From Diadema setosum (Eukaryota; Echinodermata; Echinoidea; Diadematoida; Diadematidae), in assembly GCF_964275005.1 (NCBI RefSeq), contig NC_092689.1:1991501-2055500 (forward strand): a stretch of 64,000 nucleotides of DNA. Direction: 5' to 3'. How positions within the stretch are numbered: the first letter of the stretch is position 1; every line of letters starts with the position of its first letter. The position numbers and the translations under genes were made by a program. Below are positions 1 through 64,000 of the stretch, in pieces. The notes beneath the pieces are model-generated. The model was not told the DNA's origin. It searched no databases and worked only from the letters and a program-made list of their open reading frames with translations.

Positions 1-2680
1 GCGTGTGTGTGTGTGTGTGTGTGTGTGTGAGCGTAGCCTATGTGAGCATGGAGCTACAACGTTGTAAGTCCATGGTGTGAGAAACAGAAAGAGGTACTAA
101 GAGAGAGGGGGAGAGATACCAGGATCTATAAGTGGATTTCGACGCCATTCGTCAGTAGGAATCTACGTGCGCGATGGCTACCGAAATTTAATTTGATGTG
201 TTTGTTTACTCTATTAAGGATTATTTGAGCTTTATTCCGACTCGACCGGTAGGGCTGTTCTACAGCCACAGTCACTGACAGTAACCCCATTGTTTTGCGA
301 CCGTTCGGCAGACGCACAGACCCAGGACCGACTCAAATTCTCTTGATCAAAGGCATTTGTAAATCTTCATTTATAGTGAGTGTGAGCACGTACGTGGCAA
401 AACGGACAGAAACTTAATGAAACAAACTGAAGCTTGAATATCTTGCCCCTCGACATCGCCCATCTTTCACAGTCGCTTTCCATGCTGTGTGGTTGTTTCT
501 GACGGCAGGGACTATCAACGACAAGAGGTCGTGTTCGTCCACGGTCCAGGCCATTGGTGCTAGATTGAGAGACAGGTAAAACATTCGTACTGTTTGCTAT
601 CGTTTATTCCAACTTTTCTTTGGTTCTGTTTTATCATAAAAACTGTAACATACTGTGCCTTATGCAATATCTTACTTGGTGAGAGGTGAGAGAGTTGCAA
701 TTCAACGTACGTACATAGAACAAAATTGGAATTCATTGATGTTAATCGTAAATGCTCTAGGCCTATTATGCTACATAATGTAGGCCTAGATTGTATACTC
801 TAAATTGTTTCAGCCAATTAAAATAAGAACCATGAATTCCTATTAGATACACTGAAAGAAGTCGCTGCACCTTATAACCGAAACTATACAAAATTATATT
901 AGGCCTACTGCATTATCAATGTCGTAAGACAAAATTTGTTACAAAATCGAACATTCTAAGCGATATTCTTTCTCTATTTTTCTTTTTTTTTCAGGGGAAA
1001 ACATCACAGTGCAGACAAAGTTATGCGTATGGTCTTAGTAAGGTTAGCTTCAAAGTAAGATCTAGGGACTCCGAATGTCTTTTCCAATGACTACTGATAA
1101 GATTTCAATAAACATTATATATTAATTTATTTGTGTTTGTATGTGTGTGTGTGTGTGTGTGTGTTATTCCTCATTAATCTTTAAGAGGGATTACATTCTT
1201 TACCTTCGGGCATTGTCGTCCAAATACCTTCGGCGATCGTCATTACCATTCGTATAGCTAATGTAGGCATAATAGAAATCAAAGATGTGAGCATTCTCGT
1301 AAGATATAAAGTATGCCCTTAGGCATAAATCTTATTGCTGTGATAAATATTTAAACATTGTGCTGTGACGATTAAAAACTACACTACGTTAGTTTCCTGT
1401 TCTTAAGATGATGTCGCCATAGCATTATTATAATATTATTCAACGGTTAAGTTGTGTAGATTTTACCATTATTGATAATGTGTAATCAGAATGAAATAGC
1501 TAGTTTTGAAAAAAAAAATCAATAAATTGAGAAAACAACGCATCACGAGGATCTATGAATAGCAGTCCCACAGAGGAGAGTAATAAGTGTAAACCAATTC
1601 TTCTTCATTTTTCTTTTGGCCGTGAACACACACACAATACACGCAGTTGACGGTAATGCCTGTCTATATGCATCACACAAGTTCCTATATTAATTCGGTC
1701 TGGCTACTATTTCATGCACGTTGCAAAGTCCATACTCATTGCAGCCAGTCTCAGAGTACGTCCTACGGCATGTCTGGGCAGAGTGGAACTGTGGCCATTT
1801 TATCTGGAGATCCGACATGAACACCGAATAACAAACACATTATGCTGATATGAGCTCCTACGGAGCTTAGGGCAGAAAAGGAGAGGGAAGGGGTGAATTA
1901 AACATTTCGTAATGATGTATCTTCATAATCACACAATACAAACAAGAAACAGGTGTGAAGAGTATAAAGAGTCTGAATCGCAGTGGGTATTCTCGAAATT
2001 TTAATATAAATGTCACTGACGAAGTGGGAATTCCAGACCACTGAAAAGTCAATCTGAACAGATAGAGTAAATTTTCATAAACACAACAATGAAAATGTGA
2101 TGAAATTCGGATGAATATCTAGAAAGTTATAGAATTGTACATTCTCGCTAATTTTCACGAAACAGTTCTTGAAGAACAGTCAATATCATGACTATGCAAA
2201 TGAATGACTTGATGATGCCCTAGCCTCACAACTAGCCATATTATAATTTGTATCCATCACGATCTTTAAAATTCCATTTTAACCATTTCTAGGTTCGCAC
2301 TTCTTCTTTTTTTATCTGAGACGTAATATACACGATTCGCAAATTTAGCCTTTTAAAAATTGAATAAAATCTACTGTAAGGATGCTATACAGGTTGGGGC
2401 AAGGCTATAATGGCGTAGTTGCTGAGACTTTAGTTAATACAAAAATATAACAAGTAACAGAACAAAACTGTACACGGCTTCTTTTACGGTGATGTTCCAC
2501 CGAAGCCGACAGTTAGTTTCTTTGGGTGGAAGTTGAAGCGTGCTCAGATTTGGAATTTCAAATTGAAAATGTGGAAGTTGCTAGTAATCACTTTTTGCAT
2601 CCGAATGACTTAATTTTGACATAAATTTTGCTTGAATCGTTGTTGCATCGGGTTGATTTCATAGGCTTAGCTTAATCAGA
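1..2680. other. Upstream noncoding sequence, possible 5' UTR exon
   Basis: No coding exon is supported here. A (GT)n tract occupies 4-30 and another 1139-1164. A strong donor-like GACAG/GTAAAAC occurs at 575/576. A polypyrimidine tract with acceptor TTTTTTTCAG ends at 994. Because cadherin exon 1 begins with an acceptor, an untranslated exon ending at 575 is possible, but nothing in the sequence ties it to the gene. A palindrome of the CCATGG type lies at 48-74. Confidence 0.3.
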
Positions 2681-2684
2681 ACAG

Positions 2685-3260
2685 TATGAAAATGATTGCC
2701 CAAGCATGTATTGTTAGTAAATTGGATTATTGTAATGGGATATTATGGACTCCCTGATACCCAAGTCCAAAAACTCCTGTGCAAGGCTTATTTGTAACAA
2801 ACCTAGGTTTTCAAGGATTACTCCTCTTCTGAAAGATTTACACTGGCTTTACACTTCACGTTCGTAAACGACTTTGTTGATTGTGTATAAGTCACTTATC
2901 GGTCAAGCCCCCAGTTTCATATCCGAATTATTTATGTTTAAATCTCATCGACATAGTCATAATTTGCGCAGTTCTAAGGACACTCTTCTTTTACAGATTC
3001 CAACATGTAAAACAAAAGTAACGTTGGGAGACAGAGCATTTGCCTCTGCAGCTCCCAAACTCTTGAATGATCTACCATTATAGAAGTCCGAAAATCCCCA
3101 ACAGTAGCAGTCTTTAAATCACGACTCAAAACACATCTTTTCATTAAACTGTTCGTTATTATCAAGCACATCAGAAGCTTTTGCAGCGCAGAAGAATATA
3201 ATGTCTATAGGTTTTGCGCTTTATAAATTGATATACTATTATCATTATTATTATCAAATA
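2685..3260 (+). mobile_element. LINE fragment, 3' end of reverse transcriptase ORF (CR1/L2/Jockey-like)
   Basis: Several frames together give the C-terminus of a non-LTR retrotransposon RT: SKLDYCNGILW near 2715-2750, DLHWL near 2838, IVYKSLIGQAPSFISEL at 2877-2927, and RAFASAAPKLLNDLP at 3036-3080. The reading frame is broken by shifts and stops, so this is a dead 5'-truncated copy. It ends in a GCGCTTTATAAATTG segment and an (ATT)-rich tail near 3215-3255, the same type of 3' end seen at 40.2 and 61.7 kb. Confidence 0.75.
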
Positions 3261-4030
3261 GAGACATTTGCTCGTCATGGCATGCCTGACAGTGCTATAG
3301 TAACAGTAGCCCAAGAACCTTCACTGTTATGTTGTGTTTTATCCTGCAGTGCATGGAAGCATCACTCAAGAAACTTTTGTATAATCAACAACAAACAAAA
3401 GCCAGACCCCACAGTTCAGGGAAAATTGAGTGCGTTTGAATTTGTCATGAGTGAACAGGGGAGATATAATCCGAACTTTCTTATTCTATTTTGTCGAATA
3501 ACTAAGATTCGCATCATCGTTTATATCAATTATGTATTTGAAAAAAAAAGTGAATAAAATTGTGATCGAATGGATGAGCGCTATATGATGGCAATGATAA
3601 TGCCAATCTTATTTCGTCGGTGTTACCACGAACCGACGCTATTTCGTTTTTGAGCGAAAATGCAATTCTGAGAAAATCGCGTTTAAAGATCTCACAAGTT
3701 TTAGACAACGTTTTCAATGACTTTTCCTGTCTTGTGTGTGAAAATTTTGACAGGGTGATGAGAGTGGAAGTTGTTCTTCCTATCCATAGTGTAATTTTAG
3801 TGTGAATTCAAAAGAATTACGATATTTCTGTCTTCAAACTCACTGCGTCGGTTCGTAAATCCATCGTTTCTTGCGCGCACCATAGGTTATGTACTTAAGC
3901 GCGGGTCTCACGAACCGACGTAAGTTGTATTACGCCGGTTCGTGAGACCCGCGCTGTAGGGCCTGCACAATAGGTAACGTGCAATACGCGTGTATTTACG
4001 AACCGTCGCTATTTCATTTTCGTATGTGTT
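3260..4030. repeat. Repeat carrying inverted ACGAACCGACG motifs
   Basis: The motif ACGAACCGACG or close variants occur near 3629, 3847 (complement), 3912, 3936 (complement) and 3999. 3899-3954 is a hairpin: GCGGGTCTCACGAACCG on one side and CGGTTCGTGAGACCCGC on the other. The same motif set returns at 10.6-10.9 kb. Probably two members of a nonautonomous element family; I could not place its ends. Confidence 0.5.
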
Positions 4031-6225
4031 TACATACAAATACTATTAGGGCTATACCTGCTTATCAACAATAACCTTATTAATTGAAATTAATTGTCAT
4101 GTAATGATTATTGTGATGATTATAATACATTAGGTGATAATTAAGATGATAATATAAGCCAGTTTCTCTTAATTGTTCTAAAAAGCGTGTTGTCCTTGTT
4201 TTCATCTTCATTTAGCATTGTTATTAGAGCTGTCGTTGATCGCTCCAAAGATTTCTTTGCCCTCCCCCCTCCTTTTTTGTGTGGATATATTATTCAACAC
4301 TTTTGCATGTGGACATTTATCATTTGGTAATTAATATGTACTCGGTATACTGTGTTTCATATTTTTTTTACTTTTTACTGTTTTATTTTTTTACTTTTTT
4401 AACTTACTTTCTTTATTTTTCACATAATTTTTAATTCAAATTCAGTTCACTTCTTTCATAATAATTATGAATGTTTGTTCTAAGATGAAGGATACCGCTA
4501 AATATAGGGAAAAAGATGTGCCAGTCAGTAATGATTACTTGCATTTACTCATCTTTCATACTCATGCACTCTGTTATTTCTTTCTCTGAAATAATCTATT
4601 AATTTCTTTATTTCTTATTATTCCACATTATTTGTGACTTTTACTTTGTCACAATTTTTATCGGTGTCATTATTGTCATTTGGCTTGCATGCGAATTCAC
4701 TCATAATTCCTCATTTTCCATCTTTCTCTTTCCTGCTCAACAGATTCTTTGATAGCTGCACTTGATCATATAAAAACATAAAACTCATCCTGCATGCACT
4801 CTTCGAAACTGATAAACTCCTAAAAATACATAAATATCAAAATTATCAGAATTTCAAGCTTCATTTTAAATATATAACAATGGTCATGTTTTATTATGCC
4901 TTTTGCAGCAATATATTGAAGAGGTACATTATGTAATCGAAGAAACATAGGTTCTCAATAAAGTATCAAATTTGAATTATTCAGAGATGAGTAATGACAA
5001 TGGGAAGGATAACAATTGTGGAAGAGCTCCATAAATCAATAAATATCTAATGGCAAATGGAGATGGAATCAATATTAAAGAATATGCGTAATTCAAGTTC
5101 ATTATTACATCAGTTCTTGTGTGTTCACAAAAAGAGAAACACAGTTCGAACACGCGCACCAAATCTTACAATTTACATTTACATCTATAGAGTGCGGACG
5201 GAACATATACAAAAGAAAGAATAACATTCTCAAATTAATATATCAAGCATAATTATGTATATGAACATAAAAAGATGTTGCTGCATATGCATGAAGCTTG
5301 TGAGTGCTGCAACACACATTATGCTCAGATGGAAACTTGATGTATATCATACAAAAGAGAAGAGGTACTGCATGTACATGTAGTTACACTATTCACAGGA
5401 CAGTAGAGAAAAAGCAAGAGAGAGAGAAGGAAATGGGTGTCTAAAATAGGTCGATGTAAGGAGTGCCAAGCCAATTAAGTCTCTAATAGTTATACATATA
5501 TGAAAAGGAAACAAATTAATCACAACATAAATGATCGTGCTCATATTAACCAATGATTAGCATCTAAAAATGTGTGTAGAAAGCCCATAATATCAGCCTT
5601 TCGCCCCGTAGGCTTGTTACATATGAGAAAAGAGAAATTTTGGCCGACCCCCCCCCCCTCCGAATCCTTAATCCACCAGTACTATAAACACATGTGCTAG
5701 CAAATTCACAAGAGGGGTGGGGAAATTCGGCCAAAATTGTGTGTGGTTAAGATAATTAAAAAGAAAGGTCATCGGCAAAACTACGGGGTGGATGCAGACG
5801 AATTTTCATGTGATGACTAAAAAAAAAAATGCAGCCAAAGGGGGGGAAAAAAAAGGACGGTGGAGAGGGGCCAAGGCTAATTTGACTCCCCTCCCCCCCC
5901 CCCAAAAAAAAAAAAAAAAGCATGCCACTGTTTTACAGCACCTTTAAAGGACTCTTAATTTTCTTTTGTAAAAAACAAATGTCTCGAAGTAAAGAATTCC
6001 ATATTGTAGGCGAAATGTAGACCGATACAGTGTATGAAGTGTACATCCCAAGCTATTAAAGAAAAAAAAAACAGATTATGAATATTATTTAAAGTAAGAA
6101 TTTCAGTGCGTTTAATCATCTTTAGTCGAGTTGCAAATGACATGTGCATATTTAATAAGAGCAGTTAACTTCGAAGCGCCCCCAAGCCCTTCTATATTTA
6201 ATCATTCATGTCTAAAGGTAGTGCT
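4031..6225. other. AT-rich noncoding sequence
   Basis: No supported gene. It contains C-rich and A-rich homopolymers (5647-5660, 5821-5829, 5884-5920) and short T-rich runs. Six-frame reading gives only short uninformative frames. Confidence 0.5.
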
Positions 6226-6400
6226 AGGGCATCCCGGTGGTCTAGTGGTTATGGCGCTGGTCTAGTAATGCGGAGGTCGTGGGTTCGAATCCCGCTTGGG
6301 CTGCCTGTGATTTTTTTTTTTTTTTTTTCACAGCAGCCCACAAACTGCACACTGCAGTTGCATGTGTTACTACGGATGGAGACAAATGAATAATCTATTA
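6226..6400 (+). mobile_element. tRNA-derived SINE (tRNA-Thr(AGT)-like head)
   Basis: The first 76 bases (6229-6304) look like a tRNA: A-box-like TGGTCTAGTGGTTATGG, a CTAGTAA loop identical to the anticodon loop of tRNA-Thr(AGT), and B box GGGTTCGAATCC closed by a good five-pair stem (GTGGG/CCCGC). The acceptor and anticodon stems contain mismatches, so it is not a working tRNA. It is followed by a T tract and a tail with GGATGGAGACAAATGAATAA, which recurs in complement near 24190-24210. Confidence 0.65.
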
Positions 6401-7551
6401 TTTTAATATACAATGTTTGACATCCTTTTTGTAATCACTTTCTTTAATTGTACATTTAGAGACATAATGAATTATTATTAAAAAGAAATCAAATTTCTGT
6501 ATTTTGTTGTGAGTTTGCATGGGAGCATACAGGTATCATAATTTACAATTTTAGTTAAATAAAGAACATCTCATAACAGAACTGTCTAGTGATGGTTGAA
6601 TGATTATGTCAATTTGTTATAAGTCCTATCAGTTATATGGAGTGCATTTCCCATGTTTATAAGAATCATACGTAACACATTCAAAGTGGGTTGAAGACAA
6701 CAAAATAATAAATAAAAGAATAAAGGAGAATAGAATGAATTACAGTTTGAGGTGAGTTTGGCATGTCATTAACTGGATTAATATTATCATCTAGCAGAGA
6801 TGCATGTTTGATTATTTGTTGCATTAATTTCATAAAAATACATACATGTATAACATGTCTCAATCAACATTCAGAATGTTTGCAAAATGTAGATGAACAT
6901 GTATCATGAACATGGTTGAAGATGAAGCTGGAACTTTTTGTTAATGGGTCTAAGCTACCATTTGTGACTCTCATAAATCTGTTTTCTGTGAAAATTCGTA
7001 CAGCGAGCGAAAAGTTTCTGATATACACATTTTGACAGTGTGACACATTTGGTTATGCCCCCGACAATTTTCACCGTTTACGAAAAATAAATCAGTGAAG
7101 GGCATGTTAATCCTCAGTCGATAACTATTACAACTATGCAATGATTATTCAACCATCTAACTTCATCTGATTACAGCATCATCTGAATATTGCCAATGTG
7201 CACTTAGAAATTTATCAAGATGTATCACAAGGTTATGATTACCACACAAAACCTTCAAGATTTATTATCATGAAATACATACCAATGAACACTTAAAGAA
7301 AATCTAACATTCCATATCCACATGAAGCTTGCCTTGATATAAATGTCTCTCAGTAGTGTTATTAAAGTGTAGCAAAATTGTAATTACGATATCACAGAAT
7401 GGAATGCATGTTTTCACCTTCAATCTTAGAATCTTCTTTCATGTTTCCACTTTACAATCACATTTTAATGTAGATATACCGTCCTTATGTTGTCGCCCTT
7501 CATCCCAAGTTCTCCCTTCTATCCTATCTGTAGATTGTCTTCTTTCCTAAG
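6401..7551. other. AT-rich noncoding sequence
   Basis: No gene, RNA or clear repeat seen. Confidence 0.5.
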
Positions 7552-8088
7552 CCATTGTATTCACATTCCTTGATGATAAGCACGATGCTGTACTTTTTTT
7601 CTTCTCTGAAACAGTCCAGCTCTTCGCTACTGCATGCCATCAGTCATGTGAAAGAAAAGACAGAAATTAAGAACTTTCGATTAAAATCAAACATCATGAT
7701 ACAAGATACAACTTTCATTTTGAGAAAAAGAAATCAGCCAACTAAGCTGTAGTTGAAATCATTTTGCTCTATTTATATTAAACATAAAACAAAATGGTAT
7801 ACTGGATCAAAGAATGTCAAGAAATACTGCTGTTCGTCTTTGATGCATATTCAAATTGTCTCGCCTTTTACATATTTTAATGATGCAAGATCTTATGTCT
7901 AGCACTTAGTAAGTCTCATGTAGAAATTAAATTATCATTCACATGAATAAATCTGCATGTCCTTGTAAATAAGGCATTGCTTTGAAAAAGCTGAATATTA
8001 CTAACTGCATTTGGGAAACAGTCTACGACAATCAAACTTCTTTATTATCAGAGACTTTAACATCTTGATTAGACCTAGACTCTAATTA
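7552..8088. repeat. Direct tandem duplication, unit 1
   Basis: Begins CCATTGTATTCACAT and runs to AGACCTAGACTCTAATTA; repeated immediately afterwards by unit 2 with small differences. Noncoding. Confidence 0.85.
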
Positions 8089-8640
8089 CCATTGTATTCA
8101 CATCCGTTGATGATGTACACGGCCCTGTACTTTTTCTTTTCTTTTCTGAGACAGTCCAGTTCTTCGCTACTACATGGCACCAGTCATCTGAAAGAAAATA
8201 AAGAAATTAAGAACTTTTGATTAAAATCAAACATCATGGTACAAGATACAACTTTAATTTTGAGAAGAAAAAAAAATCAGCCAACAAAACTGAAGTTGAA
8301 ATTATTTTGCTCTATTTATATTAAACATAAAACAAAATGGTAGGCCTATATGCAGGATCAAAGAATGTCAAAGTATACTGCTGTTCGTCTTTGATCCATA
8401 TTCAAATTGTCTCGTCATTTACACATTTTAATGATGCAAGATCTTATGTCTAGCACTTAGTAAGTCTCATGTAGAAATTGAATTATCATTCACATGAATA
8501 TAAATCTACATGTACTTGTAAACAAGGCATTGCATTGAAGTAGCTGAATATTACTACCTGCATTTGGGAAACAGTCTACGACAATCAAACCTGTTTCTTA
8601 TCAGAGACTGTATCATCTTAATTAGACCTAGACTCTACAT
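8089..8640. repeat. Direct tandem duplication, unit 2
   Basis: Second copy of the about 537-bp unit. Shared landmarks include CAGTCCAG.TCTTCGCTACT, AAATCAAACATCATG.TACAA and GCATTTGGGAAACAGTCTAC. Differences are single bases and small indels, so the duplication is not brand new. Confidence 0.85.
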
Positions 8641-10600
8641 TATCATTCAGCTTTTAAAGGTATTAACCATTCACCTATAAAACAGTGGCATTGTCATGTG
8701 CATCATAATTCTTTGATACTGCACATATTTTCATGAAGTCTGTGCAAGAATGCAAATGAAACACGTCTGCTGTTTGGTATTTATCAAAAAAAAAAAAAAA
8801 ATCACTAACCCGGAAGTCCTTGGCCTTAGGAATAACACGTGGCGAGTTAGCAGGAATTGACATTAAAATAGAATAAGAATAGATCTACTAAATAGGCCTT
8901 TGCCTCATGAATGTCTGGTCTAATTATAGACTAAGTGAAGTCTAGACCTTTCACTTTTAAGTTACACAGATTTCATATTACTTAGATCTAGACTACATCT
9001 AAATTTAGACATCTAATACTATTAGATCTTGGCAACTTTTGTCTTTGTGACACGAAATTAACACGTCACGGATGATATTTCGGCGATGTCCAACAGGATG
9101 ACAGTACCACTATTACTAAATCAGTAAGTTGACATAGATAATTAACATCAACTTGTTAAAGTACGTTAGAGATGGCACCATATACAATAACCGGTGACAC
9201 TGACACTGACAGATCTAGCGACTACGTTTAGACTAACGTTAAAGAGTGAGACTCGCCATCTCAGTAAGTCGGCCAAAGACAAAGTCAATACAGGGCTAAG
9301 TCAGTGTTACTGTTATGTTAGGCCTAACAAACATCAACGGTTACTCGGTAAGGTTAGGTTTACCAGGACTCAAGAGTCCTGGTTAAATCAGTCGAGGGAC
9401 ATTTCTTAGGAAGTCCTTCGATTCCAAGAATAAAAAGAGTGAAAGAACAAAGGGAAAAAAGGAAAGAAGAAAGGACAAAAGATTATGTTTGGCTGCTGTG
9501 GAAATCGACAGCGCCACTGTATCACTATCAATCAAGCGTAAATACATAAATGCCATTTGGTTGGGCCACATTCACAAGTTTTAGGGGAAAAAAGCCCCAC
9601 CGCTGTGCTTAGGTACTCCACTCGAACTAACGTTAGACATACACTACACACAGTATGGTACTAGGGCTGAATTCACAAGTATACTTTAACACTGCACTGT
9701 ACAGGAAAGCCACCTAACCTGTAGAGTACTCGTAGTGTTTAGGTAGTATCACTAGACCACATACTGTCATAGATGACATCTACACCAACGCTGCACACTG
9801 GCACTGGTCCGACGGTCCCTGACCAGGAAAAATCACTGTTGGACACTGACCAGTAACTTTTTCAGGAATGGACCAGTAAAGATTGGGGGGGGGGGGGAAA
9901 TGGGTGGACTTTACCTACTATTACCACTAGTCTAGATGTAGATCTAGAGCTAGACTACCGGTATGGCTCTGAACTGTGTTAATTTGACATGTTTGACTTG
10001 GTCTTAGACTTCAGCTGATCTTAGTTTTAGTAACTGGTATTACAAGTCTTAACTTAGACTTAATAGTTAGACTTGAAAGTAAAAGTCTAACATGTCTAAC
10101 TTTATTCTTTACTCTTCCTTTGAGTTTTACTGTTAGACTTTTTATTTATTTTTTTGTTTAGTACGCCTACTTTGTCAATCTCATGATTTCATTTTCAACT
10201 CAAAAGTCAAGGCTTTTAGTGTCTTCGAGACTTTGAAATCTTGCAATCTGCATGTCTTGCACACTGACGTTACGACTACAGTACTCAGTAGTCTCAGAAG
10301 TAACGACATAAGTTGAAAAGAAACAATAAATAATATGATTTGGGATCTAATTTGAAATTGGATGGCGTTTACAGACTAGGCTTCACAAGCATCACGCGAT
10401 TGAATACATGGGACTACACACTACCGCAATTAATGGTTATGGTAGTCCAACTGAAACTGTTATTTTGAGCATGATTTTGATAGGATTATAGCTTACCATT
10501 CACTTCACTCGTGGACAGTGGGCTGGCTTAGGCCGTCATTCATCTTTCAGAAGGTTTGGTTCTCACTCTGAGATCTGGATTAGGGCCAAAACCTAATTCT
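8641..10600. other. Noncoding sequence with many AGATCTAGA/TAGACT words
   Basis: No gene supported. Short words such as TAGATCTA and TTAGACT recur between 8880 and 10120. A G run lies at 9883-9897. Not resolvable into an element by eye. Confidence 0.4.
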
Positions 10601-10930
10601 AGGCCAGTAAGTTGAACAAAGCTCAAAGTAATGCAACTGCGACGGTTCGTAAAACCCGCATTGCTCTTCACCGTAGCAATTCGGGTTTCACGAACCGGCG
10701 TATCTTTCGTGCGTCGGTTCGTGAAACTCCTTTTTCTCAATTTCTCGATATTTCGAGTACCGTCGTTTTTTTCTTTCTTTGATAAAATTAAGAATAATTA
10801 ATTTTGTGATCTAAAATTTTGGGATTTGGTAGAGTTTTGAAAGCACTTTCATTTGGTACCAATATCTCGATTTTGAAAATTTTGACCAAAATCGAAATAG
10901 CGTCAGTTCGTGAAAACGCCGACGATTTAT
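10601..10930. repeat. Second cluster of CGGTTCGTGAAACC-type motifs
   Basis: CGACGGTTCGTAAAACCCGC at 10639, its near complement GCGGGTTT-like GGGTTTCACGAACCGGCG around 10682, CGTCGGTTCGTGAAACTCC around 10712 and GCGTCAGTTCGTGAAAACGCC near 10901. Related to the 3.26-4.03 kb repeat, and likewise followed by ATTTCG/CGAAAT-rich sequence. Confidence 0.5.
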
Positions 10931-11401
10931 GCCCCGGAGGCATTGGGAATTACCAAGAACATGTGACATTAACATCTTTTCTACATACATTATCCATGCC
11001 ATAGAAAAAGAGAGGGAATATGTAATACAGTAAGAACCTTTAAGAATAAGAACGATCCATCATAATAATTTCATCGTTTATAAAGTGTCAAAAGTGTTTG
11101 AGTTTGCAAGGATGGGAGATATATATTCTCTTTTGTGTAATTTTCCTTTCAACTATTTGACTCAATATGGTGCCCTTGTAAAAAAGAAGAATGTTCAAGC
11201 TACTTTGTTTCTATTATCTTACTAAGCTTATTGTTACAATATATGCTATCATTTGACGTTTGTATTACCTATACATATTGATTGGAAATGAAAATAAAAA
11301 CATGAATGAATGAATGAATTATTAACGCCATTGTTACCATTATATCAGTTTGATGTGTTGACAGAAATCAAATCTACACCACTTTGTCCTTTCATACTCA
11401 G

Positions 11402-11470
11402 ATGCGGAAACCATGATGGCGCGTTTCTCTGTCTTGGTTATTCTGGGGTTCATTCTTCCTATGGCCTACG
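11402..11470 (+). CDS. Cadherin exon 1: end of 5' UTR and signal peptide
   Basis: The exon starts after a polypyrimidine tract ending in CTCAG (AG at 11400-11401), so at least one untranslated exon should lie upstream. Coding starts at 11413 with [20 protein letters not shown], a short N-region, hydrophobic core and AYG cleavage-like end. It ends phase 1 before GTAAGT at 11471. The phase joins exactly to exon 2. Confidence 0.82.
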
Positions 11471-13014
11471 GTAAGTTTCCGTGATAGTCTGTAAAGTTTC
11501 ACACATTCCCTTTAATTCGTCCACCATAATTATACGTCTTTATGATGTACGCTTAGATTTATGTTTTAACGCTATGTAATTCTCCAAGCAAACATTACGC
11601 GGTCCACTGTTTGCATTTATGGGTGTATATATTATGTATACACCACAGTTTAAAAGGAGTATTGGTTTTGACCGTTTGATTATACTAGTATGGCTTTATA
11701 GGCCTACATTACAAAACAGTTTTGTTGTTGTTGTATTGCACGTCAATTGGTCGTAAGTTGATAGGGGAGAAACCTTCTTTCTCAATATCCTATTTTTCTT
11801 TTATTATTAATCAGACAACCACGAGACCATGTAACAGTCGAAGAGAAGATTTTAAAGGAGATGGCTTTATTGCTGCATTCTCTTTAAAAGTTGAGCACTT
11901 ATTCGGCCAAAGAGAAACATTGTCAACTATTTACGTGGATTCGAAAGAAGAATTTATGGACAACAGCTCTTTGCGCCGTACTGAGTGGCTTCATTGTATA
12001 CACCAAGTTCTATAAAAACAAGCGTGTGATAAAATGTGTAATAAGTTTTATTGCATGGAAAGAAACGAAAAGTAGCACAAGCTGTTTGTCAGAGTTTGTA
12101 GTGAACTAGACGTCACCTCGAGTCAGCTTGACTACATAAGCAACTGCCTGAGAATTGAGTTTTAAAACATTAAGCCATAAAAGTATAGCTGAAAAGCGAA
12201 ATTAACTTGTGGAAAGAATAAACAGTACACACTTAAAAGGGAATCGGGATGATTTTCATAATTTTACTGCAGGTGTTCATAGGTGTCATGTATTGATTTC
12301 TGGAATTTATTGTGCATGCAGTTCTTGAGCAGATAGACCAATCCTCTGAAAAAAAAAATACACTGTACAATGATGATGCCGTAGGAGGCTCACTTATTCC
12401 AGTTATGACTGTAGCAACGTAATTCCATTACATTACCACTCGCTTGACAACTTCATCTGTGTAAAAGTTAGGCATGCTTTCTTATTTTGTTCCGCTACCT
12501 TTAGCACCCAATCATGCATTCTTATGTGAAGCTGCTATAATATTATGTCATCATTCTTGTTCATATGAATTTTGAAAGCATTCTTTTTCCTCATCGGATT
12601 CACTGTAAATTTTGATGCTCTGTTCCCCGTAGAATCAATTAACATTCAGATCCTGAAGTCTGAAAATAATCCGGAATTTTCTATGCTTTAAGCTTCATTT
12701 GCGCTCTAGACATATGCTTAAGCAGTTAAGTGACCAGACCTTCGGACCTTCGACTGCACAGCGTCATGCTCTCCATGGGTATCTCGGAGAAACAAATCCT
12801 CGTTTCATCCTGGAAAGACCAGTAATAGTAAACTTAGTAATCGGATTAGTTTGGAAAAAAGGGTAGCGATTAAGCAGGATATTCTCATTCTTCACTCTAT
12901 GAAAACGTCTGCAACGGAGAGCTGTATCGAAGCGACAAAGCACAAAGCAACATTAATTAATGTTTCACAATGACATATAAATAATCGCGTAATGCAAAAT
13001 TAGCGAGTTGTACA

Positions 13015-13060
<46 letters not shown>

Positions 13061-13785
13061 TTAGGTATTATAGTAGTTTTTAGAATCCAAAACGTAGACT
13101 AAATTCGTTTCATAGTAATCTTGGTTGGTACATTTGAAAAATGAAGAGAAAGAAGACAAGTTGTTACGCTTTGCTTTGGCATGTTTAGGATATCTGACTC
13201 AATTTTACATGTGTAGTAGTGCGTGTGCTGTTGTGCTTTGACATCAGTGGATAAAGCTGAGACCGTTTATATAGTATCATTGGATTTTTATTTGGTGAAG
13301 ATCTCAATGTACAACAGAAATTGAACTTGGATAGAGACTAAAATACTACCTTTCTCTATTCTCTTACATTCACAATAGTTTCTCCTGAAATATACAGCGT
13401 CATCTCTTGAATTTCTAAATTCCAAATTACATACAGGAACAGGTCAAAGTAAAAACCTTACGTCTGACACCTATATAGTCCACGCTTAAAGCATATTTTC
13501 ATGTACTGTGCACATTAAATGCCCGTCATCACTTGAATTATGACATGGATTGGGTATTAACCAATCGTATCGAAAAGGCAAGCAAACGGTGTTTGAGTTT
13601 CGGGTGGGTTGCAATTGATATGTTTATCAGTACTTGTCATACCTTTTCGTCACATTGAAACTCCATTTCAAAGGTTGATTTTTCATTTGTTGACAAAACT
13701 GCTGCTTGTGCTACCTTATAAAAGCATTGATATGTCATATATATTTGATTGATAGGATTTTTCTTTTCTGATCAATTGGTCATTT

Positions 13786-13830
<45 letters not shown>

Positions 13831-16800
13831 TTATTTTTTTTTTTTTACAAGGAGAGATGTCATTTGAAAAGAAGCGACTTATGTCGAGGCATTATGTGTG
13901 ATTCAATCCTCAACTACGAAAAAAAAAGAGCAGAACAAGTCACGAAATGTCTTTCAAGTGTAAGGTTAAATGAAATTATCTAAATGCCGAATTGTACTCT
14001 ATGACCGATTGCATTTTATGTTGAATTACCAAATAACTAATGAGAATGATAAAAAAGAATAATTCATATCAATACTGATATTTAATAAGGTTAGCCTTAC
14101 GAACGATGATACATTTTGGTTCGATAGCATACATCCACTGCAGGTTGGGTGGACAAAGGGAATGTCACTAACACTAATATGTATACATTAGATACGTATA
14201 TAATATATAGATACATATACGGATTTTCCTTGTGATTTTTGTAACAGGTGCACGGCCATCATGGACTGGAGGAAAAAATCTAGCTTATTCCCAGATAAGT
14301 GAAAGCGAGGCACCTGGTGAGTATGATAAAAAACGAAGCAAGAAACTAGAAATTCTAAAGGAAAATAACACTCCAAGTTGACAATTAATGATTTTATTAC
14401 GTAAATAACATCAAACAGACTGGAAGAAGTTTCATTGACATTTGACATTTCATTATCAATGTCATTGAAGTTAAAGAGGTTTCAAATAATCGCAGAATCG
14501 GTGAGGTAACGATCTCTCATTACACATTTCACATACTAGTAGATCTTAACTAAAAACATCAAAACAAGATTCGTTCATTACACAAATCTTTTCGAGTGTT
14601 ACGAGTGTAATGATAATCACCTCTTATATAAAGATATTACTGTTGCTTCAAAAACATTGGAAACTTTGTGTGAATGACTGCGTACGGATGATTATATTTA
14701 TTGAAGTATTGTTGAACCGACCAATCATTAAGTCCTATGGGTATATTACAGACTTAAGATGTTGTAATATTGCAAAGACAGTTAAGGCATGCTCCTCATT
14801 ATTATACAGTTTGCTAGATTCAGGAGGTGTACAGGGTGGAGTCTTTTTGATCTATAAAAAGACCTTACTTGCAAAAGGCGCTTATTCCATCATTTTCCAT
14901 TGATATTTATAGCGCCTTTTGGAAACAAGCTCTTCATCACATAGCCTGTTTTCATGATAATAATTATAGAAATTATTATTTGCTATTAGTTTCTAATGAT
15001 TAAGGACCAATATACGTGTCATGGAAATTATTGAAGGCCAACGTGGCGAAATCTTCGTTCTGTGCAACGTCTTCTACAACTTAATTTCACATTCTACTGC
15101 CACTCCTTCTTGCATCAGGACCGCCATAGGACCAAAATTGGTTTCGTATATGCAACCAGACTTGATACAAAGCACTTATGATGTTGTAGGGCAAACCTTG
15201 TTCATGCTTTCTCCGACTGTACTCACAGATAATCAGTACACTACTTCCTGAAAATATTTAAGGTGTCTGAGTTAAAGAATCAAAAATGATTTTTTTTCCC
15301 CTCCGTATCACGCCTCTATCTGTATCTCTACCTAGGATATTTTATCGGCACCCTTCAAGCGTTCGATGGAGATAATGACCCACTTACTTACGCTATCGAC
15401 GATCTTACTACTGAAGTGGATGAGAGCAATCGTGAAAGAGACTGCTATGATTACCTCAGTGTGGAGAGTGATACAGGGAATGTTACCTTAGCAGTTAAAC
15501 TCGATTATGAGGTAAATGTTTCTTTACAGCTTTACGACTTTGCAGCAAGCTGTTTTTTTTTTTTTGTGTGTGTTTTCTTTATGGGGCAAAGTCATGAGCA
15601 CAGATTCCAAACATGGTTATGGCAGAAATACATATTGATAACTTGGGAATTTTTCGACGAGACAGGTTAAATATCGTAAATTATGTGCTGCCTCAAAGAT
15701 CAGAGAGATAGGAAATTAGCTGTGTAGAAGATGAAAATACTAAAATTTAATATGTGATTTATCTTTTGCTGACTAAGTGCATGTCATTCGATGGAGAATA
15801 ATCTTATCAAGTGTGACGGAAGAGAAACAACACGAGACACAAGAGCCACTATGATAAGGAGCTGTGTTAATGAAGTGTTTGTATAAATCTACACACCTCT
15901 AACAAGTATAACGGCAGATTTTATGTTTATAAAGACTCTTCATATTCTCCTTATTCCAATATAAACAAATTTCAATAGAATGTCTTGAGGATAGAACAAT
16001 TTGAACAATTAAAAAAATAACATAAATCGAATCGAGTGGAAACATATCAATATCAATCTGGAGGAAAAATGCACCTTAGTTAACTTAAACCAGTTTCGTA
16101 ACGCTGCTGCTTCAATTCTGCATCATCATCACTCTCAACTGATTCGTCGGAGTTCGTGACGAAGTTTTCACAGAGAGACACAAATGGCAGAAGAGTGCAA
16201 TGTCAAACGTTACTTATAAAAAAAAATGGAAACAGGTTCTCAACAATCTCTTAAATGCTAGCACTTTATAGGCTTATACATGCGGCTGTTGGCAACACAC
16301 TGTTTCCTTCTCGTGATTGCAGTGCATATTATGTTCTGTAAGTTTGTTTTGCATATTCGATTCAGAGAGAAATACAAGAAACTATTCAAACACCCTTGGG
16401 TGAGATGTTTCCTCCAGACCCTATAGATGAACACACTATATTATATGAAAGAATAAAATAGGAACTGGTAAATCACGGGACTGACGTTCTTGAAATAACA
16501 AGTGATTCTAAAAGCAAAAGTTATTTCGGTGTATAGACATTGTGCTCTTTCACATTTTGATCTACAGGAGTTTGAAAAGCTAATATGCCGCTGGCTCGTG
16601 AGCGATCCAAGTAATTCCGACGTGCAGGTAAGTAAAAGTATTTGGTAATGTGAGTCTAGCTCTTCCTGCGAATGATGCGCCCCTAATGATTCCACAGCCA
16701 GCAGGTGTTCTGTTTGTTTGTGTGTTTGTTGTTTGGTTCTCGACAGTTAAACCCCGGTCACACAGCGCTTTACGGCTTAATCACGGCCAAAACACGTCAA

Positions 16801-19800
16801 AAAGTGGTCTCGCGTGAAGCAGACGATGTTGTTCCCGTTGATGTCGAGTTTAATAAGACGAGCTACGGTCGATTTATAGACGTGGCAGGACACGGGGAAA
16901 AATCGGAACGGCGTCGTACGCGGTAAAAAGTTTTGAAGTACTCAAAATTTTATTCCGCGGACAACCACGGGCGGCACACGTGGTAAAGACGTGCAACACA
17001 CGTGAAACACACGTGATGATCAGTGTTCCGGCAGTGATTAAAACTTGGAGAGACGCGGTAAGACACGAAAGTTTAGCCGTCTGTAACGGGCAGAGCACGG
17101 TCATCTGACGCGTGTTACGCGTTGGTATCACGGAAAATAGCGTGTGTTTAGCGGCTTATCACTGACAAATGGATTTTTCTGCGTGCACACACGTGGCTGG
17201 ACGTGGTTAGCCGTGCTTAGGCAGTACTTAAGCAGTGGAACAGCCGCCAACGGCCATACCCCGTACAAAGCACGGCCAAACCAAAATTGACCAAAAAATT
17301 ACCACTTTATACGACCACGTCCACCAGATTTTCAGAACTTTTTGTACGTGATTTAGACGTGGAGTGCTGTGTGACCGGGGCTTTATGTTGAGGATATTGT
17401 GCGTTTTTTTTTCTACTTAAAGAAAACAGAACAGTATATATTATTCATATTATGCAGATATAAATGTATATAATGCGGTCCATAAGGCGCATATGCGTCG
17501 GAAAACGAGATATCTTAACAATGGCGGATCCAGAGGGGTGCACCGGGCGCGCACCCCCTCTTTATATTTGGTTAAAGCAAACGAAATCAAAAGAAAAAAT
17601 GGGGGGGGGGGGTGTGAGCTGGCGCCCCCTTTAATTTTGCAAAAAGTCGCCTCCCATTTACGAAATTCCTGGATCCGCCCCTGCTTAAGGTAATTCGCTC
17701 TAAAGGGGAAATTTGTTGATTCCCCTCAATGCCTTATCAGTGATCTGGGGCCTAAAGACTACTCCACAGTAGGACACAGAGGGCGTAGTGTTGAGGACTG
17801 TACTATCAGATACAATGGGCCGGATGCATAAACGCTAGCAATTGCTTGTGCTAGCCTTTTACTCGAATCAGTATGCATAAAAACAAGCAATTGCTTGCGA
17901 GCAGAAGCTCTTGCCAGCAAGTACAAGCAATTGCTTGCTGTCCGCAAGCAATTGCTTAGAGACCAAGCATTTGCTTAAAAACGTATGCATAAAACATACC
18001 TTTTGCTAGTTCTTGCTAGCAATTGCTTACGATTTTCCAAGCTCTGTAAAATGAGCTTGAGCTTTTGCTTATCTGGGACGTTCCCTTGTAAGTATCATTT
18101 TCATATTCATGGAAGAAAGACAACAATAATTGTGAAGGAGTGGTATAAATCTACAAGAAATTACTCTTAAGTAGAGTAAGAAATTTTTCATTTCAACAAC
18201 GGGAATGTCCAGTGGTTAGCACGCAAAATTTGATGAAAAACGGGTAGGATGTCTCACTTCGGTGGAGAGCAAGGAGACGTCTCTCCACGTGCGATCTGGC
18301 AGATGCGGGCTATTGTAAGTAGTGGTGGTAAATCAGCCAGTAATACGAGTGTGTGTATAGTTGTGTGTGTGTGTGCGTCTGTGTGTGCATTTATGAGTGT
18401 CATTTCATAGCTCTTCTGCTATGTCAGGAAATGTTTCTGCACACAAATGCCCTTTCAAATGCATACCGCCACACTCGCCTTTGTTCTTGTGTTCGCACAG
18501 GCGTGACGTCCCTTTTATTGAAAACGCAACCATTTATTGCTTGTGCGGGACAAGCAAAAGGTATAAGCACTAGCAAAAGGTTATGCATATGGATTTAAGC
18601 AATTGCTTGAGCTAGACCTTTTGCTAGACAAGCTTGTGCTTTTGCTTGAAGCAATTGCTTGTTTTATGCATTCGGCCCAATAAGGGGAGCTTGTCAGTGA
18701 TGCAAATAATTGAACAAATAAATAAATAAATAACAAATAAGAAATGGATGTATATATTGGATGTGCATAAAAAATGGGTCATGGGGCAATATATATCTGC
18801 CTTTTCTCCAAAAAAGATTGTATTTGCTCATTTACATACATAATTTAGTGGTTTAAGATGCATTTTGTTTTCTTATCAACTCAATGCTTTATTGAGCCCA
18901 TATCAACGCATAAATTCTCAAAAGAAGACAATATTTTCATTTTTACTGATTATCATTATGCTTTTTGTCAAAACTTCCCCAATATATCATTTATTCCGTA
19001 TTTAACCTTATGGCTAGTCCAGATACTGGACGATTTTAATCGTCCGCATTCCCCATACTAACACACGCATACACATGCATGCACCCACACAATGGGCCGG
19101 ATGCATAAACGCTAGCAATTGCTTGTGCTAGCCTTTTACTCGAATCAGTATGCATAAAAACAAGCAATTGCTTGCGAGGAGAAGCTCTTGCTAGCAAGTA
19201 CAAGCAATTGCTTGCTGTCCGCAAGCAATTGCTTAGAGACCAAGCATTTGCTTAAAAACGTATGCATAAAACATACCTTTTGCTAGTTCTTGCTAGCAAT
19301 TGCTTACGATTTTCCAAGCTCTGTAAAATGAGCTTGAGCTTTTGCTTATCTGGGACGTTCCCTTTTAAGTATCATTTTCATATTCATGGAAGAAAGACAA
19401 CAATTGTGTGAAGGAGTGGTATAAATCTACCAGAAATTTTTCATTTCAACAACGGGAATGTCCAGTGGTTAGCACGCAAAATTTGATGAAAAACAGGTAG
19501 GATGTCTCACTTCGGTGGAGAGCAAGGAGACGTCTCTCCACGTGCGATCTGGCAGATGCGGGCTATTGTAAGCAGGGATGGTGGGAATCAGCCAGTAATA
19601 CGAGTGTGTGTATAGTTGTGTGTGTGTGTGCGTCTGTGTGTGCATTTATGTGCGTCATTTCATAGCTCTTCTGCTATGTCAGGAAATGTTTCCGCACACA
19701 CATGCCCTTTCAAAATGCATGCTGCCACACTCGCCTTTGTTCTTGGGTTCGCACAGGCGTGACGCTATTGTTCGAACCCTAAGCAATAGACCGGTTTACT

Positions 19801-22800
19801 AATGTATGCACAGACCTTTAATTTTGCACACGGCCGCAACCTCGGGCAAACAAAGGACACGAGCCTCCAACGTCGGCTGCTGCAGCCGTCCGCGACACGT
19901 CCCCACGTGTAGACTTACGTGTATGTTGTGTACATGTGTGCGATGCATCAACTTCGACTTTACCTCCTGGCATTTCGTGTGGCTCTAAATCAATTCCCAA
20001 CCTCAGATGAGGGAGAATTCTGCTGTGATCAAACGCAATTTGGACTATAGTTTCGATTTTGTTAAATTTTGGTTTCGATTTTGTCTTCAGTAGTTTCTGA
20101 AAATGGGTGGAAAACACTGCTGCTACGGAACGTGCAACAGTGATTCGAGGTATGTGGGGAAGAGGCCTGAGATCTCGGAGTATTTTTCATCCCTTTTCCG
20201 AAACCAAAAACAAATTTGGAGAAGTGCAAGATATGGATCAAGCAGTGTGGTCGAAAGGATTTTGGAATTGAGCGAATTACCAAGGATACATACATTTGTT
20301 CAAAACATTTTGTTGGAGGAAAGGGCCCATCAGCCGAACATCCCCATCCTATCCCAGCGGCAGCCACGGAGCTTGAGCGACGGATTGCATCGAAACCTGT
20401 GCGGCCTCCTCCCCGTAAGCGGTCATTGGAAGAGCTACCGCAGTCATCTTGTCCAAAGAGAAATCGGTCAGCTGAAGAACCAGGAGAAATTCAAGATGCT
20501 CCCGTGGATGTTCCTATCTACAACTTTGTGGATCGTGGTAAGTAGTAATACTAGATATTGTAGACAGGTATAGGCCTACCATTATCAACTGCCACCAGCA
20601 GCCCAGTCCCGAACTCGTACTACGTAGCGTAATGGGGCTGCAGACTGTAGCATACAGGATCATGACAGGGGTAGTATCGCGGATAAATATCAACTTATAA
20701 TCGAAAAATTTCTTCAATTTGTATACTTACAGGTAAAGTTTAAGTGTTGACAACAGGTAGCGTGCAACGTTTGGTTCTGCCAATAGTCACTTTCTGTTCG
20801 AATTGATGACTTAATGTGACTCGGTCGAGAGGAACCTGGGAGAGCTACACTGAATTGACGGCTAGCGCATGCGCACACATCATGATGTCTGTGTGCGCAT
20901 GCGCTGGCCGTCAATTCAGTGTAGCTCTCCCAGGTTCTTCTCGGCCGAGTCACATTAAATCATCAATTCGAACAGAAAGGGACTATTGGCAGAACCAAAC
21001 GTTGCACGCTACCTGTTGTCAACACTTAAACTTTACCTGTAAGTATACAAATTAAATAAATTTTTCGATTATAAGTTGATATTTATCCGCGATACTACCC
21101 CTGTCATGATCCTGGATGCTACAGTCCGCAGCCCTATTACGCTACGTAGTACGCGTTTGGGGCTGCTGATCGCAGTTTTAATAGCCTACCATCAGCAAGA
21201 AACTACAATCAAAGAGCAGATGTTTTCCTGTCAGCCTGTAGTTCCGGGCTGTAGTTCTACATAATCTTTTGTATTATTTATCTTCCTAAGGTACTTTGAA
21301 TTTGGGTTTTTACAACAAAGTGGCCAACTGTTTTGACATATGAAGGGGAGGGGAGAAATTGTTTCCACGTTCATTGTCAGTCATTATAGTTTCGTATCCA
21401 TTTCATTTTATTACTACAGGATGCCAGACTCACTATTCACAACCACCTCGTCGACTACCATATTCAGAAGAATCACCACAATGCGCCACTAAAGATGCAG
21501 CTACACAAACAGCAATTTCCCATATCGACTTAAAATGCTACTCTACAGATGAGCTTCAAGACTCTACATTACTGTTGCGGAAAAAATTTGTTGACCGTGT
21601 AAAATCATCGGACAAGTCCTGTATCTTCTACACAGGTAAATAAAGGCTCTAACTTTCATTACGTATATGGATATATCTTGATTGATTCTTCTGTACATGT
21701 CAGATGTTCATTTTGTCATATAATTTTGAATAATCATGAGGAATTACTGTATAATCAATATATGTTACAGACATCCAAAACTGATTTGTTTGCATTCATT
21801 TTTGTTTAAGTTTAACCCCCTCCCTCATCAGAAAGTACTTCCCCAGTCATCAATTTTTATCATGTCAAGTTCCAAATCATGAAGTTTGCAATAACTATTT
21901 ATGTATGTTCTTTTGATTATTTTGCAGGTTTGAAGGTGATCATGCTGGTCTTCCTCTTTGATTTCCTACAGAAGAAGGCATCACAAATGCGATATTGGAA
22001 GGGAGCAGGTACCCCAAAACCCTTTCCAGCTGGAGCTGAGGTACATATTTACATTAAGAAGTCCTTATTTCCTTTTTAAAAGCCTTAATCCCAGAAATCT
22101 ATAATAGATAAAAGATTGCACAATTATGTTTTTCTGAAATATAAACTTCCCAAGTTAGAAGTGATTTCCATAGAAATTATTCCACACGCACAAAATACAA
22201 TATGAAATTTGTCATAGAAGAGAAAAGGTGTTGATAGAAGAAAATTGATTTGTGATATATCAAAGATAAATTTATTTGTCCTTGCCTTACCCCCTTTTTT
22301 TCTTTTATCCTAATATAACAAGATTTCTAACTCCTAAGATGGATCTCAGTACAATTGTATTAATTTTGCATATTTTCTAACATGTGTATCAATTATTGAT
22401 TTAATTCTTTTACTGTTGGTGTTTCAGGACAATCGTTCCCGTGTGCTAACCTTATTTGAAGAGTTCCTCTTGACACTGGTACGACTGCGACGTGGATGGA
22501 CAACCCTGAGTTTGGCAGATACCTTTGGCATTTCAAAGAGTCTTGCCAGCAATCTCTTCACCACCTGGATAAATTTCCTAGACCTTGAACTCAAACCTCT
22601 TCTCATCAGATGGCCAAGTCGGGAACAGGTGTTGAAACACTTGCCCAAAAGCTTCAAGCATTTCAAGAATACGCGTGCAATCATTGATTGCACAGAGATA
22701 TTTGTTTCAAAGCCATCGTTACCAAGTTCGCAACGAATTACTTGGTCCAATTACAAACATCACAATACTCTTAAGCTTCTTGTTGCAACATCTCCTCGGG

Positions 22801-24574
22801 GTACCTTCATATTCCTCTCAAAACTCTGGACTGGAAGTGTGTCAGACAAGAAGATAACAGCAGAATCAGGATTCCTGGATAAAATTGAATATGGAGACGA
22901 TATTATGGCTGATAGAGGATTTTTAATCCGAGACTTACTGGCAGAGAAGGGGGCTACTCTGAACATGCCACCCTTTGCTCAAGGAAAGCAGCTTTCAAGC
23001 CGGGCTACTACTAAGACACGCAGGATAGCATCTGCACGTATTCATGTGGAGAGAGCGATTGGACGCCTTAAAACATTCAGACTGTTAAATGGCACTGTCC
23101 CTCTAGATCTGAAGCCATTATTAAACCAAATTGTTGGTGTCTGCGCTGCTCTTTGCAATCTCCAAAAACCACTGAATGCCTGAAAGTTGAACTATTCTGG
23201 AAGAGAAACTGGTAGGTGGAGATAGGATGAGAGACGCAGAGGAGGGGGAGGGGGTCATGAAAGTCAAGTCTTGTATTATCAAAGTACCTAACTATATGTA
23301 CTGACCATCCAAAGGAAATATGAAGAGTGACTGATATTATCAGACGGTTGTTATATCAGCCATTCCGTGTAAATGTCACATGAGTCGCATCAATGAATAA
23401 AGAAGTATTGATTAAAGAACAGCTTTGTTATTAATTTTACATCAAGATATTATATTAAACAAATTATTGTTCTGTAATCAATATTTGTTTAGGTATTACA
23501 ATATTTCTGGCGCGACACTTACGTGGAATGGCAGCTGATATGTATATGCAAATTGCCACCAAGACAGATTTTAATATCCTTTTTGTGTTTGTAAAGCAAC
23601 AAAATATATATTTAATCACGTGGTTAACAATACTGTGCATTTAAGTACGTTGTTCTTTATCTTTTATCCCATCTATCACTTTTATTCTTTCCCTTCTGTT
23701 GTGTTTACTGGTATACATACATGTACCTAACTATGCCATGGTTGTAGAACCAATGAGGAGGTTGTTGTGTAAAGACGAACCTTTTGTACGGGGACCAGAA
23801 CAACAGGAGGCTTATGACCAAATCAAGAGTACAATTCCACAGAGAGTTGTTCTTGGGTTATTCAATCCAAACTTACCTACCATAGTCACAACAGATGCAT
23901 CCGATCATGGGCAAGGAGTAGTAGACCTACTTACCCAGGTCAAAGGGGGCAGGAAGTTCTAATAGCTTTTGCCTCAAGGTCGTTGACATCTGCTGAAAGA
24001 AAGTACTCCACAGGTGAAAAAGAAGCGTTGGCTTGTGTTTGGGCATGTAACAAGTGGTACACCTACCTTTGGGGTAGACATTTCGTGCCGAGGACTGATC
24101 ATAAGGCTTTGGTTACCATGTTGAGTACTAGAGGCTAAAAGGTAAAGCAACCTATGAACTAGATGATCATACAATTTGGAATGCATTTCATTTGTCTCCA
24201 TGTGGCGTAGAGAAGACAAGAGAGACGGATAGAGCTGTCTCAGGAAAAGAGGAAAGAGATGGGGTACAGCATTGTGTACAAAGAAGTTTGAGAAGTAGGG
24301 GGGAGCCCAGCTACTTACATGACTATGTGAGGTATTGGAAAAAAAAAATCAGTCATATATTCATTTTGTTAGGCAATCAGGAAACAGGAAACTGATTATA
24401 TGTGTAGAATATTGAACTCCCTTGATTTCCAGCATATATTATAATTTATGTTGTTAACCGAGAGAGAAAACATCACATGTTGTATCACACGTGTAAAAGA
24501 ATGAGTCTCAATTTATAATGTTATGTCTGGAAAGGAAAATATGGAAGGTTTTCACCCTATTCGGCTTTACATAT

Positions 24575-24611
<37 letters not shown>

Positions 24612-27600
24612 TATCTCGCCCTACATGTTTACAAAAAAGAAAAAAGAAAAGAAAAAACAACTCACCCTTTTCATGATGTAAGTAATGAACAGATACAGAG
24701 TAACAGTTTAAGGCAGAAATTTTATGTGATGATGTTGAAAGGATTGTGTAAACACTGATCAATTTGGAAATTAGTTTGGAGTATATTGTGATGGATCAGT
24801 GCCATGAAGGTAATTTCAATGAGAGGGAGAATGTTGTGTTTACAGATATACATCGCATATTCATAAAGTGTCTTAGACACCCAGACATTCATTATGTAAC
24901 CTCATTATTAAATCTTCATGTATTAGTATGTATGTGCCTCAGGTGTCAGCATGCATTCCAACACTCCACTTATTGAAACTGTTCTTATATACATTAGTGC
25001 ATGTCTGAAGACGGACAGTTCTGCAATAAACACCAAGATGTTAACTGCCACGCCTTTTCTGTTCCTTATTTTACAGTCATAAGTTTTGTTACTTGTGACC
25101 CACGATACAACACCTTTCTTTACTCAGTTCACATACACCTGTATTCTGGTTACCCCCCACCCCACTCTCTCCTTCCCCTCACTCTTTCCCTCACCCCTCT
25201 CCCCATCACTCTCTCTCTCCCCACCACACCTCTCCCCCACCCTCTCTCCCTCCCCACCACCTCTCTTTCCCTCCAACTATCTCCCCCACCCTCTCCCTAT
25301 TCACATTTCTACCTCCCCTCTCTCTCTGTCACTCTTTCGTTTCCCTCTCTCAATCTGCCGCTATCTTTCTTTTTTTCACATGCTAGCTATCTTTAAATAC
25401 TTTTTTGTTCAAACTTCAGCCTTACTCTTTGGTTTACACACCCCGAAATATTCAACTTCAAATATTTAGAACTGTCAGCTTATGCATTTAATAATCATGC
25501 ATGATAAAATGAACAAAGAAGTGTATAAATATTGAAATGCTTTATCTCAGAGAAATTTAGTCCTTAGATAATAAGTACATGCATAAGACCAAAGATAGAA
25601 TAATAATAATAATAATATTGAAAAATCTGCAGTTTCATCTGAAATACACATATAATGGGGCATTTTAACTTGGACGCAATATTTTCACTGTATGACATGC
25701 ATAGAGCTACATGCAAATATGAAATGCTTGGAGATTAAAAAAAAAAAAGTATGTACATATACATACATCCTTGTGGTCTTTGTTTTCCTTTGTATTTTAA
25801 GTTATTAAGCTTAAATCTTTCATTCAGGGCTCCAAAAACGTCATGAGCTGAAGGAGAAAGAAATTCTAATTTTCTAAACAAAATGTGACCAACGTGGTTG
25901 TGTAATCATTTGTTGTTTGATGCAGGAAATTTTCAAAAGGAAGATAATATTATCAAAAACCCTCAAAGTGGCAACATGGTAAAGAGTAAAAAATGACTAT
26001 TTTTTCAAAGAAAATTAGCACTTTTACTTTTTAACAAACTTGGCAATGGAGAATCAATTAAATAGCATTTATTTAAATAGAAATATTGTAGAAATGAAAT
26101 ACATTATACATGCAGTCGGTATGCATGTGTTTGTTGTCAATGAGAGCATGAAACGGTGAGTGAATTTGCGTTAAAATATTTCCTGTCATGAATGGGGCAA
26201 AATATGAAAGATAGAGAATATGCGCCCTTATCACTTACTGAAATCCTGCAAATTCAAATAAAGAAAAAAAATCAGGAATAGCTTGGGATGGTCAAATATA
26301 CGTCCTAACCATCCCTCTAAATTTGTAATGTTTCTGAGGTATGTATAATAATATGTATGCAATTACATAGTTTAGCATTGTTTTGGATAACTGGAAAAAC
26401 TGTGTATGATTACCAGTACTGAACTCAAATTATCTGCAAGTGTACATGTACAACAGTACTTTGAGTTTAACACAGATTGGAGTTTAACACAGTTTTGGTA
26501 GGATAGCGTTAATGAAAAACAGTTCCAACTTGATGACCATTTCCTTGAAATACTGTTCATCGAACTTGACTGGTACAACACAGATTCCCTTCTTTGTGTA
26601 GACAACAAGGTCACAATGACTGATACCACACACCCCCATCTGTCCCTGGATTTGCGCGAAGTACTTGCATGACGAGTCCATTGCCAGCTCCCCGTCTGGA
26701 CCAACAATACATCCACGTTTCCTGGCTGCATCCTTTGGATGTGAGTCTCTCTCGGTGAACGGGCATTTGACCTCCACAAGTCTCTTCTCAGGGCATGAGA
26801 CACATTTGCAGGTTGCCACTCCATCCGGTGACGCTCCAATGTAGGCTCTCTCTAGAAGCAGACACAGACCACTCTGCCTCAACTTATGCTGCCGATGTGA
26901 CTGTCTCCTCACGCGAGAATAGTGCTCCGCAGCCACCTTCTCCTTCTTGCGCCCCCACTCGATAGCAGCCGGTTCGAACTCGAGGGCACCTCCCTCAATG
27001 ATCCTGCTGGCAAGTGTACCACCATCCTGCTTCTTCGAAGAAAGTACTGAGTTGAAGTTGGAAGCAGTCAGCCGGCACTTGCGTAGGTCATGCCACATCT
27101 GATTTCCGGCCTGTCCTCTTGTATGATGCTCTACGTCTCCGACCTCCTCCTTGGTCATAATGATCCTCTCCGCCACTTCTGCTGGTGTCAGTGGACTCGC
27201 CGAATTACTAACAATGGTGGCTACCTGCTTATCCACCATTAGATGGTCATACGCGAAAGGTGCTGGTTGATTCTCTCGCAATGCAACGTCATAGAACTCC
27301 AACGCAGCTGCATCGGGGTCAGCCTGGAGAATAATAAAGCGGATAAGAAAAGTTTAATCATATAACTATATTGGGGTTAATTTTGCATCTTTAGAAGATT
27401 ACAAAATATCTACTCTCTAAATAACTTTCATTTATTCATTATTAATATTATCATTATAAGAATGATGGTGCAAGAAATTATTATTTTGCATGCCAAATAC
27501 AAATACAGTGGAAACTCTGCATAAAGAGATCTGATATAACAATATTCCTATACAGGTGAATAATCTGGTTCCAGCTCTTTATAATTCATTGTTTGCTAAC

Positions 27601-30600
27601 CCTGATATAAAGAGATTCCTGTTATAACAAGGTATTTTTGATGGTCCCAAGCACCTAGCTATACTGATTTTCCACTGTACATGCAACTACTCAACATTTG
27701 GTCAACATTGCAAAACACACTGCAAATATGGAGGCCATGCAATAAGGTATTTTAACTAATGACGTACATGGGGGATAATCTTGGGGAAGAGCTACTGATA
27801 GACCTACCTTGGCAAGACCAGATGCAAAATCAGCAGTCTCTGAATCGCTCGGAGGACGTCGATCATCAACTGTCCTTGGATCGAAGTCAACCTTCTTCAA
27901 AGCAAGGGCTGAAGCAGAACTTGAACTGGAATCGCCGTACCTGTGACAAAAGTACAAAACATATCCAATAAGAATATTAGGAATATATCATTATGAAGTC
28001 TCTGACACTACCTTTGGTGGTGGAGGCATATAATGCACATTTAAGTTGTACCAGCACATCAAATACTTTTATGCTTTTGGGGAGTATGAAAAAGATTGAA
28101 CTTTCAAATGAGGTAACCACTGGCATGGCTTCTATATTACCATGTTGGAAGTACACACAAGCTTAACATCAGCCATTTAAAACAAATTTCCTCCTCCCCC
28201 CCCCAAAAAAAAACAAAAAAAACAGAAAAAAACATAAAAAATATCGTTTCAACCTTTCAAAAAGGAAAAACAGTAATAAACAGTAACAGAAATCTTCATG
28301 TATAATAAATGCTTTGATCATAAAAGAATTTCCATCCGTAGACGGTCTATGTCTTTTTGAAATATTCATTTTATTTAAAGCATTTGTAAAATGGACAAGG
28401 AGAAACAAATGTGCAAAGACCCTACATACCTTGCTTTTTTGACAGTCAGGTGAGTGAGCACTGTTGGTACATCATGTTGCCTTGGCTTCCTCTTCCACTC
28501 GGCTGGTCCTTCAGTACATGACTTCACGTCAAACGCCTCAATCTCGTACAAGACAGCTCCCACGTGACGACAGGCTCCATCCGCCCTAATGTTATATATA
28601 TATATAAAAAAAGAATGGGCCTATGTAATGCATGACAAGATGAGGGATATTTTTTCTGTATTTCTTGAACTTTTTGAACACAGCATCACAGCAAAATACA
28701 GTATGACCGCCTCACTTCATACTTCAATGATTTGTATACAGTTCTGGTCGAGGTGAGGATTTAGCATTTAACGTTGTGCCAGATATTCACAAACCACTCT
28801 ATAATGTAGATGTCAAAGCTAAGCCAAAGGGGTATCAAAAATTTATTTCATGAAAATTGGTTTTGAAGTGGCTCAGATTTCCAAAAACAAGGTGAAACAA
28901 AGAGATCCTGTCACTTTTTATTATTATCACTTTTTTGGATATCTCAGCCACATGAAAACCAATTTTCATCAAATAAACATTGAATCCTTCTAAAAATTAC
29001 ATGCTCTTTCATATTTCATAAGAGGTTTCTCATCATCTCACTTAGGAATGTTCAAAACATGAATCACCGCCTCAACCAGTACTGTACAGTCCCTTTAAGC
29101 ATTAGTGGCATCTAGGCCTATATTGATTGATTGTAAAATCTAAACTTCTCTCAGAACTTTTTTTTTTTCCGGGGGGGGGGGGGGGGGTGTAGACAGCAAA
29201 TCTCTCATAATGGATATGTTTCACAGGATTTGTTAAAGTTAGACTCAAACTGATTAGGCTTCATGTAATATAGAATGACTATTTTCACCCATTTTTCTAT
29301 TAACAATAACACTATAGTTAGGGGCCTAGCCCTAGATACTAAGATAGACTAGAACCTCTAACCCTGTTAGCGTTAACAGTTAACTTTAGAGATCTAGAGT
29401 AGATATAGACGTAGGCCTAGAGTAGGCAGAGGTCTAACATTAGACCTAGGCCTAAAAACAAAAACAATGATAGACTTACCCTCCCTGACATTCGCAGTAG
29501 GCAACATTTATTTCCCCCGTTGACTTAGTCATCACCACCCAGCACTGGTAGGTTGGTTTGTTGAGGTATGTCCGGTCCTTTTGCGTCGGCCTAACCTCAC
29601 CAAGGAAAACACAAACAGGGCTCGTGTCCGAAACCTCATTGAACTTCAGGCTTGTAACATTCCCATCGGCGAAAAGACGATAGTCCTCAAATGACTTGTA
29701 TCCCTTTAGCTTTTTCCGGTCATAGTCAGTCCGATTGATAATCAGGTAGTTGAACACGTCAAAGAGTCCAAAATCTGGAATACTCTCGAAGTTGGATGTA
29801 AACCCAGCGAGCTTGGTAGGATCGGAGAACGAGCAGCCTACCCGAGCGAGCTTCTCCTGCAGTGACCGGCCGGTGTCCGCCCGGGAGAGGTCGGGATCGA
29901 TGGGCAAATCCAAATCGGCTACGGCAGTTGCAAGTGTGACGAGTTTCTCCTTGTTGTAGCCGCTTGTGCTCACACCTCTATCCCTCAAATACTCAGTTAG
30001 TCCCTTAACTGTCCAATCCTTCCATGGCTTGCTCGAACTTTGGCTGGAACTTGAAGTTGACGCCATCACAAAGCAAGATTACAGGAAATAAAAGTTGTCG
30101 ACTATCCACAGCGAGTAACGATGGTAGACAATCAATACACGCGTGAATGCAAAAACAATATGGCGTCCACGCTTTCGCTTGCCCGACATAGTAACAATCA
30201 CTAGGGTCGCGTGGGGTGTGACGTCATTATGCATATCATTAGTAAACCGGTCTATTGCTTGCTGAATGCAAGCAAAAGGTATGTGCACAAGCAAAAGATT
30301 ATGCATATGTATTTAAGCAATTGCTTGAGCTACACCTTTTACTAGACGAGCTTGTGCTTTTGCTTGAAGCAATTGCTTACAAGCAATTGCTTGTTTTATG
30401 CATTCGGCCCAATGCGCCCAACCGCTGATTGCGACACTCCACCAATTGGTACTCCCGAAAAAAAATCACTGAGGGGTTATTGTGTAATACAGTGTACATA
30501 CAGACACCATCAACGTACGTCCGTACGTACGCGGGTACACTGCATACGAATACAGTCCAGGAAGTGGACTACCTTATGGCTGGAAAAAGCGTCATATGTA

Positions 30601-33491
30601 ATTATATTATTATATAATATACTTTAATCCCACTTTATGTATGTACACATTACTTACTTTAAAATCTCAAGTTTATTTGGTGTAGGTTGTTTCGTTATTG
30701 TTTCTTGTAACACTGTCTCGTAACATTCACCCTAACATATCCGGAAGAGTTTTTTTGTAATGACATAATATGTCGTCTAACGATTTATCAGGTGGGTAAT
30801 ATTTATTCAGAATTTTATTTCATTATATAAGATTGAGGAATAGTGATGTCATGTTGTAAATGGAAACTTTTTTTCTTTTGATTTCAAAAGTCACCCATAA
30901 TCCGCATGTTCGTGGTACCCGAGAATGACAACTCTCCGGTATTCTCTCCGGTTGGCCCGTATGCCCAGGACGTTAATGAGGTAAGATCATGAAGGGATGT
31001 AAAGTTTTCAAATTCAAATATACAGGCACCGAATTGCAAAGTGTGGGAGGGAGTTAACAGGCTTTGGTTCGTTACAAACGTGGTATTAAACCTGGTAAGT
31101 TAAGTAGACGATCTGTGTAAATAATGACTAGAAGTACCATTGTCATTACAGGTTGTAGTTATGATCATTTTCATCATTACTATTTTGCCTTAACCCTAAC
31201 TAGGTCGGGGGGGGGGGGGGGGGGGGGGCTCCGAGGCCCTCCCCCCCCCCCTCGACGTTTCGCGCTATGTATCGCTATTGCCAGAAGCTACCGCCGCGAC
31301 GTTTCATGACTTTTTTCTTTCGAGTCTCCCGCATCTTTTGACACCAAATTTGCGATACCCGGGCGCGCGGTTCCGAAGTTGCGCATAAATATGCACGTAC
31401 ATGTCAGACCAAAAATTGCACAAAAACGTGAATTCGTGTACAATTTCAATGCAAACTGTGTTTACAGGCAAATTTCATAAAAACATGATTATTTTGGGGT
31501 TTATTGATTGAAATGAATTAATAACATGTTTTGTTTTTGTTTTTTTTTGTTCGGAACGATGTCTGGGACAAATTTCATCGAAAAAACAATGAAAAACATA
31601 CACTGTAAAAACATGGGTGTTAGATTTAACACCACGGGTGTTAAATCTAACACCGATCAAACTTCAATAAAGGACCACACGCACAGGTGTTAAAAATGCA
31701 CTGTGATGGTGTTGAAAAGTGTTCACCTGACACTTCGTGGTGTTAATTTGACACTGTACCAGGTGTTATTTTGACACTGTACTGGTGTTAATTAAAAAAT
31801 GACACCACATGGTGTTGATTTGATACTTGTTGGTGTTAATATCAATGGTTTAACACCCGTCCAGCTTCAATAAGGGACCACACCAGCTGGTGTTACTTTG
31901 GTGTAAAATTATTTTCACGTTTTTTCAAAAATCTAGTATTTTAATGTAAAATTCTTGATCGTCTTGTTTAAATTAAAAATCAACAAGAAGTGCAGTTACT
32001 AAGAAACTCTTCAAAAAACAGTTTAAAATTTGGAAATGACACCCGGGGGTGTTAATTTAACACCATAAATGAGCACCGAAAATTTAACACCAGCTCGGTG
32101 TTCACTATTTAACACCGGACTTTTTGCAGTGTAAAGTCGAAAAAACAGAGAAATACATAAGAAATTCAAAAAACAATAGAATACTTAGGAAATTTTTTCT
32201 GATTGCGGAATTCTTTTTTCTTAGATTTGCTAAGGACACTAAGAAGAATATTTACACAAAAATGTGCCTGTTTTGAGCTTTATTTAGTGATTTATACCAA
32301 ATTGTCTGATTTCATGCATCATTATGCATAAATTAGCATAATCTAGTGAAAATGATAATTTTTGCAAAAATTAACTTCAAGGTACTTTAGATTACATCAT
32401 AGGCAATGTGTGTGCCAATTTTCATCGCGATAGCGCAGTCGACGGCCGAGATCTGGAGGGGGCCTGGAAGCCCCCCCCCCCCCGCTCTATCATCTACCTA
32501 AATAGCCCGGCCTAGTTAGGGTTAAACCATAGAGATATATACTAATTATTAGTATTAGTATACATCTCTATGGGTTAAACCAATTACTTTCAGAGATAGA
32601 TTGTATTTTTGAAACTGTATATCTACGATAGAAACCTTTGTCCTGCGAAACAAATGCTTTAATAATTTGCTGCTGACATTATCTCATGTGCTGCTCAAGT
32701 GGATATGGTTCTGTTTCGATTTGTTGCATTTGAGCAGAACAAAGTGCAACATGTTTGATATATAACAGAGACCAAAGTATAATGACCTTTGTTTCAAAGA
32801 GTTTATCTCACATCAAATACGGAGCATCTTTGTTCTATGTCTCTATGCTTTCTTGATAGGATGAGGATTACTAGTAGACAGAAAAAGTGGACAAAAAGTT
32901 CCGGTCTGCCATTTATATGTTCTTTAGTTTTAGACATGTTAGACTGCAAACACTGAAATGGTAGAAGATATTGTTTGTGTGTGTATCTTGCTTAGATGTT
33001 TTAAATGTGCTTTAATTAGTCTTTATGGCATGTTGTGTGTGTATATTCCTTCCATGTATACACACATTCACACATACAAATATATATTTTCTCAAGTGTG
33101 GAAAGGGCGGCGAGATGCTCGAAAATTTGTGTGAAGAAATAAACCGTTAGTGAATACAGCATGAACTTTGTTGCAGTTTTGTTACTTATCTTTTTATATC
33201 GCCAACACGTGGACTACCTTATCAACATATATATATATATATATGAAGAGTTTGTTTGCAAAAACCGATAAGTCCATTTTTGAAGATTTTGAAGTATGGT
33301 CTTAGTCATAAAGTACAAAATAATACCTTTTAAATGATATATTGGTCACTACATATTAAGGTACATTTTTGAAGTTATGGTAAAAAGAAGCAAACATTTT
33401 CTTATTATTCTCTTTGTTTTTCTTGACCTTTAATCGCAAATATCTCCATTTGGCAAATATGGACTTATCGGTTTTTGCAAACAAACTCTTC

Positions 33492-33540
<49 letters not shown>

Positions 33541-36101
33541 ATATTATATATATATATATATTGAAATCAGTTTGCAGTACACTGCAACCGCATGTGTGTG
33601 TACACACATGCGGTTTCCCCTTATCCTTCTCATATTAGGATGAAGGGATTGGTACAATCATCTTCAACGTGACTGCAACTGACGCCGATTATTCTGGAGA
33701 CACCATAACCTACACCCTCGAGAGTGGTTCCGTGAGTATAATCACAAGAATTTATAAAAAGCCCAAGATGTAGTCAAAGTTTCCCGGCCAGAAACTGTTA
33801 CCCAGTCCTGAAAAACAGGAAATGCGAGGACGTGCACGAACAAAAGGCAATAATTATATACAGTGTAAAAAATACATTATGTAAACACATAAACCGGTGA
33901 ATTAGTTTACCGGCTTGGATTAGTTGTTACCGCCATTATCAAGAACGTCACGTTAAAGGGACATTCCAGACGATTTTCATAATTTCACATCATGTAGCAC
34001 ATAAATCGACAACTCCATGTGTAGATTTGTGGAATTTACTGTGGTTCTTGAGCAGAGAAACAATACTTTGAAAAACCTTAAACAAATTACACTGAACAAG
34101 GATGATGACATAGGAGGTTCACATATTTTAGAAATGTAGCAGTGTAATTCCATTACAATACCGCTTGCTTGCGAGTTCACCTGTGTATAATCTATGCATG
34201 CCTTCTTCTTTTGTTTTGCTTCCTTGAGCCCCAACTCATGCATTCTTATGGTGACTCTGCCATGTCATCATCCTTGTTCATTGCAATTTATTCTAAATTT
34301 TGAAAATATTCTTATTCTTCATCCCAATCATCACAAATTCTGAAACTCTGTCCTCAGTATAACTAATTTATAGTTGTTCAAATGTAAAAATCTGAAAATC
34401 ATCCGGAGGTCTCCTTTAATATCATTGCGTTTATCAGTTTGTCGTTATTTGTTTTCCTCAGGGTTATAATTTGCAAGGTGTGTGATATTCAAAGTTTCTC
34501 CGTGTTCCGTCATTGTTGCTGTCGTTATTATAAAGTGAAAATGACATTTCGGCTTTCAACATGGCGGAACAGCAAGTGAGAACAGTGTCCATGTACAATG
34601 TAATATTTTTCTTACAAACATCTACTAACATTCTTGCTCTGCAACCCTACTGTGTATCTATTAAGACATAGGTTGTAATTGTAGTTGGCATGAAGCATAC
34701 AGATTATGTTGAGCTGTTTGTTTTTATCGTTTCGGTCTAACCAGGGTTGTGAAACGGACGCATTCAGAATTAACCAACAAGGAAACATTGCAGTTGATAC
34801 AGTACTTGATTACACCACAAATGTACAGTATGTGCTCTGCATTCAAGCAAGCGTGAGTATATCACCGGTTCCACGTCCAGATTAAGTATCACTCATGTGT
34901 AAAAGTCCATCTAAAAGAAGTATACGGTGGTAGGAAATTACACTTTTTAAATTACAACTCCGTCAGTGGGAGCTCAGAAGCCGTTAGAGTAATAAGACTT
35001 CTGTGACTCATGCCACGTAATATTATGAAGACCAGTATTCTTTCAAGACAAAGAAATCAAAATTCATAAGTGATCAAAGACACTATAATATTTTAAAGAA
35101 ATTACAAACTCAGCTGAGTCTTTTTTTTTTCTATAAACGTAGGAAAATGTTTGTCTCTGAAATGTCACCATACAGGCACTAACAGCTGACAAGAAAACAC
35201 AATACAAGCCTCAATGTTGCCACGTAGCTTTATATTATTTTGTTCTTGGCAGTGGCTGTCTTTTTTGTTTTATTTTGTTTTGTTATACCTGTTCTTCCGA
35301 CACGTGAATATAATTCATAAATGTTATGCTATTCTAAATACGCTCAATTTACTATATATGTTTATATACGATGATAATAAACAACATTTGTATAGTGTCA
35401 TTATCTGTAAAACAAAACAAAACAAAACAAAACAAAACATTCAAAGGTGCCTTGCTCCCACAACATGTCACATTAGTTTTTATCAATGAAGTTGATTGAA
35501 AAGATAGTACTTTAGATCAGATAAGGGTATCATAGTTGTCACAATTCCAAAATTGGATTAGTATAATAGAGAGTTTCAAAGATGGGGAAATGATGTCTTG
35601 AAGAGGAGGCTCATGAGAAGTCATGAGGAGGCTCTATCTCGGTATGTATATCGGTACAGAAGTCAGATATCCATGCCCACAACAATTTTTTGATTATTGT
35701 TATCATCGTTTTTGCCACCGGCATCCTCATTTCTATCATTATATACTTACTGCATGTATTATGTCAAGCCATAATCATTATCAGCTTGCTTAAAGCAATT
35801 TACCGACTATAGAAATATTACACTTGTTTGCATGCTTTTTGTATCCCATCACAATAGTGTTGTCCAGTCTTATTTTTCATCCATCACAGGATGGAGGGAG
35901 CCCAGAAGAAACTGCCGAGGTACAGCTCGTCATATCCATCAAAGACGTGCAAAATCTCCCTCCAGTGTTTTACGGCCAGCCTTACGACCAGCAAATCTAC
36001 GAGGACGCAGCAATAGTAATGCTGAAAACCTCTTTCCCACTTTGATGAAAAAATCGCATAGACAATATAACAAAATATAATAGTATTTTCGATATCATTA
36101 C

Positions 36102-36161
<60 letters not shown>

Positions 36162-39100
36162 GGAGGGAGAGAGAGAGAGAGGGTGGGAGAGGGAGAGAGA
36201 GAGAGAGAGCAATTAGACCTTTAAGAAAGGTCAATCTATTATAATTATGATTATAAGGAAAGGTCAAGGCGTCTGGGTTAGAGGCAGAACATCCGATACT
36301 TACATGAGTATAAAAGTACATACACATTCTCAGACAACACTGTTCCCTTCAATAGTTGTGTGTTTTAAGCGGAATATCCGAATGTCCCTTTAATTTACAA
36401 TTTACTTCTCAAATGACAGGACATTACAAGGTCATAGATTCCCGCTGTATCAAGGGATATAAACCCACTCCGAGTTCTGCATGAAGTTAAGGGTCTCATG
36501 TCGCTCAAATGTGAAGCAAGGAAATGAATAATCAGTATTTCGTATAAACAGGTACAAAAAGAGAAATAAAGATGAAACGTGCTAAACCAGCCAATCCGCA
36601 GCTGCTTGTTGATATGGCGCGTATCATCGTTAGTCACATGCATTCAACTGAATTCAATGAAATTCAAAACGGTCCATTTCGTCATCCAATATGGGAAAAG
36701 AGATCAAGGGAAGTTGGTTTAAGTACAATGTCTTTACATTTAGAAGATGTTCGAGAAAACGACGAGAAAACACACCCACAAGATAATTCACAGTTACAAG
36801 AAAGTTAATAGAGAAAAAAAAATTATACATACATTCCATGCATATCATATTAATCAACTATCTGTAAGCTGAATATTCCAAACTATAGTAATACAAAGTT
36901 ATAAGGCAAGTAGGCCGGCATTCCTTTTCAACTCTGTCTTCTTTTAAGTTCTCATACCTTCAACCTAGGCTTTGCAAGTATACATATTGTTCTTTTTGTA
37001 TGTTTTTTTTTTTGATAACTCATGACGTTGAAGGCAGCATAATTGACTTTTTAAGTCTATCATATCAATGTAAACAAACGTATACCAAAACAAATAAGTG
37101 ACATCTTTATTTACCTTTCTTACAGGGTGATTTGGTTCTGACGGTGGAAGCACTGGACGGAGATCGTGGGGTGTCTCCTCTGAACACCATAAACTTCACC
37201 CTGATTGAAAGTGGTAACTAATAATCTAAAGCATCATACTATGTTTTGTATCAATCAGTCTCTCCTGCCAGGTTTGATAGCGAACGAGTTCCAATGATAT
37301 GTAAAAGGGTAACAAATTACATTCAATACTTGTGTATTTCTTATTCTACTTTCTCAGCGCAATGATGCTATGCATAATACATTGAAAGAAATGCAAAAAT
37401 AGTGAAGGACATACATGTAGATTTATGGTAATCGAATATGTAGGCATTGTTTGGTATTGTTTAGTTCCATATGAAATCATCATATCAAAGAGCGCTAAAT
37501 ATGCCTTAACGTTTGAAAATCATGTTGCCAAACGCGGGTGACACGGCTGGAACCCTATAATGTCAGACGTCCTCTCCGTGTTGCTTAAGGATCTATAAGA
37601 GTGATACAAGAGGGGATGGTTTTGGGTGCAACCCTGCCCTCTCGCCCCATCCCCCCCCCCCCACACACACGCATACATATTCTTCGTGAGGAAAACTGCA
37701 GGATCCCCCAAATTTCGAGGGTTCCGTCCCATTTTTTTTTTCATGGTGAGGAGATGGGGGAGCATCACCTCAGTATGTATGTAACCATGAATAATTCCTC
37801 TGTTGCCCATTTTCCATCCCACTTCCGCACGCAAACACACGCCCTCACACTGTGTAATAATGACTTAACATTCTCTTGTGTTTTCACTTCATCTGGACCA
37901 TCCAAAGAAAAAGAAAGTACGATCCGCCATCTCTGATGCAGATATTTTTAACAGTTTAGTGAAACGGAGCTGATCGAGACACCTTGATTTGGAAATAAAT
38001 TTGCAGATCTGTTTAGGGTATTCTGTTGGTCTATTCTTGATATACCATTGTACAGTTACTCAATTAACTTTGAAGAATTCTTGAAGAAGCTCCTTCCATT
38101 TCAACTTGTAATAGAATAATCCAAGGACCATGCAAAAAGGGTACGCTTCCGTATACCTATCCATTCCTTCATGTCATCATAGGATTTGAAACGATATTGT
38201 GTAGGAAATGGTTTGGATAGACATTTAGCTTTTATCATTTTCGGCAGAATTACGCGTAATCATGATCATTCTCTTTTACTTTCAACAGGAAATGGAACTT
38301 TTGAAATTGATTCAGCCAATGGAGAAATAAAGGTTGCAAAGAAGCTCGACCGTGACGAAGATCCCAACGCAGCAATCTACACGCTAACTGTAGAGGTATA
38401 TTAGTTTATCTATCTCTCTCCTTATCAATGGGCAACGCCGTACTTGTGGCAAGCTTCCCTGGACGAACTACAGTAATAATTACAATAATGGTGATAATAA
38501 TGATAATACCATTATAATATCCATAAGAATCGCAAGGATATCAGTCATTCTTAATAAAAAGAGCACAACATTACTATGTTTATTCTTCATTTCTTTTTTT
38601 TTTTTTTGTAATGGCGGTTTTATGTTATCAAAAAATATTGATTTACAGACTTCTAAGGCTTTCAATGATGGTTTCTCTCTACAGACATAATTTCGAATAA
38701 TCATCTTGACTTGAAAAACTCTGATTTACTAGATTACATGTAAACACCTTAATAACTTTGCATTTTTTAAAAATGTAAAATGCAAAATTACGCCTCTTTA
38801 TTATGCATTCCTTCTTGTAGCATGACGGCTAAACTATAACTGAGTCATTAAAAATTTGGTAACAATATCCCTCTTACAAAATGGAGAATAATAATGAATT
38901 GAAAGAAAAGTATCAAAGGTTTTTGTAAATTTCAATCTAAATCACCCAATGATTAAATAGGAGGATATATAATTTGATTAAAGGCGAGAGAAAACGATGC
39001 TTCACAACCTACCAACCAAACGACGTCGACAGCGAACGTTTACATCCGTTTGCTGGATGTAGATGACAACGTGCCAACATTTGTACCAGCAACCGGTGTT

Positions 39101-40280
39101 AGCACCTCAATCCAGGAGCATTCTCCGATAGGATCACAGCTGGACCTCATGGGCCTTCAAGTTTTTGACCTAGATTCTGTAAGTTCTTACCAAAAATTGA
39201 TTTCTGATGAGAGAGACGTTATCAGATCGACATTTCACGACAAAATGGAGTTGAAGACATTAAAGAAATGAAGTGTCCATTGAGAAGTTTATTATCATTA
39301 CAGTGTGTTAGTTGCCATTGATGTAGATACCAGTTTGTCAAATAATTATTATCATCCGTCCCCAGCGCCGTTTTACTCCCACCCCTAACAAAACTGATTA
39401 ATTATATTTTCAGTACCTGTTCCCTTAGTACTCAAATGATATGAGTACAACATGTCTGTACGAAACTATAAATGTAGTAATAATGACTGTCATAATTAAA
39501 TACACTGCTTTGTCAATTAGCCGTCAGGTGGTAACATTTAACAGACAAATGCAGATGCCATTTTTCAGAGCCGATTACAAGAAACAGAAGTGGTTACAAG
39601 AAATCTGTGCTTGTGACAGATATTATCATCTCCAAAATCTATTATGGCAAAAAGACTGTACATATTTTCTGTACTGACCGTATCAAATATCTTTGGAAGA
39701 AGAAAATAAGTGATCAGGAACCTAAAACAGTAAAGTTTATTTTTCTTTGTTCTGGTTTAGGGTGACGCAGGTAGCATTGAACTAGAACTCGAAGGTGATG
39801 GTGGGATGTTTTATTTAGTGTCGGATACGGTCTCCAGTCAAGGCGTAGTAGACATCCGTGTCCAGAACTCAACAGGATTGGACTACGAAAAAAGAAAGGT
39901 TTTTGAATTCGAGGTAAGACTAAGCTTGCTGATCCTCATTTCTGGCGTATCATATGCATACATGCAGAAAGGGATTAAGCGTTATTTTTAAAGCATGTTG
40001 TCTTTCGAAAATCCTTATTAGAGAAATATGAAGCAATTCCACTGGTACCTAACTTTGTGAACCGCAAGAAATATTCTTAGAAATATGATTTAGAATATCT
40101 CACATTTTCTTATTCATACTCTTACTTTTTTTTTGCAGGTTTAATAAAAATATCTCAAATTGTCAATAACAGAGTTAACTTGGCAGTGTTTGGACCTTAT
40201 TTGACCTTATACCAGAGCGCTTAGAAACGCCAGTATGAAGCGCCATATAAATGCAATTATTATTATTGTTATTATTATTA

Positions 40281-40320
<40 letters not shown>

Positions 40321-42062
40321 CATTATCGACTCGTTTTGCTATCACATCCTTTAAAGAGTTTCTGTGCTGTGCGAGTTCATATCACTATAGTTCCAGGCTA
40401 ATGACCCCCTAAATTCCTTATTACGACTCCCGTATCAGACTTGCCTTGCTTCATACCTGGCACTGACTATTTGGACCTTTTTGATCTGATAAGGAGCATT
40501 TGCGATTGAATGACGTTCCGTCGCTATCATTCTCTCTTAGCCGTTAAGTAGAATTATTGAGTAAAATTATTGAGCAGAATCGTGCAAGGGATGTATTATT
40601 AAATCAACGATAAAATGCCATCGTATATGATAACGTTTTTAATGGGATTTGTAGCCGAAAAAAAAAAGAATGTTACAGGTGTTCCTTAAAAAAAAATGTG
40701 ATGATGATAAAGATTTACTTAACTCAACTCAATGTTGACCGAGGAGTGACTTCGAGTAAAATATTGATCACTCTGTTCTAATATAATTATTGCTGGACTT
40801 CTTCGCAGGTTCCTTTCCTCACACACGTAAATACAAACAAGCAAGCTCTTCCTTATTTGCCAAATAGGTTAAAGCATCAAGTTATCTCAACGCATCGGTT
40901 GCCAGTTACGTCAGTGTGACAGTAAACCTGACCAACATCAATGACAACACGCCGGTCTTCACGCAGCAGCAGTACGATGTTCTGCTGCCTGAAAACTCAG
41001 TACCTGGGACCTTTGTCGTTCAAATTAAGGTAATCGAGACCCTATCTCATGTTCAATTTGTTCAATGATAAAAACACCCCAAACAAATAAAAACGAAACG
41101 AATAATTAATACTTATCTAACTTTGCTTGCTGTGTATTAAAACGACTTTGGAATGAATGGAGAGACTTTAAAGCATACTTCAAAGTATCTAATGGTCATG
41201 ACAAGTTATACTTATAGATGTTACAAAAATTATTATACAAACGCCAACAGAAAGAAACTTACCAGAAATGAATATAATCATTATTGGAAAATTGAGCGAA
41301 GAAAATGGGATTCTATAGGGAAAATGCGATTCTATCCCGATGGAATCCCATTTTCATTGCTCAATTTTCCAATAAGAATTATTATACACAAAATGATTAA
41401 CTTAAACACATTGTCTATATCGGAAAAGTGAAGTGTTAAATCCATTTGCTCCTAGATTTTAACATTTTCTTCAGAGATCATTGGAATAATGATTTGCTCT
41501 AGAAATGATCTTGATAAATTTTCTCACTCCTCTTTCTTTTTTTCGATTGAGAGGTTTTTTTTTAAATATTTACAACAAGCCAATTACACCAAAATTTATA
41601 ACATTAATTTCATTCATTTCATTTCATGTCATTTCATTGTTTCTGTATGGCACAAAATTTTGATAATCAATTGATTTGCTTACATGCGTGTGACCCCTGC
41701 AATTAAAGAAAATGACAGGATTAACCCGTTACATCTTTAATGTAAATGAAATGAAATTGAAAATAACTACCACAGTTTCTAAAAGAGTGTAATCTAAATT
41801 GTTCGACTGGACTTAATCTTATCATACTACCATGATGAATCAAAATCTACATCGATATACCATAGATTCTCTTTGCTCTATTCATTGTTGATATCAACAA
41901 TGTATTAGCTCCACAGATCGTGATACTTTTTTAGTAGGTAACGCACTCTCCCTTTGAACAAAAACCAGACAAAGAAAGAATAACCTAACAACAACAAATA
42001 AAGAATCAACTACAACAGCAAAACACTACATAAACATGCACACACACACACACACACACACG

Positions 42063-42107
<45 letters not shown>

Positions 42108-45100
42108 CACTAGACTGAGTACAAATCTAGTGTACGTTAACATTTGTCATATGCTCACTCCCCGTTCAGGCGTCAGACGCAGATGAGGATGACGAGCTGG
42201 AGTATGATCTGTACGGCTACAACTCTGAGTACGCGTATATGCAATGGGCAATGATGGGCACTTATCTGTTATTGATCTGTATCTCTCTCCCTCCCTCCCT
42301 TTATATACATAATGATTAAAGTGGGGGCATACTTCCGGGTTTCATGAGCTAACAAGCAAAAAACAAAAGCAAAAAAAAAAAAGAAGAAAAAAAAAAAAAA
42401 GAAAACTAGATCTGTCGTCTTTGGGACATGATACATAATGGTATAAGTTTGAAATTGATAGGCAGAGGACTTTCTGAGCTAACCTCTACACAACTTTTGA
42501 GGAGAAATAAGAAGAAGAAGAAGATGATGATGAAGAAAGAATCCGTACAAAAACAGAAGGTGATCCGAGAGGATACTCGGATCACCTAAAAAAAAGGTCT
42601 TCAGCCCCAAAACATAATCTTACCGCCCTCCCACTTCAAGATCTTTATTTCTTTCTAGTGCCACTTACCCACTTCCGGGTTAAAAAAATGGGGGGGGGGG
42701 GGGAGGGGGCAAAGTGCTGACACCTTATGTATTCCTTTGCATGGTGCACAAAAAAGTGGCCCCGGCCGCCCCCCCCCCCCCTTACCCCGGCCATGTATTC
42801 ATTTATTTATAGTATTATTTATGTATTCATATTTATGCTGTGAATGTTGAGAAGGGTGCCAAATCACTTCAAATTAATGAGTTCTTGCGTTAAGGTTTTT
42901 TTTTTTTTTTTTGTTTATTGCAACTGATGGACCAATTGCCCTTCACCGACGTAAATGATATTAGTAGCTGTGATTGAAAAAAAAAATCATGAGCATACAT
43001 ACTTGGGTTGGGTTCGAACCAATAATCTCCCAATTGCTGGACAGGCGTCGGACGTTTCTTCTGGACTACCAAGCTTTCCCTCGACATGTCGAGCGGAAGC
43101 TCGAAGCTCTTTTTTCTGAATTAGTGAATAGATTTGAATCCGACGTATTCTATGAAAGGAAAATAAAGAAATGAATAATTATAATAGTTATCTTTCTTAT
43201 TTTTTGTGTGTTTGGCTGACGACAATTTATTACCAATGAGTGATCACAGAAGTTGAAACTATACGGTCATAAAGACCTATAATGTGCTATACTTTGGCAC
43301 AAGAGAGTTAATGGCAAAAGTTTATTATTTCTTACTACAGCCTGTACAAATGATCAAAAACGCATCTGCTATTTTACATTAAAATCCATACGATTCCACT
43401 ACTTCTAACTTCTAGTTATTTTGCAGTTGTGCATGCGTGGTTTGATCAAAATCCCAATCATACAAATAAAAGATGATAATAATAATGATAAAAATTATAA
43501 CAATAATGAGCAATAATTTTGCAGAATTTCTCTACGATCAAATCGGTCTCACTGATGCAATCTGGATCAAATCGGTAGTCATTTTTCCACATATTCACAG
43601 AGTAGTATTTCTTTTCTCCCTTTATAGGTGGTTTAGCATTAATAGAACGAGCGGAGAAATTACCGTGTCGGAAAGTGAAGAGTTCGACGCCGAGCGGCTT
43701 AGCGTGTATTTCCTCACCTGTCAGGTCAGCGACGGCGATCGCGTCGCCACCTCCCTGCTGAACGTCACCTTGGTTGACGAGAACGATGAGGAACCGGAAT
43801 TTTTCGGAGAACCATACGAGGTTTCGATTCCTGAGTACAACATCGAAAACGTGACGTCACAAGAACCTGTACTGCAGCTTGAGGTGAAGGGACTGTTTCT
43901 ATACGATCTTTTGGTTTTGTCTGTTTTGTTTTGTGTGAAAACCTCTCTGAAGTGTCTTCGTTAGTTGTGTGTAGTAACCTTAATTGACATTTGATTATGT
44001 CTATCAATTTCTGATTTATGAATATACTGGCTAAAGTAGGTAGTGTGAATTATGTATAAGTGCATACTTTCGCTAGGTAATACAGCTACCCCCAAGGGCG
44101 TACCGAGGGGGGGGGGGGGGGGGTGTTTTGAGTGTTCAAACACCCCCCCCCCTTTGCCAGAATGGGGGTGTTTGAGGTGTTCAAACACCTCCCTTGGGCA
44201 AAAGGGAGGTGTTTGAGCTGTTCAACACCCCTCTTCAGCAATGTTTAGATGATGACAAATGAAACAAAAGCTGTCTTTACCGCTTTTATTTCCGTTTTGA
44301 ATTCCGCCTTTCCTTTCTCTTGCGTTCATTTTCTCTCTCTCTCTCTCTCTCTCTCTCTTCCTTGTTTTATCTTAATGTTTGTGTGGATGATGATACATTA
44401 CGGAGTTACATAACATTATACGCATAATACATAATATTACTACTACGTTACTGCACCGCGCGCGAAGCTGACGCGCAAACAGTAGACATTCTCGATCCCT
44501 GCTTTGCTTTCTGGCCGAATCGCGAAGATACATTGCGCATAATGTTCACCGTTTACCGGTATTATACCATATGCGGTACCGTAAATTGTGTATGATTATT
44601 ATTATTATTATGTGTGTACAATGCATGCTGCGCTGCAGCATATTATAGGCACATTGCATGCTAAGTTAGTAGTATCAACTACCAACAGTGGCGTATCTAG
44701 GGGGGGGGGCAAGCGGGGCACGTGAAAAAAAAAAACGAGAAAAAAAAAAAGAAGAAAAAAAAACCGACGAAGAAAAAGAAGAAGAAGAAGAAGAAGAAAC
44801 CCCTCGCCCGGACGGGGGGAGGAGAATGGGAGGGGGGGGGGGGGGGGCAGAAAACCAGAAAGGCAGCATCCTTGATGATTGTGAGTCATTGATCACTAAT
44901 GTCTTGCTTTAATAAGACTGCTACTGTCAGTATCAGTCTGGCAGAAAAAAGCACAACTCCAGTATCTACGAAAGAAGGCCTCTGTAAGGTAGCGATAGGA
45001 TCGATGTTATCTCTCAAGGGAACAAAAGTAACTTCATGTTCGCAAGGTGGTGGAAAACCCAGATCCTCTGTGAAAAGATCCATATCCTAATTCTTGGGCA

Positions 45101-46495
45101 GAAATTCAAATGAAACGTGGATATTTAAAAACTATACTTGATAAAGCATATAATGAGAGGCGAAATGCCGACTATCACGTCTGATATGAAGTGGAATCTA
45201 TTCTGTATGTTTCAATATGGTTTACGAGTATCCATTATTCTTTAGGTCTTACAATCCACTGGCCCTTAAAGTTAGATGCCCTGTTTGTTGAGAGTGTCAT
45301 TTCTATGATCTGAATCACACCTGGTGAGATATATCATAAGTCAGACAGACAAGGGAGCGTGGCGTCGTCCAGTTAGGAATAAATTAAAATGCATCATACT
45401 TGGTGGTTGTCACTGGCGGCATGTTATCTACGTATATTGAAAACAAAAATAAAAAGGAACAGGGAGGTGTAAACCCCTTATTTCGCAGATTGCATTGGCC
45501 GAGGCAATTTCACAGTTCAAACTGTCTTGGAAGTTGACTAAGTTACATTCTTATAACAGATGTATAAGGATCAAATATAGGTAGATGAGTGCCACGCATC
45601 TTTTTTTCCATTTCTTCTCCCTCACTGCTATTCTAACATCGTTATTTAAGTTTATCATGATAAGGCGCTGTCAGAGTGGCAAAAGATCGCAAAGTTTAAT
45701 ATCGCGAAGTCTTCACGATCTTTTGTTGTCCGGTCACACTGGCAAGAGATCGAGAAGTTTGGCGATCGCAGCATTATAAAATGAAATATCCCTAGCTGTA
45801 ATGGGAAGTTTCTCTGAAAGTTGGCAGTCTCACGAACTTGAAAAACTTACGATCTTAAACATTTCGATAATTTGCCAATTTGGCCGCGCCTTTTGAGATC
45901 TTGGAGATCGCGATCTTAAACTTCTTGATCTTTAGCCATACAGTGCTATTCTACAAGCTTAAATTTCCAGTGGATCCTTCTTCAGTCTTATATATAGATA
46001 ATTAACTCATCTAACACACTTACAACATAATTTCGTTTATTCATTGGGGCATCAGTAACGTTTGTTGTGACATTAAAGGTATTTTTCGTCGACTTTCAAG
46101 AAAAATAAAACGCTTCAAGAGAAAATAGAATAGAACCACCTATCCCATTTCAACCTATAAACGAGTGTTTGCTATATATAATCAAATATATATACGATTA
46201 CCATGCTCTGGTTAACTGGGAAATAGAATTTCCGTGCTAATGCTACAGATGTGTATGTTGGAACAATACAATAAAGGATGTTGCACATGAACAAAATAGC
46301 ATTGATCGATGGCATCCCCCCTTAAAAAGTTGAGTCATGATCCGCATAGAGAGAGTTTTCATCAGTTTGTTTTGCGATTATCGATGTACTACAAATATTT
46401 TTCATGGAATTAACAATTTCATGGCAATATTGCAGCTATATTTGCATGTATTATGCAAATAAGATGTTAAAGTTCATTCGCTTGAAAAAGACCGC

Positions 46496-46527
<32 letters not shown>

Positions 46528-47002
46528 TTTTTTTGGCCTAGCACAATCAATTTTGGTTAAGAATCGGGTTCCTAACTTGAATTCTTAAAAAAAAAATCCA
46601 AAAGGACCTTTTTAGAGGATTTGAAAAAATAAAATTTTACCAGCGTATATAAGCTATTGAATGAACTGCATGCATCTAAATCTCATGAAACCTACATATA
46701 ATTTGCATACCAATTACAATATTTGCATTTATTTTGATACCACTGAGAAGGGATTCTGGTCACTATCTAACCCTCAAAACCTTAAAGTCTATATATCTTG
46801 TGTTTTTAACTGCTTTCTCAAGAAAAAAAATCTTCAAGTGTTAATATATATTTATCTGCATGTTTCAGTACTAATTTGCATAATTATGTAAGAAATATAC
46901 TATTCACCACCTGAGAAACGTTTATCCCTCAAGTTGCTTATTCCATTCTATGTACATAGATTTCAAATCACTTTTTTGCATCTCGTTTACCCCCCCCCCC
47001 CA

Positions 47003-47035
<33 letters not shown>

Positions 47036-47694
47036 CTAGAAAATGTGTGTCTGAAACTCACAATTTCTGTGGCTGGGCAGCCATTTTGTTTATGCAAATT
47101 AGATGGCCAAGATGAATTCTGCTTGGGAACCGGAGTTTTCCTAACCCTCAAATCTTTAAAGTCTACATATTTAGTGTTTAACTTGCCTCTCAAGAAAAAA
47201 ATTGTAACAATCACTCATCCAGTGTTAAAATACATTTATCTGCGTATTTCAGTACTAATTTGCAAAATAATGATTAGAATATACTATTTACCATCTGTTA
47301 AACGTTTATCCCTCAAACTGCTACTTCTATTCTATGTACAAAATATGAAATCACTTTTTTTCCCAGATCGTTTGCGAAGAATTTCTAGAAAATGCGTCTG
47401 CGAAACTGACAATTTCTGTGGCTGGGCAGCCATTTTGTTTATGCAAATTAGATGGTCAAGATCGGTGAATTTCGCTTGGGAACCGGAGTTTTCCTAAACC
47501 TCAAAACCTTAAAGTTTACATATTTAGTATTTAATTTGCCTCTCAAGAAAAAAATAAAGGTTAAAATTACTCTTCCAGTGTTAATGTGTGTGTGTATATG
47601 AGATTAAAACCTAAAATGGCATTAAAACGCTTTATCCTGGCGAGGAAAGCGCATGTTTTTGAAACAAGACACCAAACAGGTTAGTCATCACATT

Positions 47695-47744
<50 letters not shown>

Positions 47745-50700
47745 CATACATTCATCTGCATATTTCATTCCTAATTTGCATAATTATGAAAAATATACTA
47801 TTTACGACCTGAGAAAAGTTTATTGGTAATTAAATTCTTTGTACAAACATTTCAAATCACTTTTTTCCAGCTCGTTTGCAAAGAATTCCTAGTAAATGCG
47901 TATCTGAAACTGATCATTTCTGTGGCTCGGCAGCCATTTTGTTTATGCAAATTATATGGTCAAGATCGGCGAATTTCGCTTGGGAAACAGATTTTTCAGA
48001 TTCAGCATACTCAAATTAGGTAAAAGAGACCGGGTCCCAACTTTTACTCAAAAATGCCTCTAACACCATTTTAGAGAGCCCTTTTTCAGAAATCCCACTA
48101 GACTATAACATTGCTCAAAAACCCCGGAGACGACAAAAGATTGTGATTAAGCGTGATTCCTGGTTGGCATTTTGAATACAAGCAGGAAGTGCGCAGTGTA
48201 CTCAGAACATCGGAATGGCAAATTAGTCGCTGCAATGTTGCCAATGTGATGTTTGATAGGTTGTACACATTTGCTATCAAAGCTTGATCATTGATTTTGC
48301 AGTGTTGCTTTACATACTAGTCTATATTAAAATGCCTTGCATTGCCAATAATAAGACTTGACCTTGGCTACTTCCTAACTTTTCCATCTATATGAAACAC
48401 ACACACTCAAAACAAACAAATTAGGGGATGCTCTATATAAAGTGCAGATTTTGGACATCCTTCTCCCGCTTGGTCATTTCGACGCCCCTCGCTGGTCATG
48501 CCTCCCCCAATCATGAACATAAACCGACACCCTTGACTACCAGTGGCGGATCCAGGGGGCGCACCGGGCTCCCCCTCCCTCCAGGCGCCCCCTCCCTACA
48601 AAGCGAAAAAAATATACATGTAGCTACAAACGACAGTTTTTGGACGGTAAAATGTCAAAATTTTCAAGCTCGCTCGCTCCGCTCGCTCGCATTTAACCGT
48701 TATATGCCATTCTCCTGATGTTACTGCCAGTACTTGCCAGCAGTTGCGCCCGGTGCGCCCCCCCCCCGAATTTCCAAAGCGAAAAAATATAGCTAGAAAC
48801 GGCAGTTTTGGGACTGTAAAATGTCAAAAATTTCAAGCTCGCTCGCTTCGCTCGTTCGCATTTAATCGTTATGCAATTCCCCTGATGTTGCTGTCAGTAA
48901 TTGCCAGCAGTTGCGCCCGGTGCGCCCCCTCCCCTTAATTTCCAAAGCGAAAAAAATATAGCTACAAACGGCAGTTTTGGGACTGTAAAATGTAAAAATT
49001 TTCAAGCTCGCTCGCTTCGCTCGCTCGCATTTAATCGTTATGCCATTCTCCTGATGTTGCTGTCAGTAATTGCCAGCAGATGCACCCGGTGCGCCCCCTC
49101 CCCTTAATTTCCAAAGCGAAAAAATATAGCTACAAACGGCAGTTTGGGGACTGTAAAATGTCAAAATTTTCAAGCTCGCTCGCTTCGCTCGCTCGCATTT
49201 AATCGTTATGCCATTCTCATGACGATACTGCCAGCAACTGCCAGCAGTTGCGCCCGGTGCAACCCCCTTAATTTCCAAAGCAAATGTATATATATGTATT
49301 ATATATATATATATATATTATCATTATTATCTATATAGCTACAAACGGCGGTTTGGGGACTGTAAAATGTCAAAATTTTCAAGCTCACTCACTCCGCTCG
49401 CTCGCATTATTGATTGTACAGTTATGCAATTCTGATGTTGCTGCCACGAGGTGCCCCCCCCCCCAATGTCTTTACCCACGGTACGCCACTGAACACCCCC
49501 CTCTAAAAAATCCTGGGTACGCCTATGGCTATCCCTATTATAATATCCACTGACTCCTTCGTGCACCTGTTGGAATTTGTGTCTCCGGAATAAGAACGTG
49601 TGTCGCTCATGAATTGGTGGTTTTGTTTTTATAAAGTGTTCATTATTCATCATTCATCTCTTCATCGTTATTATTTCTTTTTTTCTTTAATAAAGCCATT
49701 GGAATTGCATACACAAACACTCCTTTTTCTTTTTGGTTATGTTTTATGTGGTATTTTCTTATTCGGTTGGTTGATTCACACTTTTTCCTCGTATGTTATG
49801 AGACACTGTTGTTGCTGGTTGTATAGTAAAACTTCGACGTTATTGTTAGTCTCGGAAATCACAGCGAAATGAAAGTAATTAGGAAAGAATCAAGCAGAGT
49901 GGGAGAAAGGGACGTTGGTGGACAATGGTGCATAGACCAGCACCAGAGAACTTGCTCAGTTCATGGACCTACATCGTACAGCGTTGTAGGTCCATGCTTA
50001 GTTGCACCTTAGTTAGACCATGGACCTATACCGTTGCAGGTCCATAGTTAGACCTACTTCGCTGAATATGCCAACATCTCCGCACATTTTTTTTTTTATT
50101 ATCTAAACCAAGTGGTGATGTTATCTTATAAAACAGTAAATACATCGAAACGACCTTACTAGGTTAAAGGGGATGGCTAGTAACCGATCAGTGGGAATGC
50201 TGAGGGATGATTGTTCCAATCCTTGTGGGGTTCATTTAAGAGTACATTATATATCTACTGTTGTGTGAAAATTATTTGCTTCAGAATGGTCTCATATTCA
50301 AGTAATGTGCAGATTAATGCCCCGTCACTGACCAGGGACGCTTACCTGGAAACATTAAACTGCACATTACTTGAATATGAGACCATTCTGAAGCAAATTA
50401 TTTTCACACAAGAATAGATATACTCTTAAATGAATCCCACAAGGATTGGAACAATCATCCCTCAGCATTCCCACTGATTCCCACTGATCAGTTACTAGCC
50501 ATCCCCTTTAAATTTTGACTCATTCTATTCTTCAATTCTAAGTTAATATTTTGTATATAATTATACAGAATGATAGACGATTCGGGATAATTATCATCAT
50601 CGACAGTAATGCATCCTGTTTGCCATTTCTGTGTTCTGATTGTTGTTCAATGGATTCCGAGTGTTCTCATTTGAGTAGGAAGTGTTTGCTATATTGATGT

Positions 50701-53700
50701 GAAAGATACATGGCATGAAAGATTTGATGTAAGTTCTAAGGTTAGATCTGACTGACTCGCCCATATCAATGTGTTACAGGCCACTGACGGGGATATCACG
50801 GAACAAGTACTGACCTACAGTATTTTATCAGGAAACGAAGCCGGGAAATTTGTCATCGATCCAGTAAACGGTACTATATCAAGAAATCAGAGCATCGATA
50901 GAGAAAATATGGAGAATATGGAAGATGGAGTGTACAGTCTTCTTGTCATGGTTGTAGACAACGGTGACCCGCCTTTAAGTGACACAGCTACAGTTGAAAT
51001 AACTATACAGGTACGTGACAAGAAAACTTCAAACAAAACAAAAAATGTTGACATTGATGCAGCCCAATACCTGGTAGAATAATGTTTCTTCGAATAAAAA
51101 ATAAGACGAGAAAAATCAAACTAATGAAAATGCTAACAATAATATGTACCACATTGTTCGATTTCAATCATATTTTTCATTATTATTGTTGTCATTATTA
51201 GTAGAACAAGATAATTGTTTTCATAATATTGTTAATGTTATAATCACTACGAAGGTTTTTGGTCGTATACTAACTAAATAAAATATTAGATAAAAAAGTA
51301 TGTCCTTTCCGAAATAGTATACTTACCCATCATCTTCGTACCAGCTAATTCCAGTTAAACAATATTTTGATAACATTAAGTACATCCGAACTTCTTTCAG
51401 GATGTAAACGACAACGCCCCGTCATTTCAATCTGCCGTCTACGAGGCTTATGTGGACGAGAACTCTCCTTCTAGAGGTAAGTGATTGTCGTGCGTTTGCT
51501 TGTAAAAGCCTAAGTGGTCACACATCCCCATAAATAAATATTATATGAAATAACAGTAAAATAAGTATTTTAAATATGACACCCCCTACCCCCCCCCCCC
51601 AAAAAAAAAAAAAAATAGATAAGGAGGGGGGGGGGGACTCCGGAAAAAGACAAGTGCAAGAAAAAAAAAAACAAGCATGCAAAAACCACTTGTTTCGGGA
51701 ACAAGAATAATTCGAGATGTCTTCCAGGGATGATTGTACACGCAGAAAGCTAATGATTAGGGTACGGTAATGAAAAAAAAAAACCAAACAATTATTCTAG
51801 GTTGCTTGAATAGTTCTGTAAGTAATCAAACACTTGATACATTTTTTTTTCTTTCTAAATTCTTTCAGGATGTTCAGCACATTAAAAATTATGATTATGA
51901 TTGATATGCGGCAATGACAATGTTCAATATTAACTCCTACAAATGTAAAAGAGTCTTCCATCAATGACAGTGGTGTTCGCTTAAAAGTAAGACTCAATAG
52001 CGGAGTAATGATAAAAGTCTGTAATAAAAGAATAACTACCGTCTTTACCTGTGTGGTGCCCGTTATACAGAGTACGTAGCAAACGTTACTGCAACCGACC
52101 GGGACGTGAAAAGTACTGGAGTAGTCTACCGCATAGAGGGCGCTAGTTTGTTCGTCATCGATTCGGATGGCATCATCACCGTGAGCGGTTCGCTCGACCG
52201 CGAAGCCGAGGATTTTTACGATCTAACGGTAGCCGCCACTGACCGGGACGATCCATTCCAAGAGGCCACCTGTCACGTGTTGATTACTGTTCGGGATGTG
52301 AATGATGAGGCACCAGTCTTTGTGGAATCTTCTGCATCCATTGAAGTTTACGAGGGTACGTCACCTCACTTCATTTTTTTTTTTCATTTCTGTACTACGC
52401 ACGCTTTATTGACATGCGGAGTGTAGTGGTTAGTGGGCAGTCAATGATAATGTACGTACTGGAAAATATCACTCCGCGTTGAGATTGACTTCGAGTCAAT
52501 GGTAACAGCTATTTTCAAACAAAGAGACAACAAATCCTAATTAAATACGCGAAAATAGATTAGGCAATGATACAAAACCACACCACTTCACCATTATTTC
52601 GTCTGCAAAACAACTCGGCAACTGCAAGCTCGTCGTTTAAACATTGTCACCATTGCCGAATCGCTTCAACTCGTTGTCACCTATTATGTTTTGTTGAATT
52701 CATGTCAAAAAGAAATTGTACATGCGAACATTAATCACGTCACTCTAATTGGCATGTTTGTGACTGTGACCGGTGTTATCATTTTTGTCAGATTTTATGA
52801 TACTTTCACTACCCGTACCAGGGGCGGATCCAGGAATTCTGTAAAGGGGTAGGGATGGGGGGGGGGGGGGGCAACTAATATTTCTGGTGCTCCTTCCGGG
52901 TTTCATTTCATTTTTTTTAAACGAAAAATAAAGGGGGAGGGGAGTGCGCCCCCCTCGACACTGCGTACTTGAGATGAAATAATTCAATACCCACTAACAT
53001 CAACCCGAAGATTACGCGGAGTTTCATACCGTTACATGCAGACGATTATGATTGCTGATGGAAAGTGAGCGTTTCCGTTTATCGAAGATACATGTACGCC
53101 ATACTACTAATGATGCTATCATCTTTGATATCGATATAATCATATAGTATACGGGGAAAAATCCTAGCTTTCGCCATATTGTGCGGTTTGAACTGTGATG
53201 CTTCATGAAATGCTAGTAACAATATGAAATCTAGTTTATCAAATATTAGTACTAGTAATTAGATAAGAATCAGCTCACTTTAATAACCGAGTTTCTATCC
53301 AGTTTCCATTAGATATCAGGGCTAGTAAGAATGATATTGTTGGATCATTATTAAGAGACACTTGATATCAATGAAAAGTGAAATCAACCCTTTACGAAAA
53401 ACTTTTTTTTTTTTCTGATTGTACCCATAGATACTACTTCCTGCGACTCTGGAGTATGCATGGTTCTTGCCTGGCTGAATGCGACTGATCCCGACGAAGA
53501 CAGTACTCTAGTCTATTCTATCACTTCAGTGGGTGCCTTTGACGAAAACAACGTGGAATTGTCTGGGGATTTCTCATCTCAGTTCGGAGTGAAAAACACG
53601 ACTGGTGAAATATTTCTTCAGGAGCCATTGGACAGGGAAACAGTTCAAAGATTCGATATATCTCTTCAAGTAGAGGATACGAATGCTGAAATGTCAGACA

Positions 53701-56700
53701 GTCAATCTGACGAAGGTAATGCCAGAATAATTTTATTGCAAGTATAGATTCAGAGGCAGTTCGAACTGAAAATATGTCTACGGTTTTGAATAGAGAAGAG
53801 AGCTATGGAATTGCAGTGCGGTTATTTGCGTAGTATGTGGACATTATTATTTGTATCTTATAATAGTTGTTGTGCAGATTAACCCTAACTAGGCCGGGGG
53901 GGGGGGGGGGGGGGCTCCGAGGCCCCCCCCCCCCCAAGGTTCCGCGCCAGGGGATGTATCGCAATCGCAAAAAGCTATATTGTATTGTATTGTATTGTAT
54001 TTATTCAGACAAATCAAAAACAACATGTCTAGGGGTGCAAAAAAAGGTACGAATACCCATGCATGTCTGCATCCCTGGAGTACATCATCACAATATTAAA
54101 CAAATTAAAAATTATGATTGGTACATTGAAATACAAAAATCTAAATACATATTGATACAAATATAATACAGTTATTGTAAAATGACAATGAAATCAAACT
54201 CTGGCCTTCGGAACAGCAATATATTGCACAAAAAATGGGTAACCAGGATAAAATGTAAATAAGTGATATCGCAAGAGGAATAATCATCTAAGACAACAAA
54301 CCATATTGCAGGGTATACTAGCGGAATATTAAAGCATGGACGAATACATTAAAAAAAAGTCTATATCATAGTATATGCACATTAATATTGCACCGGACAG
54401 AGTAAGGTTAAAATTCATCAAATGAGACTTATATGATATACATGATACATTGTAGAATGAATTCACATACATAAAAACTGTCTTAATAAATATTTAAAGC
54501 GAGAAAGAGATGTACTGGCTACAATGTTACTTGGCAATGAATTCCATTCTTGTGAAGTCTTGAGGTAAAAAGAACATTTGAAATAATCAGTTCTTGCAAA
54601 CGGGATATATACTTTCTTATTATCAATCCATGGTACGTAAGAACCAATAGTTATCGCCGCGATGTTTCATGACTTTTTTCTTTCGAGTCTCCCGAATCTT
54701 TTGACACCAAATTTGCGACACTCGGGCGCGTGGTTCCGAAGTTACACGTAAATATGGACATGCATGTCAGACCAAAAATTGCTCAAAAACGTGAATTCGT
54801 GTACAATTTCAGTGCAAACTGTGCTTTATACAGGCAAATTTCATAAAAACATGATTATTTTGGTGTTTTATTGATTAAAATCAATGAATAACATATTTTC
54901 TTGTTCGGAGCGATGTCACGGACAAACTTCATCGAAAAAACAACGAGAAACATAAAGTCGAAAAAACAAAGAAATACATAAGAAATTCAAAAAACAATAA
55001 AATGCTTAAGAATTCTTTGTTATGTCACAATTTTTTATTACATTTGCTAAGGACACTAAAAAGAATATTTACACAAAAGATTTGCCTGTTTTGAGCTTTA
55101 TTTTGTGATTTATACCAAATAGTCTGATTTCATTCATCATTATGCATAAATTAGCATAATTTAGCATAAATGATAATTTTTTTAAAAATTAACTTCATGG
55201 TATTATAGATTACATCATAGGCAATGTGTGTGCCAATTTTCGTCGCGATCGGGCGGTCGACGGCCGAGATCTGGAGGGGGGGGGGGCCTGGGAGGCCCCC
55301 CCCCCCCCCGGCTCTATCAACTACCTGAATAGCCCGGCCTAGTTAGGGTTAAGCCATAAGTTGGTTAACAGGACGGTTACCATACATCCAGTATAAAATC
55401 ATGGACATTTTTTACATCTTGTGATTGTGGTCGTTTCCAAGAAAAATGCAGCAGTTATTGACGTTATAAAGAGGAACCCTATCTCACACTTCACGAAATG
55501 TATTAGAAGGTTTGAATAAAAAAATAATGAGATTTCATTGAAAAAGAGCAGCCCAATTTAGTTGACCTCTCCAGTCAACTTGAAAATAATCATAACGCAG
55601 TCGTCTCTGATACCATCGACACCATATACCATTATATCTGAAAGACTGAGCGTATAATCGGATCAGTGCTCCTTTCATGTAACCAAACTGTCTCTCTCCA
55701 ACCCCCCCCCCCCCGCCCCTCCCCCCTCCCCCAGCTGAGCTGACCGTGACAGTCCTCGACGTGAACGACAACGTGCCTCAGTATATCGACCTCCCAGACT
55801 CCTTTTCTGTGGCTGAAACGGACCAGGTGGGCATGGTCATCAGTGTGGACATCCGAGCCGAGGATCCGGATGATGGAGCTAACGGGATAGTCAGATATGA
55901 GCTGCCAAACAATGCTTCGGGATTAGTTGAGATAGAGGCAACGACTGGTAAGTAATACCATGGACCTACGGTTGTAGGCCCATGGTAATACTAAGACGTC
56001 AGGGTCATACGCATTTGTTTTACACTTGACGTAAGCGAACTTAAGATCTGCGACGCTTATCCTGCGACGCGGCTGTTGACAAAAGTGTTGTTCTGCACAC
56101 GCGCGAGACAGCTGTTTCAATTATTTCTTGCCCAATCCACAGGGCGTGCCAAAAACAGTAAAAGGACAAAATAAAACAAAACAAGATAAAAACAAAAGAA
56201 ACACAACAACAACAACAACACACACACGTAAAAACAGCAGCGTCGCAGATCTAAGGTTCGTTGTAATGTCACATTCACAGCGCGTCAATCATAACGTCAG
56301 TTGAGGGAACTCGAACAATAAATTTAATGAGCTCAACATGTGAAGAACAGAGGATTTGTGCCTATTTTATGCAAAGGCAAAGAAAGTAAACATGTTTGAT
56401 TTGATTTGATTTGATTTATTGACAAAATGCATTACATACATTATTCACAAATATGCACATAGTTTGTACATGAAACATATATTATTATTATACATCTTGT
56501 CTGGATCGTCATAAGCTATGAAAAGCTTGACTGGGACGTCCAGTATGGATAACGTACACGTAATGTGTAGAAACATCATTCAAAAAATGTATTATGCGCA
56601 TTCAATTTGTTCGTAGATAGGAAAATGAGAGAAGGAGAGAAAAAGAGAAAAAAAAGTGAGAGGAAGAGATCAGGAGAAGGATACTCTACATCATGGTAGT

Positions 56701-59112
56701 TAAATGTATACAAGATTGACAATTCTGGTAACAACTAACATAGAAAGACTCGCTGATATTAGGTATACTGTACGCAATGTACGTATGACAAAATAAACCT
56801 GTGAACCTGGGGCGAGAGAGCAGGCAAGAACCATGCAAATGGTATTGTTTAAACATATTTGCAAAGAATGGTATTCTTTACTAGTCTTCTAAAAGTATGC
56901 TTTGATTGGCACCGTCGCACTTCAGGAGAAAGAAAATTCCAGATGTCAGGACCGGCATGTCGTATGGATCGATGGGCAAGGGCAGTTTTTGGATTTTCTA
57001 GGTGCACATTTGTAGAGGTTCTGGTTGATGAATAGCCGAATTAAAACAAAACATGTTTAACAGGTTGGTGGGGAGTTCTTGGGAATGGAATCTATACATA
57101 AGACGGCACTTTGGAGGTAATGAATGTCGTAAATGGAGAGTGTACGCAATTGAAAAAAAACAAACAAACAATGGGTTTGTATGAGACCTGTAATCCGAGT
57201 AATCCGGTGTACCATCAAAATGATCCCTAGGATGTCATATATAGTTGCGTCCTGAAAGACGCATGAGAAGATCGATCTGTAATAACGTCTCAGCAACGTC
57301 ACTCAAGAAACCTACCCGAGTTCATTCAGTAGAACTTATAGTGTGCCTCTGATATGCCGATCGAAACCCTAACTGACTTATACAAAGAACAATTTGCTTA
57401 AGGTCATTTATATAAGGACTGAAAAAACGAAGTCAGTTTTGTTGTCAGAGAAAAGTACCTAAGTTGTTTTATGTTCATACAGTAGAATAACTTCAAGTTG
57501 TCAAGCACATTCTGGAGTTCATGCTGTTCACATGTTACCTTTAGAAGATCAAGCACACTGTCAAAAACTTCAATCCAATTCATTTCAAATGAAATTCTAT
57601 TTCCAATAAAACATGTTTGTTGTCGATACAGATTCAACGAAAAAAAAAACGTAAAATGTATTACAACAAAAAATGCATGTGTTATGAAACTAATTGTTCA
57701 TTTCCATGAAAATATTTTACCTGTACAGACTTTCATTCGTACTGCCGTCAAATAAATCTTCAATCGTACGCTTCATGTAAGAGGCACATTGTATCGTTTG
57801 TCAGCTTAGTTTTAACAGATTGGTAAACAATTTCAGCAACTTGAATTCCTTTTTCGTCCAGGCATTCTCAAAGTGGCACAACCTATTGACAGAGAAAAAC
57901 ATTCTTCTCTGACAATTACAATTCGAGCCAGAGATGAAGGGAATCCCCCACAGATCAACGACACGGTCCGTGTCATATACATCGAAGATGTGAATGACCA
58001 CTCACCGGAGTTCAACGAGTCGATACCCACTGAAGTAGACGTTTACGAAGATGCCGAAGTCGACAGCACTGTCCTGGTTGTACAGGCCATCGATGAAGAC
58101 CCCGTCTATGGGAACGTGACATACAAGATCTCAACGGGAGATGCGGAAGGGATATTCCGCATTGGAATTCAAAGCGTGAGTGTTGATTTTGTCCATCTCG
58201 AGTTGTCTTTTCTTCCAGTTCTGTAACTTATGAATAGTGTACATTGTGTAATAAAGCAGTCATCCATGATCAAGTTGAATTTAAGAGACAAATTCTTGAA
58301 TAATATATATTTATCCGAGAGAGAACGTTAGCTTGTTAATATAGAAATGAATGGTTTGCCTTTAAACAAAACAAATGTAAATTCAAAAATTAAGGAAACT
58401 AATTCTTCTTCTCATTGCGTGTAGACCTGAGCTGTGGTGGTAAATATAATATCATTGGTTTGCGTTTAGAATAAAACAGACTTCTTTCGAGCAAATGCCC
58501 CCTACCACATAACACTGTATGATTACAGTGACGTACAACTGTGTACCATGTATATAGTTTCACAACAGCAGCAGCAGCAGCAGCAGCAACAACAACAACA
58601 ACAACAGCAACAACAGAAACACATAATTACATGTATATAACTCTGTTATCTTAATGGTATTAGGACAGGCAGAGAAATCGCCAGAATCGTTTAATCATCT
58701 TTTTTTTTGGGGGTCTCTATGATAAAATCAAAATCACAATGTACATCAAAAACTTTATGTAGTATACGTCTGAGCGTTCAGCGACACAGATCAAGCACTG
58801 GACACTAAGCAAGCTTGAATACTGTACTTCAGAAGAATATAAGAATATATCATAATATATCAAAATTAATATTGGGATATCACCCCTACTCCTGAAATGA
58901 TTGTGACGTTTCTATTCGTGATAATTCAAAATGATACACTGACATAATATCAGACGCGTGTTATCAGCGATTTATAGTCAAACCTGTCTTAGCGACCGTC
59001 TGTCTATAGTGGCCACCTGTATATGACTGCCACATTTTCGTCGCCCTTGGCTGGCCGCTTTAGACAGGTTTGACTGTGTAAAGAAAAGGAGAAGAAGAAG
59101 AAGAAGAAGAAG

Positions 59113-59145
<33 letters not shown>

Positions 59146-62100
59146 TATTATCATATCAATAACCGTGCAGGGTGACATCACAATCGTGGAGGAACTTGAC
59201 CGAGAGATTCAGTCCCAATACGTCCTTACTGTAGTGGCGAGTGATGGGCAGAGACAAAGCAACGAAGAGGTACGTATCATTCCATCAGCATGATCAGTGC
59301 TTTCATTAGTCTTCTAGCAATGCCTTTCATGTTGTATACAATCTTCATTATTCTGAATGTCAGCACTTACTGTATAGTCAGCCTCTACTCTGACGGTTTT
59401 ACAGCGCGATATCACTAATAAGACTAATCATCGGCGACTATTGGAGTTGATTGTACCCCTGGAATATTAAGTGTATTAAATGTATACACGTTTCAAGAAA
59501 CAATAGAAAACGCAGTAACATCTTGCCGCCTGCCTTGTATTTTACGAACATTGTGTGTGTGTGTTTTTTTTCTAAAAGCCTAATTTCGGATCTTACACGT
59601 ATGCCTTTTATAGTGCATCACTCTTTTACAAAGTATGCATAGTTTGTCCTATACTATCAAACATTTACATATAATATGTGTATTCTCTTGCACATTCTCT
59701 AAAGGTGGCCATCGAGTTTGCGTTGATGAAAATGACCGACCAGCATATTCGTAACATGACGCGATCAATGTTCTTAATCAGACAATGTAAATTACCACTT
59801 CTACGTACCATTCATATGATTATTTATATAGCAGTTTACAATCTATGTTCTCGGTGCAAATAGCAATGCACTTGCCATAAGTCATGGTTATGAATTGGCG
59901 ACAGTCATTATTTCCATGTGAACAGCATATCACCCAGTCGCTATGAACATTAGGATGGAGTCACATTGTCCCAAAATCGACACCAGATGGCCGTACGAAT
60001 ATAGAATCTTAAATTTTTATTTTGCTCCAAGTTTGCTCTGCACTGGGTTGAAACAAAGCCAAAGCAATCAAAAGCCAAAGCAAGTACGTTCTTTTGTTTG
60101 CAGCCTGAGAAACTCCACAGGTTGTTATACGAAGGCTGTAGCATGCTCTCACGAATAACCCAAAGTTTTTACAATGAGAGGGGATTTTGAACGTTTCTTT
60201 TATCGTTTGTCCATCTTTGCTAAACTTCGAGACAGTGTGACGCCTGCATCACAAATGAAGCTGGTAAATGTTCTCCATCGATCGTTGTGAATGGCAACAC
60301 CATCTTTCTTTCACTCGTATGCATAACAGGTGACCATCAATGTACTCGATGTGAATGACGAAGCCCCCGAATTCTCGACCAGTTTTCCGTTCACCGTCTC
60401 CATCTCGGAGGTCGCTGACCAAGGCTCCAGCGTCACCATCATCGCCGCCGTGGACGACGACGAACCCGGGACTTATAACTCGGAAGTCCGATACTTTATG
60501 GAAAACCTGGGTGATCGAGGTAGGAGCAGGCAGTACGGCATTCGTACTTGCCATTGAACCATTGCTCATATTTCTTGGCACTGTGGCAGGTTTGGCTTTT
60601 CGCAATACATAATATAAAAAAAAAGCTTGTGATACGATCTTTCGGACTCTTAAGTTGGAAGTACAGAATTTGTTTGTTTCTAGTGTTGTAACACATACTT
60701 TTGGAGCAAACATTGTACCCGACATTGGAATTTGACAAGTCAGTGATGTTGATGCTTCAAGACAACCAGAAAGGCATGGGGACCTATCTATATGTTCCAA
60801 TGATTTACCCCAGGCAGTACTGATATCAAGTAAAACGATATCATTATCAATAAAGTAAGTTATTTCATGATTCCCGTTTGGAAACAGGTCATATTCTCAC
60901 TTCAAAGGCCAACATTTCTTGCTGCCATGAGCCCAATACCGCAATATGTATGGGTTTTAGACATTTCTTGCAATGGTGTGTTACTTTCTCGACGTTTATG
61001 TACGTTTCAATAGAGGTGCTCCATCAAAGCATGGTTCGGTGAATATAAACCCATTTAAAGTGACTGATAGCTCTTTTCTCCATATCCAATTTGACTATAC
61101 TAACGAGAATAGTGAAACGACAGAACGGCAAACGTTTCAATAATCTCAGACAAGAGACTAAAGAAGTAACACAGTTTCGAACGAAAAAAGGAAATCCCTT
61201 GTAAACAGTAAGCCATAAAATACTTCCCAGGTTGTGAAAACACTCTCGCTTTATTTCGCCAGCGTACTTCGAAATCGACAGCGAAACAGGTCAGGTGACC
61301 GTTAGCAGTTCTTCTCTCGAACCGGGCAGCTACATATGTAACGTCACTGCCTATGACCTGGGCGTACCTCAAATGTTTTCGGAACCGAATCAATTTACGG
61401 TCGTTGTAACAGACTACAACGATGATAGACCGGTGTTCATCAATCCCACGCAGGCTCAAGAATTTGGCCTGCAAGAGGTAATCCCCACAACTTGAAGATC
61501 TGAAATAGTACCAACTTGTGTATTTTTGCCATGGTGTTTTGCAAAAGATAATGACGGTGCTTCTAGAGGATTTTTGAATGGAAGTGTTCAGTCCGTCGCC
61601 TGCAAAATAACGCTAATAAAGATAATTATGATGAAAATAGTAGTGGTACTTACAATTGTCGTCATCATCATCATCATAAGATAATAATTATAATCATCAT
61701 CACCATCATCATCATAATCGTCATGGAACTTCAAACGGGCGTTTCTAAGCGCATTTATATAGAACAGAAAAGCTGTATCAAATACATAATAATTACTAAC
61801 CTTGCTATATGTTGATAACAAAAAAGAGAGCACATATTACGATTGATTGAAATGAGTTTTGAGCATTGATCTAAAATTGCATTCATTTTGAACGTTCCCA
61901 TGTGATGGGGAGTTTGTAGGCCTAATGACATACGAGGAGTGTTTGTACATATTATGAAGTGTGTTATACTTGGCTGCTTGGCATGTAGGCCTACTAATGT
62001 GGTTCTCTTATATAGAGTGATAATGTGTACATCATTTACTGCCTTCTCCGTTTGTATTTTTTTTTTTGTCTAGATACACTAAAATAAAAGTGAGAAACAG

Positions 62101-63675
62101 ATGATTTTTTTTTTTGTATATCAGTGTTCCCAACGAACCTTCGGAATAACGAATCTTCGGAATAACGAACTGTAAACTTTCCAAACACCATGTTAAATCG
62201 AGTTCATAAATATAACTTTTAAGGTACCTTGTCTTTGCAGAATTACACAGGAAACGTCACTACTGCCGAGGCTACCCTCCCAAATGGTGAAGTCTTCTAT
62301 GAATTTGATACCAGTCTTGGTGCAACAGATGATTATAAACACTTCGAAATCGGCAGACAATCCGGGGAAATCAATATAATAACCCTGACCGACAGGGAAA
62401 CTCAGGAACAATACATTGTGAGTGTACACGCGTTCACCAAATATTATTCATTTTCAGCATATGGTATTTACACCGGAGGTATGTTTTATTCCCTGTACCT
62501 TTCAACCATTCTTAGCCAGTCATTGTAGTTGTGGATAAAGCACATAATCCTTATTGTAATACATATATACACAAAAGCTAACCTCAATGTAATAGCATAT
62601 GGCTATTTAGGTTGGCAATTACTGCAAATGAATTTTGTTGTCTGTCTTTCTTCTGGTGGACAATTTTTAGAGAGACACTGAGAGAGGTATAATATCTTAA
62701 AGAGAGATATTATTATCCTCAAGGGGTTAAAGAGTGTTAGTAAGCAACCACGGTGGAAGATCTATTGGTAGTGCTAGTTTTATGAGATATCTAATCCAAA
62801 AGATACCACTTAAGACATATTACAGCTTTGAACAACTTTGAAACAAACGCGTTCCAGTATAGACATCTAAAAAAAAAATGATTAGGACCATAAATATAAC
62901 GAAACTTACTGTATTTCTTTAATAGATTAACTTAGTCAACTTTTGATCATCAACAGCTGACCGTGAAGGCCATTAACAACGCAACGGGTGTACCGTCAAC
63001 GTCAGATGTCACTTTCTCTGTTATTGTCATTGATAAAGATGACAACGAGCCGGTTTTCTGGGGCCCGGTAAGTTCATTTTCTCGAGCTTACAACTATATG
63101 TAGTAGTATGTCGGGCTTAATACACATTTGCTTCAAACGATCCCCCCATCTTAATGATAAATTGAATTTTATTCACAATGCTCTGGAGGTTAAAAAATAT
63201 GTTTCGGAAGATTTCGCATTTAGAGTCGCTTCAAAATTTTATTTCGACAGTCCGCAGTGCTATAGGTACTGCTGCTGTGGGAGCAAAATTGGGTGTGGCT
63301 AATGTGTGCGTATACAACCATTCTCTACAAAAACCAGACGCTGATAAACATTTGAGCTTGTCAAATTTAATACACTGACTTGAGAACAGCAGAATGAAAA
63401 TGCTTTATGAGAATATAAATATCTGCGTTTTTATCAATTTCATTTATGTATGTGTGTGTTGTGTATTCATTTGTTAATATTTTTTGTGTTATCTTTTGAG
63501 AACGTAATGCGTCCGTCTCTCGTTTAGGGTACTGGCTCCGACGAGGTACTAGAACCACCTAACGAAGAAATGATGGTGTTCGAACACGAGCCCGAGGGAA
63601 CCTTTGTCGGAATTGTTCCGGCAGCGGTGGATCTAGACAGCGACACGTATAATACGATCTACTACTATCTCGTCT
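11413..63675 (+). CDS. Large cadherin, 27 exons, 5' part of the gene (EC1-EC12 plus start of EC13); 3' end outside window
   Basis: Cell-surface calcium-dependent adhesion protein. Joined CDS: 11413-11470, 14248-14316, 15336-15511, 16568-16627, 30891-30980, 33639-33731, 34745-34852, 35890-36015, 37126-37213, 38289-38395, 38984-39178, 39761-39913, 40868-41029, 42170-42228, 43628-43883, 50780-51010, 51401-51476, 52071-52355, 53431-53715, 55735-55947, 57862-58175, 59171-59269, 60330-60519, 61263-61477, 62241-62417, 62957-63067, 63528-63675. This gives 4144 nt, 1381 codons plus one base. A signal peptide (residues 1-20) is followed by EC repeats starting near residues 25, 137, 241, 357, 467, 569, 684, 783, 907, 1012, 1113, 1222 and 1328. 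Linkers such as DVDDNVP, DVNDNAP, DVNDEAP and DKDDNEP are the family's calcium sites. No other domain type, membrane segment or stop is reached. Repeat number and absence of EGF/LamG so far suggest a Cadherin-23, Cadherin-87A or Fat-like protein; I cannot tell which. The upstream ATG of the tandem pair ATGATG is used. Confidence 0.9.
12237..12687. mobile_element. TTAA-flanked nonautonomous element, copy 1 (intron 1)
   Basis: Bounded by TTAA at 12233-12236 and 12688-12691. Its body aligns along its length with the better preserved copy at 33957-34415: GATTTTCATAATTT at the left, TTCTTGAGCAGA, GTAATTCCATTACA, CATGCATTCTTATG and CTGAAAAT.ATCCGGA at the right. Noncoding. A TTAA target duplication is characteristic of piggyBac and Kolobok elements. 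Confidence 0.75.
13014..13062. repeat. (GA)n microsatellite
   Basis: Interrupted AGAGAG run in cadherin intron 1. A (TA)n tract follows at 13788-13824. The rest of intron 1 is unremarkable AT-rich DNA. Confidence 0.9.
14248..14316 (+). CDS. Cadherin exon 2: start of EC1
   Basis: Flanked by TAACAG and GTGAGT. Reads [20 protein letters not shown], then EAPG at the junction with exon 3. The ISESE segment occupies the position of the conserved glutamate near the start of an EC repeat. Phase 1 in, phase 1 out, 69 nt. Confidence 0.8.
14317..15335 (+). other. Cadherin intron 2
   Basis: About 1 kb with consensus splice sites. A small inverted repeat AAAAGGCGCT/AGCGCCTTTT lies at 14874-14921. Nothing else seen. 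Confidence 0.6.
15336..15511 (+). CDS. Cadherin exon 3: EC1 core
   Basis: Acceptor CTACCTAG, donor GTAAAT. Contains [20 protein letters not shown], with a DGDND motif in the place of the usual DxD calcium ligands, then an [15 protein letters not shown] segment in the position of the cadherin 'TG.I....LDRE' strand. One cysteine (RDCYD) may pair with the cysteine in exon 4. Phase 1 in, phase 0 out. Confidence 0.85.
15512..16567 (+). other. Cadherin intron 3
   Basis: About 1 kb of AT-rich sequence without recognised elements. Confidence 0.6.
16568..16627 (+). CDS. Cadherin exon 4: EC1 F-strand
   Basis: Acceptor CTACAG, donor GTAAGT. Twenty codons, [20 protein letters not shown], matching the strand after LDYE that normally reads 'Y.L.V.A.D'. 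It is followed by the 14.3-kb intron that carries the composite transposon. Phase 0 both sides. Confidence 0.78.
16752..17380. mobile_element. Nonautonomous DNA transposon with CCCCGGTCACACAGC termini
   Basis: Left end CCCCGGTCACACAGC at 16752-16766; right end is its exact complement at 17366-17380. The 629-bp body is unusually rich in CACGG, CACGTG and ACACGT words on both strands and has no long reading frame. I could not define a target duplication with certainty. Confidence 0.75.
17519..17684. mobile_element. Short inverted-repeat element with GGCGGATCCAG termini
   Basis: Left AATGGCGGATCCAG, right CTGGATCCGCCCCTG, with a G run inside. Related ends (CAGTGGCGGATCCAGG, CAGGGGCGGATCCAGG) occur at 48540 and 52816. 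Confidence 0.6.
17817..18678. mobile_element. Palindrome-rich nonautonomous transposon, copy 1 (intact)
   Basis: 862 bp. Ends GGGCCGGATGCATAAA and TTTATGCATTCGGCCC are complementary, flanked on both sides by AAT (17814-17816, 18679-18681). Sub-terminal regions are packed with the perfect 14-bp palindrome CAAGCAATTGCTTG and variants (at least six on the left, two on the right). The middle carries a GT-rich tract. No coding capacity. It is the intact reference for copy 2. Confidence 0.85.
19094..19784. mobile_element. Palindrome-rich transposon, copy 2, left part
   Basis: Aligns from its terminus to GCACAGGCGTGACG with copy 1. Flanked on the left by AAT (19091-19093). Interrupted at 19784 by the two-gene transposon. 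The remaining part is at 30257-30410. Confidence 0.88.
19785..19804 (+). repeat. Left terminal inverted repeat of the ISL2EU-like element
   Basis: AATAGACCGGTTTACTAATG, perfect complement of 30237-30256. The match continues imperfectly inward (TATGCA). Confidence 0.92.
20103..20537 (+). pseudogene. Transposase exon 1 (THAP finger) with apparent frameshift
   Basis: The ATG frame carries the first two cysteines of the finger. From about 20181 the homologous sequence ([19 protein letters not shown]) is in the frame of codons at 20183 onwards and runs to a consensus donor GTAAGT at 20538. One missing base, for example in the GGAG near 20178-20181, explains the change. The ATG frame stays open by chance to 20573, but its downstream translation shows no THAP features. 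Confidence 0.75.
20103..23183 (+). CDS. THAP-domain DDE transposase, four exons, one frameshift in exon 1
   Basis: Joined: 20103-20537, 21420-21635, 21928-22040, 22428-23183, all with consensus splice sites and matching phases (1, 1, 0). Exon 1 starts [17 protein letters not shown], the first two zinc ligands of a THAP C2CH finger. [20 protein letters not shown] and YICSKHF (the C and H ligands) follow, but one frame over, so a one-base frameshift lies near 20178-20181. Exon 2 holds a coiled-coil-prone leucine-rich segment. Exon 3 (MRYWKGAG) and exon 4 form the DDE_Tnp_4 (HARBI1-like) part: an HTH, then DCTEIF (first Asp), MADRGF (second Asp) and [10 protein letters not shown] (Glu). The family cuts and rejoins element ends, with THAP giving DNA specificity. 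The catalytic exon is open to its stop. AATAAA follows at 23396. Confidence 0.85.
20575..21190. mobile_element. Giant palindromic element inside transposase intron 1
   Basis: Perfect centre ACATCATGATGT (20877-20888). The arms pair for about 300 bases each: GCTAGCGCATGCGCACA with its complement, GTGTAGCTCTCCCAGGTTC, AACGTTGCACGCTACCTG and TACTACGTAGCGTAAT. Few mismatches. No coding capacity; fold-back MITE or inverted duplication. Confidence 0.85.
21420..21635 (+). CDS. Transposase exon 2
   Basis: Acceptor ACTACAG, donor GTAAAT, phase 1 both sides. Encodes [20 protein letters not shown] then CIFYTG, the FYTG motif typical just before the HTH of DDE_4 proteins. Upstream of it there is a Cys/Gln/Ser-rich linker. 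Confidence 0.82.
21928..22040 (+). CDS. Transposase exon 3
   Basis: Acceptor TTTGCAG, donor GTACAT, phase 1 in, phase 0 out. Reads [20 protein letters not shown] then RYWKGAG, the segment that follows FYTG in this transposase family. Confidence 0.82.
22428..23183 (+). CDS. Transposase exon 4: HTH and DDE catalytic domain
   Basis: Acceptor GTTTCAG, ends TGA at 23181-23183. Helix-turn-helix near [19 protein letters not shown], then catalytic Asp in IIDCTEIF, Asp in MADRGF and Glu in [10 protein letters not shown]. No internal stop, so catalytic residues are intact. Confidence 0.92.
   Translation, partial: DNRSRVLTLFEEFLLTLVRLRRGWTTLSLADTFGISKSLASNLFTTWINFLDLELKPLLIRWPSREQVLKHLPKSFKHFKNTRAIIDCTEIFVSKPSLPSSQRITWSNYKHHNTLKLLVATSPRGTFIFLSKLWTGSVSDKKITAESGFLDKIEYGDDIMADRGFLIRDLLAEKGATLNMPPFAQGKQLSSRATTKTRRIASARIHVERAIGRLKTFRLLNGTVPLDLKPLLNQIVGVCAALCNLQKPLNA
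23184..23698. other. Space after the transposase gene
   Basis: 3' UTR and AT-rich DNA; nothing else seen apart from the AATAAA signal. Confidence 0.5.
23396..23401 (+). promoter_or_regulatory. Polyadenylation signal of transposase gene
   Basis: AATAAA 213 bases after the transposase stop. Confidence 0.55.
23699..24145 (+). mobile_element. Ty3/Gypsy-like pol fragment (RT end and RNase H), broken
   Basis: Residues [34 protein letters not shown], then in another frame [34 protein letters not shown], and [15 protein letters not shown]. This order (RT thumb, TDAS of RNase H, EKEALA) is typical of Ty3/Gypsy polyproteins. At least one frameshift near 23940 and a stop after the last motif. No LTR or other domain nearby: a small dead piece. 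Confidence 0.85.
24165..24215 (-). mobile_element. SINE tail fragment
   Basis: TTCATTTGTCTCCATGTGGC followed by GTAGAG is a near complement of the tail of the SINE at 6226-6400. Confidence 0.45.
24574..24609. repeat. (AC)n microsatellite
   Basis: Uninterrupted CA dinucleotide run of about 35 bases. Confidence 0.95.
25137..25380. repeat. Polypyrimidine C/T tract
   Basis: About 240 bases almost purely C and T in CCCTCTCTCC-like units. The two open frames running through it reflect low complexity, not a gene. Confidence 0.85.
25381..26483. other. AT-rich space before the nuclease gene 3' end
   Basis: Nothing coding. On the - strand an AATAAA (26068-26073) lies 410 bases past the nuclease stop and could serve as its polyadenylation signal. 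Confidence 0.4.
26484..27323 (-). CDS. Nuclease exon 4: YqaJ catalytic domain
   Basis: Acceptor TTCTCCAG, ends with stop at 26484. Holds [51 protein letters not shown] and [13 protein letters not shown] in the order expected for YqaJ. A Cys-x-Cys-x2-Cys (CKCVSC) between the Asp and ExK motifs may bind metal. Confidence 0.9.
   Translation of the reverse strand, partial: ADPDAAALEFYDVALRENQPAPFAYDHLMVDKQVATIVSNSASPLTPAEVAERIIMTKEEVGDVEHHTRGQAGNQMWHDLRKCRLTASNFNSVLSSKKQDGGTLASRIIEGGALEFEPAAIEWGRKKEKVAAEHYSRVRRQSHRQHKLRQSGLCLLLERAYIGASPDGVATCKCVSCPEKRLVEVKCPFTERDSHPKDAARKRGCIVGPDGELAMDSSCKYFAQIQGQMGVCGISHCDLVVYTKKGICVVPVKFDEQYFKEMVIKLELFFINAILPKLC
26484..30069 (-). CDS. SAP-SWIM-YqaJ nuclease of the ISL2EU-like element, four exons, intact
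   Basis: Joined on the - strand: 30069-29480, 28585-28430, 27940-27808, 27323-26484, giving 572 residues without a stop, all splice sites consensus. Residues about 15-50 ([30 protein letters not shown]) form a SAP DNA-binding helix pair. A SWIM zinc finger CECQGGADGACRH spans the exon 1/2 junction. The last 280 residues are a YqaJ/lambda-exonuclease type PD-(D/E)xK domain: RLTASNF, ASPDGV (catalytic Asp), LVEVKCP (ExK) and FAQIQGQMG. The family includes phage recombination exonucleases. In this element a role in end processing or repair during transposition is an inference. The start uses the first of two ATGs ([16 protein letters not shown]). Confidence 0.88.
27506..27677. mobile_element. 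pogo/Tigger-like MITE in nuclease intron 3
   Basis: CAGTGGAAACTC at the left and TTTTCCACTG at the right with TA on both sides (27504-27505, 27678-27679). The internal ATAAAGAGAT / CTTTATAA / ATAAAGAG / GTTATAACAAG words are typical of pogo/Tigger MITEs. 172 bp. Confidence 0.75.
27808..27940 (-). CDS. Nuclease exon 3: linker
   Basis: Acceptor TGTCACAG, donor GTAGGT, phase 2 in, phase 0 out. Ser-rich then acidic: [34 protein letters not shown]. Probably disordered. Confidence 0.8.
28430..28585 (-). CDS. Nuclease exon 2: second half of SWIM finger
   Basis: Acceptor ACATTAG, donor GTATGT, phase 2 both sides. [20 protein letters not shown] completes the CxC...CxH finger, then [20 protein letters not shown]. 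Confidence 0.86.
28725..29098. mobile_element. Possible degenerate inverted-repeat element in nuclease intron 1
   Basis: GTATACAGTTCTGGTCGAGG at the left resembles the complement of the right end (CCTCAACCAGTACTGTACAG followed by TCCCTTTAA). The left terminus is eroded. A G run of about 18 follows at 29170. Tentative. Confidence 0.35.
29480..30069 (-). CDS. Nuclease exon 1: SAP domain to first half of SWIM finger
   Basis: Starts [10 protein letters not shown], Ser-rich, then SAP. Ends at VAYCECQG with phase 2 before donor GTAAGT. Distinctly GC-richer than its introns. Confidence 0.87.
30237..30256 (-). repeat. Right terminal inverted repeat of the ISL2EU-like element
   Basis: Perfect complement of the left terminal repeat, 20 of 20 bases. 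Confidence 0.92.
30257..30410. mobile_element. Palindrome-rich transposon, copy 2, right part
   Basis: Matches the last 150 bp of copy 1 (GCAAAAGGTAT, TTAAGCAATTGCTTGAGC, TTTATGCATTCGGCCC) and is flanked by AAT (30411-30413). Left plus right parts total 845 bp against 862 bp for copy 1. Confidence 0.88.
30891..30980 (+). CDS. Cadherin exon 5: EC1/EC2 linker
   Basis: Acceptor TTTCAAAAG, donor GTAAGA. Thirty codons beginning [18 protein letters not shown]. The PENDNSP segment is the DxNDNxP calcium linker with Pro-Glu replacing the leading Asp-Val. Ends with the glutamate of EC2 (DVNE). Phase 0 both sides; joins exon 4 in frame across the transposon-filled intron. Confidence 0.85.
31194..32521. 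mobile_element. TTAA-flanked element with G/C-homopolymer ends, copy A (intron 5)
   Basis: TTAA at 31190-31193 and 32522-32525. Ends CCCTAACTAGGTCGGG and CCCGGCCTAGTTAGGG. Immediately inside each end is a long G run followed by C run. Body matches copy B at 53883-55348 (TTTCATGACTTTTTTCTTTC, TTTTGAGCTTTATTT.GTGAT, TACATCATAGGCAATGTGTG). No coding capacity. Copy A carries a 531-bp TA-flanked insertion that copy B lacks. Confidence 0.85.
31601..32131. mobile_element. TA-flanked MITE made of GGTGTTA words, nested in copy A
   Basis: Ends CACTGTAAAAA and TTTTTGCAGTG are complementary with one mismatch. TA on both sides (31599-31600, 32132-32133). Copy B reads straight through (ACATAAAGTCG), giving the empty site. 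The inside repeats GGTGTTA or TAACACC about 25 times. A Tc1/mariner-type origin fits the TA duplication. Confidence 0.85.
33245..33491. mobile_element. Inverted-repeat MITE with GAAGAGTTTGTTTGC ends
   Basis: GAAGAGTTTGTTTGCAAAAA then CCGATAAGTCCA at the left; complement TGGACTTATCGG through CAAACAAACTCTTC at the right. About 32 bp terminal repeat, flanked by (TA)n so the duplication cannot be read. 247 bp. Confidence 0.75.
33492..33561. repeat. (TA)n microsatellite
   Basis: Long TATATA tract directly after the MITE, within 80 bp of the exon 6 acceptor. Confidence 0.95.
33639..33731 (+). CDS. Cadherin exon 6: EC2
   Basis: Acceptor CATATTAG, donor GTGAGT. Thirty-one codons with [20 protein letters not shown] and then [15 protein letters not shown] is the typical DxD calcium motif. 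Phase 0 both sides. Confidence 0.88.
33957..34415. mobile_element. TTAA-flanked nonautonomous element, copy 2 (intron 6)
   Basis: TTAA at 33953-33956 and 34416-34419. Ends AGGGACATTCCAGACGATTT and a complementary AAATCATCCGGAGGTCTCC-like right end. Same family as 12237-12687. Confidence 0.8.
34745..34852 (+). CDS. Cadherin exon 7: EC2
   Basis: Acceptor TCTAACCAG, donor GTGAGT. Thirty-six codons containing [19 protein letters not shown] and YVLCIQAS. Two cysteines (GCETD, VLCIQ) could form an intra-repeat disulfide. Phase 0 both sides. Confidence 0.86.
34853..35889 (+). other. Cadherin intron 7
   Basis: AT-rich; an (AAAAC)n run lies at 35411-35440. Nothing else seen. Confidence 0.6.
35890..36015 (+). 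CDS. Cadherin exon 8: end of EC2, start of EC3
   Basis: Acceptor CATCACAG, donor GTAATG. Begins [20 protein letters not shown]. The linker reads [10 protein letters not shown] where the family has DVNDNAPxF, so two calcium ligands are replaced. Then [16 protein letters not shown] starts EC3. Phase 0 both sides. Confidence 0.86.
36016..37125 (+). other. Cadherin intron 8
   Basis: Contains (TATC/TA)n then (GA)n at 36102-36208, a strong length-variable tract. No other element with clear ends. Confidence 0.6.
37126..37213 (+). CDS. Cadherin exon 9: EC3
   Basis: Acceptor CTTACAG, donor GTAACT. Contains [20 protein letters not shown] and [17 protein letters not shown] is the DxD/DxG-type calcium segment. 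Phase 0 in, phase 1 out. Confidence 0.84.
37214..38288 (+). other. Cadherin intron 9
   Basis: Noncoding. A C run and CA run at 37648-37672. Nothing else seen. Confidence 0.6.
38289..38395 (+). CDS. Cadherin exon 10: EC3
   Basis: Acceptor TTTCAACAG, donor GTATAT. Reads [20 protein letters not shown], then [16 protein letters not shown], the standard 'F.ID..TG.I....LDRE....Y.L.V' strand set. Phase 1 in, phase 0 out. Confidence 0.87.
38396..38983 (+). other. Cadherin intron 10
   Basis: AT-rich, no element recognised. Confidence 0.6.
38984..39178 (+). CDS. Cadherin exon 11: end of EC3, start of EC4
   Basis: Acceptor ATTAAAG, donor GTAAGT. Sixty-five codons. [17 protein letters not shown] is a canonical linker. 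EC4 starts with [14 protein letters not shown] and ends at QVFDLDS. Phase 0 both sides. Confidence 0.88.
39179..39760 (+). other. Cadherin intron 11
   Basis: AT-rich, no element recognised. Confidence 0.6.
39761..39913 (+). CDS. Cadherin exon 12: EC4
   Basis: Acceptor TGGTTTAG, donor GTAAGA. Fifty-one codons, [20 protein letters not shown] through [12 protein letters not shown]. The QNSTGLDYE segment replaces the usual LDRE. Phase 0 both sides. Confidence 0.84.
40165..40330 (+). mobile_element. LINE 3' tail with (ATT)n
   Basis: GAGCGCTTAGAAACGCC, then GCGCCATATAAATGCAATTA and a long ATT run to 40325. Same 3' end as the LINE at 2685-3260 and the complement at 61.6-61.8 kb. Little else of the LINE remains. 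Confidence 0.6.
40868..41029 (+). CDS. Cadherin exon 13: end of EC4, start of EC5
   Basis: Acceptor GCCAAATAG, donor GTAATC. Fifty-four codons with [15 protein letters not shown] as linker (Asn-Ile-Asn-Asp-Asn) and [19 protein letters not shown] starting EC5. Phase 0 both sides. Confidence 0.88.
41273..41388. repeat. Hairpin in intron 13
   Basis: ATTATTGGAAAATTGAGC and GAAAATGGGATTC on one side, complementary to GAATCCCATTTTC and GCTCAATTTTCCAATAA on the other. Loop of about 35 bases. Small MITE or inverted duplication. Confidence 0.75.
42039..42107. repeat. (CA)n microsatellite
   Basis: Two CA runs separated by CGAA, 60 bases before the exon 14 acceptor. Confidence 0.95.
42170..42228 (+). 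CDS. Cadherin exon 14: EC5 DxD segment
   Basis: Acceptor CGTTCAG just past a (CA)n tract, donor GTACGC. Nineteen codons, [19 protein letters not shown], plus two bases of the next codon. ASDAD and the acidic run are the calcium ligands. Phase 0 in, phase 2 out. Confidence 0.8.
42885..43115 (-). mobile_element. tRNA-derived SINE
   Basis: On the - strand: A-box-like GCTTGGTAGTCCAGAAG, then GTCCAGCAATTGGGAGATTA and B box GGTTCGAACCC, followed by a body and a terminal A tract (T run at 42897-42912 on +). The general build is like the SINE at 6.2 kb but the sequence family is different. Confidence 0.6.
43628..43883 (+). CDS. Cadherin exon 15: EC5/EC6
   Basis: Acceptor CTTTATAG, donor [26 protein letters not shown] is the 'F.I...TG.I' strand. 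The linker is [16 protein letters not shown]6 starts with YEVSIPEYN. Phase 2 in, phase 0 out. Confidence 0.88.
44095..44240. repeat. Small GTGTTTGA/TCAAACAC minisatellite
   Basis: Repeated GGTGTTTGAG.TGTTCAA words with G and C runs. No coding capacity. Confidence 0.65.
44690..44860. repeat. Low-complexity purine block after a CAGTGGCG end
   Basis: CAGTGGCGTATCTAGGGGGG followed by GAAAAA and GAAGAAGAAG runs and long G runs. The open frames here are low-complexity artefacts. Confidence 0.6.
45661..45955. mobile_element. Nonautonomous element with GGTCACACTGGC-like internal repeats
   Basis: GCGCTGTCAGAGTGGCAAAA and GATCGCAAAGTTTAA at the left match the complement of the right end (GCACTGTATGGCTAAAGATC, AAGAAGTTTAAGATCGCG). 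CACACTGGCAAGAGATCGAG is an internal near-copy. About 290 bp, no ORF. Confidence 0.6.
46560..48015. repeat. Tandem array of about 360-bp units (three or more)
   Basis: CCTCAAAACCTTAAAGTCT recurs near 46770, 47142 and 47494; CTGTGGCTGGGCAGCCATTT recurs near 47066, 47417 and 47921; TTTCAGTACTAATTTGCA recurs likewise. The later unit is interrupted by unrelated sequence and a (TA)n run (47696-47740). Open frames here come from the repeats. Confidence 0.8.
48540..49492. repeat. Tandem array of about 168-bp units between CAGTGGCG-type ends
   Basis: The word CCAAAGCGAAAAA or close variants starts units near 48599, 48775, 48943, 49112 and 49276 (spacing 176, 168, 169, 164). Each unit contains AACGGCAGTTT, TCAAGCTCGCTCGCTTCGCT and TGCCAGCAGTTGCGCCCGGT. 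The block begins CAGTGGCGGATCCAGG and ends GGTACGCCACTG, so it may be one element with internal repeats. The fifth unit has a TA run. Confidence 0.85.
49955..50062. repeat. Two CCATGGACCTAC inverted repeats
   Basis: CATGGACCTACATCG..CGTTGTAGGTCCATG at 49962-49997 and CCATGGACCTATACCG..TGCAGGTCCATAG at 50018-50046. Same motif at 48-74 and 55959-55984. Confidence 0.7.
50168..50507. mobile_element. Palindromic TTAA-flanked MITE (intron 15)
   Basis: TTAA at 50164-50167 and 50508-50511. Ends AGGGGATGGCTAGTAAC and GTTACTAGCCATCCCCT. Pairing continues inward through GGGAATGCTGAGGGATGATT and CAGAATGGTCTCATATTCAA almost to the centre, so the 340-bp unit can fold into one hairpin. Confidence 0.88.
50780..51010 (+). 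CDS. Cadherin exon 16: EC6
   Basis: Acceptor GTGTTACAG, donor GTACGT. Seventy-seven codons with [40 protein letters not shown], and [20 protein letters not shown], all typical cadherin signatures. Separated from exon 15 by a 6.9-kb repeat-rich intron but in frame with it. Phase 0 both sides. Confidence 0.9.
51011..51400 (+). other. Cadherin intron 16
   Basis: AT-rich, nothing recognised. Confidence 0.6.
51401..51476 (+). CDS. Cadherin exon 17: EC6/EC7 linker
   Basis: Acceptor CTTTCAG, donor GTAAGT. Reads [20 protein letters not shown] and NSPSR. Perfect calcium linker DVNDNAPSF followed by the DENSP motif of EC7. Phase 0 in, phase 1 out. Confidence 0.9.
51477..52070 (+). other. Cadherin intron 17
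   Basis: C, A and G homopolymers at 51589-51634. Nothing else seen. Confidence 0.6.
52071..52355 (+). CDS. Cadherin exon 18: EC7 and start of EC8
   Basis: Acceptor TTATACAG, donor GTACGT. Contains [40 protein letters not shown] and linker [11 protein letters not shown]. Nearly a full EC repeat in one exon. Phase 1 both sides, so the exon is symmetrical. Confidence 0.9.
52356..53430 (+). other. Cadherin intron 18 with GGCGGATCCAGG fragment
   Basis: CAGGGGCGGATCCAGGAATT at 52819, followed by a G run and GTGCGCCCCCC, resembles the ends of the elements at 17519 and 48540. The other side is unclear. Confidence 0.5.
53431..53715 (+). CDS. Cadherin exon 19: EC8
   Basis: Acceptor TACCCATAG, donor GTAATG. 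Begins [20 protein letters not shown]. The CDSGVC pair is an insertion near the A/B strand not seen in the other repeats here. Then [20 protein letters not shown]. Phase 1 both sides. Confidence 0.88.
53883..55348. mobile_element. TTAA-flanked element with G/C-homopolymer ends, copy B (intron 19)
   Basis: TTAA at 53879-53882 and 55349-55352. Ends CCCTAACTAGGCCGGG and CCCGGCCTAGTTAGGG, again with long G and C runs just inside. Interrupted by a LINE fragment (about 53978-54650) that copy A lacks. Confidence 0.85.
53978..54650 (-). mobile_element. 5'-truncated LINE nested in copy B
   Basis: On the - strand the C-terminal RT-protein end reads [18 protein letters not shown], then QEWNSLPSN and FKYLLRQFL (about 54645-54470). 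It ends in an (ATACA)n-like tail, seen on + as TATTGTATTGTATTG at 53978. Copy A runs AGAAGCTACCGCCGCG across the site, giving the empty site. Confidence 0.8.
55735..55947 (+). CDS. Cadherin exon 20: EC8/EC9
   Basis: Acceptor CCCCCAG after a long C-rich tract, donor GTAAGT. Linker [14 protein letters not shown], then [12 protein letters not shown] and [19 protein letters not shown], where DPDDGANG is the classic calcium loop. A short hairpin sits ten bases into the downstream intron. Phase 1 both sides. Confidence 0.9.
55959..55984. repeat. Hairpin ten bases after the exon 20 donor
   Basis: CCATGGACCTAC - GGTT - GTAGGCCCATGG, one mismatch in twelve pairs. Same motif as at 49.96-50.06 kb. Confidence 0.8.
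56393..57302 (-). mobile_element. 5'-truncated LINE in intron 20
   Basis: - strand: [20 protein letters not shown] at about 57150-57090, then [20 protein letters not shown] around 56970-56910 and [14 protein letters not shown]. The frame shifts between the two. Tail is an (AAATC)n run, seen on + as TTTGATTTGATTTGATT at 56396. Dead copy; the motif pattern is the C-terminus of a CR1/Jockey-like ORF2. Confidence 0.78.
57862..58175 (+). CDS. Cadherin exon 21: EC9/EC10
   Basis: Acceptor TTCGTCCAG, donor GTGAGT. Contains [29 protein letters not shown], linker [11 protein letters not shown], and EC10 [20 protein letters not shown]. Largest exon found in the gene, 314 nt. Phase 1 in, phase 0 out. 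Confidence 0.9.
58564..58620. repeat. (CAG)n/(CAA)n run
   Basis: CAGCAGCAG then CAACAACAA in intron 21; noncoding here. Confidence 0.9.
58974..59081. mobile_element. Short MITE with AGTCAAACCTGTCT ends (intron 21)
   Basis: TAGTCAAACCTGTCTTAGCG at the left and CGCTTTAGACAGGTTTGACT at the right are complementary with few mismatches; TA at both flanks. About 105 bp, pogo-like style. Confidence 0.7.
59089..59141. repeat. (GAA)n microsatellite
   Basis: GAAGAAGAAG run of about 50 bases, 30 bases upstream of the exon 22 acceptor. Confidence 0.95.
59171..59269 (+). CDS. Cadherin exon 22: EC10
   Basis: Acceptor ACCGTGCAG, donor GTACGT. Thirty-three codons, [20 protein letters not shown] through QRQSNEE. 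LDRE motif is intact. A (GAA)n run lies just upstream of the acceptor. Phase 0 both sides. Confidence 0.87.
59270..60329 (+). other. Cadherin intron 22
   Basis: No element recognised. Confidence 0.6.
60330..60519 (+). CDS. Cadherin exon 23: EC10/EC11
   Basis: Acceptor CATAACAG, donor GTAGGA. Linker [15 protein letters not shown], then [20 protein letters not shown] and an acidic VDDDEPG calcium loop. Locally more GC-rich than its introns. Phase 0 in, phase 1 out. Confidence 0.88.
60520..61262 (+). other. Cadherin intron 23
   Basis: No element recognised. Confidence 0.6.
61263..61477 (+). CDS. Cadherin exon 24: EC11/EC12
   Basis: Acceptor TTTCGCCAG, donor [25 protein letters not shown], then [15 protein letters not shown], and linker [13 protein letters not shown]. 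Phase 1 in, phase 0 out. Confidence 0.88.
61605..61775 (-). mobile_element. LINE 3' tail with (ATC/ATT)n, reverse orientation
   Basis: GCGTTTCTAAGCGCATTTAT on + is the complement of the conserved ATAAATGCGCTTAGAAACGC 3' end, preceded by a (CAT/ATT)n run at 61650-61720. Confidence 0.6.
62241..62417 (+). CDS. Cadherin exon 25: EC12
   Basis: Acceptor TTTGCAG, donor GTGAGT. Fifty-nine codons with [40 protein letters not shown] and QEQYI. The usual DxD loop is replaced by the Asn/Thr-rich [11 protein letters not shown]. Phase 0 both sides. Confidence 0.84.
62418..62956 (+). other. Cadherin intron 25
   Basis: AT-rich; nothing recognised. Confidence 0.6.
62957..63067 (+). CDS. Cadherin exon 26: end of EC12, start of EC13
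   Basis: Acceptor ATCAACAG, donor GTAAGT. Thirty-seven codons, [20 protein letters not shown] and linker [16 protein letters not shown]. Phase 0 both sides. Confidence 0.86.
63068..63527 (+). other. Cadherin intron 26
   Basis: AT-rich; nothing recognised. Intron 27 (63676 onwards) likewise. Confidence 0.55.
63528..63675 (+). CDS. Cadherin exon 27: EC13, last exon in window
   Basis: Acceptor TCGTTTAG, donor GTGAGT. Reads [20 protein letters not shown] and [15 protein letters not shown]. The FEHEPEG segment is the EC start glutamate motif and DLDSD the calcium loop. Ends phase 1, so the gene continues beyond the right edge. Confidence 0.84.
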
Positions 63676-64000
63676 GTGAGTTAAAGGTCCAGTTTACCTT
63701 TGGGAGCAGTGATTTCAAAAATGTTCAAGATATCACATTTGATGCATATGTGTAGGTCTGTTGTATCATAAAACATCCTACCATATTAAATATTTGCAAT
63801 AAAACCTAAAATATAAGGAGATATCAGGGTTTTTCTCAGTAAACCGTAACTGTATACGGTTTAGTCTGGAAACATTTTTATTATAACTATTGTTCACATT
63901 TTGTGTATTTAACAACACTTAACATCGATTATACGGATTCAAATTTTGACAGTGGTTGTTTCTATCCCTAACTCACATTTAAGAACTATTTTAAAGCACT

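Follow-up and report, generated by a model that had tools for sequence, protein, structure and literature searches.

An ISL2EU-like transposon with two genes and 17-bp terminal repeats, inserted at AATT in an older MITE of Diadema setosum

The window analysed here is a 64,000-nucleotide stretch of the Diadema setosum assembly GCF_964275005.1 (contig NC_092689.1, positions 1,991,501 to 2,055,500, forward strand). As originally predicted, it holds a two-gene ISL2EU-like transposon with both ends present, encoding a THAP/HTH/DDE transposase and a YqaJ nuclease (Table 1). All three transposase domains scored above the Pfam cut-off (DDE_Tnp_4, E 2.5e-48; HTH_Tnp_4, E 7.1e-12; THAP, E 6.5e-7), and the residues D117, D192, and E238 (stop-to-stop frame 22338-23183) were invariant across 11 aligned sequences. 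No solved structure matched the transposase profile at E 0.01. Splicing of the four modelled YqaJ exons at GT-AG sites gave 571 open codons (571 aa) in a gene convergent with that of the transposase, and its YqaJ domain (PF09588) reached 59-61 bits against a cut-off of 22 (Pfam E 1.7e-16). The element is "complete" with respect to its two ends; the THAP exon is frame-broken, and later insertions lie within the 10.5 kb. No other break was seen in the exon models of the two genes, and the corresponding part of the THAP exon lies in one open frame in the paralog L011. Rfam and ARAGORN detected one tRNA, distant from the ISL2EU element.

Table 1. Positions of the features in the window
Feature	Position	Strand	Remarks
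Outer MITE copy 1, unbroken	17817..18678	+	Flanked by AAT (17814-17816, 18679-18681); variant at the ISL2EU target
Outer MITE copy 2, left part	19094..19787	+	TIR GGGCCGGATGCATAAA; AAT at 19091-19093; ends in the left AT of the ISL2EU target
Left AT target duplication (target A|AT|T)	19786..19787	.	21 loci, outer-repeat empty sites, and the target described in PMC4482050
ISL2EU element, corrected boundaries	19788..30253	+	10466 bp; from genomic copies and outer-repeat empty sites
Left TIR AGACCGGTTTACTAATG	19788..19804	+	17 bp
Transposase exon 1 (model)	20103..20537	+	THAP domain; frame shifts between 20163 and 20179
9-bp repeat GCCTACCAT flanking the foldback insertion	20574-20582, 21184-21192		Read by eye
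Nested foldback insertion, transposase intron 1	20583..21183	.	Missing from paralog L011
Transposase exon 2 (model)	21420..21635	+	
Transposase exon 3 (model)	21928..22040	+	
Transposase exon 4 (model)	22428..23183	+	HTH_Tnp_4 and DDE_Tnp_4
Retrotransposon RNase H fragment	23645..24138	+	Between the transposase and YqaJ genes; coordinates are not element boundaries
YqaJ gene exon 4 (model)	26484..27323	-	YqaJ nuclease domain, GASPDG and VEVKCP motifs
YqaJ gene exon 3 (model)	27808..27940	-	
YqaJ gene exon 2 (model)	28430..28585	-	Completes a SWIM-like motif (Pfam E 0.0092, below cut-off)
YqaJ gene exon 1 (model)	29480..30066	-	N-terminal region; SAP-like by eye only
Right TIR	30237..30253	-	Exact inverted copy of the left TIR
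Right AT target duplication	30254..30255	.	21 loci and outer-repeat empty sites
Outer MITE copy 2, right part	30254..30410	+	Starts with the right AT of the ISL2EU target; AAT at 30411-30413

The original prediction took 20-bp terminal repeats and a 2-bp GC duplication as the boundaries of the element. Perfect 20-bp inverted repeats (19785-19804 and 30237-30256) with GC outside each end are present in the window. When the junction predicted at 19784/30257 was checked in other copies, both sides moved 3 bp inward. The ISL2EU element is real, but each end has to be set 3 bp further in than claimed, with 17-bp TIRs and the target A|AT|T, the AT lying within AATT. AAT preceded and ATT followed the element at all 21 loci (the window and 20 fetched genomic copies), and each of the 40 scored left-end matches, drawn from 1437 first-look candidates, started at query base 1, which is the first A of AAT. 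The TIR starts with AGACC in the window and with AG[A/G]CC in 19 of the 20 genomic left ends (L030 starts with TG). The inner 17 bases of the repeat had no other occurrence in the window at up to 4 mismatches. The target, AAGCAATTGCTT, is palindromic in its own right, which is why the inverted symmetry at the claimed ends runs 4 bases further out (AAGC...GCTT).

The predicted capture inside a second transposon, with another copy of it nearby, was borne out: copy 1 (17817-18678) matched the split repeat at 776/849 positions (91%) in the main BLAST alignment, and 41 mismatches in 832 aligned columns were counted when the corrected junction was used. Copy 1 had also been proposed as an internal empty-site control. 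It does contain TTTATTGCTTGTGCGG, but it is a poor control because its target site is changed to CAACCATTTATTGCTTG; a changed target site was also seen in L041 (AAGCAATTTATTGCTTG). Of the genomic copies of the outer repeat, 18 were alignable (20 were fetched, and L044 and L057 were excluded), and 17 of these showed AAGCAATTGCTTG as the empty site; exact AACGCAAGCAATTGCTTGTGCGGG sites numbered 171 genome-wide. The outer-repeat flanks of copy 2 are unusually divergent close to the junction, and thus we infer its pre-insertion site. Of the 15 genomic copies of the outer repeat that have both ends, 14 measured 848-878 bp and L041 measured 997 bp. ANT flanks were present on the left in 15/17 copies and on the right in 15/17, with identical 3-mers on both sides in 10/17. 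Judged from these features, the outer repeat would be an ANT-flanked MITE that is Pangu-like by its ends and target only.

Two other readings of the boundaries were weighed. A 20-bp TIR starting with AATAGACC and a GC target duplication would account for the GC on both flanks in the window and for the 20 bases of perfect inverted repeat. However, the dinucleotides outside AAT/ATT were equal at only 2 of the 21 loci, where ~1.3 are expected by chance, and the empty site that this reading predicts, AAGCTTGC, occurred at the site in none of the 18 alignable outer copies. These two results refute it and leave it practically untenable. Aligned with copy 1, it scored 260 and the corrected junction 273, a difference of little weight since the corrected sequence has six more bases. 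Alternatively, the element may include the adjoining T and A (TAGACC...GGTCTA) and have entered by blunt cutting between CAA and TTG, as in Spy, a sister of ISL2EU whose insertions are described as lying between AAA and TTT, with no duplication (PMC11304231). Such an insertion predicts identical flanks and an identical empty site, and by these two features an AT duplication and a zero-duplication insertion with TIRs starting with TA are indistinguishable. Nevertheless, A stood ahead of AAT at only 2/21 loci and T behind ATT at 2/21. Most Spy elements are reported to have a single ORF (PMC9179366), whereas THAP plus YqaJ is the coding set given for ISL2EU, together with AT duplications (PMC4482050). 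The Spy-like insertion is highly improbable, and an ISL2EU-group element of the PHIS superfamily, inserted with duplication of AT at an AATT close to the right end of an older MITE, is very likely.

Relatives of the element were sought in the 913-Mb assembly. All 48 transposase candidates were scored, giving 15 matches, and the 14 besides the window locus showed 27-51% identity; all 22 YqaJ candidates were scored, giving 10 matches, with 26-37% identity for the 9 besides this locus. Among the matches found in this assembly, the window locus alone codes for the transposase and YqaJ core of its family. The left 24-mer had 101 exact matches, and all 20 fetched copies, which were drawn from the best-scoring matches and are not a random sample, were internally deleted. 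The window element differed from these copies by a mean of 4.3% on the left (354 bp) and 7.5% on the right (401 bp), compared to 2.2% and 4.2% among the copies themselves. Being further from the copies than they are from each other, it is not their direct parent. Across the left 354 bp, 16 of the 20 copies had a mean distance of 1.3-2.2% to the other copies. Residues 1-195 of YqaJ exon 1 were matched in one open frame in 0/20 derivatives, and therefore no coding role is claimed for these. For the related C1 pair (L084), convincing terminal repeats were sought in 9.9 kb and none were found. No relatives were found in viral contigs by exact TIR or transposase alignment. Two stretches of prokaryote contigs with the exact TIR did not resemble the window in BLAST at E 1e-3 and were taken as chance.

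The ends, the target, the empty site, the order of nesting, and the two convergent genes are directly observed, as is a single locus of this family among the assembly matches to each gene. The history that we favour begins with insertion into AATT, the centre of the palindrome, near the right end of the older ANT-flanked MITE, where AT would have been duplicated. The DDE transposase, guided by its THAP and HTH domains, would cut at the 17-bp TIRs and paste the element into AATT via a 2-bp stagger, and the YqaJ protein may act as a lambda-exonuclease-like nuclease in an assisting role. A coding relative of the window copy may have mobilised the short derivatives in trans. Unless the THAP frame break is an assembly error, it has probably left the window copy itself without activity today.

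That the transposase is intact and the break an error of assembly or base calling is a serious possibility, though not the one that we favour. The isolation of the break and the open frame of L011 speak for it, yet decay of a single copy is just as much to be expected. Slightly less probable is an origin as ISL2EU-type excision footprints for the altered site of copy 1 and for the small inserts that separate AAT from ATT in other outer-MITE copies. In ten matches, 1-10 nt stood precisely between these two triplets, versus the 171 exact clean sites, while a pattern of the same shape placed a few bases rightward gave 0 matches. On the other hand, no site with the exact outer flank now holds an exact TIR, which is odd if 10 were vacated. 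Five of the 10 inserts (A twice, T twice, TA once) are, as we read them, short tandem duplications as well, and unselected outer-repeat copies show small inserts at other places too. A literature search on ISL2EU and footprints returned, by title, no paper evidently on excision footprints. A joint reading is decidedly unlikely: it would combine such footprints with a last coding copy of a family near extinction, with a broken THAP exon against 101 or more left ends, almost all of them presumably of short derivatives, whose recent amplification in trans the distances of 1.3-2.2% would reflect.

The locus provides a two-gene ISL2EU element whose ends, target, and empty site are fixed by many genomic copies. 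It illustrates that a palindromic target can mimic longer terminal repeats and a false duplication, which would mislead classification based on target-site duplications. One coding locus beside many gene-less derivatives is also a good setting for studying the role of the YqaJ nuclease and the death of a family.

Placed by its target and domains, the element appears to be a new ISL2EU family, ordinary in kind. It shares with the ISL2EU group of the PHIS superfamily, as described by Han et al. 2015 (PMC4482050), the target A|AT|T with AT duplications, a THAP+HTH+DDE transposase ORF and a YqaJ ORF (present in most autonomous candidates), TIRs, and an animal host. Its TIR starts with AG and not with the GG that the paper calls usual, a departure compatible with membership, and at 10.5 kb, with introns and nested insertions, it exceeds the stated average length near 4.8 kb. 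Spy, also of PHIS, has in common with it a related DDE transposase and insertion at an A/T palindrome; in contrast to Spy, which has an AAATTT target without duplication and mostly one ORF in the accounts cited above, the window element has two genes. The outer repeat has a TIR starting with GG, as in Pangu (PHIS), and ANT flanks on most copies, but differs in its length and in flanking 3-mers that are identical in 10/17. Beyond transposons, the YqaJ core resembles phage exonucleases of the lambda exonuclease type (profile E 1.3e-16 for PDB 3syy and 1.5e-10 for 1avq), and its GASPDG and E-K-C-P motifs align with 3syy; unlike those enzymes, it sits in a multi-exon animal transposon gene with added N-terminal sequence.

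The ISL2EU element of the window spans 19788-30253, with a 17-bp terminal inverted repeat (TIR) and the target A|AT|T. The perfect 20-bp inverted repeat of the original prediction is present (19785-19804 and 30237-30256), as is the GC outside each of its ends, but it does not delimit the element. The palindromic target carries the symmetry past the proposed ends (AAGCAAT|AGACCGG...CCGGTCT|ATTGCTT). The inner 17 bases occur at only two places in the window, with up to 4 mismatches allowed. A 1-kb left-end query of the genome gave 1437 first-look candidates, of which 40 were scored, and 20 ISL2EU copies were fetched from these 40; the exact left 24-mer has 101 matches. All 20 show AAT before and ATT after the element, giving 21/21 loci with the window, whereas the dinucleotides farther out, proposed as a 2-bp GC duplication, agree at 2/21 loci, one of them the window. 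The boundaries therefore follow from these flanks together with the empty sites, which read AAGCAATTGCTTG in 17/18 aligned genomic copies of the outer repeat (two of the 20 fetched, L044 and L057, were left out). Flanks and empty sites fit AT duplication and insertion without duplication (the TIRs then beginning with TA) equally well; AT duplication is preferred on the strength of the ISL2EU literature, where the target is likewise A|AT|T (PMC4482050). Joining the element's flanks with a single AT creates one further AAGCAATTGCTT, a sequence with 11 occurrences in the window, all within the two outer-repeat copies.

The predicted second copy of the flanking repeat was recovered at 17817-18678 (91% identical in the main BLAST alignment). 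Its site is changed relative to AAGCAATTGCTTG, so this copy makes a poor empty-site reference. One genomic copy, L041, has four extra bases at the target site. The outer repeat has TIRs GGGCCGGATGCATAAA (left) and GGGCCGAATGCATAAA (right, read inward); ANT flanks it in 15/17 on the left and 15/17 on the right, with identical flanks in 10/17, the 17 being the two window copies and 15 from the genome that have their two ends. At 19765-19787 and 30256-30275, beside the ISL2EU junction, divergence from paralogs is far above that of most of copy 2. Sixteen private columns fall at alignment positions 969-1014, and a deletion accounts for the second dense block (589-618). Candidate causes of the junction-flank divergence are an old subfamily variant, post-insertion repair or gene conversion.

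Inserts of 1-10 nt lie exactly between AAT and ATT of the outer-repeat target in ten matches (A, T, TA, TT, TTT, AATT and AAATTTTGTT), all in sequence resembling the outer repeat. As excision footprints they are suggestive only. Clean sites number 171 against these ten, and a control pattern of the same shape a few bases away was not found. Against footprints, no exact-flank site now holding the exact TIR was found, small inserts are present elsewhere in the outer repeat too, and by our reading half of the ten are also readable as short tandem duplications.

Both predicted genes, a transposase (THAP, HTH_Tnp_4, DDE_Tnp_4) and a YqaJ gene, are present. HTH_Tnp_4 and DDE_Tnp_4 score far over the Pfam cut-offs, and D117, D192 and E238 (numbered in the frame 22338-23183), presumably the catalytic triad, are invariant across 11 sequences. 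The THAP domain is split over two frames, switching between 20163 and 20179. We read this as a frame break in the THAP exon, because 17 bases are too short for an ordinary intron; the same part is in one open frame in the paralog L011. The closest protein relative of the transposase is from Strongylocentrotus purpuratus (84% identity over 88%), which points to a sea urchin as the probable host. Four modelled exons of the YqaJ gene (- strand) join into 571 open codons. The YqaJ domain scores 59 bits (cut-off 22), a SWIM match is under its cut-off, and the core profile matched phage exonucleases in the PDB. With the full-length YqaJ protein as query, the top three among the 7997 scored candidates (those sharing most words) reach 38-43% identity, and they include one from Ostrea edulis and one from Ptychodera flava.

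Exon model of the window transposase and transposase + YqaJ pairs at five other places in the same assembly (G000; C, contig)
Feature	Location	Strand	Splice sites
Transposase exon, THAP	20103-20537	+	GT-AG
Transposase exon	21420-21635	+	GT-AG
Transposase exon	21928-22040	+	GT-AG
Transposase exon	22428-23183	+	GT-AG
Transposase + YqaJ pair	G000 C1:23646640-23652359		
Transposase + YqaJ pair	G000 C16:5629880-5633833		
Transposase + YqaJ pair	G000 C58:61083-65643		
Transposase + YqaJ pair	G000 C17:34479339-34494778		
Transposase + YqaJ pair	G000 C3:28901865-28908594		

The outer copy is the oldest layer and the ISL2EU element the next; at least one insertion entered the latter afterwards, as L011 is without 20583-21183. 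This stretch is a foldback with two 276-nt arms, bordered on both sides by the 9-bp repeat GCCTACCAT. An RNase H fragment of a retrotransposon lies between the two genes. YqaJ intron 1 holds a second foldback (28842-28977; 46-nt arms, 89% complementary), over which the BLAST pieces of 18/20 fetched copies jump, from 28733 to 29120 or beyond.

These 20 copies are all internally deleted (1056-1965 bp). The left part ends at 20131-20142 in 19; in 18 of those, BLAST shows 28698-28733 and a right part from 29120-29205 following. For L030 it shows the right part only, and L011 has breakpoints unlike the others. A single deletion in an ancestor would explain this most simply. The window element differs from the copies by a mean of 4.3% (left 354 bp) and 7.5% (right 401 bp), against 2.2% and 4.2% among the copies themselves; it appears to be related to the short elements as a sister rather than as their parent.

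The transposase frame gave 15 genomic matches among 48 candidates and the YqaJ frame 10 among 22, all scored; the other 14 and 9 are 27-51% and 26-37% identical, respectively. In five other pairs the two matches lie at most about 15.5 kb apart, four of them convergent as in the window. These are probably diverged ISL2EU families distinct from that of the window. The C1 transposase has an open frame of 551 codons; terminal sequences were sought for this pair alone of the five and were not found.

Elsewhere in the window, 6231-6305 is a tRNA-Thr gene or a tRNA-derived repeat. Cadherin-domain matches lie downstream of the element on the + strand (43470-43964, under the Pfam cut-off; 52028-52426; 57816-58226), possibly from one host cadherin gene.

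The outer repeat resembles Pangu (PMC4482050) in ends and target only. The window element agrees with ISL2EU in target, transposase domains and YqaJ partner, but its TIR starts with AG instead of the usual GG.
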